From positions 3,038,001 through 3,102,000 of the forward strand of contig NZ_CP073754.1 of assembly GCF_018734325.1 (NCBI RefSeq): DNA of 64,000 nt, written 5' to 3'. Positions within the stretch are counted from its first letter, which is position 1, and every line of letters begins with the position of its first letter. The notes below the pieces were generated by a model. It was not told where the DNA came from, did no database searches, and saw nothing but the letters and a program-made list of their open reading frames with translations. This DNA comes from Methylomonas paludis. GTDB lineage: Bacteria; Pseudomonadota; Gammaproteobacteria; Methylococcales; Methylomonadaceae. Below, one piece after another: positions 1 to 64,000 of the stretch. A program made the translations under genes and the position numbers.

Positions 1-198
1 CCTGTTGCGAAGTTGTTTATATTGCCAACCCCAGGAAGCCAACAACACAGCGCTGAGCATAATTTGGCCGATAGTCTCCAGTGCATTTAGCCAACAGGCC
101 AAAATGGCCAGACCATGTAATAGATGGATGGCCCACAACAGTTTTGGTGAGCGACTGATGACAAAACTGACCGATGCTTGCAGATTTTTTGACACCAT
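1..198 (-). CDS. YgfX-like small membrane protein, N-terminal part (partial)
   Basis: The minus strand is open from an ATG at 196-198 to the window edge (66 residues seen, beginning MVSKNLQASVSFVISRSPKL). The visible part has an N-terminal polar stretch, then two hydrophobic segments separated by a short turn, and ends in a basic WQYKQLRNR stretch. This layout, and the position divergent from ygfZ, resembles the YgfX/CptA family of two-helix inner-membrane proteins, which in enterobacteria is encoded beside sdhE and ygfZ. The rest of the protein lies outside the window. The family call rests on context and general shape, not on a diagnostic motif. Confidence 0.5.
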   Translation of the reverse strand, partial: MVSKNLQASVSFVISRSPKLLWAIHLLHGLAILACWLNALETIGQIMLSAVLLASWGWQYKQLRNR

Positions 199-328
199 TA
201 TCAGGTTTAGATGTATAGAGTGTAACGATACGGCTATAATTATTGATTATGCTCCAACAATGCTATAGCCCTACCTGCAAGTATTATCGGAGCCGGATCA
301 ATCACATTTGACTCCACTGGTTTAAATT

Positions 329-1219
329 TTGGAAAAACATACTCATTCTGATCAAAAAATTTTCAGCCTAGCGCATTTGGCTGTTATTAGCGTTAGCGGT
401 ACAGACAGTGCCAAGTTTTTACAGGGCCAATTGACCTGTGATATTTATCAGCTAAATGCAAATAGTGCCAGTTTGGCGGCTTTTTGCAACGCCAAAGGAC
501 GGGTGATTACCACACTGCTGGTAGTTGCCACGCCAACCGCTTTTTTATTGATTTTACCGAAAAATCTGCTCGATAAAGTGATTAATAAATTACAGATGTA
601 TGTGTTGCGCTCGGCGGTAAAAATAAGCGCTAACCACGAAAATCTGCATTTATTGGGCTTGAACTTTCCTTTTCCGGCTCCTGACGACCCATTCCGTCAA
701 CAAATGGGCGATACGGCGATTTTTATCAAACATCCGGCCACGGCCTTACGCAGTTGGTGTCTGGTTGATCGGCAGGCCGATATTTCCGAATTAACCGAAA
801 ATACATTGAGCGACTCCGTAGTCTGGGCCGGCTTGGATATTTCTGTCGGCATGCCCTGGTTTGATATTTCCCAATCCGAACTGTATACCCCGCAAATGTT
901 GAATATTGATGGCTTAGGTGGCATCAGCTTTAGCAAAGGTTGTTATACCGGCCAGGAAATCGTGGCCAGAACCCATTATCTGGGCAAACCCAAACGCAGT
1001 TTGTTTATTGCTGAATCTCCATTTAATGACACCGCCGCAGCGGGCATGACGGTGGTAGAAGCGGCAACCCGCCAAGCTGTCGGCAATGTGTTAAGCGTAG
1101 GCACCAGTGCCGGATTAAGCCGTCTGTTGCTGGTACTGCAGAAAGACGGTACACATTCTGACCAGCTGTTACTTGACGATTCGCAAAACACAGCTATAAC
1201 TATAGTATCACCAGCCTAA
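329..1219 (+). CDS. ygfZ: YgfZ/GcvT-like folate-binding protein
   Basis: 296 residues, close to the usual length. It carries the family signature KGCYTGQEIVARTHYLGKPK in the C-terminal half, including the conserved Cys, in the GcvT-like aminomethyltransferase fold. YgfZ is a cytoplasmic folate-dependent protein that supports assembly or repair of Fe-S clusters in some enzymes, such as MiaB. The frame opens after a stop at 323-325 and the only early start is TTG at 329; there is no clear Shine-Dalgarno sequence, so the exact start is uncertain. It is divergent from the ygfX-like gene and 41 bp upstream of a heme A synthase gene in the same orientation. Confidence 0.9.
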   Translation: MEKHTHSDQKIFSLAHLAVISVSGTDSAKFLQGQLTCDIYQLNANSASLAAFCNAKGRVITTLLVVATPTAFLLILPKNLLDKVINKLQMYVLRSAVKISANHENLHLLGLNFPFPAPDDPFRQQMGDTAIFIKHPATALRSWCLVDRQADISELTENTLSDSVVWAGLDISVGMPWFDISQSELYTPQMLNIDGLGGISFSKGCYTGQEIVARTHYLGKPKRSLFIAESPFNDTAAAGMTVVEAATRQAVGNVLSVGTSAGLSRLLLVLQKDGTHSDQLLLDDSQNTAITIVSPA

Positions 1220-1260
1220 AATCAACTTGTTAATGCCCTTTATAATTCTTGCACCCAGCT

Positions 1261-2235
1261 ATGACTGATACTTTGGCAGCCGCCCGTTTTCGCCGTTTAG
1301 GCAGTTTAACCATTTTTGCCGTGTATCTGGTGATTCTGGCCGGCGGAATCGTCCGGGCATCGGGGGCCGGCATGGGCTGTCCAGACTGGCCGACCTGCTT
1401 TGGATTATGGGTGCCGCCACTGCATGAAGCGGAATTACCGGCTAATTATCATGAGGTTTATGCTGCACGGGGTTATGAAAACACTCTGTTCAACCCGCTG
1501 AAGACCTGGACGGAATATAGCAACCGGCTGATTGGTGCCAGCACCGGTTTGCTGGTTTTGTTGACGGCCTGGGCATCACGGATTTATTTAAAATCGGATA
1601 AAGGCATTTTTTATCTTTCGCTGTCGGTAGCGGCTTTGGTGGGGTTTCAGGGCTGGTTAGGCTCAGCTGTGGTTGCCAGCAATCTTAAACCACTAATGAT
1701 TACCATGCATATGTTGCTGGCGCTATTTATTGTGGCCTTGCTGATCTATGTCATTGCCCGATCCCAAAAACCGCTGCTGGCAACCCTGGACGGCAGTTGG
1801 ATCAGCGCCCGTTTTGGTTTGGTGTTAAAAATTGCCATGCTGATGACCTTGCTGCAAGTAGGCATGGGCACTCAGGTGCGGGAAGCCGTGGACTTTATTG
1901 CCCACCAGGACAGCCAGATTGAGCGCCAATACTGGCGAGAAAGTTTTCCGATTATTTTTTACATTCACCGTTCATTTTCGTCGCTGATTCTATTTACCAA
2001 TCTATGGCTGGCCTGGCAAATTTTTCGGCAGCCTGGACAACATCGCTTGCTGACCAGAATGGCTTACAGCTTGATTGGTTTAATTGTAATAGCCATATTG
2101 GCGGGCGTTAGCCTGGATAGGCTGGGCTTTCCAGCAATTGCTCAACCAATACATTTGTTGATGGCCAACCTTATTTTTGGCGCTCAGTTTTTTATTTATA
2201 TTAGTTGTCAATATTCAAGTCGCAAATCTTTTTGA
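1261..2235 (+). CDS. ctaA: Heme A synthase, COX15/CtaA family (stand-alone copy)
   Basis: About 324 residues with eight hydrophobic segments. The first has the CtaA pattern GIVRASGAGMGCPDWPTC, with a Cys pair in the first periplasmic loop, and the helices carry His residues as expected for heme O/heme ligands (EYSNR, TMHMLLA, IHRSFSS, QPIHLLM). CtaA oxidises the heme O C8 methyl to give heme A for aa3-type oxidases. The ATG at 1261 is preferred; a TTG at 1249 would add four residues. This is one of two COX15-family genes in the window; the other is fused to FtsY within the cox operon near 21 kb. This copy is isolated from the oxidase genes and sits beside ygfZ. Confidence 0.85.
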   Translation: MTDTLAAARFRRLGSLTIFAVYLVILAGGIVRASGAGMGCPDWPTCFGLWVPPLHEAELPANYHEVYAARGYENTLFNPLKTWTEYSNRLIGASTGLLVLLTAWASRIYLKSDKGIFYLSLSVAALVGFQGWLGSAVVASNLKPLMITMHMLLALFIVALLIYVIARSQKPLLATLDGSWISARFGLVLKIAMLMTLLQVGMGTQVREAVDFIAHQDSQIERQYWRESFPIIFYIHRSFSSLILFTNLWLAWQIFRQPGQHRLLTRMAYSLIGLIVIAILAGVSLDRLGFPAIAQPIHLLMANLIFGAQFFIYISCQYSSRKSF

Positions 2236-2357
2236 TTTTAACAAAACTTTTCTGGATTTATCAATAAGTTAAGCAATTTTTCACCAGTGCGGTACAATGG
2301 CGGTTATTGCTTGATCAGTTATAAGCCCTTCTCTTTCATTTTCTACAGGTATTACTC

Positions 2358-4091
2358 ATGTCCGACCCTTCTGCCACTACGCCTTCTTTTAAAGATTTGG
2401 GTTTATCCGAATCACTTTTAAAAGCATTAGAAAGCGTTGGCTACGAAACCCCCTCCCCGATTCAAGCCGAAATTATTCCTTTTGTCATGGCTGGCCGCGA
2501 TGTATTGGGCCAAGCCCAAACCGGTACCGGCAAAACTGCTGCGTTTGCTCTGCCGGTTTTATCCCGGCTGGATGTGAATCAAAAAGATCCACAAGTTTTG
2601 GTTTTGGCCCCTACTCGCGAACTGGCGATTCAGGTTGCTGAAGCTTTTCAGCGTTATGCTTCCCATATCAAAGGCTTTCATGTACTGCCCATTTACGGTG
2701 GCCAGGATTACACTACCCAGTTGCGCCAGTTGAATCGCGGCGCCCATGTGATTGTCGGCACCCCTGGCCGGGTAATGGATCATATGCGCCGTGGCACCTT
2801 GAAACTGGAATTTCTGAAAACCCTGATTCTGGATGAAGCCGATGAGATGTTGCGCATGGGCTTTATCGACGATGTGGAATGGATACTCGAACAGACCCCA
2901 GCGTCACGCCAAACCGCGCTGTTCTCGGCAACCATGCCTACTGAAATCCGCAAAATTGCTCAGAAATATCTGAACAATCCGGAACAGGTTACCATTAAGG
3001 TAAAAACCGCTACCGCTGCTAATATTCGCCAACGCTACTGGTTTGTCAGCGGCATACACAAAATGGATGCGCTTACCCGGATTCTGGAAGCGGAAAATTT
3101 TGATGGCATGATTATTTTCGTTAGAACCAAAACCGCCACAATTGAGGTTGCGGAAAAGCTGGAAGCCCGCGGCTTCTCGGCTTCGGCCATCAATGGCGAT
3201 ATGTCACAGGCACTGCGAGAACGTGCCATTGAAAACCTGAAAAGCGGCAAGCTGGATATTTTAATTGCCACCGATGTTGCCGCTCGTGGTCTGGATGTGG
3301 ACAGGATTACCCATGTGGTGAACTACGATATCCCTTATGATACCGAATCCTATATTCACCGGATTGGCCGGACTGGCCGTGCCGGTAGAACGGGTGACGC
3401 CATTCTGTTTGTTTCGCCACGGGAAAAACGTTTGCTGGCCAATATTGAACAGGCAACCAAACAAAAAGTTGAAGAAATGCAATTACCTTCAACAGAGTTC
3501 ATCAATAACACCCGTATCACCCGGTTTAAACAGCGCATTACCGACACCCTGGCCGCCGAGGAATTAAGTTTTTACAGCCAGCTGATTAACCAGTATCAGG
3601 TTGAACATGACGTACCTGCCGCAGATATTGCAGCGGCACTGGCTAAATTATTACAGGGTGATACCCCGTTATTACTGAAAGAGCCCAGCAAAAAACCGCG
3701 CAAAGATGATGACAGAAAATCCGGCGATTTTGACCGGGATCGGGATCGCGGTCCAAAACGGGAAAGAGGCCGTTCTGCACAAGTGGAAATGGAGCTGTTC
3801 CGTCTGGAAGTAGGTCGTAGCGATGGCATTAAGCCCGGTAATATTGTTGGTGCTATCGCCAACGAAACCGGCATTGATGGCGATCATATTGCCAGAATTA
3901 AAATTGAAGAAAATTACAGCACAGTGGAATTGCCGGCTGGAATGCCTAAAGATCTGTTACAGGCTTTGAAAAAAGTCCGGGTCGGCGGCAAAACTTTGAA
4001 TATTTCCCGACTGGACCCTGATCTGGTCAAGAAAGCCAAGAGTAAAAAACGCGTAGGCTCACCGTCTAAACGCGGCAAAGGCCAAGAGTAA
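2358..4091 (+). CDS. deaD: DEAD-box RNA helicase, DeaD/CsdA type
   Basis: 577 residues. Order of elements: Q motif (residues about 10-36), Walker A AQTGTGKT (53-60), PTRELAIQ, D159-EAD, SATMP near 190, a second RecA domain with ARGLDVDRITHVVNYDIP and HRIGRTGRAGR, a helical dimerisation-like region, a charged linker rich in D, R and K, and a C-terminal DbpA/CsdA-type RNA-binding domain (about 470-555) ending in a basic tail. CsdA unwinds structured RNA during cold-shock ribosome assembly and mRNA turnover. It is preceded by 122 bp of non-coding DNA and followed by the long non-coding stretch to 4789, so it is probably monocistronic. Confidence 0.92.
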   Translation: MSDPSATTPSFKDLGLSESLLKALESVGYETPSPIQAEIIPFVMAGRDVLGQAQTGTGKTAAFALPVLSRLDVNQKDPQVLVLAPTRELAIQVAEAFQRYASHIKGFHVLPIYGGQDYTTQLRQLNRGAHVIVGTPGRVMDHMRRGTLKLEFLKTLILDEADEMLRMGFIDDVEWILEQTPASRQTALFSATMPTEIRKIAQKYLNNPEQVTIKVKTATAANIRQRYWFVSGIHKMDALTRILEAENFDGMIIFVRTKTATIEVAEKLEARGFSASAINGDMSQALRERAIENLKSGKLDILIATDVAARGLDVDRITHVVNYDIPYDTESYIHRIGRTGRAGRTGDAILFVSPREKRLLANIEQATKQKVEEMQLPSTEFINNTRITRFKQRITDTLAAEELSFYSQLINQYQVEHDVPAADIAAALAKLLQGDTPLLLKEPSKKPRKDDDRKSGDFDRDRDRGPKRERGRSAQVEMELFRLEVGRSDGIKPGNIVGAIANETGIDGDHIARIKIEENYSTVELPAGMPKDLLQALKKVRVGGKTLNISRLDPDLVKKAKSKKRVGSPSKRGKGQE

Positions 4092-4347
4092 AGTCTAAAA
4101 ACTTGCGCTATATCCGGGGGTGGGCACAACAGCGTGCTCACCCTGCCTTGGTTAAGCATCAGCTACGATTATAGTTATTTCCAATCAAAAATCTGGCAGC
4201 CGTCGGGAATGACGACATTGGTTTGGAGTAAGCGCAACTTGAAAGCATTCAGCGTAGCTTCAATGCCGTAATGGGAAAGCAAACCTGTAGACTACCAATC
4301 GCGCACTCTTTACAGTGATTGCAGCACCTTTTATGTATCTTTAGAAC

Positions 4348-4399
4348 AAAAAAAAGGCGTAGTGTTTACGGCAATTCCTAACCGGAAACACTACGCCTT
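4348..4399 (-). terminator. Rho-independent terminator of the candidate small RNA
   Basis: The arms at 4354-4371 and 4382-4399 pair over 18 bp with a single mismatch around a 10-nt loop. Read on the minus strand, the stem is followed at once by eight T residues (A run at 4348-4355 on the plus strand). No protein gene on the minus strand lies upstream for it to serve; the next gene to the right is on the plus strand. Confidence 0.8.
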
Positions 4400-4452
4400 G
4401 TCAACACTGACAGTTACAATGACGAGGTAAGTTCAATACACTTGAAGACCCG
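4348..4452 (-). ncRNA. Candidate sigma54-dependent small RNA
   Basis: This is the minus-strand interval between the predicted start (about 12 nt downstream of the -12 element at 4463-4478) and the last T of a strong terminator. The predicted RNA is about 105 nt. It can form a 5' hairpin TTCAA-gtgta-TTGAA, a second hairpin TGTCA-gtgt-TGACA, and the 18-bp terminator stem. The segment between the first two hairpins is predicted single-stranded and contains ACCUC, which could pair with Shine-Dalgarno sequences; that is inference. No ORF with a start codon and ribosome-binding site is seen. It matches no small RNA family I recognise. Promoter, upstream activator sites and terminator all agree in orientation and spacing. 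Confidence 0.6.
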
Positions 4453-4462
4453 AAAATATTAA

Positions 4463-4478
4463 AGCAATTTAAGTGCCA
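4463..4478 (-). promoter_or_regulatory. Sigma54 (-24/-12) promoter for the candidate small RNA
   Basis: On the minus strand the sequence reads TGGCACTTAAATTGCT, a full match to the sigma54 consensus TGGCAC-N5-TTGCW with GG and GC ten bases apart. The predicted start is near 4452. It is the best sigma54 element in the window. Confidence 0.75.
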
Positions 4479-4541
4479 TTTTATTTTAACAACTTATTCA
4501 ATAAGTTACAAAAACACCTATTTAGCTTTACGCCAGACATG

Positions 4542-4588
4542 CGCACCGTTGCATCGCAAGATAGTTACATTTGCACCAATATGGGCTA
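4542..4588. promoter_or_regulatory. Two NtrC-like sites upstream of the small RNA promoter
   Basis: Site 4572-4588 (read on the minus strand) ends in a perfect TGGTGCA half and matches about 10 of the 13 defined positions of TGCACY-N4-TGGTGCA. Site 4542-4558 matches about 9 of 13. Their centres are 30 bp apart and lie about 128 and 98 bp upstream of the predicted start, the arrangement expected for an enhancer bound by NtrC dimers on one face of the DNA. The 10-mer TTGCACCAAT at 4571-4580 recurs exactly at 58741-58750 upstream of the porin. Confidence 0.5.
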
Positions 4589-4706
4589 ACAGCATGCATC
4601 AACAAGGCCGTTTCGGCCTTAAATAAAGCAACTTGAAAACCTAGGGCATGACCGCTCTAGTCTGTATTATCCAATTTAATTTATACCGGCTGGTATGGCC
4701 TAGAAC

Positions 4707-4739
4707 CCTGGATGCCGCTAACGCAGCATCCAGGCTACG
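4707..4739. repeat. REP-like hairpin repeat, copy 1
   Basis: An imperfect palindrome, CCTGGATGC ... GCATCCAGG followed by CTACG, about 33 bp. It shares layout and most bases with the element at 16190-16222 and resembles enterobacterial REP sequences. It lies directly upstream of the gene at 4790, just before a TATAAT box. Confidence 0.6.
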
Positions 4740-4789
4740 GACGCGTGGTCGGTTATAATGTGGCTGAATATCTTTAAAAATGAGACATC

Positions 4790-5635
4790 ATGATTAATTT
4801 AGGCAAATTTAATAGTTTAACTGTATGCCGAACAACAGACAGCGCAGTGTATCTGGATGGCGGCGAAGAATGCGGCGAAATTTTGTTGCTGGATAAGGAT
4901 CTGCCTACCCACTATCAAGTGGGTGATGTGCTAGAGGCTTTTGCGTTTATCGACGGCCATAATCAGGCTCTAGCCACACTTAAGGCTCCCAAAGCCCAGG
5001 TAGACGAGGTTGCCTGGTTAAAAGTTGTATCACTAAGTCACGCTGGAGCTTTTATGGACTGGGGCTTAAGCAAGGATTTGCTGGTTCCGTTTAGTGAGCA
5101 GAAAACCAAAATGATAGAAGGTCGCTCCTATCTGGTGCGCCTGTTTTTGGACGAAAGCAATCGAATTGCCGCCTCCACGCTGCTGGATGACTTTATTAAA
5201 GAGCAGGCGTTTTATTTTAAAGAAGGCCAGGCTGTTGATTTAATTATTGCCGAAGCCACCGACTTGGGATTTAAAGCAATTATTAATCATCAATACTGGG
5301 GACTTTTATACAAGAATGAGATTTTCCAAACCTTACCGTTCGGTCAGCACTTAACCGGCTATATCAAGAAAATCCGTGAAGATAATAAAATTGATCTGGC
5401 TTTGAATCAGGACAAATATGCTGAAAAAGTGGATAGTACGTCAGAGATGATTCTGCGCACCCTGCAAAAACATGGTGGCTATATTGCTTTAACCGACAAA
5501 AGCCCGCCGGAAATGATTTATGATACCTTTGGGGTAAGTAAAAAAGTGTTCAAGCAGGCTATAGGCGGTTTATATAAACAGCGTAAGATTGTTATTGAAG
5601 ACAAGGGGTTGCGCGCCACCCCACAGGATAACTAA
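4790..5635 (+). CDS. cvfB: CvfB-family S1-like RNA-binding protein
   Basis: 281 residues, as expected for the CvfB/YitL family. These proteins have three S1-type OB domains followed by a C-terminal winged helix; here the later S1-like repeats are at about 70-135 and 140-215 (GQAVDLIIAEATDLGFKAII is typical), and the winged helix is the last 60 residues (LRTLQKHGGYIALTDKSPPE). The family binds RNA and affects virulence or stress gene expression in some firmicutes; its job in proteobacteria is poorly known. The ATG at 4790 follows AATGAGACATC, a weak ribosome-binding site. It is convergent with the TetR gene. Confidence 0.8.
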   Translation: MINLGKFNSLTVCRTTDSAVYLDGGEECGEILLLDKDLPTHYQVGDVLEAFAFIDGHNQALATLKAPKAQVDEVAWLKVVSLSHAGAFMDWGLSKDLLVPFSEQKTKMIEGRSYLVRLFLDESNRIAASTLLDDFIKEQAFYFKEGQAVDLIIAEATDLGFKAIINHQYWGLLYKNEIFQTLPFGQHLTGYIKKIREDNKIDLALNQDKYAEKVDSTSEMILRTLQKHGGYIALTDKSPPEMIYDTFGVSKKVFKQAIGGLYKQRKIVIEDKGLRATPQDN

Positions 5636-5672
5636 CCCTGCAATCCTTCAAGCTAAACTTGACCACATTGGC

Positions 5673-6272
5673 TTATTTTTTAACGATGCTGCCCCAAGCT
5701 GCCATCCAGACTTGGGTCTGATAGCTGTCTGCGGTTTTAGGCAAATCTTTATTGAGCACCATAGCCAGGACTTGCAGGACAATACCAAAAAAATAACTGT
5801 AAGCCAAAGCGGGTTCCAATGCACGGATTTCGCCATCCTTAATACCAGCCTGCAGGATTTTTCTGATTTTATTGAAGGCCGCTGTTTCGAATAAGGCAGT
5901 TTGCTCAGGCAAAAAATCACTGGTTTTTATAAAAAGCATAAACTGGATAATTTCCGGAGCTTCATCGGTCAATCTGAACAATAAATCGACGATTTCCCGC
6001 AGCTGATCGGCCGCTTTACGGTTACGCCGGCGAATATCGTCTATTGATATGCTGAAACTGTCCAGTATGTTCTCCCGCAAGGCAATAGCGATAGCCTGTT
6101 TGGTTTTGAAAAACTGGTATATGACGCTAATGGATTTAAGTCCAGCCGCCTCTTTAATATCCGCTAAAGAAGTGTTGAAATAGCCTTTTTCGGCAAACAG
6201 TTTTAATGCTGCCTGTAAGATTTCATCCTGATTAACGATTTTGTTCGGGGTGTTTTCTATTTCTTGTTCCAT
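5673..6272 (-). CDS. TetR/AcrR-family transcriptional regulator
   Basis: 199 residues. The N-terminal DNA-binding domain (about 15-62) is clear: ILQAALKLFAEKGYFNTSLA, then the recognition helix region ADIKEAAGLKSISVIYQFFK. The rest is the usual all-helical ligand domain. It lies 75 bp downstream of pgsA in the same orientation, with a hairpin between them, and converges on the cvfB-like gene, so no adjacent divergent target gene is evident. The regulated genes and ligand cannot be told from the sequence. Confidence 0.85.
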   Translation of the reverse strand: MEQEIENTPNKIVNQDEILQAALKLFAEKGYFNTSLADIKEAAGLKSISVIYQFFKTKQAIAIALRENILDSFSISIDDIRRRNRKAADQLREIVDLLFRLTDEAPEIIQFMLFIKTSDFLPEQTALFETAAFNKIRKILQAGIKDGEIRALEPALAYSYFFGIVLQVLAMVLNKDLPKTADSYQTQVWMAAWGSIVKK

Positions 6273-6317
6273 TTTGTTATTATTTTTTTCAGCTTTACCT
6301 GCTAATAGCTGTAGAAA

Positions 6318-6341
6318 CCCACAGTCTGAAATAAACTGTGG
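6318..6341 (-). terminator. Possible terminator after pgsA
   Basis: The 7-bp arms CCACAGT and ACTGTGG enclose a short loop between the end of pgsA and the TetR start. On the minus strand only a short T-containing stretch follows, so termination may be partial. Confidence 0.35.
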
Positions 6342-6347
6342 TCATTG

Positions 6348-6908
6348 TTATTCTCTAAAGGTTGAAAGCGCGGCAACCAGATAGTTGATCATTGACCACA
6401 GGGTTAATATGGCGGACAAGTATAACAGCCAGTAACCGATGTTGTTGATGGGTAAACCAAACAAATCGTCTCGGTACAGCAACATACTGACTGAGGTCAT
6501 TTGTGCGGTGGTTTTCCATTTCCCCAATTGGGAGACCTTTACTTTGGCACGCTGGCCGATTTCCGCCATCCACTCTCTTAATGAGGCAATGGTGATTTCC
6601 CGGCTAATGATAATCGCCGCCGGAATGGCAAGATAGGGACTGGCTTCGGCTTGCACCACCAGCACCAAGACAAACGCCACCATCAGTTTATCTGCCACCG
6701 GGTCAAGAAATGCACCAAACGCAGTTTCCAAGCCAAGTTTACGAGCCAGATAGCCATCCAGCCAGTCGGTAAATGCTGCAAACAAAAATATCAGCGTACA
6801 AACCAGATTTGAATATTCCCACGGCATATAAAACACTATCGTCAATAGTGGGATCAATGCAATCCGCAATAAGGTCAGATAGGTTGGGAGATTAAATTTA
6901 ACTGCCAT
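6348..6908 (-). CDS. pgsA: CDP-diacylglycerol-glycerol-3-phosphate 3-phosphatidyltransferase
   Basis: About 186 residues, an inner-membrane enzyme that makes phosphatidylglycerophosphate. The CDP-alcohol phosphatidyltransferase motif is complete: DWLDGYLARKLGLETAFGAF, followed by LDPVADK, with all the conserved Asp residues. The start at 6908 (MAVKFNLPTYLTLLRI) matches the family N-terminus and overlaps the end of uvrC by 11 bp; the longer frame to 6965 would read through uvrC. uvrC-pgsA is a common gammaproteobacterial pair. Confidence 0.93.
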   Translation of the reverse strand: MAVKFNLPTYLTLLRIALIPLLTIVFYMPWEYSNLVCTLIFLFAAFTDWLDGYLARKLGLETAFGAFLDPVADKLMVAFVLVLVVQAEASPYLAIPAAIIISREITIASLREWMAEIGQRAKVKVSQLGKWKTTAQMTSVSMLLYRDDLFGLPINNIGYWLLYLSAILTLWSMINYLVAALSTFRE

Positions 6909-8736
6909 CTTGATTGTGGAATATATCGTAAATACGTTGTGCCAATTGCCTGCTAATGCCATCAATACTGGCTAACGCATCCACACCAGCATTGGCTACG
7001 CCTTGCAAGCCACCGAACTGTTTTAATAAACTTTGCCGTCTTTTCTGCCCCAATCCGCTTATCTGTTCCAATACCGACTGGTTTTTTTGTTTAGCCCGGC
7101 GTTGCCGGTGTCCGGTAATGGCAAATCGGTGCGCTTCGTCCCGAATATGCTGGATCAACAACAATGCACTGGCGCCAGGCATGACATTCAAGGGCTGATC
7201 CTGATCAGGCAGGATAATTTTTTCCATACCCGCTTTACGATCAGGGCCTTTGGAAACTCCGACTATCATAACATTGTTTATCTGTAATTCAGTCAAAGCC
7301 TTTTTTGCTGCACCAACCTGACCTTTACCACCATCGATCAATAAAATATCGGGAGCCTGATGTTCGCCCTGTTTCAAGCGCTTATACCGACGCAGAATGG
7401 CCTGATGCATGGCGGCATAATCGTCCCCCCCGGTAATACCTTGGATATTAAACCGCCGATAAGCAGATTTGACCGGGCCTTCATGGTCAAATACCACACA
7501 TGATGCCACGGTATATTCACCTTGGGTATGACTGATATCAAAACATTCCAGGCGTTTCGGCAATTCAGTACAACCCAATTCCTGTTGCAGACTGACAAAA
7601 CGGGCCAGCTGATTTTGTTTGTCGGCCAACTTGGTCAGTAAGCTGTTTTCGGCATTGGTGACTGCCATTTGCAACCATTTTTGCCGCTCACCCCGCACAT
7701 TACAACTGATGCTGACCCCATGCTTGGCCTGCTCACTCAAGACTTCGCTCAAGAGCTTGGTTTCGGGCAAAGCATGATTGACTATCAGTTCGTGCGGCAC
7801 GGTTTTATCCAGATAATATTGACCAATAAAGGCCTGTAACACAGTTGCGATATCGTTGGCTTCGACCATTTTTGGAAAAAACTGACGACTCCCCAAATTT
7901 TGGCCATTACGGATGAAGAAAACTTGAACACTGGCAACTCCACCACTGGCGGCACAAGCAATAATATCGACATTGCCTTTTTCGCCTTGGACAAAATGTT
8001 TTTCCAGTACTGCCCGCAGGCGCTGGATCTGATCGCGGTATGCCGCCGCGGTTTCAAAATCCAGTATGGCTGCTGCAGCTTCCATTTTACCTACCAGGCG
8101 GTCTATCAATAAACCACCCTGACCTTCCAAAAACAAAATGGTATTATCGACATCAATCTGATATTGGGCCTGATTAATCAAACCAACACAGGGCCCAGTG
8201 CAACGCTCTATTTGATGTTGCAGACAGGGCCGGGAACGGGCGTTGTAATACGAGTCTTCACATTGCCGCACCGGGAAGATTTTTTGCAACAGCCTCAGGG
8301 TTTCCTTGACAGCGCTAGCGCTGGGATAGGGGCCAAAATACTTGCCGGGACGTTTTTTGGCTCCGCGATGAAACGTTAGCTGGGGAAATTCGTGACCGGA
8401 AATAAAAACATAGGGGTAGGATTTGTCGTCGCGCAGGCTGATGTTATAGCGGGGCTTATGACGCTTGATCAGCTGGCTTTCCAGCAATAATGCCTCACCC
8501 TCAGTATGGGTAATCGTGACTTCTATCGCCTGCACCTTGCTGACCATGGCCTGCTGCTTGGGTGAGACGGCCTGGCTTCTGAAATAACTGGAAACCCGGT
8601 TTTTCAGATTTTTGGCTTTACCTATATAGATGATTTCCGCTTTGTCGTCCAGCATCTTATAGATACCGGGACGCTGGGTAAGGGTCTTTAAAAAGGCTTT
8701 GACATCAAAGCCTGGACTGACAATCTGGTCGTTCAC
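6898..8736 (-). CDS. uvrC: Excinuclease ABC subunit C
   Basis: 612 residues, full length. N-terminal GIY-YIG nuclease (RPGIYKM ... IIYIGKAKNLKNR, residues 18-50), UVR motif near 205-240 (DFETAAAYRDQIQRLRAVLE), UvrC RNase H-like endonuclease domain with ECFDISHTQGE and LLIDGGKGQ, and C-terminal helix-hairpin-helix repeats (LEQISGLGQKRRQSLLKQFG). It makes both incisions in nucleotide excision repair with UvrAB. It starts 2 bp after the end of the uracil-DNA glycosylase gene and overlaps pgsA, so the three are probably co-transcribed. Confidence 0.97.
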   Translation of the reverse strand: MNDQIVSPGFDVKAFLKTLTQRPGIYKMLDDKAEIIYIGKAKNLKNRVSSYFRSQAVSPKQQAMVSKVQAIEVTITHTEGEALLLESQLIKRHKPRYNISLRDDKSYPYVFISGHEFPQLTFHRGAKKRPGKYFGPYPSASAVKETLRLLQKIFPVRQCEDSYYNARSRPCLQHQIERCTGPCVGLINQAQYQIDVDNTILFLEGQGGLLIDRLVGKMEAAAAILDFETAAAYRDQIQRLRAVLEKHFVQGEKGNVDIIACAASGGVASVQVFFIRNGQNLGSRQFFPKMVEANDIATVLQAFIGQYYLDKTVPHELIVNHALPETKLLSEVLSEQAKHGVSISCNVRGERQKWLQMAVTNAENSLLTKLADKQNQLARFVSLQQELGCTELPKRLECFDISHTQGEYTVASCVVFDHEGPVKSAYRRFNIQGITGGDDYAAMHQAILRRYKRLKQGEHQAPDILLIDGGKGQVGAAKKALTELQINNVMIVGVSKGPDRKAGMEKIILPDQDQPLNVMPGASALLLIQHIRDEAHRFAITGHRQRRAKQKNQSVLEQISGLGQKRRQSLLKQFGGLQGVANAGVDALASIDGISRQLAQRIYDIFHNQDGS

Positions 8737-8738
8737 AG

Positions 8739-9380
8739 CTAGTGGTCGAGAATATTCCGAATAGTGGCAAAAACCTGACTGAGCATCTCCATACTCAGGC
8801 GTCTGGTTTGCACATTATAACGGCTGCAATGATAGGAACTGACCAGAGTATGCCCATTGGCCAGTGGATAGACACGATGATGACCAAACGGCATGGCTGC
8901 CGTCTTGATGCCATAGGCACGCAATACGGCTTGATGAGCAATATTGCCTAATACCAAGATCACCGATTTTTCCGGCAATGTGTCCAGCTCTGCTGCCAGA
9001 TAATGATTACATTGCTTAATTTCATCCCCCGTGGGTTTGTTTTGCGGCGGCAAGCATTTAACCGCGTTGGTAATCCGGCAATCGGTTAACGTTAAACCAT
9101 CGGCCAGATTATTGGACTCCAACTGATTGCTGAAACCAAAATCAAATAAGGCTTGATACAACAGGATACCGGCATAATCACCGGTAAATGGCCGGCCACT
9201 GGCATTGGCACCGTGCATGCCCGGTGCCAATCCTACGACGAGTAACCTGGCGTTAATATCCCCAAACGGCGCTACGGGTAAAGCATGGTAACTGGGGTAT
9301 TTCTGTTTAACCTCGTCCAAAAAATTGGCCAATCGCGGACACTGCCGACAGGCGAGATTAAAATAGGCTGATACAGGCAT
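8739..9380 (-). CDS. Uracil-DNA glycosylase, family 5 (UDGb)
   Basis: 213 residues. Motif 1 is GLAPGMHGANASGRPFTGD, the family 5 form without the polar catalytic residue of family 4, and the late motif is SYHCSRYN in the position of SYHPSRxN. N-terminal C-x2-C (LACRQCPRL) and later Cys residues fit the 4Fe-4S cluster of families 4 and 5. It removes uracil and some deaminated purines from DNA. It is the first gene of the run UDG-uvrC-pgsA. The Cys where family members often have Pro in the last motif is a small deviation. Confidence 0.85.
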   Translation of the reverse strand: MPVSAYFNLACRQCPRLANFLDEVKQKYPSYHALPVAPFGDINARLLVVGLAPGMHGANASGRPFTGDYAGILLYQALFDFGFSNQLESNNLADGLTLTDCRITNAVKCLPPQNKPTGDEIKQCNHYLAAELDTLPEKSVILVLGNIAHQAVLRAYGIKTAAMPFGHHRVYPLANGHTLVSSYHCSRYNVQTRRLSMEMLSQVFATIRNILDH

Positions 9381-9574
9381 ATTGGTTATCTGATCATTTG
9401 CGGATTGGGATGGGCATTTTTGCAGAATTTGAGCCGAGCCGGGGAAAAATTGGTCACCAGACTGGATTTACGGCAAAATTCTGATGAATAATTAGCTTAT
9501 GGTATCTTAATAGGCTTTACCGGCTTTGAATCGGTATTACTTTATACTTTATAAATCCGGTTATTCCTTATTTA

Positions 9575-12500
9575 ATGCTCTCCATTTTCGTTCGATTTTC
9601 CATACGTTATTCCGGCATTGTCGTGATGCTGGCTTTATTGCTGCTGGTTTACGGTGCTTATCGTTTTGCCGATGCCGGTCTGGATATTTTTCCTGAATTT
9701 GCACCTAAACAAGTGATTATTCAGACCGAAGCTCCCGGACTGGCAGCCGAACAGGTGGAGGTACTGGTAAGTCAGCAAATTGAAACGGCTATCAGCGGTT
9801 TGATCGGCCTGAAGAATTTACGTTCCCAGTCTATCCAGGGTTTATCGATAGTCACGGCTGTTTTTGCAGAAAACAGCGATATTTACCGCAATAGGCAATT
9901 GATCAGTGAACGCCTGACCGGAATCAATCAGCGTTTACCGGCCGGGGTCGCCATGCCGGTAATGATCCCTCTCTCCTCGTCCTCGGCCACAGTATTGACG
10001 ATAGGCATGAGTTCCAATAGCAAAAATCTGCTGGAATTGCGCAGTCTGGTGGACTGGACGCTGGCACCACGTTTGCTGGCTATACCGGGCGTGGCGGATG
10101 TGAATGTGTTTGGCGGTGAAATTCAGCAATTGCAGGTGCAAATCAGGCCGGATGCCTTACAGCGGTTTAATCTGGCTATCGACGAAATTGTTTCAGCAAC
10201 CGCAGCTGCGGCAGAATTGAGCGGCTCCGGTTTTATTGAAAACACCAATCAACGCTTCACCCTGCAATTAAGCGGTCAACCGGTCAATCCTGACCAGTTT
10301 CGTCAGGTATTGGTAAAACGCCATAACGGCAGCAATATTCTGTTGGGCGATGTGGCTGATGTAGCTTACGCACCTGAGCCGCCCATCGGTGCCGCGCAAA
10401 TCATGGGTAAACCCGGTATCGTGATGATGGTGATCGGCCAGTATGGCGCGAACACATTATCGGTATCCAAACAGGTGGAAACTGTGTTGACAGAGTTTGC
10501 CGCCTTGTTCGAACGCCAGAATATAGACTTTTACCCGCATCTGTTCCGCCCGGCCGATTATATTGAAACGTCGGTAGGAAATTTGTCCAGTCATTTACTG
10601 ATAGGCGGCTTTTTTGTCGTGCTGATTCTGTATGTGTTTTTATTCAATTTCCGTAGTGCTTTTATCGCGGCATTGGCGATTCCGCTATCACTGATGACGG
10701 CGGTCATCGTGTTATTGGAGCGGGGCGCCAATCTGAATATTATGGTACTGGGCGGTCTGGCCATTGCCTTGGGCGAAGTGGTGGATGATGCAATTATTGA
10801 TACCGAAAATATTTATCGGCGCTTGCGGGAAAATCAGCTGCTGGGGCAACCGGATAGTCTGGCCAGCGTTATTTATCGGGCATCCATGGAAGTGCGTGGT
10901 TCGGTGGTATACGCCAGTTTTATCGTGGCACTGGTGTTTGTGCCCTTGTTAACGCTGGATGGCGTGGCTGGCCGTTTATTTGCTCCACTGGGTTATTCAT
11001 ATATTCTGGCGATACTGATGTCTTTGCTGGTGGCATTAACCCTGACCCCGGCTTTGTGTCATTTATTATTAAGCCGTAATCTGGCCGAAGCGCTTGACCC
11101 GCCCTTGGTCAGACGCTTAAAACCGGTTTATACTCGGTTGCTGACCTGGGTGATGCGGCATTTCAAGGTAATTGCGGGTATCTGTGTGCTGCTGTGCGTA
11201 ATCGGTATTGGTGGATTTGCCAGTCTGGAACATAAGTTTTTACCGGAACTGCGGGAAGGCCATTTTATTATCCACACCGCAAGTGTACCGGGAACTTCTT
11301 TAAAGGAATCGATAAGAGTAGGCAGCCAGCTTACCGCTGCATTTATGAATATAGCCGGGGTGGAATCGGTGTCGCAATGGGCCGGACGGGCCGAACGCGG
11401 CGCAGATACTTACGGCAGTCATTACAGTGAATATGAAGTGCGTTTGCAGACTTTATCCGGAGCAGAACAGCAACGGGTATTGGATAATTTGCGCGCGATT
11501 CTGGACACTTTTCCGGGTATTAATTATGAAGCTAATACTTTTCTTACCGAGCGAGTGGACGAAACCATTTCCGGCTATACGGCGGCGGTCGTGGTTAATA
11601 TTTATGGCAATGATCTGGCAACCCTGGACAGCAAAGCTCAGGCAGTGGCCAATATTATGCGGGAAACCGACGGCGCAAATGATATTCAGGTGCGCTCACC
11701 ACCACTTACTTCCATGCTGCAGGTACAACTGGACCAGGAACAATTACGTTTTCGGGGGATTAGTCCGGCTCAGGTGATGGCGGCACTGCAAACCGCTTAT
11801 GAGGGCAAGATAGTCGGCAAAAATATTCAGGGCAACCGGATTTATAATGTGGCCGTGACCTTACCGGCAGATTTACGCAACCAAACCGAGTTTTTGCAGC
11901 TGCTGCCGTTAAAAAACGCCGATGGTGAGCGGGTGCTGCTGGGGCAAGTTGCTGACATTCGTCACAGCGAAGGCCGTTACAATATTTTGCATCAGGGCGC
12001 ACAGCGGGTACAGACGGTCAGTTGCAATATAGACGAACGTGACATGGATGATTTTATGCACGAATTAAAGCAGCGGGTATTACAAGAGGTGGACTGGCGG
12101 CAAGGCAGTTATCCGGACTTTATCGGTGCGGCACTGGAACAGGCCAAAGCCCGTGAAGCCCTGATCATCCATGCGCTGCTGGCGGGTAGCGGGGTGCTGT
12201 TATTAATTTATATTGCGTTGGGCAGTATCAGACATGTGGCTTTAACGCTGGTCAATCTGCCGTTTGCCCTGCTGGGCGGTGTGACAGCAGTACTAGCAAC
12301 TGACGGTACTTTGTCAGTGGGTTCGGTAGTGGGTTTTATCACTTTGTTTGGCATTACGGTGCGCAACTGTATCATGCTGATTTCTCACTACCGGCATCTG
12401 GTAGAGCAGGATGGCCTGCCCTGGACTCTGGACACCGCAGTGCAGGGTGCCCAGGAACGTTTGCCGTCAATTTTAATGACGGCTCTGGTCACTGCGCTGG

Positions 12501-12658
12501 CCATGCTGCCGATAGCCTTTGACAGTGACAACCCCGGCCGGGAAATCATGGGGCCAATGGCTGCCATTATTATTGGCGGGCTGGCTTCCTCGACAGCATT
12601 GAATCTGTTGTTATTACCAACGATTTTGTTGAAGTTTGGCCGTTTTGAACGCAGTTAG
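9575..12658 (+). CDS. RND-family efflux permease (CzcA/HME-like)
   Basis: 1027 residues with the RND layout: TM1 (about 12-30), a large periplasmic loop, TM2-6 (about 335-480), TM7 near 530, a second large loop, and TM8-12 (about 855-1020). The helix with [16 protein letters not shown] carries the charged residues typical of metal-type (HME) RND pumps, and [20 protein letters not shown] is the usual start of the first loop. Such pumps need a periplasmic adaptor and an outer-membrane channel; neither is adjacent. Its 3' end overlaps that of the convergent yebC-like gene by 4 bp. Substrate unknown. Confidence 0.85.
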
Positions 12659-13380
12659 GCCACTAGCTCTGCGTCATGAAACACATTTTGCACATCATCC
12701 AGATCATTGAGCAAATCCAGAAATTTTTCAAATAGGGCTATATCATCCTCATTACTGATGACGGTGGCGCTTTTGGGAATAAACTGGATTTCATCGACTT
12801 CAAAATCGATTTCGCCAAAAGCTTCGGCCAGAGCCTGCCGGGCTTTGAAATAGTCGGTATGCGGGGTAAACACGGTAATGATACCGGCATCGCTTTCGAC
12901 ATCGCTGACATCAACATCAGCAGTCAATAAGGCTTCCAGTACGGCATCTTCGTTATCATGTTTAAACGCCAGGATGGCGGAATGGTCAAACATGTGACTG
13001 ACCGCGCCCTGGGTGCCGATTTTGCATTTGGTTTTGGTGAAACACAAGCGCACATCACCAAAGGTACGATTGGGGTTGTCGGTGAGGCAGTCGACAATCA
13101 CCATGCTGCCGCCAGGACCATAACCCTCATAGCGAGCCGGTGCGAAATCCTCACCTGCCCCGCCCTTGGCTTTATCTATGGCTTTTTCGATGACATGGGA
13201 AGGCACCTGATCCTTTTTGGCGCGTTCGATCAAACCACGCAAGGCCAGATTGCCGGAAGGATCAGTACCACCGGATTTGGCGCAGACATAGAGTTCACGG
13301 CCATATTTGCTGTAGACTTTTGCCTTGGCATCCGAGGTTTTGGCCATGGAAACTTTGCGGTTTTGATACGCTCTACCCAT
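12655..13380 (-). CDS. YebC/PmpR-family protein (YeeN-like branch)
   Basis: About 241 residues. The start [20 protein letters not shown] and the signature [20 protein letters not shown] are characteristic of the family. The N-terminus (MGR..., SGGTDPSGN) resembles the YeeN-like branch rather than classical YebC (MAGHSKW). Family members act as DNA-binding regulators or translation factors relieving ribosome stalling. Start chosen at 13380 because GGAG lies 10 bases upstream; the longer frame to 13407 would put that site inside the gene. Confidence 0.88.
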
Positions 13381-13588
13381 TTGATTATTGCTCCATTGAA
13401 TTGACAACTAAATTGGCGAATTTTACAGCTAAGTCGTGCCGTTGTCAGAATTGTTGTCGGTTTACCACAAGTGCTTATGCCGCCAATTACTCAGGGTTTG
13501 AGCAAAATAATCTTCAGGACCGACAAAACTCCCTCACCGGACAGTTTGGCGGTACACTATAGCTTGCTTAGAAACCGGCAATACGACA

Positions 13589-14107
13589 ATGAACCATCAT
13601 GACAGGTTATGGCAGGATTCAGCGCTATCTGAGCTGGGCTGGGTATTGGCAGCCCGCACTGAGCAGGGTGTGTGCGCTATTTTATTGGGGGATAGCCCCG
13701 ATCAGTTGCTGGATGAACTACGCAGCCGCTTCAAACAGGCGGAAATACTCGGCGGTGATGCGCAATTGCCGGAAATTCTGGCTAAAATAATCGGATTTAT
13801 CGCCAACCCGGCGCTAGGCTTGGATTTGCGGCTGGACGCGCGCGGCACTGATTTTCAGCAATTGGTTTGGCAAGCTTTACGGCAAATTCGTTATGCTGAG
13901 CAAATCAGTTATGCGGAACTGGCCAATCGCATCAGCCAACCCACGGCGGTACGCGCCGTTGCCAGGGCGTGTGGCGCTAACCCTGTGGCGCTGGCTATCC
14001 CTTGCCACCGGGTGGTGGCTAGTAACGGCAAGTTGTCCGGCTATCGCTGGGGAGTTGAACGCAAAGCTGAGTTATTAAGACGCGAATCATTGCCGAAGCC
14101 GCACTGA
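13589..14107 (+). CDS. ogt: Methylated-DNA-protein cysteine methyltransferase
   Basis: 172 residues, Ogt size. The active-site motif is AIPCHRVVASNGKLSGYRWG, with the acceptor Cys in PCHRV, preceded by the helix-turn-helix with arginine finger (QISYAELANRI ... AVRAVARACGANP). The protein removes alkyl groups from O6 of guanine in a suicide reaction. It looks like the C-terminal half of Ada (first residues SELGWVLAARTEQGVCAIL) without the Ada regulatory domain. It is followed 42 bp later by a HIT-family gene in the same orientation. Confidence 0.92.
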   Translation: MNHHDRLWQDSALSELGWVLAARTEQGVCAILLGDSPDQLLDELRSRFKQAEILGGDAQLPEILAKIIGFIANPALGLDLRLDARGTDFQQLVWQALRQIRYAEQISYAELANRISQPTAVRAVARACGANPVALAIPCHRVVASNGKLSGYRWGVERKAELLRRESLPKPH

Positions 14108-14149
14108 TAGTTTCGCTTTTATACTACCTCATTAAAGAGAGCTTAAATA

Positions 14150-14488
14150 ATGGTTGATTGTTTATTCTGCAAAATGGCATCCGGCCAGATTAAACCGGAT
14201 GTGGTTTATGAAGACGATGAATTACTGGCCTTCCGCGATATTCATCCTCAAGCACCGTTGCATGTATTGGTTATTCCCAAACGCCATATCAGCAATCTGA
14301 ATGAACTGGATGATACGGCACTGGGTGGCCGTCTGTTGCAAACCGCCGCCAGACTGGCCGCAGAGCTGGGCTACGCAGAATCAGGCTACCGTACTGTGTT
14401 TAATTGCAATAATGATGGCGGGCAGACGGTATTTCATCTGCATTTGCATGTGCTGGGTGGTCGGCAAATGCATTGGCCGCCGGGTTGA
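14150..14488 (+). CDS. hinT: HIT-family (histidine triad) nucleotide-binding protein
   Basis: 112 residues. N-terminal CLFCKMASGQIKPDVVYEDD, with the zinc-type Cys pair, and the C-terminal triad FHLHLHVLGGRQMHWPPG are typical of HinT proteins, which hydrolyse adenosine phosphoramidates and related AMP conjugates. An A-rich AAAGAGAG sequence precedes the ATG. Full length. Confidence 0.93.
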   Translation: MVDCLFCKMASGQIKPDVVYEDDELLAFRDIHPQAPLHVLVIPKRHISNLNELDDTALGGRLLQTAARLAAELGYAESGYRTVFNCNNDGGQTVFHLHLHVLGGRQMHWPPG

Positions 14489-14533
14489 TGTATTTCAAAG
14501 AATTAAGTGATGTAACTTTTAGGCAGAGAAATT

Positions 14534-15407
14534 TTATACTGAAATCGCCAAATGAAAAACAATACAAAAAACAATCGAGAGCATTGTTAGATTAATCATC
14601 ATGCAATATCTTATAGAAAGACCTTTTAAATTTTTATTAGCTATTGATGCTTTACGCAATATTCTCTGAAATTTATACTGTTCTTCAGGTGACTTTTCAT
14701 AGGAAGACTGCCCAACCCAGTAAAAGCTTATAGAAAACAAAATGGTAAAAATGATAGCTGCTATTTGGATAAAATAGGGATCAATACTCTTACAAAATCA
14801 CACCACACCACGACCAGCTTGATAAAATGATGTCCAACCAGCACAACCCAAATAATCGTCACATAAAGACTAATAATAATATTTATCTTAGATACTGAAT
14901 ATGGGCCAGGCCCAATTATATATTCATTAATATATTCTCTAATACTTATTTTATCTTCCTTACGGAACCTCTGATTAATTCGTTATCTCGAATTTCGGTA
15001 CCAATAAAATCAATGCCTTGCGGATTGGTTTTTCTTGAAAAACTGCATTAATCAGAGGTTCCTTACCAGCCGTTTTTGTTTTGTTAGTGGACCAATAATT
15101 TCGTCTTCCAACATACAAACATGGTTTTCCCAATTTTCCTGCCATTGTTTACTAACAAATCTTCCCTCCCTGGGCTTTCCATTTTTGTAAATACAAGTGC
15201 ATAACCACCAAAAATTACACCAATAAACGTCCAAAAATATGTGGCTCTCTTCCAGTAAAGCTCTATTTCAAACTTTCTGGTATCCAGAGCATTAGTCAAC
15301 GCAGCCGTTAGTTTCTTTTTGTCTTTATCGTAATCAGAAACACCAAAATCGGATAGATATTGAGATAGTGGATCTGTTTGACTATTTTGTTCGCTATTCT
15401 CGCTCAT
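14534..15407 (-). pseudogene. Decayed membrane-protein gene (RipA-like), split by a MITE
   Basis: The minus strand starts at 15407 with MSENSEQNSQTDPLSQYLSD, runs into a hydrophobic stretch (YFWTFIGVIFGGYALVF), then shifts frame near 15190 into SKQWQENWENHVCMLEDEII. A 99-bp inverted-repeat element interrupts it at 14964-15062. Beyond the element the frame changes again (EYIIGPGPYSVSKINIIISL) and near 14790 a third shift leads into IAAIIFTILFSISFYWVGQ and a C-terminal hydrophobic helix ending at 14534. The order of segments fits a family of bacterial membrane proteins I recall as RipA-like; that name is tentative. At least three frameshifts plus the insertion, and apparent loss of a middle segment, mean it is not functional. 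Confidence 0.7.
14960..15066. mobile_element. MITE of 99 bp with 15-bp inverted repeats and 4-bp target duplication
   Basis: The element spans 14964-15062. Its ends are perfect inverted repeats, GGAACCTCTGATTAA and TTAATCAGAGGTTCC, and both flanks carry TTAC (14960-14963 and 15063-15066). It has no coding capacity. The terminal sequence and 4-bp duplication resemble IS5-family elements, so it is probably a non-autonomous derivative; the family is inference. It is inserted in the decayed membrane-protein gene and brings an in-frame stop. Confidence 0.75.
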
Positions 15408-15499
15408 ATCTATCCCAATTATCCTAAACAATCACCAACTTCAACCCCAAGTTTTGCTTTTAAAACTCCTGAAATAAAAAATCCAGTGCTGCCGTGATT

Positions 15500-15781
15500 T
15501 CAAAATGTTTGGCGGCCAGCGAGCGAGGTGACGGGGGTTTTTAGGATGCGTAGCGGCACTGCGGCAAGTTTGGGGGTTTCGACAATACAGAGAAGTTCTT
15601 CCACCCATACTTCAGGCAACAGATTGGCCGGCATTCGGCTGATTGGAAAACTATCGCGGCGGCGTAAAGGAATAACGATGCGAGTATCCAGTCCACTGAG
15701 TACTTCGCTTTGCACATCCAACAAATACGGAACGATACCAGCATGTTCCCCAGTATTGCGGTAGACATCATACCGCGCCAT
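15500..15781 (-). CDS. ccdB: CcdB-like gyrase-poison toxin, C-terminus lost to a frameshift
   Basis: 93 residues starting MARYDVYRNTGEHAGIVPYL, with family features DVQSEVLSGLDTRIVIPL and PEVWVEELLCIVETPKLAAV. Members normally have about 100 residues and end in a helix needed for killing. Here the frame ends SLAGRQTF. The next frame continues as SLAAKHFEITAALDFLFQEF and stops at 15460, just like a CcdB tail, so one extra base (probably a G in GCTGGCC near 15515) has cut the protein. In the F-plasmid toxin the last residues are essential for toxicity, so this copy is probably inactive. It starts right after ccdA. Confidence 0.8.
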   Translation of the reverse strand: MARYDVYRNTGEHAGIVPYLLDVQSEVLSGLDTRIVIPLRRRDSFPISRMPANLLPEVWVEELLCIVETPKLAAVPLRILKTPVTSLAGRQTF

Positions 15782-15782
15782 G

Positions 15783-16013
15783 TCAGAACGAACGCCAGTT
15801 TTGCAGCGGCAATTCTTCCTGTGCCAATAATTGATTGTAAACCGCTATGAAATCACTGTGTTCCTGTTGCCAGCGCAATTCGCGTTCCTGGCGGACTCGT
15901 TCCCGAAGAAACTGATCGCAAACTTGCGAAATATTGATACCCAAAGCTCTGGCTTCTGTTAACACATCGACAGAAAGGCTAATATTGGTGGCTTTTTTAA
16001 GTGTAGTGGACAT
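15783..16013 (-). CDS. ccdA: CcdA-like antitoxin
   Basis: 76 residues. The N-terminal half, KKATNISLSVDVLTEARALG followed by INISQVCDQFL, is a ribbon-helix-helix DNA-binding domain, and the C-terminal half (RELRWQQEHSDFIAVYNQLL ... PLQNWRSF) matches the CcdA toxin-binding tail. It neutralises CcdB and represses its own operon. It sits immediately upstream of the toxin gene. It looks intact although the toxin is frameshifted. Confidence 0.88.
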   Translation of the reverse strand: MSTTLKKATNISLSVDVLTEARALGINISQVCDQFLRERVRQERELRWQQEHSDFIAVYNQLLAQEELPLQNWRSF

Positions 16014-16020
16014 GGCAAGG

Positions 16021-16052
16021 ACGCATTATAAGTTGATACTTAATACGCATTC
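16021..16052 (-). promoter_or_regulatory. ccdAB promoter with possible autoregulatory site
   Basis: A minus-strand TATAAT box (plus 16025-16030) lies 11 bases before the ccdA ATG, implying an almost leaderless mRNA. It overlaps an imperfect palindrome, TTAAGT...ACTTATAA, bounded by two ATGCGT repeats, a plausible CcdA operator. No good -35 is visible. Confidence 0.35.
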
Positions 16053-16189
16053 TAAGACCACATGAATGGGATTGCCAGTAAAGGGTAGAAATTCTACAGT
16101 TAGCTTGAGAGTTTGACAGGGATAACTGCCTGGCTAATCAATAGCTATCACAAATCTTACCTTTATGCATAGGTTGTGGGCTGCGATTT

Positions 16190-16222
16190 CCCGGATTCCG
16201 CTGACGCTGCATCCGGGCTACG
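16190..16222. repeat. REP-like hairpin repeat, copy 2
   Basis: An imperfect palindrome, CCCGGATTC ... GCATCCGGG followed by CTACG, the same layout as 4707-4739. It lies between ccdA and bfd. Confidence 0.6.
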
Positions 16223-16258
16223 GGTACGCTGGTTTGCTGTTTGAAAAAGCTATTCGAA

Positions 16259-16441
16259 TCAGGCGGAAAGCTTGCCACTATCGTTGGCGGCTTTCAGGCA
16301 TTTGCGGGCGCAACTGGCGCAACGTCCGCAGTCGACGCTGACTTGCAATTCACGGCGTAAATCTTTCAGGGTTTTGGCGCCGTTGATGGCTGCCTCACGA
16401 ATTTGGCTGTCGGTAACGGCCTGACATACACAGACATACAT
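16259..16441 (-). CDS. bfd: Bacterioferritin-associated ferredoxin
   Basis: 60 residues. Begins MYVCVCQAVTDSQIREAAIN and has C-x-C plus CGRCASCARKC, supplying the four Cys of a 2Fe-2S cluster. Bfd binds bacterioferritin and passes electrons through heme to release stored iron. GAGGAG lies 8 bases before the ATG. It follows the two bacterioferritin genes in the same orientation but after a 117-bp gap that contains a Fur-like palindrome, so it may have its own iron-responsive promoter. Confidence 0.93.
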   Translation of the reverse strand: MYVCVCQAVTDSQIREAAINGAKTLKDLRRELQVSVDCGRCASCARKCLKAANDSGKLSA

Positions 16442-16479
16442 TGAAAATACTCCTCAGCATGATGCTTATTCAACATTGT

Positions 16480-16494
16480 TGAGAAGCATTCTCA
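16480..16494. promoter_or_regulatory. Possible Fur site upstream of bfd
   Basis: TGAGAAGCATTCTCA is a perfect palindrome with 6-bp arms, 39 bp upstream of the bfd start, in AT-rich DNA. It resembles the core of Fur sites, and bfd is Fur-repressed in other gammaproteobacteria. The match to a full 19-bp Fur box is partial. Confidence 0.4.
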
Positions 16495-16558
16495 TTTACT
16501 TTTTAGGGCTTGTCAAGTATTTAATATGTTTACCATCGTCAAAACCGCGGCAATGATT

Positions 16559-17041
16559 TTAATCGGCACCCGGCTCAATATGCGATTGCAAATAATTGGG
16601 CAGTGTTACCGCTGAAATCAGGCCTTGTTGGGTTTCCAGCCAGTCTATGGCTGCTTCGCAATGTTCCAGTAATTCCACCAGCAAATCGCGACTGACGTAA
16701 TCCTGCACTTCTTCGCATAAAGCCACTGCTTTAATCAGCAAGGGCCGCTGTATATTAGCTTCGTATTCCAGGTCGCCATTCAGGCATTCCAGGACATTTT
16801 CGCCAATCAGCAGTTTGCCCAGGTTTTGCAAATTGGGCAGGCCTTCCAGAAACAGAATGCGGGAAATCAGTTCATCGGCTTCCTTCATGACCCGGATGGA
16901 TTGTTTGTATTGGTAATCGTTTAGTTTTTCCAGACCCCAGTTACGAAACATGCGGGCATGCAGAAAGTACTGATTAATTGAGGTAAGCTCGTTTTTTAGA
17001 ACTTTATTGAGTATTTCCAGAACTTTTTTGTCGCCTTTCAT
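16559..17041 (-). CDS. bfr: Bacterioferritin, heme-binding subunit lacking the ferroxidase centre
   Basis: 160 residues, starting [19 protein letters not shown]. Aligned by eye to E. coli Bfr it keeps E18 and the heme ligand M52 ([10 protein letters not shown]), but E51 is V, H54 is E, and the positions of E127 and H130 are C and A (residues 128 and 131 here). It should bind heme between subunits but cannot oxidise iron itself. Its start is 18 bp after the end of the partner gene, which has the opposite set of residues. Two-type bacterioferritins of this kind are known, for example in Neisseria. Confidence 0.88.
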
Positions 17042-17059
17042 TTTCTACTCCGCAGACGT

Positions 17060-17539
17060 TTAAACACCAGGCTTGATTTGGCTTTGCTGATAATTTTCCA
17101 GCCCCAGCAGTTTAATTAACCGCAATTGCTGTTCCAGCCAATAGGCATGATCCATTTCGGTATCTTCCAGCTGTTGGCTTAGCATGTCGCGCGTGACATA
17201 ATCCTGGGCTATTTCGCTGGCGGCGATGGCTTTTTTGAGTTCGCCGACCACATGATATTCCACATCCAGATCAGCTTGCAGCATTTTCGGTACGCTACTG
17301 CCCACCTTTAACTCGGTACGTTTGACCAGATCGGGCTTGCCTTCCAGAAACAAAATGCGCTGGATCAGGGCACGGGCGTGCTGGCGTTCATGCTCTGATT
17401 CGTGCAGACTTTTTTCGGCCAGATGGTGTAAGCCCCAATCGGCATACATTTCGCCGTGAATTAAGTATTGATCTGAAGCGCTTAACTCCCCGGCGAGCAA
17501 GTCGTTGAGTATTTGTATAATTTTTTTATCGCCTTTCAT
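17060..17539 (-). CDS. bfr: Bacterioferritin, ferroxidase subunit lacking the heme Met
   Basis: 159 residues, starting MKGDKKIIQILNDLLAGELS. By alignment to E. coli Bfr the ferroxidase ligands E18, E51, H54 and the C-terminal E-x2-H pair (DTEMDHAYWLE) are all present, but M52, the heme ligand, is R. With the following gene it should form a mixed 24-mer in which one chain oxidises iron and the other binds heme for electron transfer. It is the first gene of the bfr pair; a sigma70 promoter is visible upstream. Confidence 0.88.
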   Translation of the reverse strand: MKGDKKIIQILNDLLAGELSASDQYLIHGEMYADWGLHHLAEKSLHESEHERQHARALIQRILFLEGKPDLVKRTELKVGSSVPKMLQADLDVEYHVVGELKKAIAASEIAQDYVTRDMLSQQLEDTEMDHAYWLEQQLRLIKLLGLENYQQSQIKPGV

Positions 17540-17591
17540 GGTCGTCTCCGAAAATGTGCAGACAGCACTTAGCTATATCTTATTGTTCTGG

Positions 17592-17619
17592 ATTTTACGC
17601 TTGCCGGGCTGGCCGTCAA
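17592..17619 (-). promoter_or_regulatory. Sigma70 promoter for the bacterioferritin pair
   Basis: On the minus strand TTGACG and TAAAAT are separated by 16 bases, about 55 bp upstream of the first bacterioferritin start. No obvious Fur palindrome overlaps it. Confidence 0.5.
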
Positions 17620-17665
17620 CTTAAAGTTTGTCCAATTAATACTGACTTGGGTTTAGCAGGCCAGT

Positions 17666-18094
17666 TTATTTAATCCAGCCGATAATATGATCTTCCATAT
17701 CTTCGACTTGTGATTCTTTAATGGCATAACTGCGTATGGATACGCCGGCCTTTCTGACCGAATCCGGGTCTTTGCTAATCAGCGGATGCCAGACTGGTAA
17801 GGGTTCGCCTATGGTCAGCAGGCGATAGGCGCAGGTATCCGGCAGCCATTTGTAACCGGAGAAATCGTGCTGTTTTAAGTCCAAACATTCCGGTACCAGG
17901 GTGCAGCGTTCGCTATAACGCGTACAACGGCAGCTATCCAGATCAATTAATTCGCAGACTACCCGGGTGACTGCAATTTCGCCGCTGTCTTCATCTTCCA
18001 GTTTATGCAGACAGCATTTTCCGCAGTTATCACACAGTGACTCCCATTCGGCAGTGCTCATTTCGGCTAGTGATTTGGTTTCCCAGAAGTTCAT
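17666..18094 (-). CDS. ycgN: YcgN-family cysteine cluster protein (UPF0260)
   Basis: 142 residues. It has the family Cys pattern: CDNCGKCCLHK, VVCELIDLDSCRCTRY, CTLVPEC, and the later motif WLPDTCAYRLL. These residues probably bind an Fe-S cluster or zinc; the molecular role is unknown. It starts 4 bp downstream of ftsX in the same orientation, so it is likely the last gene of the ftsX operon. Confidence 0.88.
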   Translation of the reverse strand: MNFWETKSLAEMSTAEWESLCDNCGKCCLHKLEDEDSGEIAVTRVVCELIDLDSCRCTRYSERCTLVPECLDLKQHDFSGYKWLPDTCAYRLLTIGEPLPVWHPLISKDPDSVRKAGVSIRSYAIKESQVEDMEDHIIGWIK

Positions 18095-18098
18095 GGCT

Positions 18099-19067
18099 TT
18101 ATTGAGGTTTGAGTATACGCAATTGATAATACAACACCACCCAAGCGCCGAACACAGCCAGCAAGGAGGCTATCATCAGCAGGGATAAAAATTCTGTAAA
18201 GCTTAAAAATAGTAATTCGAATGAGGCATTGTAAAGTATGGAGAGTTTTTCCACCGGCGATTCGACGATAAATAGCATGACAGTAATGATGATCCAGGCC
18301 AGAAAACCGCCCAGAAAGCCCAGCCAAAATCCGGTATACAGAAATGGCCGCTGAATAAAGGCATTGGTGGCGCCTACCAGTTTGGAAATGAATACTTCAT
18401 CCTGGCGATTTTGTAATTCCAGACGTATGGTATTGGCGGTAACAAAGGTGACGGCAAAACCCAGCAGGATGCTGACCAGAGTAACGCCGCGCCCGGCGAT
18501 TTGCATAATAGTTTGCACCCGCTCCACCCATTGCATATCCACCTGCACAAATTCCACTTGAGGCATTTGCTTGAATTCGCCCTGAAGTTTATCGATATCG
18601 GCTTTGGTTTCCAGTACGTTTTTGGGTAATACCTGTATCACGCTGGGCAAAGGGTTGGTATCCAAGGCTTTCAGAGCATCGGCAAATCCGCTGTTGAGGC
18701 GAAATTCTTCCAGCGCCTGTTTTTTGCTGATGTATTTGGCATCGACGATGCTGTCATGCTGTTTTAATTGTTCGGTGAGTTTCAGACCTGCCGCTTCGGT
18801 GACGTTATCACGCAAAAACAGCGACATTTGGTTGGTAGCCTGCAGATTACCGGTTAATTGCTGGATATTGGCCACCACGATATAAAAACCGCCGGCCAAG
18901 GAAATCGCAATGGATAATACCAGCAAGGTCATGGCTGACGTATAGGGGGTACGGCTGAGCCGGCCTAAACTGGAAAACAAGCCGTGAGCATGATTAAGCA
19001 AATAGGCGGAAAATTGTTCTTTAAGCCTATCGGCAAACGGTTTTGCGTTGCGTTTTTTCATGCTCAA
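18099..19067 (-). CDS. ftsX: Cell division protein FtsX
   Basis: 322 residues. N-terminal cytoplasmic region, TM1 (about 45-65), a periplasmic loop (about 70-195, NMSLFLRDNVTE-like and FRLNSGFADALKALDTNPLP), then three TM segments (about 198-318) in the permease domain. With FtsE it forms an ABC-type complex at the division septum that activates cell-wall hydrolases through EnvC. It overlaps ftsE by 4 bp (ATGA-type). Confidence 0.93.
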   Translation of the reverse strand: MSMKKRNAKPFADRLKEQFSAYLLNHAHGLFSSLGRLSRTPYTSAMTLLVLSIAISLAGGFYIVVANIQQLTGNLQATNQMSLFLRDNVTEAAGLKLTEQLKQHDSIVDAKYISKKQALEEFRLNSGFADALKALDTNPLPSVIQVLPKNVLETKADIDKLQGEFKQMPQVEFVQVDMQWVERVQTIMQIAGRGVTLVSILLGFAVTFVTANTIRLELQNRQDEVFISKLVGATNAFIQRPFLYTGFWLGFLGGFLAWIIITVMLFIVESPVEKLSILYNASFELLFLSFTEFLSLLMIASLLAVFGAWVVLYYQLRILKPQ

Positions 19068-19720
19068 CTCGCTACCAGATGGCCTTTATGCAGTGTCAAA
19101 ACCCGATGGCCCAGACTGTTAATGAGTTCTATATCGTGGGTGGCAATTAAAATGGTGACACCTACCTGTTTAAACTCTTCAAACATGTACATAATCTCGG
19201 CAGACAAATCAGGATCGAGATTTCCGGTCGGCTCATCGGCCAGTATCAGTTTGGGTTTGTTGACAATTGCTCTGGCTATGCCAACCCGCTGCTGTTCACC
19301 GCCGGACAAGGCCAGCGGATATTTTCTTTCTTTGCTGAGTAATTTGACTTTGTCCAGAGCTGCCCTTACCCGCCGGGAAATCTCCTGATGGTTAACCCCG
19401 CTGACAATCAGGGGCAAGGCTACATTATCAAACACGGTTCTGTCGTTCAGTAATTTATAGTCCTGGAAAATCAATCCCAAGTGACGGCGGATATAAGGAA
19501 TGCGCCAATCACTAATGCGACTGATATTCTGGTTATCCAGGGTGATGACGCCTCGGTTGCATTGTTCCATCATGGCTATCAGTTTCAGTAAAGTACTTTT
19601 ACCGGCCCCGGAGCGACCAGTCAGAAACGCCATTTCCCCACGATACAGGTGAAAGCAGACATCCGACAGTGCTTCGCCGGCATCAGGGTAACGTTTACTG
19701 ACGTGCTCAAATTTCAGCAT
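19064..19720 (-). CDS. ftsE: Cell division ATP-binding protein FtsE
   Basis: 218 residues, full length. Walker A GRSGAGKSTLLKL (about 37-49), Q loop LIFQDYKLLNDRT, signature LSGGEQQRVGIARAIV, Walker B LILADEPTGNLD and H loop ATHDIEL are all present. It is the ATPase partner of FtsX. It starts 3 bp after the end of the CtaA-FtsY gene, preserving the classic ftsY-ftsE-ftsX order. Confidence 0.96.
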   Translation of the reverse strand: MLKFEHVSKRYPDAGEALSDVCFHLYRGEMAFLTGRSGAGKSTLLKLIAMMEQCNRGVITLDNQNISRISDWRIPYIRRHLGLIFQDYKLLNDRTVFDNVALPLIVSGVNHQEISRRVRAALDKVKLLSKERKYPLALSGGEQQRVGIARAIVNKPKLILADEPTGNLDPDLSAEIMYMFEEFKQVGVTILIATHDIELINSLGHRVLTLHKGHLVAS

Positions 19721-19723
19721 GGT

Positions 19724-21718
19724 TTAGTCGGTTTCAAACAAGGCATCTACAAAGGTTTTGGCATCAAAGTCTTGCAGGTCGGTAATGGCTTCTCCCACAC
19801 CGATAAAACGGATCGGCACTTGCAACTGGTTAGCCAAGGCAAAAATCACCCCACCTTTGGCGGTGCCGTCCAATTTGGTTAAGGCTAAACCGGTCAGCTT
19901 GACGGCTTCGTTAAATAAGCGGGCCTGTGATAAGGCATTTTGGCCGGTGCAGGCATCCAGTATCAATAACACTTCATGAGGCGCATTTTCATCCAGCTTA
20001 CCCATAATCCGTTTGATTTTTTTCAATTCTTCCATCAAGTTGGACTTGGTATGCAAGCGTCCGGCAGTATCGGCAATCAACACATCCACGCCTTTGGCTT
20101 TGGCAGACTGCAGGGCATCGAATATAACCGAAGCTGAATCTGCACCACTATGCTGGGCAACCACCTGAATATTATTGCGCTCACCCCAGGTTTGCAACTG
20201 TTCGACAGCGGCGGCCCGAAAGGTATCACCTGCCGCCAGCATGACGCTATGGCCCTGACCCTGCAGGCGATGCGCCAGCTTACCTATGGATGTGGTTTTA
20301 CCGGCACCGTTAACGCCAACTACCAGAATGACAAACGGACTGTCCTGAGCTGGAATCCGCAAGGGCTGGCTGCAAGGCTCCAGCATTTCATACAGAATTT
20401 GTTTTAAAGCCTGGGTTAAGGCTACTCCATCTTTAAGCTGGTCTTTTTCCAGGCTTGCGGTCAATTGGCTGATTATTTTAGTGGTGGTCTCCATGCCTAA
20501 ATCCGCCATTAACAAGCGGGCTTCGATTTCTTCGAGCAGATCACGGCTGATTTTATTTTGGCCTATGCTGACGCTGCTGAGGACATTGGCCAGACTACCC
20601 CGAGTTTTGCTGAGCTGGTGTTTCAGGCGGAAAAACAGTGATTCCGGCTCCGGCTGGATTGGGGGTTCCAGACTAACTGGTTGGACAGGTATTTCCAGCC
20701 CGGTTGGCAAGGTTTCCGCTTCGGGCAGTTCATCTGTACCGCTGCTGTATTTGCCATAAAAGTTGATCAGCAACAAGGGCAACATCAATAAAGCCGCAAA
20801 GGCATTATGAGCCACTGCTGACCATAAGGGTAAATCATGTTTGATAGTAAAAATGCCCAGACCGATTTGCACCAGTAACAATAGGCTTAACCAAACGCCA
20901 GCCCGACGTAGTGGTTTGGGGTTTTGCTCTGCGGTAGCTGACAACATGACCAAGGTCAGCAACACAAAGCTGATTAAGGCACCTAGCCTGTGTAACCAAT
21001 GCACGGCAATTTGAGCGGCTGCCGGCAGAATGCTGGCATCGCCGCTGACCAGGCCATGCCATAAATTTAAGGCACCGCCAAAATCAGCATCCGGTAACCA
21101 GGCCCCATTACAACGTGGGAAATCCACACATGCCAGAGCAGCATAATTACTGCTGACCCAGCCACCCAAGCCGATTTGCAGCAGTAATACCAGTATGGCT
21201 ACTCCAGTCAACAGCGTGGGGCCTAAGCGTTGTGGACGGCGCTTGAGCTGGGGATGACTATGCAGATAAATCCACACCAAGGTCCACAGAGTAATGAAGC
21301 CCAGCAACAGGTGGCTACTTACCACGATAGGCATGACCTTGAGATTGACTGTCCACATACCCAGAGCAGCTTGCCCGGCTATGATGATCAGCAGCGCCAA
21401 GGACCAGGCAAAGGCTTTGCGTGATTGCGGCTTGGCCAACCAGGCCAATACCGGCAATATCAGTGCGATCAATCCCAGTAAACCAGCCAGATAACGATGA
21501 CTCATTTCTTTCCAGGCTTTGGCGGTGTCCAACGGATTTTCCGGAAATGCGGTGGCGGCATCGGCTTTAAATTCCGGGCTGGCACTAAGCACTGATTTAC
21601 CGTAACAGCCTGGCCAATCTGGACAACCCAAGCCGGCATCCGACAAGCGGACATAAGCTCCCACGACGATGACCAGCAGAGCCAGTATGACTCCAAACAA
21701 CGATATTTTTCTAAACAT
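19724..21718 (-). CDS. Heme A synthase-FtsY fusion protein
   Basis: 664 residues in one uninterrupted frame. Residues 1-320 are a complete COX15/CtaA protein: eight TM segments, GLGCPDWPGC in the first loop, a second Cys pair (C197, C203), and His residues at 74, 136, 243 and 304. Residues 321-360 are a Pro/Glu-rich linker. Residues 361-664 are a complete FtsY NG domain: N domain (RLKHQLSKTRGSLANVLSSV), G1 GVNGAGKTT (468-476), DTFRAAA, DTAGR and TKLDG. Normally heme A synthase and the SRP receptor are separate genes. There is no in-frame ATG or GTG with a ribosome-binding site at the junction (only a TTG near residue 337). The gene joins the cox operon to ftsE-ftsX. CtaA ends in the cytoplasm, so the fusion is topologically sensible. 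Confidence 0.85.
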   Translation of the reverse strand: MFRKISLFGVILALLVIVVGAYVRLSDAGLGCPDWPGCYGKSVLSASPEFKADAATAFPENPLDTAKAWKEMSHRYLAGLLGLIALILPVLAWLAKPQSRKAFAWSLALLIIIAGQAALGMWTVNLKVMPIVVSSHLLLGFITLWTLVWIYLHSHPQLKRRPQRLGPTLLTGVAILVLLLQIGLGGWVSSNYAALACVDFPRCNGAWLPDADFGGALNLWHGLVSGDASILPAAAQIAVHWLHRLGALISFVLLTLVMLSATAEQNPKPLRRAGVWLSLLLLVQIGLGIFTIKHDLPLWSAVAHNAFAALLMLPLLLINFYGKYSSGTDELPEAETLPTGLEIPVQPVSLEPPIQPEPESLFFRLKHQLSKTRGSLANVLSSVSIGQNKISRDLLEEIEARLLMADLGMETTTKIISQLTASLEKDQLKDGVALTQALKQILYEMLEPCSQPLRIPAQDSPFVILVVGVNGAGKTTSIGKLAHRLQGQGHSVMLAAGDTFRAAAVEQLQTWGERNNIQVVAQHSGADSASVIFDALQSAKAKGVDVLIADTAGRLHTKSNLMEELKKIKRIMGKLDENAPHEVLLILDACTGQNALSQARLFNEAVKLTGLALTKLDGTAKGGVIFALANQLQVPIRFIGVGEAITDLQDFDAKTFVDALFETD

Positions 21719-21721
21719 GTG

Positions 21722-22318
21722 CTAACCGATTTGTGAAATTTTGAGTAATTTACTTAAGTCATTTCTAACTTTGTAGGGATCGTAGCCAACCGGGTATTTC
21801 ATCATTAAATTACCCAGCGGGTCCATAATGAACAACATGCCTTCGGTAATGGACTGACCGGCAATAGCCTGCAGTTTTGCTGATAATTCGCTGGATATCT
21901 CAACTTTCAGCAGCCGGCCATCAGTTTGCCAATCCGCAGAAAATACCGGTTGCGCATTTTTTGCCATTACTATAGCCGCGCGCCGGATTCTTGGTATATC
22001 TTTACCCAGCATTAGGGAAAGCTGTCTTGATTTATATAAAGCATCCTCGCATACCGGGCCGCATTGATTGTTAGGTACCAGATTGACCAATACCCAATGG
22101 CCTTGCAATTCATTGATTTTTTCGGCACTAAACGGGTCATAACCGGAAAACTCGCTAATAGCAATTGGTAACGGTGGGGTAATTAAGTCGCCATTACTGG
22201 CACCTAAGCGCAATGCAGCCGGGTTTTTGGCTAAATACCAGGCAATCAGAAACGGAATAATGCTCATCGCAAAAATGACGATAATAAGGATGCGATTTTT
22301 TTTAAGCTGTGTGTTCAC
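21722..22318 (-). CDS. Cytochrome oxidase-associated membrane protein with a SCO/thioredoxin-like domain
   Basis: About 198 residues from GTG at 22318, which overlaps the surf1 stop as GTGA; the longer frame to 22381 reads back into surf1. One N-terminal TM (ILIIVIFAMSIIPFLIAWYL), then a periplasmic domain with GHWVLVNLVPNNQCGPVCED, resembling the redox loop of SCO-type proteins (C-x3-C). In many gammaproteobacteria a gene of this type sits between surf1 and ctaA in the aa3-oxidase cluster. A role in CuA maturation or redox is plausible, not shown. Confidence 0.7.
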   Translation of the reverse strand: MNTQLKKNRILIIVIFAMSIIPFLIAWYLAKNPAALRLGASNGDLITPPLPIAISEFSGYDPFSAEKINELQGHWVLVNLVPNNQCGPVCEDALYKSRQLSLMLGKDIPRIRRAAIVMAKNAQPVFSADWQTDGRLLKVEISSELSAKLQAIAGQSITEGMLFIMDPLGNLMMKYPVGYDPYKVRNDLSKLLKISQIG

Positions 22319-23046
22319 TGGGTTTTTCTTATTGTTATCCAAAAAAACAGCGCGGTAAGAGTCAGCGCCAAACCAAACCATTGTACTGCATAAGCCTGAT
22401 GTTTCTCAGGCGGAATCGTAGTACTGATTTGCCATTGGCGTTTATAGCCTTCTGTCTCTTTGGCGTCCAGCTCGATCTGAAAGTCATATAAATCATAAGA
22501 CAGTTTGGCGGCCAAAATCTGACTGTTGATAACCTGAACAACTGCCGGCCAACCGGCCGTGGGAATTTCAGCACCAGCCAGTTTAATACCCACCCCCGGA
22601 AATTGATTGATGCGCCCCAAAATGTGCATAACAGGGCTGTGTATACTGATATCTGGCAAAGTCTGGCGATTAATACCTAAAGGTAACCAGCCACGATTGA
22701 CCAGTACAGCCCGTTGTTCCCCGTCAATTAAAAACGGGCTTAACACCATATAGCCCGGCTTACCTTCCATCATTTGATTATCCAGCAAAAACTGGTGAGC
22801 ATCATCATAATGGCCACTTACCTGAATATTTTGGTATCGATATGTGCTGATGTCGGCTCCGAGTGCTTGCTGGTTTAAATCAAGTACTGCGGCACTGATG
22901 GCTGCCCGCTGTTGAGCTAAAAAGGCTTTTTTCTGTTCGGCTCGGTTTAACTGCCAGAACCCCAAACTGCACAGTGCGGCCATTAATCCCAGATAGATAG
23001 CTATGCTTAACCACGAACATTTAACTTCCCGCTGCAAAATTTTCAT
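22315..23046 (-). CDS. SURF1-family cytochrome oxidase assembly protein
   Basis: 243 residues. It has the two-helix layout of SURF1 (TM at about 13-32 and at the C-terminal end, QWFGLALTLTALFFWITI) with family motifs YRYQNIQVSGHYD, LVNRGWLPLG and HQAYAVQWFGLA. SURF1 helps insert heme A into subunit I. It lies in the cox operon between ctaE-side genes and the SCO-like gene, overlapping the latter by 4 bp. Confidence 0.88.
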   Translation of the reverse strand: MKILQREVKCSWLSIAIYLGLMAALCSLGFWQLNRAEQKKAFLAQQRAAISAAVLDLNQQALGADISTYRYQNIQVSGHYDDAHQFLLDNQMMEGKPGYMVLSPFLIDGEQRAVLVNRGWLPLGINRQTLPDISIHSPVMHILGRINQFPGVGIKLAGAEIPTAGWPAVVQVINSQILAAKLSYDLYDFQIELDAKETEGYKRQWQISTTIPPEKHQAYAVQWFGLALTLTALFFWITIRKTQ

Positions 23047-23133
23047 GTGTTTTAGTCTGTGTATTGATTAATTTTTATTGGCAAGCTGAGACGGATAGCC
23101 GAGAATGCCGGTTTTAACATTTTATTCTGCGCC

Positions 23134-23394
23134 ATGCTCGTAAAAACTATCGTTATTATTGCTTTCCTGGCCATTATTGCCAGCTTGGTCACTGCTCTGT
23201 TTTTTCTGGTAAAGCGTCGGGCGGGTGAAGAATCGACTAAAACTGCCAAGGCTTTAACAGTGAGGATTACTTTGTCCTTACTGCTATTTGTGTTTCTGAT
23301 TCTGGCTTTGGCCACTGGCTTGATCCAACCGCATGGGATAGGTGCCAATATCGAGCGCGCTCATTTGCAGAACAACTCAACTGCTTCACCTTGA
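23134..23394 (+). CDS. DUF2909 twin-TM protein
   Basis: 86 residues with two TM segments (about 4-27 and 46-67) joined by a basic loop, and the motif TGLIQPHGI near the end, typical of DUF2909 proteins found in proteobacterial aa3-oxidase clusters. It is on the plus strand, opposite to the cox genes on both sides: divergent from surf1 and convergent with ctaE, with a two-way terminator after it. This inverted position is common for the family. Function unknown. Confidence 0.8.
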   Translation: MLVKTIVIIAFLAIIASLVTALFFLVKRRAGEESTKTAKALTVRITLSLLLFVFLILALATGLIQPHGIGANIERAHLQNNSTASP

Positions 23395-23408
23395 TGCTGT
23401 AAAGTTGG

Positions 23409-23446
23409 CAAAAAAAAAGCGCGATTCAAGCGAACCGCGCTTTTTA
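23409..23446. terminator. Bidirectional terminator between DUF2909 and coxC
   Basis: The arms GCGCG and CGCGC with inner TTC/GAA pairing are flanked by an A run on the left and T run on the right, so it should stop transcription from both convergent genes. Confidence 0.75.
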
Positions 23447-23462
23447 TATTGGTTTGGCTAAA

Positions 23463-24338
23463 CTAAACAATATAGACAAAAATAAACAGCCCCAACCAAA
23501 CTACGTCAACAAAATGCCAATACCATGCGGCGGCTTCAAAGGCAAAATGATTTTCTGGCGTGAAATGACCTTTCCAACTTCTGAATAGAACCACGGACAG
23601 GATAATGGCTCCTACTATAACGTGAAAACCGTGAAAACCGGTGAGCATGAAAAAGGTTGATCCGTAGATTCCACTACCCAGAGTCAAGCCCATGTCGTGA
23701 TAGGCTTCATAATATTCAGTAGCCTGACAAGCAACGAATATAAAGCCCAGTCCGACAGTGGCCAATAAGCCTTTTATCAACTGCTCGCGATTTTTAGCCA
23801 GTAAGCCATGATGCGCCCAGGTGCAGGTAACACCGCTGGACAGCAGCAACAGGGTGTTCAGCAAAGGCAAGCCAAACGCGCCCATAGCTTCGAAATGTCC
23901 GCCGACATTACCGGGACCATTGGTGGGCCAGATTGCCTGAAAGGCCGGCCATAGTACTTCGTGGGTTGAGCGTCCTGGACCACTGACGGCTCCGCTCTCG
24001 CCCAGCCAGGATACTGACAGGTTGCGGGTATACCATAAGGCGCCGAAAAATACGGCAAAGAACATGATTTCGGAGAAAATGAACCACATCATGGCCATCC
24101 GGTAGGAAATACCTACTCCGTGGTTGTACATGCCGGATTCGCTTTCAGTGGCTTGCAAAGCAAACCAGGCACCAAGCATCGCCAAGAACACGACAAAACC
24201 GACCAGCATCATGCCGGAACCGATGCTTGAACCGTTTAAATGATTGGCAAAACCAGCCAGCATAGTCATTAGCCCGGCGGTTGCCAGAACCGGCCATGTG
24301 GCCTTATGCGGGATATAATAAGCTGTGTTAGTAGACAT
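23463..24338 (-). CDS. ctaE: Cytochrome c oxidase subunit III
   Basis: 291 residues with seven TM segments. Contains the subunit III patterns WFIFSEIMFFAVFFGALWY, STFFMLTGFHGFHVIVGAII and the terminal AAAWYWHFVDVVWLGLFIFV. Subunit III stabilises the aa3 core and the O2 pathway. It starts 14 bp after ctaG in the order coxB-coxA-small gene-ctaG-ctaE. Confidence 0.95.
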   Translation of the reverse strand: MSTNTAYYIPHKATWPVLATAGLMTMLAGFANHLNGSSIGSGMMLVGFVVFLAMLGAWFALQATESESGMYNHGVGISYRMAMMWFIFSEIMFFAVFFGALWYTRNLSVSWLGESGAVSGPGRSTHEVLWPAFQAIWPTNGPGNVGGHFEAMGAFGLPLLNTLLLLSSGVTCTWAHHGLLAKNREQLIKGLLATVGLGFIFVACQATEYYEAYHDMGLTLGSGIYGSTFFMLTGFHGFHVIVGAIILSVVLFRSWKGHFTPENHFAFEAAAWYWHFVDVVWLGLFIFVYIV

Positions 24339-24352
24339 GACCTTCCCCTTTG

Positions 24353-24895
24353 TTAATCTTCAGTTATGTTAGTTCTATCAAAAAAAGTATACGACAGTGT
24401 AATGGTTTTATAACGCTCGGGTAACTTGGGATCGACCGCAAACCGAACCGGCATGGTCTTTTCCTCATTCGGTGCAAACGTTTGCGTGGTAAAACAAAAA
24501 CACTGAATTTTTTTAAAAAATTGTTCGGCAAGCCCAGGTGTGATACTTGGTATCGCTTGCGCCTTTAGGTTTATGCCGGTTTTGTTTTTGGCATAAAAAT
24601 TCACTGTGTAATATTGCCCCGGATGAACTTTAATACTACTGGTCTCAGCACTAAAACTCAGCGGAGTGGCGGCGTTAACCGAAGTGATGAACTCAACGCG
24701 AATTTCCCGGCTTTCATCAACCACAAACTCCCCGTTATTTTCCACCGCATTCTGAACCTTTATGTTCTGACCGGTAATATCACACAATACATTGTAAAGC
24801 GGTACCAGAGCATAGCCGAAGCCGAACATCAGCAACGCGATCAACACCAGCTTTTTCACTAGCTTGGTATTTTTACGTGCCAGTTCCTCGCTCAT
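24353..24895 (-). CDS. ctaG: Cytochrome oxidase assembly protein CtaG/Cox11
   Basis: 180 residues. One N-terminal TM ([20 protein letters not shown]), then a periplasmic Cu-binding domain with the Cox11 signature [20 protein letters not shown]. It delivers copper to CuB of subunit I. Its ATG overlaps the stop of the 32-residue small gene upstream. Confidence 0.95.
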
Positions 24896-24990
24896 TGCGA
24901 CATAGCCTTTAATACCGCGAACACATAAATGGTGACGGCTATCAAGGTCAGCACCACGGCGGTCAGAATATTCTTTTTCTTGGTATCCAT
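24892..24990 (-). CDS. Small cytochrome oxidase assembly-type membrane protein (32 aa)
   Basis: [20 protein letters not shown] then [12 protein letters not shown]: a basic N-terminus followed by one TM helix. Its stop overlaps the ctaG start (ATGA), which implies translational coupling. Tiny single-TM genes at exactly this place, between coxA and ctaG, are common in proteobacterial cox operons and are annotated as cytochrome oxidase small assembly proteins. Function unproven. Confidence 0.75.
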
Positions 24991-25057
24991 ATTTTCACCA
25001 GACCCACTGCCCCCCGACTCTAGTCAGGAGGCAGTTTAATTGGCGGCCGATAAGCGC

Positions 25058-26686
25058 TTAAAAATGCTCAGTCGGGATAATTTCCGGCGGTGTGCTAAAG
25101 GTATGGTATGGCGCTGGTGATGGTACAGTCCATTCCAATCCGTGTTTGCTGGCATCTTCCCACACTTCATCGGTGGCTTTACCTGTGCCGCCTTTGATGG
25201 TGTCGATGACGATATAAACAAACAGCAGCTGGCTGAAGCCATACATGAAAGCGCCAATACTGGATACCATATTCCAATCCGCAAACTGGATGGCATAATC
25301 CGGAATCCGCCGCGGCATACCCGCCAAACCTAAAAAGTGCTGCGGGAAGAACAAAATATTGACCGAGATTGCCGACAACCAGAAATGCAGTCTGCCGATT
25401 TTTTCGTTATACATATTGCCGGTCCATTTTGGCAACCAGTAATAACCGGCAGCCATCAGGATGAAGATCGCGGCAGGTACCAGAGTGTAATGGAAATGGG
25501 CAACGATAAAATAGGTATCGTGGTATTGAAAATCCACTGGCGCTACCGACATCATCAAACCGGTAAAGCCACCCATGGTAAATAACACCACGAAAGCAAT
25601 GGAAAACAGCATCGGCGTTTCAAAAGTCAAAGAACCTTTCCACATGGTGGCGGTCCAGTTGAAAATTTTCACACCAGTCGGAATGGCGATCAACATGGTG
25701 GCGTACATAAAGTACAACTCGCCGGCTACCGGTAAACCGACAGTAAACATGTGATGTGCCCAAACGATAAATGACAGGAAGGCAATAGCCGCTGTGGCGT
25801 AGACCATGGAGGCATAGCCGAACAGGGGTTTACGGGCAAAGACCGGAATAATGGTTGAAGCCACACCGAAGGTGGGCAGGATCATTACATATACTTCCGG
25901 GTGACCGAAAAACCAGAAAATATGCTGATACAGTACCGGATCACCACCACCAGCCGCGTCAAAAAAGCTGGTGTTGAAGAAGCGGTCGGTGAGCAGCATG
26001 GTGACTGCTCCAGCAAATACCGGCATGATGGCAATCAGCAGGAATGCGGTAATCAACCAAGTCCAAACGAACAAGGGCATTTTCATCAGCGTCATGCCTG
26101 GGGCGCGCATATTGAAAATGGTGGCGATGATGTTAATCGCACCCATAATGGAGGAAACCCCCAGCATATGTACGGCAAACACCGCAAACGGGAAAGCTTT
26201 ACCGGTTTGCATAACCAGCGGCGGATAAAATGTCCAACCGGCTGAAGGAGCACCGCCTTCCATGAACAAGGTGCTGGCAATCAGCAATACGCCGGCAACC
26301 AGCATCCAGAAGCTCATGTTGTTCATACGTGGCAGAGCCATATCCGGAGCACCGATCATCATCGGTATCATCCAGTTGGCCAAGCCAACGAATGCCGGCA
26401 TTACCGCCGCAAATACCATGACCAGCGCGTGCATGGTAGTCATGGAATTGAAGAAATTCGGGTCAACAAATTGTAGACCCGGTTCAAATAATTCGGCACG
26501 AATAACTAATGCCATTGAGCCGCCGACAAAAAACATCACCAGCGCAAACAGCAAATACAAAGTGCCTATATCTTTATGGTTGGTGGTAATTATCCACCGC
26601 AAAATACCCTTTTCCGGGCCATGACCATGATCGTGGTCGTGATCGTGGTCGTGATGATCATCATGCTCGGCTACGACAGCAGACAT
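25058..26686 (-). CDS. ctaD: Cytochrome c oxidase subunit I (aa3 type)
   Basis: 542 residues, twelve TM segments. The heme a, heme a3 and CuB ligands lie in MTTMHALVMVF, the WFFGHPEVYVMILPTFG motif (His-Tyr crosslink), the HH of VWAHHMFTVG, and YFIVAHFHYTLV. It is the proton-pumping core of the terminal oxidase. The N-terminus is unusual: residues 8-23 are almost only His and Asp, with a tandem 12-base repeat in the DNA (26629-26652). Second gene of the operon after coxB. Confidence 0.96.
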   Translation of the reverse strand: MSAVVAEHDDHHDHDHDHDHGHGPEKGILRWIITTNHKDIGTLYLLFALVMFFVGGSMALVIRAELFEPGLQFVDPNFFNSMTTMHALVMVFAAVMPAFVGLANWMIPMMIGAPDMALPRMNNMSFWMLVAGVLLIASTLFMEGGAPSAGWTFYPPLVMQTGKAFPFAVFAVHMLGVSSIMGAINIIATIFNMRAPGMTLMKMPLFVWTWLITAFLLIAIMPVFAGAVTMLLTDRFFNTSFFDAAGGGDPVLYQHIFWFFGHPEVYVMILPTFGVASTIIPVFARKPLFGYASMVYATAAIAFLSFIVWAHHMFTVGLPVAGELYFMYATMLIAIPTGVKIFNWTATMWKGSLTFETPMLFSIAFVVLFTMGGFTGLMMSVAPVDFQYHDTYFIVAHFHYTLVPAAIFILMAAGYYWLPKWTGNMYNEKIGRLHFWLSAISVNILFFPQHFLGLAGMPRRIPDYAIQFADWNMVSSIGAFMYGFSQLLFVYIVIDTIKGGTGKATDEVWEDASKHGLEWTVPSPAPYHTFSTPPEIIPTEHF

Positions 26687-26739
26687 ACTCTATACCTCAA
26701 CAATAAATTGAAAATTTGTGCAATGCGAATTCCAGCAGC

Positions 26740-27873
26740 TTATTCATCATCGTCCCATTTAGGTGTGATTTTGTTGGGCTGAATTTCATCGCCGACATTA
26801 TTGCCTAATTCCGGTGCATTTCTGATGTAGGTAATCAGCTCCGCCAATTCATTGTCAGGCAATTTGCGGAACGACGGCATTTTACTGGTGCCGGCCTGGA
26901 TGAACCCGATTAACTGGTCGATACTGCCGGTAACTTTAGCACTACCGCTTAAGGCAGGATACCAACCGGAAATGCCTTTGCCATCAATCTGATGACAAGC
27001 CACACAGTTTTTCAAATAAACCGACTCACCTTTGGAAATCAGGACTGAACGAGGCTGATCGGTTAAATCCGGAGCCGCATTCTGTTTATCCAGGGTTGTT
27101 TTCACCCAAAGGTCGTATTTGTCTTGTTCCATGGCGATAACGACAATAGGCATAAAACCATGGTCCCTGCCGCATAACTCGGTACATTGACCGCGATAGA
27201 TACCAGGCTTATCAACTGAAGTCCAGGCTTCATTGACAAAACCGGGGTTGGCGTCTTTTTTCCAGCCCAGATCAGGCACCCACCAGGAGTGAATCACATC
27301 GGCGGCAGTAAATAAAAACCGGATCTTCTTATGAACCGGCACTACCAGAGGTTTATCTACATTCAAGAGATAATTGGCAACCGAACGCGGATCCAGGGAG
27401 CTGATCCGATGGGTTTTTTCGCTGGCTTCATCCAGATGGCTTTCAAAACGAATGCCGCTGTCCAGATACTCATACTCCCAATACCATTGTTTACCGGTGA
27501 CTTTAATGGTCATATCGGAATCATGCACGGTATCAAGATCAACAACAGCTTTGGTGGCTGGTATCGCCATACCGATCAAAATCAATGTGGGGATAATGGT
27601 CCAGATAATTTCGACGGTGGTGTTCTCGTGAAATTGCGCAGCCTGATGACCTTTAGATTTGCGATGGTGAAAAATTGAGTAAAACATGGTGCCGAACACG
27701 GCAATACCAATGAACACGCATATCCACAGAATGAGCATATGTAAATCATAAATCTCATGACTGAGTTGTGTTTGCCCTTGTGTAAGGTTGAGTTTGTAGT
27801 CCGCATGTGCAGAAGTGCCAAGCCCATAGAGCATTAACACCAGACACGCGAGCAGTTGCTTTGATTTCTTCAC
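26740..27873 (-). CDS. ctaC: Cytochrome c oxidase subunit II with fused cytochrome c domain
   Basis: 377 residues. Signal peptide to about residue 24, two TM segments (about 43-66 and 88-110), CuA domain with H195 (VIHSWWVP) and C230, C234, H238, M241 (CTELCGRDHGFM), then a C-terminal cytochrome c domain with C290-VACH and a likely axial Met at 332. Subunit II of this form is typical of caa3-like oxidases that accept electrons directly into the fused heme c. First gene of the cox operon. Confidence 0.95.
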   Translation of the reverse strand: MKKSKQLLACLVLMLYGLGTSAHADYKLNLTQGQTQLSHEIYDLHMLILWICVFIGIAVFGTMFYSIFHHRKSKGHQAAQFHENTTVEIIWTIIPTLILIGMAIPATKAVVDLDTVHDSDMTIKVTGKQWYWEYEYLDSGIRFESHLDEASEKTHRISSLDPRSVANYLLNVDKPLVVPVHKKIRFLFTAADVIHSWWVPDLGWKKDANPGFVNEAWTSVDKPGIYRGQCTELCGRDHGFMPIVVIAMEQDKYDLWVKTTLDKQNAAPDLTDQPRSVLISKGESVYLKNCVACHQIDGKGISGWYPALSGSAKVTGSIDQLIGFIQAGTSKMPSFRKLPDNELAELITYIRNAPELGNNVGDEIQPNKITPKWDDDE

Positions 27874-28054
27874 GGAGCAGCCCCCCAGATTGTAGTTATA
27901 AACTTATATGCGTTATATCTTTTTGTGATCTTGTTGCCTAGTGATATCCGGCGACAATTCCTTTTAAAAATAATTATCACAAATTAACTGAGCAATTTTA
28001 CCCTATGACTCTACTCTAAACCAGAGGAGCTTTGCCTATTTCGGCAGTAGATAC

Positions 28055-28091
28055 AAAAAAGGCTTGTGGACATTGCTGCCCGCAAGCCTTT
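28055..28091 (-). terminator. Terminator after the bacteriohemerythrin gene
   Basis: The 9-bp arms AAAGGCTTG and CAAGCCTTT enclose a 16-nt loop and, read on the minus strand, run into a T tract. Confidence 0.75.
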
Positions 28092-28119
28092 GATCACCGA
28101 TTTAAGCTTTATTCCGGCA

Positions 28120-28515
28120 TTATTTCAATGCATCTGAATAAGACTTATCGAAAGTTGGGATGTGATTATCCAACCAGCCTTTAACTAGCTGCCCAACCGC
28201 TTCAGTGACTTCTGCTTCGCCTGCGTGGAATTTTTTTTGCAAATCGGCTGCTATGCCAATAAATGCTACATGTTCTTCTTTATGACGATCATAACCGCCA
28301 TAGCCTTTTGCTACCATTTCTTTTTCTTCGTGAGCAAAATGATCGACAACATAAGCAATCAGAGCATCCAGAGAAGCCCCAATTGTTGCCCGATCAGCAC
28401 CGCTGGTGGCTTCATCATACAGTTTATTTAACAAGCCAAACAGTGTTTTGTGCTCGTCATCGGCAAAACCTACGCCAGTGCCATATTGTTCTGCAGTCCA
28501 AGTTATTAATGCCAT
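28120..28515 (-). CDS. Bacteriohemerythrin
   Basis: 131 residues. It has the hemerythrin di-iron pattern: DDEHKTLFGLLNKLYD, DHFAHEEKEM, a later H-x3-H (YDRHKEEHVAF) and the terminal LDNHIPTFDKSY (H and D ligands). It binds O2 reversibly at a di-iron site. In Methylococcus a bacteriohemerythrin is linked to oxygen supply for methane oxidation; a similar role here is inference. It is monocistronic, placed between the cox operon and the biotin operon. Confidence 0.93.
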   Translation of the reverse strand: MALITWTAEQYGTGVGFADDEHKTLFGLLNKLYDEATSGADRATIGASLDALIAYVVDHFAHEEKEMVAKGYGGYDRHKEEHVAFIGIAADLQKKFHAGEAEVTEAVGQLVKGWLDNHIPTFDKSYSDALK

Positions 28516-28610
28516 AACACGTCTCCAAGTTGTTTCTAGTTATAATGGAGTTGGCATTGTCGGCGCAGCAGCCAGTTGACTTATTGATCTGCATCAACAA
28601 TCGGCCAAAT

Positions 28611-29273
28611 TCAGAACGACAGATTATCAGCTAGCACATCGAAATCCGGTATTGCCTGATATGGCATCACCCCCAGCAGCGGTGCCGCTATGTGCCGGCG
28701 CAGATAGTCAAGATTGGCGTGTACATCAGTTCGGCCGGCTTCAATTTCCACAGCCACCCATCCGGCACAAGGCAAGCCTTGCTGACAAACAGCTTGATAA
28801 GTCAATCTGGCGTGATTGAGACAGCCCAGCCGCAAAGCAACCACCATGATAACCGGTAATTGCAGAGCTACTGCCAAACCGGCATTATCCAGACTTGAAC
28901 TCAGTGGCGACAGCCAGCCGCCGGCCCCTTCGACCAAAACCCAATCCGCCCGCTGCCTAATAGTCTGGAGTTGATCCAAGATATGCGCCAAATTGACTTG
29001 GATTTCACCGCATGCCAGATGCGGCGAAACCGGCATGGCAAAAGCATAGGGGTTAATCTGGCTATAGTTGAGTTGAGGTACCGAATTTGCCTGCAACAAG
29101 AGTGCATCGCCATTCCGTAAACAGTCGTCACGCCATTCACAACCGGCAGCTACCGGTTTCATGCCGGCCACTGTGTAACCCTGGCGACGGAATTTGCGCA
29201 GTAGTGCGACACTCACCCAGGTTTTGCCGACATCTGTATCAGTACCGGTGATAAAAAAACCGCTGTTCATCAA
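28611..29273 (-). CDS. bioD: Dethiobiotin synthetase
   Basis: 220 residues. Walker A GTDTDVGKTWVSVALLRKF near the N-terminus, and the catalytic GAGGWLSPLS loop. It closes the ureido ring of dethiobiotin using CO2 and ATP. It ends the biotin operon and starts directly after the bioC stop. Confidence 0.95.
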   Translation of the reverse strand: MMNSGFFITGTDTDVGKTWVSVALLRKFRRQGYTVAGMKPVAAGCEWRDDCLRNGDALLLQANSVPQLNYSQINPYAFAMPVSPHLACGEIQVNLAHILDQLQTIRQRADWVLVEGAGGWLSPLSSSLDNAGLAVALQLPVIMVVALRLGCLNHARLTYQAVCQQGLPCAGWVAVEIEAGRTDVHANLDYLRRHIAAPLLGVMPYQAIPDFDVLADNLSF

Positions 29274-30065
29274 CTATACACTGGCACGCATGAATATCAC
29301 TTCATAACTGGCAACTATTTCTTCATCCAGTTTACTGGACTCATAATTTTCAATCATGGCCTGCAATTGTTGCCGGGTGGTGGCTTTAGGATTACGGGTA
29401 GAATTGACATTATGTGCGCCCAAACCTTTGAGTTCGCGCATCAAGGCCATCACAGAGGCGTAACGGCATTGAAAGACCAAGGTTTCGCTACTTATTTCGA
29501 CAAACCCGGCACTCGCCAGAAAATTGCTGACTTGCTCAGCACTATAAAACTGATTGACATGCGTGTAATCATCCACGGTCGCCCATGCCGCTTTCAATTC
29601 CTGCAAAGTAGCCGGGCCAAAAGTAGCAAACACCAACTGCCCCTCCGCTTTTAACACTCGGCGACAATCGGCAAACACAGCCGGCAGATCCTCACACCAC
29701 TGCATGACTAAATTTGCATAAATCTGCTGGATAGTGCCGGTCGCCACGGGTAGTTTTTCGGCATCGGCACATAAATAATCAATAGACATACCGGCGTTTT
29801 TACGCCGGGCTGCAGTCAGCATAGTCATGGCAATATCCAGTGCCAGCACAGCTCGCTTGGCTGCCTGACCGGCTATTAACCGGGTCAGAAAACCGGTACC
29901 GCAGCCCAACTCCAAAATCATGCCTGGATAGATCTGCAAAGGATATTTGTTGAGCAGCAGTCCGCCAACCTGACGCTGCAGCATTGCCGCCGCATCATAG
30001 CCGGCAGCAGCAGCGGTAAATGAATGTCTGATTTTGGGTTTATCCAACTGATTATCCTGTTTCAT
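29274..30065 (-). CDS. bioC: Malonyl-ACP O-methyltransferase
   Basis: 263 residues. SAM-binding motif I is ILELGCGTGFLTR, followed by VLALDIAMTML and the acidic DAEKLPVATG loop; the BioC family pattern VMQWCEDLPAVF is present. It methylates malonyl-ACP so that it can enter fatty acid synthesis for pimelate formation. It overlaps bioH by 4 bp. Confidence 0.93.
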   Translation of the reverse strand: MKQDNQLDKPKIRHSFTAAAAGYDAAAMLQRQVGGLLLNKYPLQIYPGMILELGCGTGFLTRLIAGQAAKRAVLALDIAMTMLTAARRKNAGMSIDYLCADAEKLPVATGTIQQIYANLVMQWCEDLPAVFADCRRVLKAEGQLVFATFGPATLQELKAAWATVDDYTHVNQFYSAEQVSNFLASAGFVEISSETLVFQCRYASVMALMRELKGLGAHNVNSTRNPKATTRQQLQAMIENYESSKLDEEIVASYEVIFMRASV

Positions 30066-30820
30066 AGTCCTGCCAGCAGCCAGTCATAAAATTCTTGTTG
30101 ATGTGATAAAAACAACGCGTGTCCGGCTGTGTCGATAATATGCACGCAGATAGCCGGATTAATGTCTCGTAATGCCGATGCGCTTGCCACAGGGATTAGC
30201 TGGTCATTTGCCCCGTAAATTGCCCTGACCGGGCAACTTAGCTGACGCAACACCGGTCTGACATCGCTATATTTAAGGATATTCAGACCACCGATCAATG
30301 TGTCCAGTCGCGGAAATGCTGTTGCAGACAAAGCTGTTTTCAATTGCTGTAAAGCCTGCCTGGCATTTGCGGAACCATAAACCTGCAGGGCCAGAAAACG
30401 CAACATGGTTTGCGGTAGATCGGCGGCCAATTGCACAGCAAATTCATCAAATACCTGCGCCGGCACACCTGGCCAATCTGCTGTTTTGACAAACTTGGGA
30501 GTACCCGCCACCAGCATCAGACTGTGCACGCGATCCGGGCTAAGCCTGGCCATTTCTATCGCTACACTTGCACCCAATGACCAACCGACCAAGGTAAACA
30601 CTGGCTCCAAAATGACATTCAGCAAAGTTTCTGCCACTGCCGTCAAACTAAACACCTCTAGAACCTGACTCCTACCTTGTCCGGGTAAATCCAGAACGAT
30701 AAGGTGATGATTTATTGCCAGTCTTTCGGCCAGTTGCTGCCAAACGCTGCTATTCATACCCCAACCAGGAATCATGACAATTACGCGCCGCTGTCCAGCA
30801 GCAGTTTGGATTTGATTCAC
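30062..30820 (-). CDS. bioH: Pimeloyl-ACP methyl ester esterase
   Basis: 252 residues, alpha/beta-hydrolase fold. Nucleophile elbow LVGWSLGASVAI, catalytic Asp in IYGANDQLIPV and His in AGHALFLSHQ. It cleaves the methyl ester made by BioC and so releases pimeloyl-ACP. It overlaps both bioF and bioC by 4 bp. Confidence 0.93.
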   Translation of the reverse strand: MNQIQTAAGQRRVIVMIPGWGMNSSVWQQLAERLAINHHLIVLDLPGQGRSQVLEVFSLTAVAETLLNVILEPVFTLVGWSLGASVAIEMARLSPDRVHSLMLVAGTPKFVKTADWPGVPAQVFDEFAVQLAADLPQTMLRFLALQVYGSANARQALQQLKTALSATAFPRLDTLIGGLNILKYSDVRPVLRQLSCPVRAIYGANDQLIPVASASALRDINPAICVHIIDTAGHALFLSHQQEFYDWLLAGL

Positions 30821-31977
30821 GGTAAGACCTTGGCCAAGGCGGCCAATAAAGTATCCACGTGCTTATCAGTATGATTGGCTGTAAAAGTGATGCGTAATCG
30901 GGCCGTTCCTGCCGGAACAGTAGGTGGACGAATCGCACTAACCCAGATGCCCTGCTCCAACAAACGCCGACTGATTATCATGGCCTGTTCGCTATCGCCG
31001 ATAATGACAGGCTGTATGGCGGTCTGCGAATCCGCCAATTGCCAACCCCGGCTATCCGCTCCGGCCCGGAAACGCATGATCAGCTCCTGCAGCCTCTGCC
31101 GCCGCCAGGATTCGGTCTGCACCAAATCAAGACTGGCGCGCGCCGCTTCAGCAACCGCCGCCGGCAGCGCAGTTGTATAAATATAAGTGCGGGCCTTTTG
31201 AATCAATAGCTCAATCAAATCTTCGGAACCGGCAATAAAGGCGCCAAAACAACCGAAGGCTTTGCCCAGTGTCCCCATCAAAATCGGCACTTGGGCCTGA
31301 CTAAAACCAAAATGTTCTACACACCCGCCGCCAGTTTTGCCCAACACACCCAAGCCATGCGCATCATCTATCAGTAAACCGGCCCGGTTTGCTGCGGCCA
31401 GCGTTGCCAATTCCAGCAAAGGCGCCAAATCGCCATCCATACTGAAAACACCATCACTGACTATCAAGGCTTTGGTTTGGCACAAACCCAATTGCTGCTG
31501 TATATCCTCCAGACTGCCATGCCGGTAACGCTTGAGTTTAGCTCCTGACAAACGAGCCCCATCAAGCAGCGAAGCATGATTTAAACGGTCTGCCAGCATA
31601 ACATCGTGACGCCCCAACAGAGCCGAAATGACGCCCAGATTAGCCATATATCCGGTGGAGAACAGTAAAGCTCTGTCCCGGCCGGTAAATGCGGCCAGCT
31701 CGGCCTCCAGAGCATGATGGGCCTGAGTATGTCCGCATATCAAGTGGGCAGCACCGCTGCCCACTCCATAGCGATCCACACCAGCTTTAAATGCCGCTGC
31801 CACACCGGGGTGATTGGCCAAACCCAAATAATCATTGCTGCAAAAATTAATGACCGGCCCAACACAGCTGTTCAACACCACATCTTGCGGACCGGTGACG
31901 ATTTGCCGCTGCCGATATAGATGCTGCTGTTTTAATGCAGCCAGCTCGGCACTGAAATCGTAAAAATCCTTAGCCAT
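30817..31977 (-). CDS. bioF: 8-amino-7-oxononanoate synthase
   Basis: 386 residues. PLP enzyme of the alpha-oxoamine synthase family; the PLP lysine is in MGTLGKAFGCFGAF (near 238), with IDDAHGLGVLG and CSNDYLGLANHP as other family motifs. It condenses pimeloyl-ACP with alanine. Its ATG overlaps the bioB stop (TAATG). Confidence 0.96.
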   Translation of the reverse strand: MAKDFYDFSAELAALKQQHLYRQRQIVTGPQDVVLNSCVGPVINFCSNDYLGLANHPGVAAAFKAGVDRYGVGSGAAHLICGHTQAHHALEAELAAFTGRDRALLFSTGYMANLGVISALLGRHDVMLADRLNHASLLDGARLSGAKLKRYRHGSLEDIQQQLGLCQTKALIVSDGVFSMDGDLAPLLELATLAAANRAGLLIDDAHGLGVLGKTGGGCVEHFGFSQAQVPILMGTLGKAFGCFGAFIAGSEDLIELLIQKARTYIYTTALPAAVAEAARASLDLVQTESWRRQRLQELIMRFRAGADSRGWQLADSQTAIQPVIIGDSEQAMIISRRLLEQGIWVSAIRPPTVPAGTARLRITFTANHTDKHVDTLLAALAKVLP

Positions 31978-32966
31978 TAGTTATAGCTTGAACCACCTGT
32001 GTGGATACCCAGACGTTCAAATAATTGCAGATCGTGATTAGTCATAGGGTTATCGGTAGTTAACAGCTTGTCGCCATAGAATATGGAATTGGCGCCGGCA
32101 AAAAAGCACAAAGCCTGCATTTCATCACTCATGTCGTTACGACCTGCCGATAAACGCACGCGTGATTGCGGCATCAGGATACGTGCCACGGCAATAGTGC
32201 GAATAAAAATCAGTGGATCGAGACTATCGATACCATATAAAGGGGTACCTTCCACTTGTACCAGTAGATTAATGGGCACGCTTTCCGGATGCTTCGGTAA
32301 CGTAGCCAGTTCCAACAATAATTTGGCGCGATCCTGAGCTGTTTCCCCCATCCCGACTATGCCTCCGCAACACACATTAATACCGGCATCACGGACTCTG
32401 GCCAAAGTATCCAGTCTATCCTGATAAGTTCGGGTTGTGATGACTTCCGAATAATAATCTTCTGAAGTATCCAGATTATGGTTGTAATAATCTAATCCGG
32501 CTGCTTTCAAGGTCTGGGTTTGACTATCGGTGAGCATCCCCAGTGTGACGCAGGTTTCCATACCCAAGGCTTTGACTTCCTGCACCATTTCCACCACTCT
32601 GGCTATGTCGCGATCTTTGGGGCTACGCCAGGCGGCCCCCATACAAAACCGTGAAGCACCTTGCTGTTTGGCTTGTTGCGCGGATTTGATCACGGCATCA
32701 AGCGGTAACAGTGCTTCCGGATGCAAATCGGCATCATAGCGGGCGCTTTGCGGACAATAGCCGCAATCTTCCGAACACGAACCGGTTTTGATACTTAACA
32801 AACTGCTGATCTGAACCTGATTAGGATCAAAAAACAGCCTATGGGTAGCCTGAGCTTTAAACAATAAGTCGTTAAACGGCAACGCAAACAGGGCTTCGAC
32901 TTCCTGGAGCTGCCAGTCATGACGCAGAGGGGCTTTGCTGGTGAGCAGTTCTGAGGTAGCATTCAT
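31977..32966 (-). CDS. bioB: Biotin synthase
   Basis: About 329 residues from the ATG at 32966, preceded by GGAG at 9 bases; the longer frame to 33020 lacks a site. The radical-SAM motif is [14 protein letters not shown], with the second-cluster Cys residues ([10 protein letters not shown] region, [16 protein letters not shown]) and the late Arg in VRLSAGR. It inserts sulfur into dethiobiotin. First gene of bioBFHCD, divergent from comF. Confidence 0.97.
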
Positions 32967-33038
32967 CGGGGTAATCTCCAATCTGACAGAGGCCGAATCG
33001 CTGACTTTGCCAGTTATCAACCTGTTGAAAAAAATTTA

Positions 33039-33737
33039 GTGAACAATTGGCTGAATATTATACAGAACAAATGGCTCCCGCCACGTTGTATCTTATGCAA
33101 TCGCCCAGGATTTGCTGATCTGGACTTGTGCAACGCTTGTTTTAACGACTTGCCACTTAATAATTTTTGTTGTTACCGCTGCGCGGAAAACCTTTCAAAC
33201 GCCTCAAACTCAGCGCAATTATGTGGGCGTTGCCTGACTAACACACCGCATTTTGATGAAACTTATGCACCTTATCTCTATCAGCACAGCATGGCTTATT
33301 TAATTACTCAGCTCAAATTCGGACACCAATATAAACACGCCCGCTTACTGGGCAGCTTATTGGCCAAATATGTGAGCGCCAGCGCCGAGTTACCGGAATG
33401 TATAATACCCATGCCGTTGCACCACAATCGTTATCAGGAACGCGGCTTCAACCAATCAATCGAAATTGCCCGGCATTTGGCGAGACTTCTGGATATTTCA
33501 CTGGATTTGCATAGCTGTGTGCGTCAACGCGATACCGTTCAGCAAACCAGTTTGCCCGCCGCCCAGCGTTTAAAAAACATGCGCAAGGCATTCAGCATGG
33601 CAAAACCGCTGAAATTTCAACATGTGGCTATCGTCGATGATGTCATGACCACCGGCGCCACTGCCTCCGCATTGGCATTGACCTTAAAAGAAACCGGCAT
33701 CAGCCGTGTCGATGTCTGGGTATGCGCACGCGCCTGA
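33039..33737 (+). CDS. comF: ComF-family phosphoribosyltransferase-like protein
   Basis: 232 residues from GTG at 33039. An N-terminal four-Cys zinc motif (CILCNRPG ... CNACF, CYRC, CGRC) is followed by a phosphoribosyltransferase domain with the PRPP loop VAIVDDVMTTGATASALA. ComF/GntX proteins take part in DNA uptake or DNA use in some bacteria. The gene is divergent from bioB (73 bp), as gntX/comF is near bio genes in other gammaproteobacteria. Confidence 0.9.
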   Translation: MNNWLNIIQNKWLPPRCILCNRPGFADLDLCNACFNDLPLNNFCCYRCAENLSNASNSAQLCGRCLTNTPHFDETYAPYLYQHSMAYLITQLKFGHQYKHARLLGSLLAKYVSASAELPECIIPMPLHHNRYQERGFNQSIEIARHLARLLDISLDLHSCVRQRDTVQQTSLPAAQRLKNMRKAFSMAKPLKFQHVAIVDDVMTTGATASALALTLKETGISRVDVWVCARA

Positions 33738-33818
33738 ATCCGGGCTAGCGTTCATTGCTTAATTTGCAGCGTTAGCATATCCAGTATAATTATGGGTTTG
33801 CTTATCCCGGAAACCCTT

Positions 33819-34358
33819 ATGCCAGCATCTCGTCTCGCCTGGGCTATCACTGGCTCAGGACATTACATTACCGAATGCCTGGATTTTTTACTGACCTTGG
33901 ACAATGTTGATTTATTTTTAAGTCAAGCAGGAGAGGAAGTATTAAAAATGTACGGCATATCCTTGACGGATCTGAAAGACAAATTGCCGGTGTACCGGGA
34001 TAAGGCAGCTTCAGCCCCACCGGTTGGTCTGTTTTATACAGGCCATTACCATACGCTGGTGATGGCCCCCACCACATCCAATACTATTGCCAAATGCGTA
34101 GTAGGAATAGCCGACAGCCTGATCACTAATCTATATGCCCAGGCCGGCAAATGCCGGGTGGCCAGCATTGTTTATCCATGCGACATTGCCCCTGAGATGG
34201 AAACCACTGCTCCCGGACATAAGAAAGTCATGGTCTATCCCCGCCCTATAGATTTGGAAGCTACCGCCAGAATACGAGAATTTCCCTATACTCAGGTGGT
34301 TGACAGTGTAGACGCGCTGCAAACAGCGGTTTTAACGCGACTGGCCAGTCTGTCATGA
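33819..34358 (+). CDS. Flavoprotein of the archaeal-flavoprotein/DmrB type, linked to tetrahydromethanopterin
   Basis: About 179 residues from ATG 33819 (GGA 8 bases upstream; the longer start at 33792 is possible). Features of the flavoprotein (HFCD) fold: AWAITGSGHYITECLDFL near the N-terminus and LVMAPTTSNTIAKCVVGIAD in the middle, plus AGKCRVASIVYPCD. Proteins of this kind occur in methylotrophs with the tetrahydromethanopterin pathway and are annotated as dihydromethanopterin reductase (acceptor). It overlaps the next gene by 4 bp. The exact reaction is inferred from family and context. Confidence 0.7.
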   Translation: MPASRLAWAITGSGHYITECLDFLLTLDNVDLFLSQAGEEVLKMYGISLTDLKDKLPVYRDKAASAPPVGLFYTGHYHTLVMAPTTSNTIAKCVVGIADSLITNLYAQAGKCRVASIVYPCDIAPEMETTAPGHKKVMVYPRPIDLEATARIREFPYTQVVDSVDALQTAVLTRLASLS

Positions 34359-35746
34359 GTGAACACATACTGTTTTTAACCGGCAAACTGGCGGAAAAAC
34401 AGTTACGTCAGATTTTAGCTGCCATGGAACCGGATTTCAGTTACATGGTTCTGGAAATGGGGGTAAAGGTAGCGGCACTGATGACGGCAGACATGATAGG
34501 CCGCCGACTCAAAGATACTTTTGGGGCTGACCGTATCATTATTCCCGGCCGGTGTCGCGGCGACCTTACTGCCTTATCCCAGCAATTGGGAGTACCAGTA
34601 GAACGCGGCCCAGAGGAAGTTAAAGATTTGCCGCAACATTTCGGCAAATTGGCCCAGCATTATGATCTAAGCGCTTATCAGACCAAGATTTTTGCCGAAA
34701 TCGTGGAGGCCCCCCACATTAGCGTGGAAGCAGTACTGGCTCGCGCCCACTATTTCCAAGCTAACGGCGCGGACGTAATAGATATAGGTTGCCTGCCCGG
34801 CGTGCCCTTTCCGCATTTGACTGAATGTATCACCACTCTCAAACAGGCCGGTTTCCTGGTCAGCATCGACTCCCTGGAAGCTCGTGATTTGCTGGCGGGC
34901 GGTCAGGCTGGTGCCGATTATTTATTAAGTTTGACCAGTCAAAGCCTGTGGATTGCCGACGAAGTTGCCGCGACCCCTATTCTGATTCCGGATCGGCATG
35001 GCGACCTGGATTCCCTGGATGCCGCCATTAATCATTTTCAGGCAAAAAATCGCGCCTTCATTGTTGACCCCATCCTCGACCCTATTCATTTTGGCTTTAC
35101 CGATTCCTTGGTGCGCAATCATGCTTTCCGGCAACGCTACCCGGACTTGGAAATGATGCTGGGGGTAGGTAATATTACCGAACTGACGCATGCCGATACT
35201 TGCGGCATAAACGCCTTATTGCTGGGTATCTGTTCAGAGCTGAATATTAATCATATTCTGACCACCGAAGTCAGCAAACATGCCTGCCGGGCGGTGCGCG
35301 AAGCTGACCGTGCCCGCCGGATCATGTACGCGGCCAAGCAGCATAACAGCTTACCCAAACATATTGCCCCCGACTTGCTGACCGTACACGATATCTCGCC
35401 TTTTCCTTATAGTGAAACTGAAATCGCGGCGATTGCCGCTGAAATTAAAGACCCGAGTTACCGAATTCAAACCAGTCAAACCGGTTTACATGTCTTTAAC
35501 CGGGACGGTATGCATACTGCTCAAGACCCTTTCGATTTCTATCCAAAATTGCAGGTGGAAACTGACGGCGGTCATGCCTTTTATCTGGGCGTGGAACTTG
35601 CACGTGCTGAAATTGCCTGGCAGTTGGGCAAACGCTTTACCCAGGATCAACGCCTTAATTGGGGATGCGCAGAGGAGACTAGTGAATCGACTGTGGATTT
35701 GCATACTTTTAAAGCTGCAGGCAGCACGCTAAAAAAAACTGATTAA
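34355..35746 (+). CDS. DUF6513 / dihydropteroate synthase-like protein of methylotrophs
   Basis: 463 residues. An N-terminal domain (about 1-110) with HILFLTGKLAEKQLRQIL precedes a TIM-barrel resembling dihydropteroate synthase (VIDIGCLPGVPFPH, FLVSIDSLEA, FIVDPILDPIHFGFTDSL, LGVGNITELTHADT), and a C-terminal extension. It belongs to the set of genes that accompany tetrahydromethanopterin synthesis in methylotrophs; its precise step is unknown. Coupled to the flavoprotein gene upstream, 376 bp before xoxF. Confidence 0.75.
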   Translation: MSEHILFLTGKLAEKQLRQILAAMEPDFSYMVLEMGVKVAALMTADMIGRRLKDTFGADRIIIPGRCRGDLTALSQQLGVPVERGPEEVKDLPQHFGKLAQHYDLSAYQTKIFAEIVEAPHISVEAVLARAHYFQANGADVIDIGCLPGVPFPHLTECITTLKQAGFLVSIDSLEARDLLAGGQAGADYLLSLTSQSLWIADEVAATPILIPDRHGDLDSLDAAINHFQAKNRAFIVDPILDPIHFGFTDSLVRNHAFRQRYPDLEMMLGVGNITELTHADTCGINALLLGICSELNINHILTTEVSKHACRAVREADRARRIMYAAKQHNSLPKHIAPDLLTVHDISPFPYSETEIAAIAAEIKDPSYRIQTSQTGLHVFNRDGMHTAQDPFDFYPKLQVETDGGHAFYLGVELARAEIAWQLGKRFTQDQRLNWGCAEETSESTVDLHTFKAAGSTLKKTD

Positions 35747-36122
35747 CCTGCATTATCGACTCAGTTAAAGACGAACTCAGCTTGGAATAACCAATTAGCA
35801 TACAGCATTTTTCAAGCCTTAAAACTGCCAAAAATAGCACAAAACACCATTGTTTTTTGAGACAATTTTATTAAAGGTGCCTTCACATGACATTCATAAG
35901 TATTTATTTGGCTTAGCATTATTTGCTGAAGACCTATTTGGAGTTGACTTTTAGGAAAAAATCCTTCAATTTAAGCAGCTGGTGTGGCTCCCCAAAGCGT
36001 TTGGCTAGTGCCGAAACAATCATTGCGGACAGTCATCCAAACAGAGCTTTAAAACTAAAATTTAGTCTTAACAACACAAAATTCGTACTCTGTCTCATGA
36101 ACAGATTACCAGGAGGAAACAT
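35747..36122 (+). promoter_or_regulatory. xoxF upstream region (376 bp, no gene)
   Basis: AT-rich DNA without a believable ORF; a frame at 35923-36126 has no homology or ribosome-binding site. A TTGACT box at 35944-35949 has no good -10 partner. A very strong ribosome-binding site, AGGAGG at 36111-36116, lies 6 bases before the xoxF ATG. The promoter and any lanthanide switch must be in here, but I cannot place them. Confidence 0.5.
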
Positions 36123-37976
36123 ATGAAGAAGCCTGTACTAAACTGGCTGCTTGCTGCATCAGTAACTGCTTTGATAGCTGCACCCACTGTATCTACTGCT
36201 AACAGCGACCTAGAAAAATTAACACAGAACCCAGCCAACTGGGCATCTTGGGGCGGTGATTACGCTGGTACACGTTACAGCAAACTGTCACAAATCAACG
36301 CACAAAACGTAAAAACCCTGCAACCTGCTTGGTCTTTCTCTACTGGTGTGCTGCGTGGTCATGAAGGCGGCCCTCTGGTTGTTAATGGTGTTCTGTACAT
36401 ACACACACCTTTCCCTAACACCGTTTACGCAATCGATCAAAAAACCAAAGCCGTAATCTGGGAATTCACTCCAACTCAAGATGCTGACGTGACTATTCCT
36501 GTCATGTGCTGCGATACTGTTAACCGTGGTTTAGCTTATGGCGACGGCAAAATTTTCCTGCAACAGTCTGACACTGTTCTGACTGCACTGGATGCCAAAA
36601 CCGGTAAACGCGTTTGGAGCGTACAAAACGGCGACCCAAAATTGGGTATGACCAACACCAATGCACCTATCGTGGTTAAAGACAAAGTCATTACCGGTAT
36701 TTCCGGTGGTGAGTTCGGTGTACGCGGCTTCCTGGCAGCTTACAACATCCGTACCGGTCAGTTGGATTGGAAAGGTTACAGCATGGGTCCTGATAAAGAC
36801 ACCCTGATCAACCCAAGCAAAACCACCGCGTGGAAAGACGGCAAAACTCAAGTCGTTGGCACTGATTCCGGCACTAGCACCTGGAAAGGTGACCAATGGA
36901 AAATCGGCGGCGGCACCACCTGGGGCTGGTACAGCTACGATCCTAAACTGAATCTGGTTTATTACGGCTCAGGCAACCCTTCTACCTGGAACCCAGTACA
37001 ACGTCCTGGCGACAACAAATGGTCCATGTCTTTGTGGGCACGTGATGCTGACACCGGGGAAGTTAAATGGGTTTACCAAATGACTCCACATGACGAATGG
37101 GATTATGACGGTATCAATGAAACCGTTCTGGTTGACCAAGAAGTCAAAGGTAAATTGCACAAAACCATCGTTCACTTTGACCGTAACGGTTTTGGCTATA
37201 CCCTGGATCGTGAAACCGGTGAACTGTTGGTTGCTGAAAAATTCGACAAATCTGTTAACTGGGCTTCTCACGTTGACCTGAACACTGGCCGTCCACAAGT
37301 TGTGCCTGAATTCAGTACTGAATTCCACGGCGAAGACGTTAACACTGTTGGTACTTGCCCTGCAGCTCTGGGTGCAAAAAACCAGCAGCCTGTTTCTTAC
37401 TCTCCACAAACCGGTCTGTTCTATATCTCAGGTAACCATTTGTGCATGGAGTATGAACCATTTGAAGTTACCTACACAGCTGGTCAACCTTATGTTGGTG
37501 CCACCCTGTCAATGTCACCTGCCGGCGCTGATGTTATCACCGGCAAAAAAGACGGCACTACCAACTTGGGTCAGTTTACTGCTTATGATGCTAAAACCGG
37601 CAAAATTGCTTGGTCTAACAAAGAGCAGTTCTCAGTATGGTCAGGTTCAGTTGCAACCGCTGGCGGCGTTGTATTCTACGGCACTCTGGAAGGTTACCTG
37701 AAAGCAGTTGATGCTAAAACCGGTAAAGAATTGTATAAATTCAAAACCCCTTCAGGCATCATCGGTAACGTTAATACCTGGGAATTTGAAGGCAAACAAT
37801 ACGTAGGCGTTCTGTCTGGTATTGGCGGCTGGGCAGGTATCGGTATCGCAGCTGGTCTGGACGACGGCTCTAGCTCTTCTAACTCAGAAGGTCTGGGCGC
37901 GGTAGGTGCTTACAGAAGCTTAAGCTCTTACACCAAACTGGGCGGTACTTTAACTGTATTCGCTCTGCCAGACTAA
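36123..37976 (+). CDS. xoxF: Lanthanide-dependent methanol dehydrogenase
   Basis: 617 residues. Signal peptide to about residue 26, then an eight-bladed PQQ propeller. Key marks: vicinal Cys129-Cys130 ([10 protein letters not shown]), and catalytic D327 with the extra D329 in DEWDYDG; the second Asp, which MxaF lacks, marks lanthanide enzymes. Trp-docking repeats ([21 protein letters not shown]) recur. It oxidises methanol in the periplasm. The sequence resembles the XoxF5 clade. AGGAGG precedes the ATG and a strong terminator follows, so it is probably monocistronic and highly expressed. Confidence 0.95.
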
Positions 37977-38005
37977 TTTCTGCTGTTTAGAAGCTAGTCA
38001 AGCCA

Positions 38006-38037
38006 GCCTTGGCCGAGAAATCGGCCAAGGCTTTTTT
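38006..38037 (+). terminator. Strong Rho-independent terminator after xoxF
   Basis: A perfect 11-bp stem, GCCTTGGCCGA / TCGGCCAAGGC, with a GAAA tetraloop, is followed by six T residues. Confidence 0.9.
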
Positions 38038-38074
38038 GTATGCGCCAGTTTTATTCTGGCTGAGCACGGGTTAG

Positions 38075-38239
38075 TTAATTCAACAAACGGAATGTTTTTT
38101 GTTTAGCCCACTGCCACCAACTTTCCAAAACGCAGTGCAGATTATTAACCGCTATTGCACCAATGAACTGCGTTAAAAATTGTTTCAATTCTGAACGCGA
38201 ATAGTTACCATGCCCACCAAAATAGCTGTACAGTGTGAT
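38075..38239 (-). pseudogene. Possible gene remnant in the xoxF-xoxJ gap
   Basis: The minus strand is open for more than 54 codons, ending LESWWQWAKQKTFRLLN at 38075, with no start codon or ribosome-binding site. The residue mix is protein-like (aromatic and basic, VNNLHCVLESWWQW) and could be the 3' end of a lost gene, perhaps a transposase or integrase. The evidence is composition only. Confidence 0.2.
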
Positions 38240-38269
38240 CCACCTCTTTTTTGAACTACTCCTGTTACG

Positions 38270-39124
38270 ATGAAAAACTCAGCCCATTTTAAAAAACTAT
38301 GGCTAGTCGGCAGCCTGCTAATACCGACAACTATTCATGCCGCAGATAAATTCAAGGTCTGCGCCGATCCGCTGCACCCACCCTATTCGAGCAAGGATAA
38401 TAGCGGCTACGAAAATAAAATCGCTACCCTGTTCGCCGAACAATTGGGACAGGAACTGGAATACTTCTGGTTTCCGGAACGTATGGGCTTTATCCGCAAC
38501 ACGCTCAAGGCTGAAAATGACAACGGCAAGGGTTATAAATGCGATGTGATCATGGGCTTGCCGCCAGGATCGGAACTGGCAGATACCACTAATCCGTATC
38601 TGCATTCCACTTATGTATTATTAATTGGCAAAGGCCGAGGCTGGGATGATATTAATTCGGCGGAGCAACTGGCGAACTTGCCTCTGGCAAAACAGGAAAA
38701 ACTCAAAATCGCCATGTTTGACCGGGGACCAGGCACAACCTGGTTGCAACAACACGGTTTACTGGAGCAAGGCATACCCTATCAAAGCATGACCGGCGAT
38801 AATGAGCATAATATCGCCATGCAGATTGAGCAGGACTTGCGTAAACAAAGCATAGACATGGTAATACTATGGGGGCCTATGGCGGCTTATGTGCAATCTC
38901 AGAGTGCGCCGGGCAGTTATATTGCCATCCCCATGATATCGACACCAAGCTTGCAGTTTGATTTTTCCATAGCCATGGCAGTGCGCCCTGGTGATAATAA
39001 GCGCAAGCAGTTGCTGAACGACTTAATAGCCAAAAATCAGGCTAAAATTCATGACATCATCAGCAACTACGGCATTATAAGTCTGCCGATACCTGTACAG
39101 GCTGCACCTAAAGATGATGATTAA
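38270..39124 (+). CDS. xoxJ: XoxJ/MxaJ-like periplasmic binding protein
   Basis: 284 residues. Signal peptide to about residue 24 (TTIHA-ADKF), then a substrate-binding-protein fold: FKVCADPLHPPYSSKDNSGY, GLPPGSELADTTNPYLHSTY, MFDRGPGTTWL, VILWGPMAAY. This is the quinoprotein-dehydrogenase-associated family that includes MxaJ and XoxJ, thought to help activate XoxF. It lies downstream of xoxF after the terminator, so it has its own promoter. The usual third member, the cytochrome xoxG, is not in the window. Confidence 0.88.
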   Translation: MKNSAHFKKLWLVGSLLIPTTIHAADKFKVCADPLHPPYSSKDNSGYENKIATLFAEQLGQELEYFWFPERMGFIRNTLKAENDNGKGYKCDVIMGLPPGSELADTTNPYLHSTYVLLIGKGRGWDDINSAEQLANLPLAKQEKLKIAMFDRGPGTTWLQQHGLLEQGIPYQSMTGDNEHNIAMQIEQDLRKQSIDMVILWGPMAAYVQSQSAPGSYIAIPMISTPSLQFDFSIAMAVRPGDNKRKQLLNDLIAKNQAKIHDIISNYGIISLPIPVQAAPKDDD

Positions 39125-39231
39125 CAGGGCTTGCCGGCATTAAGCCTGGGGTGGACCGGTCAGGGATTACTCTGCCAATATAGGCAAGAGACAGCTGGAT
39201 GATGTCAACACAGCTAACTGACCGGCGACTC

Positions 39232-40722
39232 CTATTCCCCAATTGGTACTTGGCGCCCAAACAGACCAATCAAATGCCTCAGGTAACTGACTTTATCGGC
39301 AGTCAACTGCGACCAGTCGAATCGCCAGTGCCAATTGCCTTCGGTAGTACCCGGTGTATTCATACGATCAACAGACCCCAAACGTAACACATCCTGCATC
39401 GGTATCACGGCGAGATTGGCAACCGAGGCCATAGCCGCGTGTATCAGCGCATTAGGCATGGGCAAGCTGGACCAGCCCAGATAGTCATAAACTCTTTGCT
39501 TTTCAATATCACTAAGCGTCTCGAACCAACCCAAAGTGGTATCGTTATCATGTGTACCGGTATACACCACACAATTGCCCAGATAATTCATCGGCAAATA
39601 CGGATTGTTATTATTGCCGTCAAATGCAAATTGCAGAATTTTCATACCGGGTAAATGAAACTCATCACGCAGGGCTTCGACTTCCTCGGTAATAATACCC
39701 AAATCTTCAGCCACCAAGGCCAATGCCGGAAAGGCTTTTTGGATGGTTGCCAGTAATTCCCGGCCTGGGGCCGCTACCCATTTGCCATTAATGGCAGTGG
39801 TTTCCTGCTCAGGCACTTCCCAAGCAGCTTCAAAGCCTCGGAAATGATCTATTCTGAGAATGTCGAACATTTCATATTGAGTCTCTAAACGTTCCAGCCA
39901 CCATTTAAAGCCGTTTTTTTGCTGGTACTCCCAATCATAGTGAGGATTACCCCAACGCTGGCCATCAGCAGAGAAATAGTCCGGCGGCACTCCGGCCACG
40001 ACATCCATACCCCCGGTGGAATTCAATTTAAATTCATCACGATTGGCCCAGACATCTGCACTATCATAGGAAACGAAGATTGGTATATCTCCAAATAGTA
40101 AGACTTGTTTTTCGGCTGCATAAGCTTTTAATTCCTGCCATTGCCGAAAAAACAGATACTGTTCAAACTTGATGGCCTCCAGCACATCTTTCAACAAATT
40201 GCGGGCATCACTGAGGGCTTCCGGCTCACGCTCCTTCAACGCTTCCGGCCATTGTATCCAGCTCTTATGTGAAAACAGGTTTCTCAGCGCAATAAACATG
40301 GCAAAATCATCCAGCCATTTAGCCCTATCCTGACAAAATTGCTGAAAGCTCTCACGTTCATCTGCTTCTGCCAATAATTGAAAACCATAAAAGGCCTTGG
40401 CTATCAGGCAACTTTTACCAAATTCGTGATTGGCGTGACAATCATTGCAACTGTCATGGCTTTGTATCCAACCTTTGTCCACCAGCCAATCGATGCTGAT
40501 TAAGGCTGGATTTCCGGCATGAGCCGATAGGCATTGGTACGGAGAACCATCACTATGCGGCATACCCAATGGCAGGGTTTGCCAGACGCTAACACCGGCA
40601 TCATGCAGAAAATTGACGAAATTATAGGCTTCAGTGCCTAAATCGCCACATTCACCACGGCCAGGTAAGGAGGTAATATGCAGCAATACACCTGCACGGC
40701 GTTGATCCAAAAAAGAACTCAT
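39232..40722 (-). CDS. malQ: 4-alpha-glucanotransferase
   Basis: 496 residues, GH77. N-terminal RRAGVLLHITSLPG; nucleophile Asp in LRIDHFRG (about 291), acid/base Glu in LVAEDLG (about 338), and TGTHDNDTTLGW (about 392). It transfers maltodextrin segments between chains in glycogen metabolism. Third gene of glgC-GH57-malQ, starting 18 bp after the GH57 stop. Confidence 0.95.
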   Translation of the reverse strand: MSSFLDQRRAGVLLHITSLPGRGECGDLGTEAYNFVNFLHDAGVSVWQTLPLGMPHSDGSPYQCLSAHAGNPALISIDWLVDKGWIQSHDSCNDCHANHEFGKSCLIAKAFYGFQLLAEADERESFQQFCQDRAKWLDDFAMFIALRNLFSHKSWIQWPEALKEREPEALSDARNLLKDVLEAIKFEQYLFFRQWQELKAYAAEKQVLLFGDIPIFVSYDSADVWANRDEFKLNSTGGMDVVAGVPPDYFSADGQRWGNPHYDWEYQQKNGFKWWLERLETQYEMFDILRIDHFRGFEAAWEVPEQETTAINGKWVAAPGRELLATIQKAFPALALVAEDLGIITEEVEALRDEFHLPGMKILQFAFDGNNNNPYLPMNYLGNCVVYTGTHDNDTTLGWFETLSDIEKQRVYDYLGWSSLPMPNALIHAAMASVANLAVIPMQDVLRLGSVDRMNTPGTTEGNWHWRFDWSQLTADKVSYLRHLIGLFGRQVPIGE

Positions 40723-40740
40723 GTATGCCTAATCAGTAAA

Positions 40741-42429
40741 TTAAATTTCGTTGCCACGGCGCATTGCCCCACCCATGGCCGGTGCACCAGATCCTTGGGT
40801 AAATGCCAAAGCCAAATATCCCGGCGGCTCTTCTCCCAGTAAGCGATAAAGATTGCTGAGATTAAGTCTATATTGTTTTTCAAAGTCGCTGACTGCTTCG
40901 CCGGGATTATAGTCGCCAAACCACCAGAACCAATCTGAGCCTTCGCATACCGCCAGTTGAGCTTCAGCCATATTTAGTTGCTGATCGGAGAGCCTGCCTT
41001 CGGCCACGGCCTTATCGAATGCGGTTTTGACATCACCCAGCATATCCCAGCCATAGTTCTTATCAGCATCGCCTATCCAGGTAGAAAATGTGCCGTAAAC
41101 CCAACTTCCCGCCACCAGTTTAGGTAAAAGAGTGGGCGTTTCGCCCTGCTCCAGACACTCGGAAAAAGTAGTGAGTTCTATACGGGGATGCTCACTTAAA
41201 CGCCGGTACAAGGCATTCAGAAAATGATACCCATTATCCGGGAAATATTCCCAGGCATTTTCACCATCCATGATAATGGAAACCACCGCAGGACGTTTTT
41301 CATAATCAGCAATGTTTTCCAGATGCTTAATAAAATCGGCTACGGCATCGTCAGCATGCCATTTGGAGTATTCAAAGCCGATCAGATCTGATAAACCATC
41401 ATCCCGAAAAAAACAGGCAATATTGGTATCTTCCAATTTAAAAGGATGATGCAGGCTGGTTGTTGCGGCATTCATCCCAGAAGCTTGCAGGCTGTTATGT
41501 AAAACATTGCCACCGCTGGCTGTCCATTTAAAACCAAAATCAGATAGTATTTGCAAAGTGCGCTCACTGATACTACCTTCTGAAGGCCAGCAGCCTTTAG
41601 GCTCAAAACCAAAGAAATGCCTGAAGGTGACCACGCCTCTCTGCAAGTGCCATAACACCCGCTGCTCACCACCGGGATAGTCGTTCAGCATCGGCAAGCT
41701 GGCGGTGGGCATGGCCTCCCGCGCACTTTGTATCTCCAGCATCAAGGGCATGATCGGGTGAGCATACGGGGTGACTGATAATTCAATACGGCCTTTGCGC
41801 GCCAGTGATTTATAACGATAAATGACTTTCGAGAGTAAATCACCGATGATTTCCACAATTTCTATTCTATCGTGCAAGGTAAAGTTTTTACCTTTTTCAA
41901 TCAGGCGCCGCACTCGTTCATCATTGAGCTTTACGGACTCTCCCATCCAAATCAGGTGATACCAAACCAATACATCGGAAACGAACTGGGCATTCAGGTA
42001 ATTAACCGCATCCTGATGAGCCAAAATCCAGTCGCTCATTTCTATTAATTTACGAAACGCCGGATACCGATTTATTTGTCTTTCCCGATTGGCTTTTTTG
42101 CAGTCTCTGAGCAATTTCAACCGTTTTTCGACATCCGAAGATACCGAAGGTTCAACCAATGCCGCCAGCAAAGGATCTTTGATGGCAATTCTGTCATGCA
42201 GATAACTGCTGACCTGATTGGAATAATCCTCTATCTGCTCGAGCAAAATCGGCGCGAAGTTGACCACAGCCTTAGCACCAGGAACCGATTCCAGATGCCC
42301 GGCCATATCGATGTAATCCTTAATCACATGCAGATAGGTCCACGGCAGCTTAAACTCGCCGCTTTGCATATCTCGATACTCAGGTTGGTGCATGTGCCAG
42401 CACAACACCAATTTCAGTTTATCTGACAT
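40741..42429 (-). CDS. Glycoside hydrolase family 57 protein
   Basis: 562 residues. The GH57 motifs are visible: WHMHQP (residues 11-16), the middle motif with [12 protein letters not shown], the nucleophile region GCWPSEGS (about 285) and [12 protein letters not shown] (about 385). The family acts on alpha-1,4 or alpha-1,6 glucans; here, between glgC and malQ, it probably trims or debranches glycogen. Its start overlaps the end of glgC by 11 bp. Exact specificity cannot be read from the sequence. Confidence 0.9.
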
Positions 42430-43699
42430 AGTGTCGTCTTTGTCCTAACATATCGGAAGTCACTAGTACTACCCCACCCGCACTGACATAAAAACGCTTT
42501 TCATCCTCCTCCCGATTTTCACCAATCACGGTACCTTCCGGGATTTGACAGGTTTTTTCGATAATAGCCTTGGTTATCCGACAATGTCTACCAATATTGA
42601 CATCCGGCATAATCACCGAATCCCGAACGGTACTATAAGAGTTAACCCTGACCTGCGAAAACAATAAAGAATGCCGGACTGTTGCTCCTGATATGACACA
42701 ACCACCTGATACCATAGAGTCTATGGCCTGACCTCTTCTATCATCGTCATCAAACACAAATTTGGCCGGCGGTGTCTGAGCCTGATAAGTCCAAATCGGC
42801 CAGGTGTTATCATACAGATTCATATCGGGCTGTACACCTATCAGCTCCATATTGGCCGCCCAATAGGCATCTATAGTACCCACATCCCGCCAATAGCTCT
42901 GCTGACCGCTTTGCATATCCAGAAACGGATAGGCATTAACCCGGTATTTATCAATGACCGCCGGGATAATGTCTTTACCGAAATCTCGATTTGAGCCAGG
43001 CATGTCGGCATCTTTAATCAGTTGTTCGAACAGAAAACCAGCATTGAATATGTAGATACCCATAGAAGCCAAAGCCGTATTTTCGCGTCCCGGCATCACT
43101 GGTGGATGCTCCGGTTTTTCCACAAAAGCCCTGACTCGGCGATTTTCATCAACATCCATCACACCAAACTCTTTTGCATCTTGTAGCGGGACTTCAATGC
43201 AGCCTATCGTTAAATCGGCATTATTGTCAACATGATCAGCAAGCATAGCGGAATAATCCATTTTATAGATATGGTCGCCCGCCAATACCAGCACGAATTC
43301 TGGCTCACGTGACCGCAAAATATCGATATTCTGATAGACCGCATCGGCTGTACCCTGATACCAGGAATGTTCATCGTGGCGTTGCTGCGCCGGCATCAAA
43401 TCCACATATTCGCCAAATTCGCCGCGTAAAAACCCCCAGCCTTGCTGGATATGCCGAATTAGTGAATCGGCTTTGTACTGAGTCAATACACCGATTTTGC
43501 GGATATCGGAATTGATGCAATTCGATAAGGGAAAATCGATAATACGGAACTTACCGCCAAACGGCACTGCCGGTTTGGCTCGCCAGTCCGTCATATGCTT
43601 AAGACGGGAGCCACGCCCCCCTGCTAAAATCAGGGCAATAGTATTGCGCGTCAATTCATTGACTCGTCTGGGCTGATTTTGTTTATCCACGGCTGACAT
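42419..43699 (-). CDS. glgC: Glucose-1-phosphate adenylyltransferase
   Basis: 426 residues, usual length. Nucleotide-binding start [20 protein letters not shown] ([20 protein letters not shown]), substrate motif FVEKPEHPP, and a C-terminal left-handed beta-helix. It makes ADP-glucose, the committed step of glycogen synthesis. Divergent from glgB with about 200 bp between, so the two halves of the cluster have separate promoters. Confidence 0.96.
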
Positions 43700-43902
43700 T
43701 TTTTAACCCTCTAAAAATTATTATTTCCGTCAAAACTTGACTCACGGCAAATTCTAACTAGTTTTGCTTGCCGCCTTGGTTCATTATCGTTACTCTTGAC
43801 CAAAAAGTAAAAATCAAACCACCAATACGACGAAACGATACCCTACAACACTGCTGAATCTTTTAAAAATCAAACTTACTATGATAACCAAGGCTCTCCA
43901 AA

Positions 43903-46080
43903 ATGAATAAGCCAAACCCAAAAAACACGTTTGATTCGAACCTGAAAAAAATCAGTGATGCCAAACATCATGATCCTTTTTCAGTTCTAGGCTTACACCA
44001 ACAAAAGAATAAACCATTAATCCGGGTTTTTTTACCTTATGCCGAATCCGTCCAGCTTGCCGAGAACGGCCCTGAAATGCAACGTTTGCCAGGTACCGAT
44101 TTCTTTGAATATTATCCCGGAGACCAACAAATTGCCAAGCACTATCCCTTGTACTGGATAGATAAAGATGGGCAATCACATCTGGATGTAGACCCCTACA
44201 GTTTTGGCCCAGTACTGACTGAATTTGACCGGCATTTGTTTGCCGAAGGCCAGCATTGGCATATCTACCAAAAACTCGGTGCACACTTACTAAGCATAGA
44301 TGACATTGACGGGGTTTACTTTGCGGTATGGGCACCCAATGCCCAACGCGTGAGTGTGGTAGGCGACTTTAATCGCTGGGACGGTAGAGTTCACGCCATG
44401 CGTAGCTTGGGCGACAGCGGTATCTGGGAAATTTTCATTCCCGGTCTGGAGGCCGGCTGCCTGTATAAATTTGAGATTCTGAATCGGCACAGTCAGGAAC
44501 TGCTGGTTAAAACCGACCCTTATGGTCAACAGTTTGAGTTCAGACCACAAACGGCGGCGATAGTTACTGCCGAACACAATTATCAATGGCAAGATGAGAC
44601 TTGGCTGAACCAGCGCCGCAACAGACAATGGCTACATGAACCGATGTCTATCTACGAGGTACATCTGGGTTCATGGCAACGCGATGCGCGCGGCAATTTC
44701 CTTAATTACCGTGAACTGGCCGTCACTCTGGTGGATTATGTCAAAGCGATGGGCTTTACCCATATTGAGCTGCTGCCGATTACTGAGCATCCGCTCGACA
44801 TTTCCTGGGGCTACCAGACCACCGGCTATTTTGCCCCCACCAGCCGCTACGGCACACCGGACGATTTTCGTTTTTTCGTTGATACCTGTCATGCCCAGAA
44901 TATTGGCGTACTGCTGGACTGGGTGCCGGCCCATTTTCCCAAAGACAGCTTTGCGTTGGCCCGCTTTGACGGCACGCCGCTATATGAACACGCCGACCCG
45001 CGTAAAGGCGAACATCGTGATTGGGGCACCCTGATTTACAACTATAGCCGTAACGAGGTGAAAAACTTTTTGCTGTCCAGCGCCTTCTTCTGGCTGGAAG
45101 AATTTCATCTGGACGGCCTACGCGTTGATGCGGTGGCCTCCATGCTATATCTGGACTATTCCCGGGAAGCCAACGACTGGATTCCGAACATCTATGGCGG
45201 CAATGAGAACCTGGAAGCTATAGACTTTCTGCGCCACTTAAACGCGGTTACCCACCAACAACACCCCGGCACCGTTATTATGGCCGAGGAATCGACCTCC
45301 TGGCCGCAGGTAACACGTCCAACCTGGACAGGTGGCTTAGGTTTCTCCATGAAATGGAATATGGGTTGGATGCATGATATTTTAAACTATATGCAACAAC
45401 AGGCCATTTACCGCTCTTATCATCACGACCAGTTAACTTTCGGCTTGCTGTACGCCTTTTCCGAGAACTTTATCCTGCCGTTTTCACATGATGAAGTAGT
45501 GCACGGCAAAGGCTCCTTACTGAATAAAATGCCGGGCGACGAATGGCAGCGTTTTGCCAATTTACGTTTGTTGTATACCCTGATGTTTACCTATCCCGGC
45601 AAAAAACTGCTGTTTATGGGTTGTGAATTCGGCCAGGGTACGGAGTGGAACGTGAATCGGGCTCTGGACTGGTATGTACTGGACTACCCACATCATCATG
45701 GCTTGCTACAATTGGTGAAAGACCTGAACAAGCTCTACACTGAGCAGGTTGCTTTACATGAGTTTGATTTTGACCATGCCGGCTTTGAATGGATAGATTG
45801 CCACGATGTCCAGCAATCCATTATCAGTTACCGGCGTAAAAGTGCCGACCAGGATCTGCTTGTAATACTGAACTTTACGCCTGTCCCGCGCGAAAAATAT
45901 CGCGTTGGTGTACCCAACCCTGGCGTCTATTCCGAAATCTTCAACTCGGATTCGCATTATTACAACGGCAGCAATACCGGCAACGGCCAAGCTGTCTCCG
46001 AACCCGTGCCATGGATGTCTAAACCACATTCCATTGTTGTCACCTTGCCGCCTTTGGCCGGCATTATCCTGAAAATGTAA
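43903..46080 (+). CDS. glgB: 1,4-alpha-glucan branching enzyme
   Basis: 725 residues, GH13. N-terminal CBM48-type domains ([20 protein letters not shown]), then the catalytic barrel with nucleophile D409 (LRVDAVASM), acid/base Glu near 461 ([11 protein letters not shown]) and HDE at about 529-531 ([12 protein letters not shown]). It forms alpha-1,6 branches in glycogen. It is 14 bp upstream of glgA in the same operon. Confidence 0.96.
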
Positions 46081-46094
46081 GCTTATTCCGAAAT

Positions 46095-47528
46095 ATGAAA
46101 AAAATTCTGTTTGCCAGCAGCGAAACACATCCCTTGATCAAAACCGGCGGCCTGGCGGATGTGGCCGGTAGTCTGCCTATTGCCTTGGCCGAATTAGGCC
46201 AGGATATTCGTGTCATCATGCCTAATTATCAGGGCATTAAAAATTGTGAACCTGGACGCTATCTGTGTACTGTGCGGGTAAATAATAGCGATATTCATTT
46301 ATTGGAAACCCGGTTACCTAATAGTGAGGTAGTCGTCTGGCTGGTGGATTACCCGCCGTTCTTTAACTTTCCGGGTAATCCTTACCATGACGAAAACGGT
46401 AAACCCTGGCCCAATATCGGCGATCGCTTTGCCTTGTTTTGCCGGATTGTAGTGGAAGTTGCTATGAATCGGGCTTATTTGGACTGGCAGCCAGATGTGG
46501 TGCACTGCAATGACTGGCAAACCGGGCTGGTACCGGCTTTGCTGTCTCTGGAAGAAAATCGGCCTGCCTCGATATTTACCATACACAATATGGCTTACCA
46601 GGGGATATTCCCGGCCAGTGCTTACACGCCTTTGAATCTGCCTGGTCAACTCTGGCATCAAGATGGCCTGGAATACCATGGTATGCTGTCTTTTATTAAA
46701 GGCGGTTTACAATTTGCTGACCGAATCACAACAGTCAGTCCCACCTATGCTCAGGAAATTCAAACCCCGGAGTTTGGTTATGGTCTGGAAGGATTACTGG
46801 CCTACCGGCACGATATCTTGTCCGGCATTATCAATGGCATTGATACCTCAATCTGGAATCCTGCTGATGATGTTTATCTTAATCATCATTACAGTGCCGA
46901 AAATCTATCCGGCAAACTGCAAAACAAACTTGAATTGCAGGAAAAACTAGGCTTACCCATTAATGCAGATATTCCATTGTTTGGCTTGATCGGGCGTCTG
47001 GTTGAACAAAAAGGCATCGATTTGCTGCTAAGCTGCCTGCCGGAAATGACCACACTACCTTTGCAGTTTGTGCTACTGGGCAGCGGTGACAAAAGCATAG
47101 AACTGAAGCTGGAGGATTTTGCCAGACTGTATCCCGACAAAATTGCCATCACCATCGGTTACAACGAACCGCTTGCTCATCAAATTGAAGCCGGTGCCGA
47201 TATTTTTCTGATGCCCTCGCGTTTTGAACCTTGCGGGCTTAATCAGATGTACAGCCAGCGCTATGGAACTCTCCCCATTATTCGTAAAACCGGAGGACTG
47301 GCTGATACGGTAGTGGACAGCTTACCGGATAGCATGACAAACGGGACTGCCAGCGGTATCGTGTTTAACGATCCGGTACCGGCAGCACTTTTAGAAGCTA
47401 TCAAACGCAGTCTGGTATTGTTTGCCCATAAGCCTACCTGGCAAAAAATTCAGCTCAGCGCCATGACCAAGGATTTTTCCTGGCAAAATAGCGCATCTCA
47501 ATATTTAGAGCTGTATAGCCAAATTTAA
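46095..47528 (+). CDS. glgA: Glycogen synthase (ADP-glucose)
   Basis: 477 residues, GT5. N-terminal KTGGLADVAGSLP (from K16) binds ADP-glucose; C-terminal motifs PSRFEPCGLNQMYSQRYGTL and RKTGGLADTV. It extends glycogen chains. Second gene of glgBA, followed by a hairpin terminator. Confidence 0.95.
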   Translation: MKKILFASSETHPLIKTGGLADVAGSLPIALAELGQDIRVIMPNYQGIKNCEPGRYLCTVRVNNSDIHLLETRLPNSEVVVWLVDYPPFFNFPGNPYHDENGKPWPNIGDRFALFCRIVVEVAMNRAYLDWQPDVVHCNDWQTGLVPALLSLEENRPASIFTIHNMAYQGIFPASAYTPLNLPGQLWHQDGLEYHGMLSFIKGGLQFADRITTVSPTYAQEIQTPEFGYGLEGLLAYRHDILSGIINGIDTSIWNPADDVYLNHHYSAENLSGKLQNKLELQEKLGLPINADIPLFGLIGRLVEQKGIDLLLSCLPEMTTLPLQFVLLGSGDKSIELKLEDFARLYPDKIAITIGYNEPLAHQIEAGADIFLMPSRFEPCGLNQMYSQRYGTLPIIRKTGGLADTVVDSLPDSMTNGTASGIVFNDPVPAALLEAIKRSLVLFAHKPTWQKIQLSAMTKDFSWQNSASQYLELYSQI

Positions 47529-47594
47529 ATATTGACGGACAAGCTTCACTGAATAGCAGCAAAAAACCTTTACTTCTATCTGTCCAGCCAGCAG

Positions 47595-47629
47595 CGCCGT
47601 TTGTGTTTGCCAAAACATAGGCGGCGTTT
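47595..47629 (+). terminator. Terminator after glgBA
   Basis: A 14-bp stem (CGCCGTTTGTGTTT with AAACATAGGCGGCG, all pairs if G-U wobbles count) with a GCCA loop is followed by TTTATT. Confidence 0.6.
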
Positions 47630-47816
47630 ATTAGCCCACACTCGACATTACCAGAGTTGACTGACTGATTTTACATGTTATGCTGTCAGCTGACGATCAT
47701 CGTATTTAGACCATGTTTAATACACTTTCACTGGCAGATAGCACTCAGTACGCCCAAAAATACTGCATACAAAATAAGTCAACTCATTAATTTTAAAAAT
47801 TATTATAGGTTACGAG

Positions 47817-48623
47817 ATGAAGAATTCACAGATTTTGATCTACCGGATCAAACTCATATTGTTAAGCAGCCTGCTTAGCGGTATTTCTCTGGCGCCTGCT
47901 GAAGCGGCATCAGCGACAGCAACCGCTATTTTCGGCAATTTTTCCAGTGAGGGCCTAACAACAACGACTGGCCTAATCGGCACCGTGCAAAACAGCTCTG
48001 CACCGTTTAACAACCCCAAATACTTGGCGCATTTCAATAAAAGTGTAGGCCTGCTTCCTCACTATCCCACGCCGACTTTGACTGTAACGGCCAATGGCAT
48101 CAGATCCAAAATTTTTTCCAGTGGCATCCAAATAGATACGGCATCCACTCTGGCAGATTCAGCTATCGACAACACCGTTATCAGTCTAGCCCTGAATCCA
48201 CCACCACCTACAAAATCAGCGCAGTTATATCCACAGCCTTTTTTGCAGATTACTGTAAATCGGCTCAGCTCAAGCTCAAGCTTTAATCGGGTTTTCCCTA
48301 ACTTTACTACCCCGACTGGCGATACCAATATCGGGTTTTTACAACTGAGCGGCAGCTTGATAAACAGTAAAACGCCTTTGCAATATAAAGGGCACCCAAG
48401 TAAGGATTATGTTTTATTTCAGAACCAGCAACTCACCGTGACACTGAACAGACAATTAATTGCGGCACTGGTGTCCTGCACTGTCGGTCCATCCAGCGGC
48501 GGCTGTCAAACCACAGCGGAAAGCATTACTACAGACGCCATTAACATCAGCATCACTAACGCTGAGATTGATGGTCAAGCCGTATCAGGGGAAATCAATA
48601 TCGGCCACACTTTTGCCGAATAA
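47817..48623 (+). CDS. Secreted protein of unknown function
   Basis: 268 residues. A signal peptide is clear: basic start, hydrophobic core (LILLSSLLSGISLA) and a site near PAEAA. The mature part is rich in Ser, Thr, Asn and Ile with alternating hydrophobic residues, suggesting beta structure, and has one likely disulfide (SCTVGPSSGGC). No domain is recognised. It stands alone between glgA and uvrA, with AGG 7 bases before the ATG. Both neighbours are separated by terminators or orientation, so context says nothing of its role. Confidence 0.65.
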   Translation: MKNSQILIYRIKLILLSSLLSGISLAPAEAASATATAIFGNFSSEGLTTTTGLIGTVQNSSAPFNNPKYLAHFNKSVGLLPHYPTPTLTVTANGIRSKIFSSGIQIDTASTLADSAIDNTVISLALNPPPPTKSAQLYPQPFLQITVNRLSSSSSFNRVFPNFTTPTGDTNIGFLQLSGSLINSKTPLQYKGHPSKDYVLFQNQQLTVTLNRQLIAALVSCTVGPSSGGCQTTAESITTDAINISITNAEIDGQAVSGEINIGHTFAE

Positions 48624-48697
48624 ATTGATATCCAGGCCAACAGAGTGCGGCTGAATTGCAAACTTCAACCGCTTGACTCATACGGCCTGGCCCCAAA

Positions 48698-51529
48698 CTA
48701 ACTGAAAAATCGCCGTAAATAATGACCGGTATGCGAGGCAGACAACTTGGCAACCTGTTTAGGGCTGCCTTCAGCAATTAATAAGCCACCGCTACTGCCA
48801 CCTTCCGGGCCCATATCCACTACCCAATCGGCCGTTTTGATGACATCCAGATTGTGTTCAATGATAATTACGGTATTACCGTGATCGCGCAAGGTATGCA
48901 GGACCGTGAGCAATTGCTTGATATCATGAAAATGCAAGCCAGTGGTAGGCTCATCAAGAATATACAGGGTGGCACCAGTATCGCGCTTGGAAAGTTCCTT
49001 GGCCAGTTTAACCCGCTGTGCTTCACCGCCTGACAGAGTAATGGCATTCTGGCCCAGCGTAATATAACTCAAGCCCACATCTATCAAAGTATGCAGCTTG
49101 CGGGCCAGCATGGGTACCGCAGCAAAGAATTGCGCAGCATCTTCCACCGTCATTTCCAGCACCTCGTGTATGGTTTTGCCTTTGTAACGAATTTCCAGGG
49201 TTTCCCGATTGTAGCGTTTGCCCTGGCAAATATCGCAAGGCACGAAGATATCGGCCAAAAAATGCATTTCCACTTTGATAACCCCGTCACCGGCACAAGC
49301 TTCGCAACGTCCGCCCTTAACATTGAAACTAAAACGTCCCGGCGTATAACCTCTTGAGCGAGCTTCCTGGGTGGCGGCAAACAGCTCCCGCACCGGGGTA
49401 AAAATACCGGTATAGGTAGCCGGATTGGAGCGTGGTGTGCGGCCAATCGGACTCTGATCGATATCGACCACTTTATCAAATTGTTCCAGGCCTTCCACAG
49501 CATCACAAGGGGCCGGTATACAGCCGGCACCATTGATCTGGCGGGCAGCATAGCTGTACAAGGTGTCGTTGATCAGTGTCGATTTACCGGAACCGGACAC
49601 CCCGGTAACACAGGTCAGCAAGCCTACCGGAAAACTGACATCAACATTTTTCAGATTATTACCGCTGGCGTTTTTAATCTTGATCAGTTTGTCAGGATTG
49701 CGCGGTGTGGTGTGTTTGGGTACAGCAATACTGAGAACACCCGATAAATATTGGCCGGTTAACGAGGCCGGATTGGCCTGGATCTGTTCTGGCGTACCTT
49801 GGGCAACTATATGACCACCATGCACACCGGCACCCGGCCCAATATCAACTACATATTGAGCCGCGCGAATCGCATCTTCATCGTGCTCTACCACAATCAC
49901 AGTATTACCCAGGTCACGCAAGCGAAACAAGGTATTGAGCAGGCGCTGATTATCGCGCTGATGCAGACCGATAGACGGCTCATCCAGCACATACATCACG
50001 CCCACCAAACCCGCACCAATTTGACTGGCCAGACGAATCCGCTGGGCTTCGCCGCCGGACAGAGTATCGGCGCTACGATCCAGCGTGAGATAATCCAGCC
50101 CGACATTGACTAAAAACTCCAGTCTTTCCTGAATTTCCTTGTTGATTTTGGCGGCAATTTCACCTCGATGTCCGGGAATATCGAGTTGTTTAAAAAACGC
50201 CAGGGTTTGCTTGATCGGCAAGCAAGTAATGTGATGCAATGGCTGGTTCTCGACAAACACATGCCTAGCCGCCAGATTTAAACGGGCACCTTCACAGGTA
50301 CTGCAAACCTGCTGCGCCAGATATTTGGCCAGTTCGTCACGCACCATTTGTGAATCAGTTTCATGATAACGGCGTTCCATATTGGCAATAATGCCTTCGA
50401 ATGGATGTTTGCTGAGCTTAGGTTTGGCTGTACCCATCTGAAAACTAAAACTAATGTTTTCTTCCCCACTGCCATACAGAATAATAGCCTGCAAAGACTT
50501 TGGCAGGCTGGAAAAGGGTTGTTCCGGATCAAAGCCGTAATGGGCAGCCAGCGCAGAAATGATCTGAAAATAATAGGCGTTGCGTCTATCCCAACCGCGT
50601 ATGGCCCCACCTGCCAGGCTGATGTCGGCATTATGTACCACCAATTGCGGATCAAAGTGCTGGCGCACCCCCAAACCATCACAACTGGGGCAAGCCCCTT
50701 TAGGATTGTTGAAGGAGAATATGCGTGGCTCCAATTCACTAAGGCTATAACCGCAATGCGGGCAGGCATAACGCTCAGAAAACAGCAGTTGCTGATTATT
50801 TTCCATGGAAGCGGCGATGGCCAAGCCGTCGGCCAGCCGCAATGCTGTTTCAAAGGACTCAGCCAAACGTAAGCTGATATCGTCGCGAATTTTGAAGCGG
50901 TCGATAATCACTTCTATGGTATGTTTCTTTTTCAGATCCAGCGTCGGTGGTTCATCCAGTTCATACACTTCTCCATCAATGCGGGCACGCAAAAAACCCT
51001 GAGCGCGTAAATCCTCCAGTAGCTGCACATGTTCACCCTTACGCTGATTAACCACCGGAGCCAATAGCATCCAGCGTTCACCTTCAGGCTGAGCCAATAC
51101 CAGATCGACCATTTGACTGATGGTTTGGGCTTGCAGCGAAACATCATGTTCCGGACAACGCGGTATACCTACCCTGGCGTACAGCAGACGCAGATAGTCG
51201 TAAATTTCGGTAATAGTCCCCACTGTCGAACGCGGATTATGCGATGTGGATTTTTGTTCTATGGAAATAGCCGGTGACAAACCTTCAATATGGTCGACAT
51301 CCGGTTTTTCCATCATGGAAAGGAATTGTCTGGCATAAGCGGATAACGATTCAACATAACGGCGCTGGCCTTCCGCATAAATGGTATCAAAAGCCAGTGA
51401 TGATTTACCGGAACCGGACAGACCCGTAACCACAATCAGACTGTCCCTGGGTAAATCCAAATCTATGTTTTTTAAATTATGCGTACGGGCGCCGCGAATG
51501 CTAATCGTGTCCACTGTTGATTCCTGCAA
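48698..51529 (-). CDS. uvrA: Excinuclease ABC subunit A
   Basis: 943 residues, full length. First Walker [21 protein letters not shown] near 32, first zinc finger (CPHCGYS ... CPSCDG), signatures [13 protein letters not shown] and [15 protein letters not shown], second Walker [15 protein letters not shown], and a second zinc finger (CEACAGDG ... CDICQG). It recognises DNA damage with UvrB. It is divergent from the MFS gene and ssb, the usual gammaproteobacterial order. No convincing LexA box is seen in the gap. Confidence 0.98.
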
Positions 51530-51587
51530 CTTGAAGAACCTGATACTATACGTGTCTTTAATGTCTTAAAGCAAAGGGGAGTTGGTT

Positions 51588-52979
51588 TTGACACAGGTTC
51601 AGGATATTACCAGTCCGATGACTGCCATGGAAAAGCGGGCAACCGTCTCACTGGCCAGTATTTACGCACTGAGAATGCTAGGCTTGTTTATGTTATTGCC
51701 GGTGTTATCGCTATTTACCGAACAAATGCCGGGCGCCACACCAAAATTGGTTGGGTTGACCATGGGTATTTATGGCTTGACCCAGGCCATACTGCAAATT
51801 CCGTTCGGTTTACTCTCTGATCGCATCAGTCGAAAGGCCGTCATTATCATTGGCTTACTGCTGTTTATCTTGGGCAGTGTAATCGCCGCCCTCGCTACCG
51901 ATATTTACGGCGTGCTGTTGGGCCGGGCCATACAGGGCTGTGGCGCTATTTCCGCAGCGGTCATGGCCTTGCTGGCTGATTTGACTCAGGAAGTGCACCG
52001 CACCAAAGCCATGGCAACTATCGGCGCCAGTATCGGCGTATCGTTTGGCGTAGCTATCACGATGGGCCCTATCATTGCCCACCAGTTTGGCATCAGCGGC
52101 ATTTTTTGGATTATCGCACTATTAGCCACACTGGCCATACCGGTGATCCGTTTTGTGGTACCGAATCCTACCAAAATTAAAATTCATCGAGATGCTGAAT
52201 ATATCCCTTCGGAGCTGAGTACCGTCATTAAAAACCCCGATTTGTTGCGATTGAACTACGGTATTTTTGCATTACATCTGATTTTAATGGCCAGCTTTGT
52301 GGTGGTGCCCCTATTGTTACGGGATGCCGGCCTGGACAGCGGCCGCCATTGGCTGGTGTATTTACCGGTATTGGTGACATCAATGGCGGTAATGATACCG
52401 TTCATCATTATTGCCGAGAAAAAACGCCAAATGAAGAAAGTCTTTATCGGCGCGATCAGCATCTTATTGTTGGCCAATATCGGTTTTTTGATCTTTCATG
52501 ACCAGTTGATCGGCCTGATTGCCTGTTTATGGCTGTTTTTCTGCGGTTTTAATCTGCTCGAGGCCACCCTGCCCTCACTGATCTCCAAAACCGCACCTGG
52601 CGACCTGAAAGGCACGGCCATGGGTATCTATTCAAGTTCACAATTTATCGGTGCTTTTTTAGGCGGCGCCAGCGGTGGCTGGTTATACGGCGAATACGGT
52701 GTCGGTGCAGTATTTATTTTTTCGGCTGCAGTGGCTGCCAGTTGGATACTACTGGCCAGTTTTATGTCGACCCCGCGTTATTGGGCAAATCTGCTGTTAT
52801 CACTGGAAACCATCCCGCCAGAACAGGGTGCCGCCTTCTCCCAACAGTTACTCAAAGTCAGCGGTGTTGAGGAAGTACGTCTACATTTTGCTGAAAATGC
52901 AGCGTACTTAAAAGTCGATAGCCAAAAACTAGATAAACAAGCTTTAAGTCACTTTTTAAAACATTGGCAGTCACACTGA
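51588..52979 (+). CDS. MFS transporter of the YajR type
   Basis: About 463 residues, twelve TM segments and a C-terminal ferredoxin-like domain (about 405-463, [20 protein letters not shown]), the YAM domain of YajR. Motif A is present ([16 protein letters not shown]). The ATG-less start is probably TTG at 51588, 6 bases after AGGGGAG; TTG 51582 is too close to the site. Substrate unknown. It lies between uvrA and ssb, as in many gammaproteobacteria. Confidence 0.88.
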
Positions 52980-53007
52980 CCAAAGCAATATCAATACGGA
53001 GACAACC

Positions 53008-53487
53008 ATGCTGAATAAAGTCACACTCATAGGCCGATTGGGGGCTGACCCGGAGGTGCGTTATATGCCCAGCGGCGATGCTATTACTACTATCCGGCTA
53101 GCGACGAGCCGGCGCTGGAAAGACCGCAATAGCGGTGAGCGCAAAGAAGAGACCGAATGGCATCGGGTGGTATTTTTTGCCGGCTTGGCTAAAGTAGCCG
53201 GAGAATACCTGAAAAAAGGCAGCCAAGTTTATGTGGAAGGACGCATTCGCACCAATAAATGGCAAGGTCAGGACGGACAGGATCGCTACACCACTGAGAT
53301 TATTGCCGACGAAATGCACATGCTGGACAGCCGCAGCGGCGGCACGGCGAATTACGCCGATAATGCCCCGCCACTCAGCACTTATGACAATCATGGCGCA
53401 GGTTCTTCGTCTGCATCCTCTGCGGCATCATCAAGCGCCTCAGCGCCAGCGGCGTTTGATGATTTTGATGATGATATTCCTTTCTAA
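53008..53487 (+). CDS. ssb: Single-stranded DNA-binding protein
   Basis: 159 residues. OB fold with [40 protein letters not shown] and [20 protein letters not shown]; a Ser/Ala-rich linker; and the acidic tail DDFDDDIPF that recruits partner proteins. It is 28 bp downstream of the MFS gene. Confidence 0.97.
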
Positions 53488-53586
53488 GGTGAGATATCTA
53501 CAGTATGAATTTTTAAATTCAGCTCTAACCGTTTTCCCATGCGCCGCATCAAGCAGCGCATGGCGTGATTAAAACCACTAGATTAA

Positions 53587-54351
53587 TTACATTAATGGCA
53601 AAATTTCCGCCAGCAGTTTGCCGTTGGTGGCCAGAATCTGTTTGGGAAATATGCCGGCATTCCCTTTAAAATCAGTAACGCTGCCACCTGCTTCCAAAGC
53701 AATTAAAGCGCCTGCAGCAACATCGTAAAGATTGAGCTCCTGTTCCCAATAGGCATCAACCTGACCATCCGCCACCAGACAAAGATCCAGGGCTGCGGAA
53801 CCGAAACGGCGCTGACCGGTACTGACTTCAGCTATACGGCAAAAGCGCTGCAGATTGTTTTCGTGCAGATAAGAGCGTAAACAAGCGAAACCGGTGGAAA
53901 TCATGCTATCCGCCAAATGAGTTTCGGCTGAAACCTGGATAACCCGACCATTTTTAGTACTGCCCTTGCCCTTTTCTGCTGCATAGTAATCATCCAGAGC
54001 TGGAGCATACACAGCCCCCATGATTAATTCACCATTAATTTCCAGAGCCACACTGATGCTCCAAAAATATTGGCCTTTGGAAAATGAATGGGTGCCGTCT
54101 ATAGGATCGACAATCCAACGGCTGACTTGGTTGGCAGACTGGCCACTTTCTTCTCCCCAAAAGCCGTATTCGGGACATTGCTTGCCTAATGCATCTTGAA
54201 GATATTGCTCTACGGCAACATCGGCATCGGTGACCAGGTCTCGGGCGCTTTTGTGTTTTACCGCTAGTCCGTTTAAATCACTAAAATAGCGCAAAGCTAT
54301 TGCGCCAGCTTCTCTGACAGTTTTTTCAAGTGCATCCGCTGTTATCGGCAT
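53587..54351 (-). CDS. Inositol monophosphatase-family protein
   Basis: 254 residues. Metal and catalytic motifs: WGEESG (Glu), WIVDPIDGTHSF (Asp pair) and LNLYDVAAGALI (Asp). Such enzymes hydrolyse inositol phosphates, or histidinol phosphate or nucleotide bisphosphates in some branches; which one is not clear here. It ends beside ssb and starts 56 bp from the end of the first amt gene on the same strand. Confidence 0.85.
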   Translation of the reverse strand: MPITADALEKTVREAGAIALRYFSDLNGLAVKHKSARDLVTDADVAVEQYLQDALGKQCPEYGFWGEESGQSANQVSRWIVDPIDGTHSFSKGQYFWSISVALEINGELIMGAVYAPALDDYYAAEKGKGSTKNGRVIQVSAETHLADSMISTGFACLRSYLHENNLQRFCRIAEVSTGQRRFGSAALDLCLVADGQVDAYWEQELNLYDVAAGALIALEAGGSVTDFKGNAGIFPKQILATNGKLLAEILPLM

Positions 54352-54407
54352 TGGTTTCTCTCATAGCTTGATGGGTACTTTCAAGTCGCTACAATACCCG
54401 CGATTCA

Positions 54408-55691
54408 TTACAATTTGTGATAGCCGGTTTCGTCGTGCAGGACAATATCCAGACCTTCTACTTCTTCATCAGCACTGACGCGCAGACCTATCAGTTTTTC
54501 CAGCAACTTTAAAATAAGATAGCTGAACACGGCACTCCAAAGTGCGGTAACACATACTGCCAAAATTTGCACAACAGCTTGATGAGCGATACTGATATTG
54601 CCCAAGCCCAAGCCACCAAAGCTTTCGGCAGCAAACACCGCAGTAAGTAAGGAACCCACAGCCCCACCAACACCATGCACCGGAAAAACATCCAGTGAGT
54701 CGTCAATTTTCAGTACCCGTTTCACATATTGGGTAGCTGAAAAACAAACGGCTCCGGCGATGATGCCTATCGCTACCCCGCCTATAGGCCCAACAAAACC
54801 AGATGCCGGGGTAATAGTACCCAAGCCGGCCACCATGCCGGTAACTATACCCAATACGCTGGGCTTACCATAGCGCAGCCATTCAATTGCCATCCAGGTT
54901 AGCGATCCGGCGGCTGCAGCCAGATGTGTAACCACAATGGCCATACCTGCGGAACCGTCCGCTTTTAAAGTGCTGCCACCATTAAAGCCAAACCAGCCGA
55001 ACCAGAGCATCCCGGCACCGGTAACAACCATAGTCATATTATGCGGCGGCATGGCCGTTGCCGGAAAACCGCGTCGATTACCCAATACCAGCGCCGCAAC
55101 CAAGGCGGCTACACCGGCATTGACATGGATGACGATACCTCCGGCAAAATCCTTGGCACCCAGTTGCGCCAGCCAACCATTGCCCCACATCCAGTGGCAA
55201 ATAGGCATATACACGATAATCAGCCACAGCGCAGAAAACCATAACATTGCCGAAAATTTCATTCGTTCAGCAAAGCCACCGACTATTAAAGCCGGGGTAA
55301 TGATGGCAAACGTCATCTGAAACATAAAATACACGGTTTCTGGAATATCGCCTATCAACGTCAAAGTATTGAAGTTTGGGAGAAACATTTTTGCCGCACC
55401 ACCAATTAATGGCTGATTAGCCCCCCCATCTGCAAAGACAAAGCTATAAACACCCGCTAACCACAATAAAGAAACCAGACAGGTGATGGCAAAACATTGC
55501 ATCATCACGGATAACACATTTTTACTGCGCACCAGTCCGGCATAAAATAGAGACAAACCTGGTAAGGTCATGAACAACACCAAGGCTGTAGATGTTAGTA
55601 CCCAGACTGTATTAGCCTGGTTGATTTCTTGTGCGGAACCCCAGGTAGGCAGCATTAAGCTAGCCAAAATTATTATGATTTTCATGATCAA
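54408..55691 (-). CDS. amt: Ammonium transporter (first of two)
   Basis: 427 residues, about eleven TM segments after a signal-like leader (PTWGSAQ). AmtB motifs are present: the Asp and first His in DFAGGIVIHVNAG, and the second pore His in DVFPVHGVGGAVG. It conducts ammonium into the cell. glnK lies 229 bp upstream on the same strand; no sigma54 element was found in that gap. It differs clearly from the second amt in length and sequence. Confidence 0.95.
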   Translation of the reverse strand: MIMKIIIILASLMLPTWGSAQEINQANTVWVLTSTALVLFMTLPGLSLFYAGLVRSKNVLSVMMQCFAITCLVSLLWLAGVYSFVFADGGANQPLIGGAAKMFLPNFNTLTLIGDIPETVYFMFQMTFAIITPALIVGGFAERMKFSAMLWFSALWLIIVYMPICHWMWGNGWLAQLGAKDFAGGIVIHVNAGVAALVAALVLGNRRGFPATAMPPHNMTMVVTGAGMLWFGWFGFNGGSTLKADGSAGMAIVVTHLAAAAGSLTWMAIEWLRYGKPSVLGIVTGMVAGLGTITPASGFVGPIGGVAIGIIAGAVCFSATQYVKRVLKIDDSLDVFPVHGVGGAVGSLLTAVFAAESFGGLGLGNISIAHQAVVQILAVCVTALWSAVFSYLILKLLEKLIGLRVSADEEVEGLDIVLHDETGYHKL

Positions 55692-55919
55692 AATGCCAAT
55701 CGCACTGCAATTTTAGGCATTTGGCGGCAGGTAACTGGCAGAGGTTTGGCAACTGGGAGAGCCTAGAGAGGCATAGGGCATCCACTGCACTCCCTGCCAC
55801 CAAACTCGCAGGGCCATAAATATTATTTAGATTAAATCCACACCACGCTTAGTACAGCGTAGGTATGGTAAACAGCTGGCTTAAAGCTTATTAAAGCTCT
55901 AGGCACTCAAGATTTGAGA

Positions 55920-56309
<390 letters not shown>

Positions 56310-56408
56310 TTATTGGGCAAGGTACAATTCATTGCCGCATACTGTGTGAATACTTTGCACTTAAAGCGCTTGCTTTCATACAAGTATTATGCAATCCAGT
56401 GTAAAAAC

Positions 56409-56444
56409 AAAAAAGCGGTCCGTCGTCAGACGGCCCGCTTTTTT
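56409..56444. terminator. Bidirectional terminator between amt and glnK
   Basis: A GC-rich stem (GCGGTCCGTC / GACGGCCCGC, one mismatch) with a four-base GTCA loop is flanked by six A and six T. On the minus strand it ends the glnK-amt transcript and separates it from the next glnK-amt pair. Confidence 0.85.
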
Positions 56445-56469
56445 GGGCTATAACAAAGTCTAAAACAGT

Positions 56470-57870
56470 CTATTGGTGATAGGCTGATTCACCATGTTCG
56501 GCAAGATCCAGACCTTCCCGCTCAGTCGCCTCACTGACTCTCAGACCAATGGTCAAATCGGCAATTTTAAATGCAACAAAGGCAACCAGACCAGACCAGA
56601 CCAGAGCAATACCCACACCCCAAGCCTGACTGATTAATTGAGTAACAGTATCGTATTCGGCCACTGCATTACTGACGTAATCGTACACACCAGTGCCGCC
56701 TAAAGCGGGATTAGCAACTATCGCTGTGCCCAATGCACCGAGAATACCACCGACACCATGCACACCGAAGGCATCCAGAGAGTCGTCGTATCCAAGCACT
56801 TGTTTCAGGCTGGTAACTGACCAAAAACAAACGGCACCAACAGCAAATCCCAGGGCAATGGAGCCCATAGGACCGGCCCATCCGCAAGCAGGGGTAATTG
56901 CCACCAAGCCAGCCACCGCACCTGATGTCGCACCCAACATGCTGGGTTTGCCACGAATCAGCCATTCGGCGGCAACCCATGATAAGGTGGCCGCAGCAGC
57001 AGCCAATAAGGTATTTACAAATACCAATGCTGCTAAACCATTAGCCTCCAGATTGGAGCCTACGTTAAAGCCAAACCAACCCACCCACAACAAGGAAGCA
57101 CCTATCATGTTCATGGTAACACTATGTGGCGCAATAAATTCCTTTTTGTAACCAATGCGTTTGCCAACCAACAAGCAGCCAACTAAACCAGCAATACCGG
57201 CATTGATATGCACAACGGTTCCACCGGCAAAATCCAGTGCGCCTTTTTGGAAAATAAAGCCCGCAGTAGCCGCCGCTTTTTCTGCTGCAGCTGCATCGGT
57301 GTAAGCATCTGGACCAGCCCAGTACCAAACCATATGGGCCATTGGTAAATAAGCAAAGGTAAACCAGATGATAGTGAATAACAGGATGGCCGAAAACTTA
57401 ACCCTCTCAGCAAAGGCACCGATAATCAACGCCGGAGTGATTGCCGAAAAAGTCAACTGAAAGGCAACATAGATAAATTCCGGAATATAGACACCTTTAC
57501 TAAAAGTGGCTGCGGGAGATTCCGGGGTAATTCCGAATAGAAAGGCTTTACTCAAACCGCCAAAAAACGGATTTCCTTCGGTAAAAGCGATGCTATACCC
57601 ATAGACAGCCCATAAAATAGCAGTCAAGGCAAAAATCACAAACACTTGCATCAGAATGGACAGCATGTTTTTAGCGCGAACCATACCGCCGTAGAATAAT
57701 GCCAACCCTGGAATGACCATCAAAGCAACCAAGATAGTCGCAACAATGATCCAGGCGGTATCACCTTTGTTTATGGATATTACCGGCGCAGCAGCAGCTT
57801 CCTCAGCCGAACAAACCCCGCTAAAAACGGCCATTGCCATTAAAGCCAGGACAGCTAACAATCGTTTCAT
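56470..57870 (-). CDS. amt: Ammonium transporter (second)
   Basis: 466 residues with a cleavable signal peptide (FSGVCSAEEAA), eleven TM segments, and the pore residues in DFAGGTVVHINAG and DAFGVHGVGGILG. It follows glnK by 21 bp and should be co-transcribed from the sigma54 promoter upstream of that gene. Confidence 0.96.
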   Translation of the reverse strand: MKRLLAVLALMAMAVFSGVCSAEEAAAAPVISINKGDTAWIIVATILVALMVIPGLALFYGGMVRAKNMLSILMQVFVIFALTAILWAVYGYSIAFTEGNPFFGGLSKAFLFGITPESPAATFSKGVYIPEFIYVAFQLTFSAITPALIIGAFAERVKFSAILLFTIIWFTFAYLPMAHMVWYWAGPDAYTDAAAAEKAAATAGFIFQKGALDFAGGTVVHINAGIAGLVGCLLVGKRIGYKKEFIAPHSVTMNMIGASLLWVGWFGFNVGSNLEANGLAALVFVNTLLAAAAATLSWVAAEWLIRGKPSMLGATSGAVAGLVAITPACGWAGPMGSIALGFAVGAVCFWSVTSLKQVLGYDDSLDAFGVHGVGGILGALGTAIVANPALGGTGVYDYVSNAVAEYDTVTQLISQAWGVGIALVWSGLVAFVAFKIADLTIGLRVSEATEREGLDLAEHGESAYHQ

Positions 57871-57891
57871 ATTATGTCTCCTCGTAAAAAA

Positions 57892-58242
<351 letters not shown>

Positions 58243-58278
58243 TTAATGCTTGAGTTTAAAAATTCCCACTATCACGCA

Positions 58279-58294
58279 AGCATGATATATGCCA
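58279..58294 (-). promoter_or_regulatory. Sigma54 (-24/-12) promoter of glnK-amt
   Basis: The minus strand reads TGGCATATATCATGCT, with GG and GC ten bases apart; predicted start near 58268, giving a leader of about 37 nt. Confidence 0.65.
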
Positions 58295-58762
58295 CTCTAC
58301 AAGCTAATGATTTATATTACCTTTTAATTTATCCCTTGTTGAAATTAAGCTTTAACGCACTATTTAGGTGCAGACAGGCGCTAACCGCACCACAACACAT
58401 CGCATTAAGTGAACGCCCAACCAATTACCAACACATTAGCCACCCCACAACCCTTTTAAAACCAACTAAAACCTCAAAACCCAGGCGAATACAGAGACCA
58501 AAGCTAGATCATTTATGGCCCATCAGTCTGTCAGGATCAATCCAATATCTCTGGCAACAGATACCCCATAAATTGCCAGAATCGCGATAGTGATCAGCTC
58601 ATAACGATCCCTCACACTATCTGTTTAGTGACTAAAATCATGAGATTGCCAGCTTCTATCAACCCATTACCGTAACTTGATACAGGAACTTTTATCAGGC
58701 TTATCTATATACTCATATTTAGCTCAATCAACATCATTGCTTGCACCAATAAGCTTCAAAAA
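58295..58762. other. Gene-free stretch between glnK and the porin promoter
   Basis: AT-rich DNA of about 470 bp. Apart from the NtrC-like sites serving glnK (58356-58402) no feature is seen. Frames on the plus strand at 58246-58590 and 58677-58868 lack ribosome-binding sites and overlap regulatory elements, so I do not call them genes. Confidence 0.6.
58356..58402. promoter_or_regulatory. NtrC-like sites for the glnK-amt promoter
   Basis: Site 58356-58372 matches 11 of 13 defined positions of TGCACY-N4-TGGTGCA. A second, weaker half-site (CGCACC) begins at 58386; the centres are 30 bp apart. They lie about 96 and 126 bp upstream of the predicted start. Confidence 0.5.
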
Positions 58763-58808
58763 TGCATTGGATTGGTGCGACCAACAATGGTCGCACCAAT
58801 TTGGAGCA
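58763..58808. promoter_or_regulatory. Two NtrC-like sites upstream of the porin, within a perfect palindrome
   Basis: Sites 58763-58779 (TGCATTGGATTGGTGCG) and 58792-58808 (CGCACCAATTTGGAGCA) each match 11 of 13 defined NtrC positions; their centres are 29 bp apart and about 116 and 87 bp upstream of the predicted start. Between their inner halves, 58771-58800 forms a perfect palindrome with 13-bp arms and a 4-base centre. Confidence 0.55.
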
Positions 58809-58860
58809 ACATTTCCCGCCCAAAACATCGCTATCCCTTTGATTTTCAATGAAGTAAATC

Positions 58861-58876
58861 TGGCCTAGAAAATGCA
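58861..58876 (+). promoter_or_regulatory. Sigma54 (-24/-12) promoter of the porin gene
   Basis: TGGCCTAGAAAATGCA has GG and GC ten bases apart; predicted start near 58887, 31 bases before the ATG. Confidence 0.6.
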
Positions 58877-58917
58877 TTAGTATTTTCAGTAGTAACTAAA
58901 AACAAGAGGAAATTATC

Positions 58918-60312
58918 ATGAAATTAAAGAAGGTTACCCACAAGCTGCAGACCCGCACTTGTCTTGCCAGCCTGGTTTTAATGAGTGCCACCACCGCTCA
59001 TGCCGACAACTGGAAAGATGCTTCAGGTGCGTTTGAAGCCAGCGGCTATAATATTAATGATCTTAATTTTTTTAAGAAAAACAATCTTAAGCTGGGCGGC
59101 TGGGTAGAAACCAGTATCAGCGCCAATGATAACGCTAGACACGATGGCTTTAACGGCCCGGTAACTTTCCAGGATCGTACTTCAGAGTTGCAGCTCAATC
59201 AGCTAAATATGTTTTTGCAAAAAGGTGTAACTGCTAGCGGAGATACCTTCGATTGGGGCGGTCGTTTCGACATCATGTTTGGCAGCGACTCCATCTTTAC
59301 TCAAGCCTATGGTAACCCTACTTATAATCCAAACACTGGAGCCGCAGAACCTCGCGGCAACTGGGATCTTAAGCTCAGCGGCGATCGTTTTTACGGCTTT
59401 GCCATGCCGAATGCCTACGCCGAATTCAACTTGCCTATGGGTGAAGGCTTGAATATTAAAGCGGGTCATTTTTATACGCCTGTTGGCTATGAGGTTGTAA
59501 CCGCACCGGATAACTTCTTTGTCACCAAGCCCTATACCTTCCAATACGGGGAGCCTTTCACACACACCGGCTTGTTGGGTAGCTATACTTTCAACCCCAA
59601 CTGGAACGTAACAGCCGGTGCCCTGACAGGTAGCTCGACTGGTGGTTGGGACGGCAGTTTCAACCGCAATCTGGCAACTTGGTCAGGCTTGCTGGGCGGC
59701 ACCTGGACCAGCGATGATGCGGGTACCTCTTTATATATTTCCGGTACCGCCGGCCCACAATCTGATAACAACAGTAGCTTCTGGGGTATTTTCAGTATCG
59801 TCGGCAAACACAATATCACCGACAAACTCCACTTGATCCTGCAACATGACCACGGTTATGCCAATAACGTCATCACCGGCAACGGCCTGAATGCTGTGGC
59901 AGCTGGATCAACAACCAGTGCACTGCAAAATGCCGAATGGTATGGTCTTAACTCCTATCTGTTATATGATGTGACGGACAAACTCGGTGCCGGTTTACGT
60001 GCGGAATGGTTCCGTGACAACAACGGCTGGCGGATAGACGGCCCGGGTCGTTGCGGCGCAGCGGCAAATACCAACGGTTATGGCGCCTCAGCAACCAACT
60101 ACAACTACGCATGTAATTCAAGTGCCTTCGGCGCATATCCATTTGCAGGCAGCGGCTATTATGAGCTGACCGCAGGTTTGGTTTACAAACCTATCAAATG
60201 GTTGAATCTGCGTCCTAACGTGCGCTTCGACTATGCTAACGCAGCACAATTTGCTGGCGGGAAAGAGCACACTCAAGTATTGTTCACCGCAGACGCTGTG
60301 GTGATATTCTAA
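58918..60312 (+). CDS. Outer-membrane beta-barrel porin (BBP2/OmpL-like)
   Basis: 464 residues. Signal peptide to about residue 29 (MSATTAHA-DNW), then alternating amphipathic strands ending in a C-terminal Phe (TADAVVIF), as for outer-membrane barrels. Motifs such as GHFYTPVGYEVVTAPDNFFV are typical of the putative beta-barrel porin-2 family. GAGG precedes the ATG by 8 bases. The sigma54 promoter and NtrC-like sites upstream, and amt/glnK/glnA as neighbours, suggest a porin for nitrogen compounds induced in nitrogen starvation. Its substrate is unknown. Confidence 0.85.
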   Translation: MKLKKVTHKLQTRTCLASLVLMSATTAHADNWKDASGAFEASGYNINDLNFFKKNNLKLGGWVETSISANDNARHDGFNGPVTFQDRTSELQLNQLNMFLQKGVTASGDTFDWGGRFDIMFGSDSIFTQAYGNPTYNPNTGAAEPRGNWDLKLSGDRFYGFAMPNAYAEFNLPMGEGLNIKAGHFYTPVGYEVVTAPDNFFVTKPYTFQYGEPFTHTGLLGSYTFNPNWNVTAGALTGSSTGGWDGSFNRNLATWSGLLGGTWTSDDAGTSLYISGTAGPQSDNNSSFWGIFSIVGKHNITDKLHLILQHDHGYANNVITGNGLNAVAAGSTTSALQNAEWYGLNSYLLYDVTDKLGAGLRAEWFRDNNGWRIDGPGRCGAAANTNGYGASATNYNYACNSSAFGAYPFAGSGYYELTAGLVYKPIKWLNLRPNVRFDYANAAQFAGGKEHTQVLFTADAVVIF

Positions 60313-60418
60313 AGTTATCATGAACTAGGTTTTGCTTGTTCCCTTTAGCTTCCATTGCAGCGATGCCTTGGAAGCTTTTGCTTTTATAGCTCTTTGCAGT
60401 AACTGGTAATTGATGCTA

Positions 60419-60447
60419 TTGTTACCAACGTTTTACCACACTATCAT
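60419..60447 (+). promoter_or_regulatory. Sigma70 promoter for glnA
   Basis: TTGTTA and TATCAT are 17 bases apart, 30 bp upstream of the glnA ATG. No sigma54 element with correct GG-GC spacing is seen in this gap. Confidence 0.45.
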
Positions 60448-60476
60448 AATAATAATTTTGTAGGAGACCATTGACG

Positions 60477-61889
60477 ATGTCCTCAGTAGATGATGTACTT
60501 AATTTAATCAAGGAAAACGATGTTAAATTCGTTGACTTCCGTTTTTGCGATACTCGCGGTAAAGAACAACACGTTACCTATCCAGCCCACACCATAGATG
60601 CCGACACTTTTGAAGAAGGCAATATGTTCGACGGTTCATCCATCGCCGGCTGGAAACATATCAACGAATCAGACATGATTCTGTTGCCGGACGCCAGCAC
60701 AGCCGTTCTGGATCCATTTTTTGACGACAAAACTCTGATTTTGCGTTGCGATATTATTGAACCTAAAGACGGTCAAGGCTATAGCCGCGATCCTCGTTCT
60801 ATTGCCAAACGCGCTGAAGCTTATCTGAAATCGACCGGCATTGCCGATACCGCCTTCTTCGGACCGGAAAATGAGTTTTTCGTATTTGATGACGTGCGCT
60901 GGAATGCTGGTGTTGGTGGCTGTTCTTATGAAATCGACTCTCAAGAAGCCGGCTGGAATTCTGCCAAAGTTTATGAAAACGGTAATATCGGTCACCGCCC
61001 AGGCATTAAAGGCGGCTATTTTCCGGTGCCGCCAGTTGATTCATTCCAGGATATCCGTTCTGCAATGTGTCTGGTACTGGAAGAGTTAGGCCAAACCGTT
61101 GAAGTACACCACCATGAAGTGGCTACTGCCGGTCAATGCGAAATTGGCGTAAAATTCAATACATTGGTTAAAAAAGCCGACGAAGTTTTGGGATTGAAAT
61201 ATGTAGTGGCCAATATTGCCCATGCATACGGCAAAACCGCAACTTTTATGCCTAAACCACTGGTTGGTGATAACGGTAGCGGCATGCATGTCCACCAATC
61301 TCTGTCTAAAGATGGCGTAAACCTGTTCACGGGCAACCTTTATGGCGGCCTGTCTGAACTGGCTCTGTACTATATTGGCGGCATCATTAAACATGCGAAA
61401 GCCCTGAATGCCATCACCAATGCCTCAACCAACAGCTATAAACGACTGGTACCTGGCTTTGAAGCACCGGTGATGTTGGCTTATTCTGCCCGTAACCGCT
61501 CGGCTTCTATCCGGATTCCTTTTGTTACCAACCCTAAAGGCCGACGTATCGAAGTGCGTTTCCCTGACTCCACCGCTAACCCTTATCTGGCATTCAGCGC
61601 CATGCTAATGGCGGGTCTTGATGGCATCCAAAACAAAATTCATCCAGGCGAAGCCATGGATAAAGATTTGTATGATCTGCCGCCGGAAGAGGAAAAAGCT
61701 ATCCCACAAGTTGCTTTCTCTCTGGATGAAGCCTTGAATGCGCTGGATAATGATCGTGAATTCCTGACTCGTGGCGGTGTTTTCACCGACGATACCATTG
61801 ATGGTTATATTGAGCTGAAAAGCCAGGACGTACAACGTCTGCGCATGAGCACTCATCCTGTTGAGCTGGATCTGTATTACAGCTTATAA
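60477..61889 (+). CDS. glnA: Glutamine synthetase type I
   Basis: 470 residues. Start at ATG 60477 (AGGAG 10 bases upstream); a TTG at 60471 is too close. Catalytic motifs [56 protein letters not shown] and the adenylylation Tyr in ELDLYYSL are all present. It makes glutamine from glutamate and ammonium. It follows the porin and precedes a good terminator, so it is probably its own unit. Confidence 0.98.
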
Positions 61890-61921
61890 GCTCTCACTCC
61901 GTTTTTTCTGGATTTGAGCTT

Positions 61922-61956
61922 AAACCCCGCGAGCATTCGTGCTTAGCGGGGTTTTT
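61922..61956 (+). terminator. Rho-independent terminator after glnA
   Basis: AAACCCCGC and GCGGGGTTT pair, with an inner AGCA/TGCT stem on a TTCG loop, and run into T residues. Confidence 0.9.
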
Positions 61957-62159
61957 CATGTCCAAAAGCCGGCATAACTCATTTATAATTGATACTTACA
62001 AAATTATCGGTGATACGGAAGCCATACCTTTAAATGCTATGCGCGGAATTCATTATACAAGCCACCAAGCACAGCGAAGTTCCGTCACTATTTCTCATTG
62101 AATATCAGCTGTGCAGTTATGGAATTTTTTAACTAAACAGTTTCTTACCTATAGACCTG

Positions 62160-63440
62160 ATGAAAATTTTAATCGTAGGCAACGGCGGTCGCGAACATGC
62201 ACTGGCCTGGAAAGCTAAACAATCTCCTCTGGCTGAATCTGTCTTCGTTGCTCCCGGCAATGCAGGTACAGCGATGGAGCCCGGCATCGAAAATATTGAT
62301 ATTCTGGCCGACGATATCGAATCATTACTGAATTTTGCTAAAAAACAAGCAATCGATCTAACGATTATTGGCCCTGAAGTACCATTGGTAAAGGGCATCG
62401 TCGATGCCTTCACAATTGCCGGTCTGCGCTGTTTTGGCCCTAGCGCCAAAGCGGCTCAACTGGAAGGTTCCAAGGCGTTTTGTAAAGATTTTATGGCCCG
62501 CCACGCTATCCCCACCGCAGAATATCAAACCTTTACCGACCAGACTGCAGCTATTGCCTATATCAAAGCCAAAGGTGCGCCGATTGTGGTTAAGGCTGAT
62601 GGATTGGCGGCCGGCAAAGGTGTGATAGTTGCGGAAACAGAACAACAGGCCGTTGAGGCAGTACAAGATATGTTGTCCGGCAATAGTTTCGGAGAAGCTG
62701 GACATAGGGTCGTAATTGAAGAGTTTCTGAAAGGTGAAGAAGCCAGCTTTATTGTGATTGCTGATGGCGAACATGCCCTGGCTATGGCAACATCGCAGGA
62801 TCACAAAGCCCGTGATAATGGCGACTTAGGACCGAATACCGGTGGAATGGGTGCATATTCGCCGGCACCTGTGGTTACCCCGGAAATTCATCAACGGGTG
62901 ATGGATGAAGTCATTATGCCAACCTTACGCGGCATGCGTGATGACGGTAACGAATATACCGGTTTTCTGTATGCCGGACTGATGATAGACAAACAGGGCA
63001 ACATTAAGGTGTTGGAATATAATTGCCGGTTTGGCGATCCCGAAACACAACCGATTATGTTGCGCTTACAGAGTGATCTGGTTAGTCTGTGCTTGGCTGC
63101 GCTTGATAAGAATTTAGCTGAAATACAAACGGTATGGGATGAGCGGGTTGCTCTGGGCGTGGTATTAGCGGCAGGCGGCTATCCTGATGAATACGCCAAA
63201 GGCCATGTTATTAGCGGCTTGCCTGACAAAAACAGTACTAGCAGCAAAGTCTTCCATGCCGGCACCCGCCTGAATGAAACTGGGCAAATAGTAACCAATG
63301 GTGGTCGGGTATTATGTGTATGCGCACTAGCAAATGATATAGCAGAAGCTCAACTTCAAGCCTATGCTGTGTGCCAAAACATAGATTGGCAGGATGTTTA
63401 TTACCGCACTGACATAGGCTTTAAAGCGATTAAGCGCTAA
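62160..63440 (+). CDS. purD: Phosphoribosylamine-glycine ligase
   Basis: 426 residues. N-terminal KILIVGNGGREHALAWKAKQ, ATP-grasp loop PIVVKADGLAAGKGVIVAET, and VLEYNCRFGDPETQP for the metal site. It makes GAR in purine synthesis. It stands 270 bp after glnA and is followed by a terminator. The ATG at 62160 has no strong ribosome-binding site. Confidence 0.97.
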   Translation: MKILIVGNGGREHALAWKAKQSPLAESVFVAPGNAGTAMEPGIENIDILADDIESLLNFAKKQAIDLTIIGPEVPLVKGIVDAFTIAGLRCFGPSAKAAQLEGSKAFCKDFMARHAIPTAEYQTFTDQTAAIAYIKAKGAPIVVKADGLAAGKGVIVAETEQQAVEAVQDMLSGNSFGEAGHRVVIEEFLKGEEASFIVIADGEHALAMATSQDHKARDNGDLGPNTGGMGAYSPAPVVTPEIHQRVMDEVIMPTLRGMRDDGNEYTGFLYAGLMIDKQGNIKVLEYNCRFGDPETQPIMLRLQSDLVSLCLAALDKNLAEIQTVWDERVALGVVLAAGGYPDEYAKGHVISGLPDKNSTSSKVFHAGTRLNETGQIVTNGGRVLCVCALANDIAEAQLQAYAVCQNIDWQDVYYRTDIGFKAIKR

Positions 63441-63477
63441 AAAACCGGCGAGAAGCAAAATACTGCTCGCCGGTTAA
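63441..63477. terminator. Terminator between purD and ahcY
   Basis: 10-bp arms AACCGGCGAG and CTCGCCGGTT around a 13-nt loop; A residues precede and T residues follow. It lies between convergent genes and may serve both. Confidence 0.75.
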
Positions 63478-63534
63478 TTTCAAACGCTAGCAAATCTTGC
63501 CGCGCAGCAACAATCTTGTTACTGCGCAAATTGT

Positions 63535-64000
63535 TTAGTAGCGGTAATGATCGGATTTATAAGGCCCTTCAACAGCTACATTAATGTAGGCCGCCTGTTC
63601 AGGACTTAGCTGGGTCAGTTTGACACCCAATTGCGCCAGATGTGAGCGTGCGACTTTTTCATCCAGTTTTTTCGGCAGAATATAAACTTGATTCTGATAT
63701 TGGTCGGCATGGTTCCACAATTCAATTTGCGCCAAAACCTGGTTGCAAAATGAGTTGGACATCACGAAACTAGGATGACCGGTAGCGCAGCCCAGATTCA
63801 CCAGACGACCTTCTGCCAGCACGATAATGCGTTTACCGTCCGGGAAAATCACATGGTCAACTTGGGGTTTGATGTTTTCCCAAGTATATTGACGCAAGGC
63901 GGCAATTTCAATTTCGGCATCGAAATGGCCGATATTGCACACTATGGCCTGATCGCGCATGGCCAGCATATGCTCATGGGTAATAACACTAAAATTGCCG
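63535..64000 (-). CDS. ahcY: S-adenosylhomocysteinase, C-terminal part (partial)
   Basis: About 155 codons are seen; the frame runs off the window at its 5' end. Motifs are [55 protein letters not shown] and the C-terminal [10 protein letters not shown] with the NAD-binding Lys and Tyr. It splits S-adenosylhomocysteine into adenosine and homocysteine, tetrameric and cytoplasmic. Confidence 0.96.

Follow-up and report, generated by a model that had tools for sequence, protein, structure and literature searches.

A predicted sigma54-dependent small RNA gene beside cvfB in Methylomonas paludis and its probable relationship to the attenuated leaders of nirB

The window, i.e. the whole 64,000-nucleotide stretch of Methylomonas paludis DNA analyzed here, includes a gap between a DEAD-box RNA helicase gene (2358..4091, plus strand) and a cvfB-like gene coding for an S1 domain and the CvfB winged helix (4790..5635, plus strand). 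An initial sequence-only reading had claimed a complete nitrogen-controlled small RNA gene on the minus strand of this gene-free DNA. Such a gene is convergent to the helicase gene and divergent from cvfB, and the question is how much of that claim stands and what kind of gene it would be. Methane oxidation is affected by nitrogen supply, and if the claim is true, the locus represents a testable regulator present in 28 of the 37 genomes of the genus as well as a documented example of how a cis-acting attenuator leader becomes an independent small RNA gene. The genome of the window (G000) is complete and 3.67 Mb in size, and the best matches of its CvfB among the named genomes were to Methylomonas (71% identity for M. 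lenta).

The sigma54 consensus promoter noted earlier on the minus strand was found at 4478–4463 (feature 4463..4478, TGGCACTTAAATTGCT) as a pattern match with canonical spacing of the -24 and -12 elements, and it is kept in relatives. Judged from the -12 element, transcription would start near 4452. Two predicted NtrC-type half-sites lie 30 bp apart upstream on the same strand, the distal TGGTGCA at 4572..4578 (about -126 to -120) and the proximal CGGTGCG at 4542..4548 (about -96 to -90), both at positions conserved among the copies described below. The two NtrC-like sites had been placed about 98 and 128 bp upstream of the start, and these distances hold to within a few bases; in each site, however, only one of the two halves is a good match.

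By themselves the motifs give weak evidence, as they are not clearly above chance within the 64-kb window. The promoter pattern TGGCAYN5TTGCW occurs twice against 0.46 expected, a number reached in 8 of 100 shuffles, and the 14 occurrences of TGGTGCA are about what chance predicts (13.9); motif counts within the window were thus rejected as deciding evidence. The second promoter match, at 10062–10077 on the plus strand, is situated within a gene (9575–12658) and is probably due to chance. A promoter and terminator scan gave four sigma70-like sites in comparison to 6.3 in shuffles. Since the single motifs were not significant in 64 kb, conservation was examined, and the module as a whole is significant because it is conserved in relatives.

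The strong Rho-independent terminator reported about 105 nt downstream of the start was confirmed on the minus strand (4348..4398), its predicted stem extending from 4398 to 4355 and the U tract to 4348. The predicted small RNA (4348..4452, minus strand) would accordingly be about 105 nt long; its predicted fold has a free energy of -38.0 kcal/mol (z -4.75), and none of 200 shuffles was equally stable. The 5' hairpin UUCAA-GUGUA-UUGAA (4432..4446, minus strand) resembles hairpin P1 of the nirB leaders, and in G019 its stem reads UUCAG...CUGAA, with one pair altered on both sides in comparison to the window copy. The core GAACUUACCUCGUCAUUG (4417..4434, minus strand) is followed by a small hairpin UGUC-AGUGUU-GACA (4399..4412, minus strand), which has A at loop position 1 and G at position 4 and does not overlap the terminator stem. 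In agreement with the earlier description, no ORF of at least 60 aa was present in the interval on either strand, and no ATG was seen by eye in the RNA. The ACCUC described as free is for the most part base-paired according to structure prediction: in the minimum-energy structure its partner is the 5' end of the RNA, and the mean unpaired probability of ACCUCGUC was 0.33. No Rfam 15 family scored above its gathering threshold, the lowest sub-threshold E-value being 3.1.

A nucleotide search of 101 genomes found the best match in G019 (E 1.0e-11), and further matches in other genomes (7.1e-5 and 5.1e-4) and elsewhere in G000 (6.7e-5). The helicase–cvfB gap of G019 contains TGGCATATGTATTGC and an 18-nt core, GAACTTACCTCGTCATTG, identical to that of the window; the letters of the terminator differ between the two copies and its form is the same. 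G022 likewise carries the module between these two genes. In G032, where the helicase gene is about 5 kb off, a similar module adjoins cvfB; homology of its RNA body to the window copy was not demonstrated (E 0.45). The conservation of promoter and terminator in related genomes, on which the sequence-only reading had let its proposal depend, was thus found.

In five other genomes (G014, G008, G016, G009, and G027) the leader of nirB is built in the same manner, from a sigma54 promoter, a related core and a terminator, and is divergent from the gene of a NarK-like transporter; the partial transporter scored under the NarK cut-off. The window core differs by two mismatches from those of the G014, G008, and G016 leaders. 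Also G000 has a nirB leader of its own and a leader before an nrtA-like gene, away from the window locus and beside a gene for a response-regulator/ANTAR protein. The names nrtA and NasT are our own labels, and the proteins so labelled match the Pfam families NMT1-like and response regulator plus ANTAR, respectively. The leaders have the hairpin GGAC-AAAGGC-GUCC or a variant of it at the terminator base. An AnnGGY hexaloop on a stem of at least 4 bp was present in all 54 leaders examined (32 nirB, 18 nrtA, and 4 gnd), these being the labelled set with further nirB leaders of G024 and G001 uncounted, and in none of the 30 free-standing copies.

The published ANTAR signature is a dual hairpin whose hexaloops begin with A and have G as the fourth base (PMC3369931). 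Only one such A1/G4 hairpin was found in 14 of 22 nirB rows, which speaks against a simple reading of the leaders as ANTAR targets, and two or three in many nrtA rows. In the leader before the nrtA-like gene of G000 (L161:4428-4558, minus strand), a sigma54-like promoter is combined with two A1/G4 hexaloop hairpins, which is what an ANTAR target should have. In four genomes (L255, L256, L258, and L259) a 6-phosphogluconate dehydrogenase-like gene, its family confirmed for L256, is preceded by a sigma54 leader with an AnnGGC hexaloop, which suggests that an enzyme of carbon metabolism responds to nitrate. That the nirB and nrtA leaders are under nitrate control we infer from the hairpin, the ANTAR gene nearby and the reported properties of NalA (PMC12830290). 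The window module appears to belong with these attenuated sigma54 leaders, a connection that the initial reading had not foreseen.

Altogether 30 free-standing sigma54 RNA genes, situated outside the nas and gnd operons, were collected from the 28 genomes. Type A is found beside cvfB (four copies) and type B beside an M18 aminopeptidase gene (five copies). Type C includes 15 copies, of which four face yjdM and nine a gene for an NtrC-like sigma54 response regulator, while the remaining ones are that of G035, at the locus of its near-identical relative G021, and that of G030 elsewhere. Type D has two copies and types E, F, G, and H one each. The type G copy, in G029 (L254), resembles a nirB leader in which the antiterminator hairpin is broken, and ntrB and ntrC follow about 380 nt downstream of it; with the strict promoter pattern, no copy upstream of ntrBC was found in the stretches from G000, G022, G019, and G004.

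The promoter is kept across the free-standing copies. Both half-site positions were occupied in 21 of the 30 (mononucleotide shuffles: mean 0.09, maximum 1), as counted among partly related and hence non-independent copies in position windows that were set once the data had been seen. An alignment of 22 copies shows covariation of the terminator stem, with 87.7% of the cells paired and 34 double-sided changes in comparison to 9.8 in shuffles, for a structure drawn by us on those same 22 sequences. Classified automatically, 25 of the 30 copies have a convergent ORF as the first one downstream and five a co-directional one, at 94–382 nt, so that these five could still be leaders; the co-directional ORF in G035 is probably spurious. 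Full-length NtrC above the curated cut-off was present in all seven genomes checked.

The covariance search across related genomes that had been proposed was run with three models, R1 and R3 on 311 genomes of the order and R2 on the 37 of the genus, and the genome counts include leaders as well as training rows found by construction. R1, built from 19 nirB leaders and three type A copies, had matches in 72 of the 311 genomes at E 0.01, and it found types B, E, F, G, and H and one type C copy unseen in training (E 2.7e-11 to 0.0038); weak matches in G134, G013, G253, and G228 were left out. Free-standing copies served to train R2 and R3, with two nirB leaders added for R2. R2 had a match in each of the 37 genus genomes at E 0.5 and R3 matches in 116 of the 311 genomes at E 0.05. 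Excluded from the 30 copies were matches with no convincing module (G010 C71 and C234, G033 C13, G001 C147, and G020 C2), a leader with ANTAR-type hairpins (G020 C7), and also G026 C5, G004 C70, G001 C413, and about a dozen nrtA-leader-like matches. Outside the genus, where 39 R3 matches and some others were read, other genera of the family have modules of sigma54 promoter and terminator with a CUCC-like or pyrimidine-rich core beside similar genes (L439, L423, L426, L448, and others). The module of L439 adjoins nifE, and those outside the genus may be nitrogen-fixation small RNAs.

A profile made exclusively of nirB leader bodies found copy G (E 8.5e-14), the type A copy of G022 (1.9e-6), and copy H (3.8e-6). 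It did not find the window copy, the tie of which to the nirB leaders runs via G022, the shared core and the position. A profile of three type A bodies recovered, at E about 0.002, the leaders of nirB in G008, G016, and G014, against a background that includes loci picked for the core. In G005, nirD and the end of nirB are directly convergent to the same helicase gene. Because of the profile matches and the arrangement in G005, we think that in type A a nirB leader has stayed behind. Comparisons of the RNA bodies did not demonstrate homology of types B, C, and D with type A, and common ancestry is argued here for type A only. The core pattern with at most two mismatches had 25 matches in the 311 genomes, three of them nirB leaders, in comparison to 28, by our own count, for a reversed control.

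The window segment 4452–4348 (minus strand) is thus fairly probably a free-standing small RNA gene driven by NtrC and sigma54, which probably derives from a NalA-like nirB leader that lost its nitrate-responsive antiterminator and would hence terminate in every case. Under nitrogen limitation, phosphorylated NtrC would bind the two upstream sites and activate the sigma54 polymerase. In the leaders of nirB, nrtA, and gnd the ANTAR-type hairpin overlaps the terminator base, and an ANTAR protein would there block termination when nitrate is present. The window RNA has no such overlapping hairpin, and every transcript should therefore stop at the terminator, giving a free RNA of about 105 nt. The leader would most likely have stayed next to the helicase gene after nirBD had disappeared or moved elsewhere. 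What stands of the complete nitrogen-controlled gene that had been claimed is, by sequence, a gene of the sigma54/NtrC type with conserved promoter and terminator in a group where NtrC was found in seven of seven genomes; its expression and NtrC dependence are predictions.

The cores of the free-standing copies are pyrimidine-rich (ACCUCGUCAUUG in type A, UUCCUCCUGUCAU in type B, and UUACUCCUAYCUGUUCUC in type C), and this suggests that they pair with Shine-Dalgarno sequences. The RNA would then probably act in trans on the ribosome-binding sites of target mRNAs. The cores are only partly unpaired in the predicted folds. Target prediction, run as an antisense search with a 14-nt seed, showed no excess over the control in either G000 (16 vs 15) or G019 (16 vs 12), and the proposal that ACCUC blocks ribosome-binding sites gained nothing from these unenriched matches. 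Core-complementary stretches with AGGTAAG just before possible start codons were seen at L196 and L204 (G000) and L221 (G019), in numbers at chance level.

According to a wider and more tentative reading, to which we give somewhat less than an even chance, a nitrate-attenuated leader became independent of its operon and lost the antiterminator hairpin; copies that spread to several loci would now form a family of small RNAs for nitrogen starvation across gammaproteobacterial methanotrophs, with a CU-rich core pairing with ribosome-binding sites, and the family would persist even without nirB and the ANTAR protein. G022 and G004 (each 99% complete), G019 (91%, draft), and G010 (83%) retain free-standing copies, although searches of these genomes for ANTAR (E 0.001) and nirB (E 1e-60) gave no match.

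The window RNA could also be a functionless relic, i.e. a nirB leader that remained after the loss of nirBD and is still transcribed and terminated, although we consider this unlikely. The convergent nirD and nirB of G005, the missing nirB matches in G022 and the draft G019, and the target search without excess are all compatible with such a remnant. Against it, the alignment of G000 and G019 is restricted to 4488–4400 of the query 4600–4340, a segment with the promoter and the first half of the RNA in it; the two cores are identical, whereas the terminators differ in letters and agree in fold; and free-standing copies of the same design occur at several other loci.

EutX and Rli55 are reportedly free RNAs that sequester an ANTAR protein, and the window RNA, likewise a free RNA connected with ANTAR regulation, might in the same manner titrate a NasT-like protein with UGUC-AGUGUU-GACA. 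The 4-bp stem, the hexaloop with A1 and G4, and the response-regulator/ANTAR protein encoded in G000 fit this idea, which is nevertheless very improbable. An A1/G4 hairpin of this other type was found in one of the 30 free-standing copies, that of the window, and in none of the other 29, and it appears in about 7% of shuffled bodies; the G is lost from the G019 loop as read by eye, and the four genomes named above keep copies without a detected ANTAR protein. Furthermore, the target described in the available part of PMC3369931 is a dual hairpin, which the window RNA lacks. Least probable of all is an antisense or interference RNA against the helicase gene, convergent in G000, G019, and G022, since the terminator ends 257 nt beyond the helicase stop in the window, the gene is distant from the cvfB-side copy of G032, and the other copies face unrelated genes.

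Among the literature matches listed, there was no description of an NtrC/sigma54-controlled small RNA in methanotrophs. The transcript map of Methylosinus sporium 5 places sigma54 promoters at nif genes and at genes of nitrate transport and includes EcpR1 and alpha-r45 as small RNAs, with no sigma54 small RNA in the available part of the paper (PMC12403871). The available part of a paper on Methylomonas DH-1 mentions small RNA in its references only (PMC10355033).

The free-standing gene favoured here was compared with two Pseudomonas RNAs. NalA is the sigma54 leader RNA of nirBD (PMC12830290). It resembles the window RNA in the sigma54/NtrC-type promoter and the short terminated transcript; the nirB leaders of the genus are in the same position as NalA, and the body of the G022 copy is related to theirs. 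Unlike NalA, the window RNA has no nirB downstream on the same strand and no ANTAR-type hairpin overlapping the terminator, and a nitrate switch is therefore not expected. NrsZ requires NtrBC and RpoN under nitrogen limitation, is about 226 nt long and processed, and is encoded next to ntrC (PMC8395346). The window RNA shares with it the free-standing arrangement and the control by NtrC and sigma54, here predicted, but has a predicted length of only about 105 nt and lies (G000 3042348-3042480) far from ntrC (G000:C1:363463-364848), so that position and length rule out its being NrsZ itself. The closest known system is thus NrsZ in use and NalA in descent.
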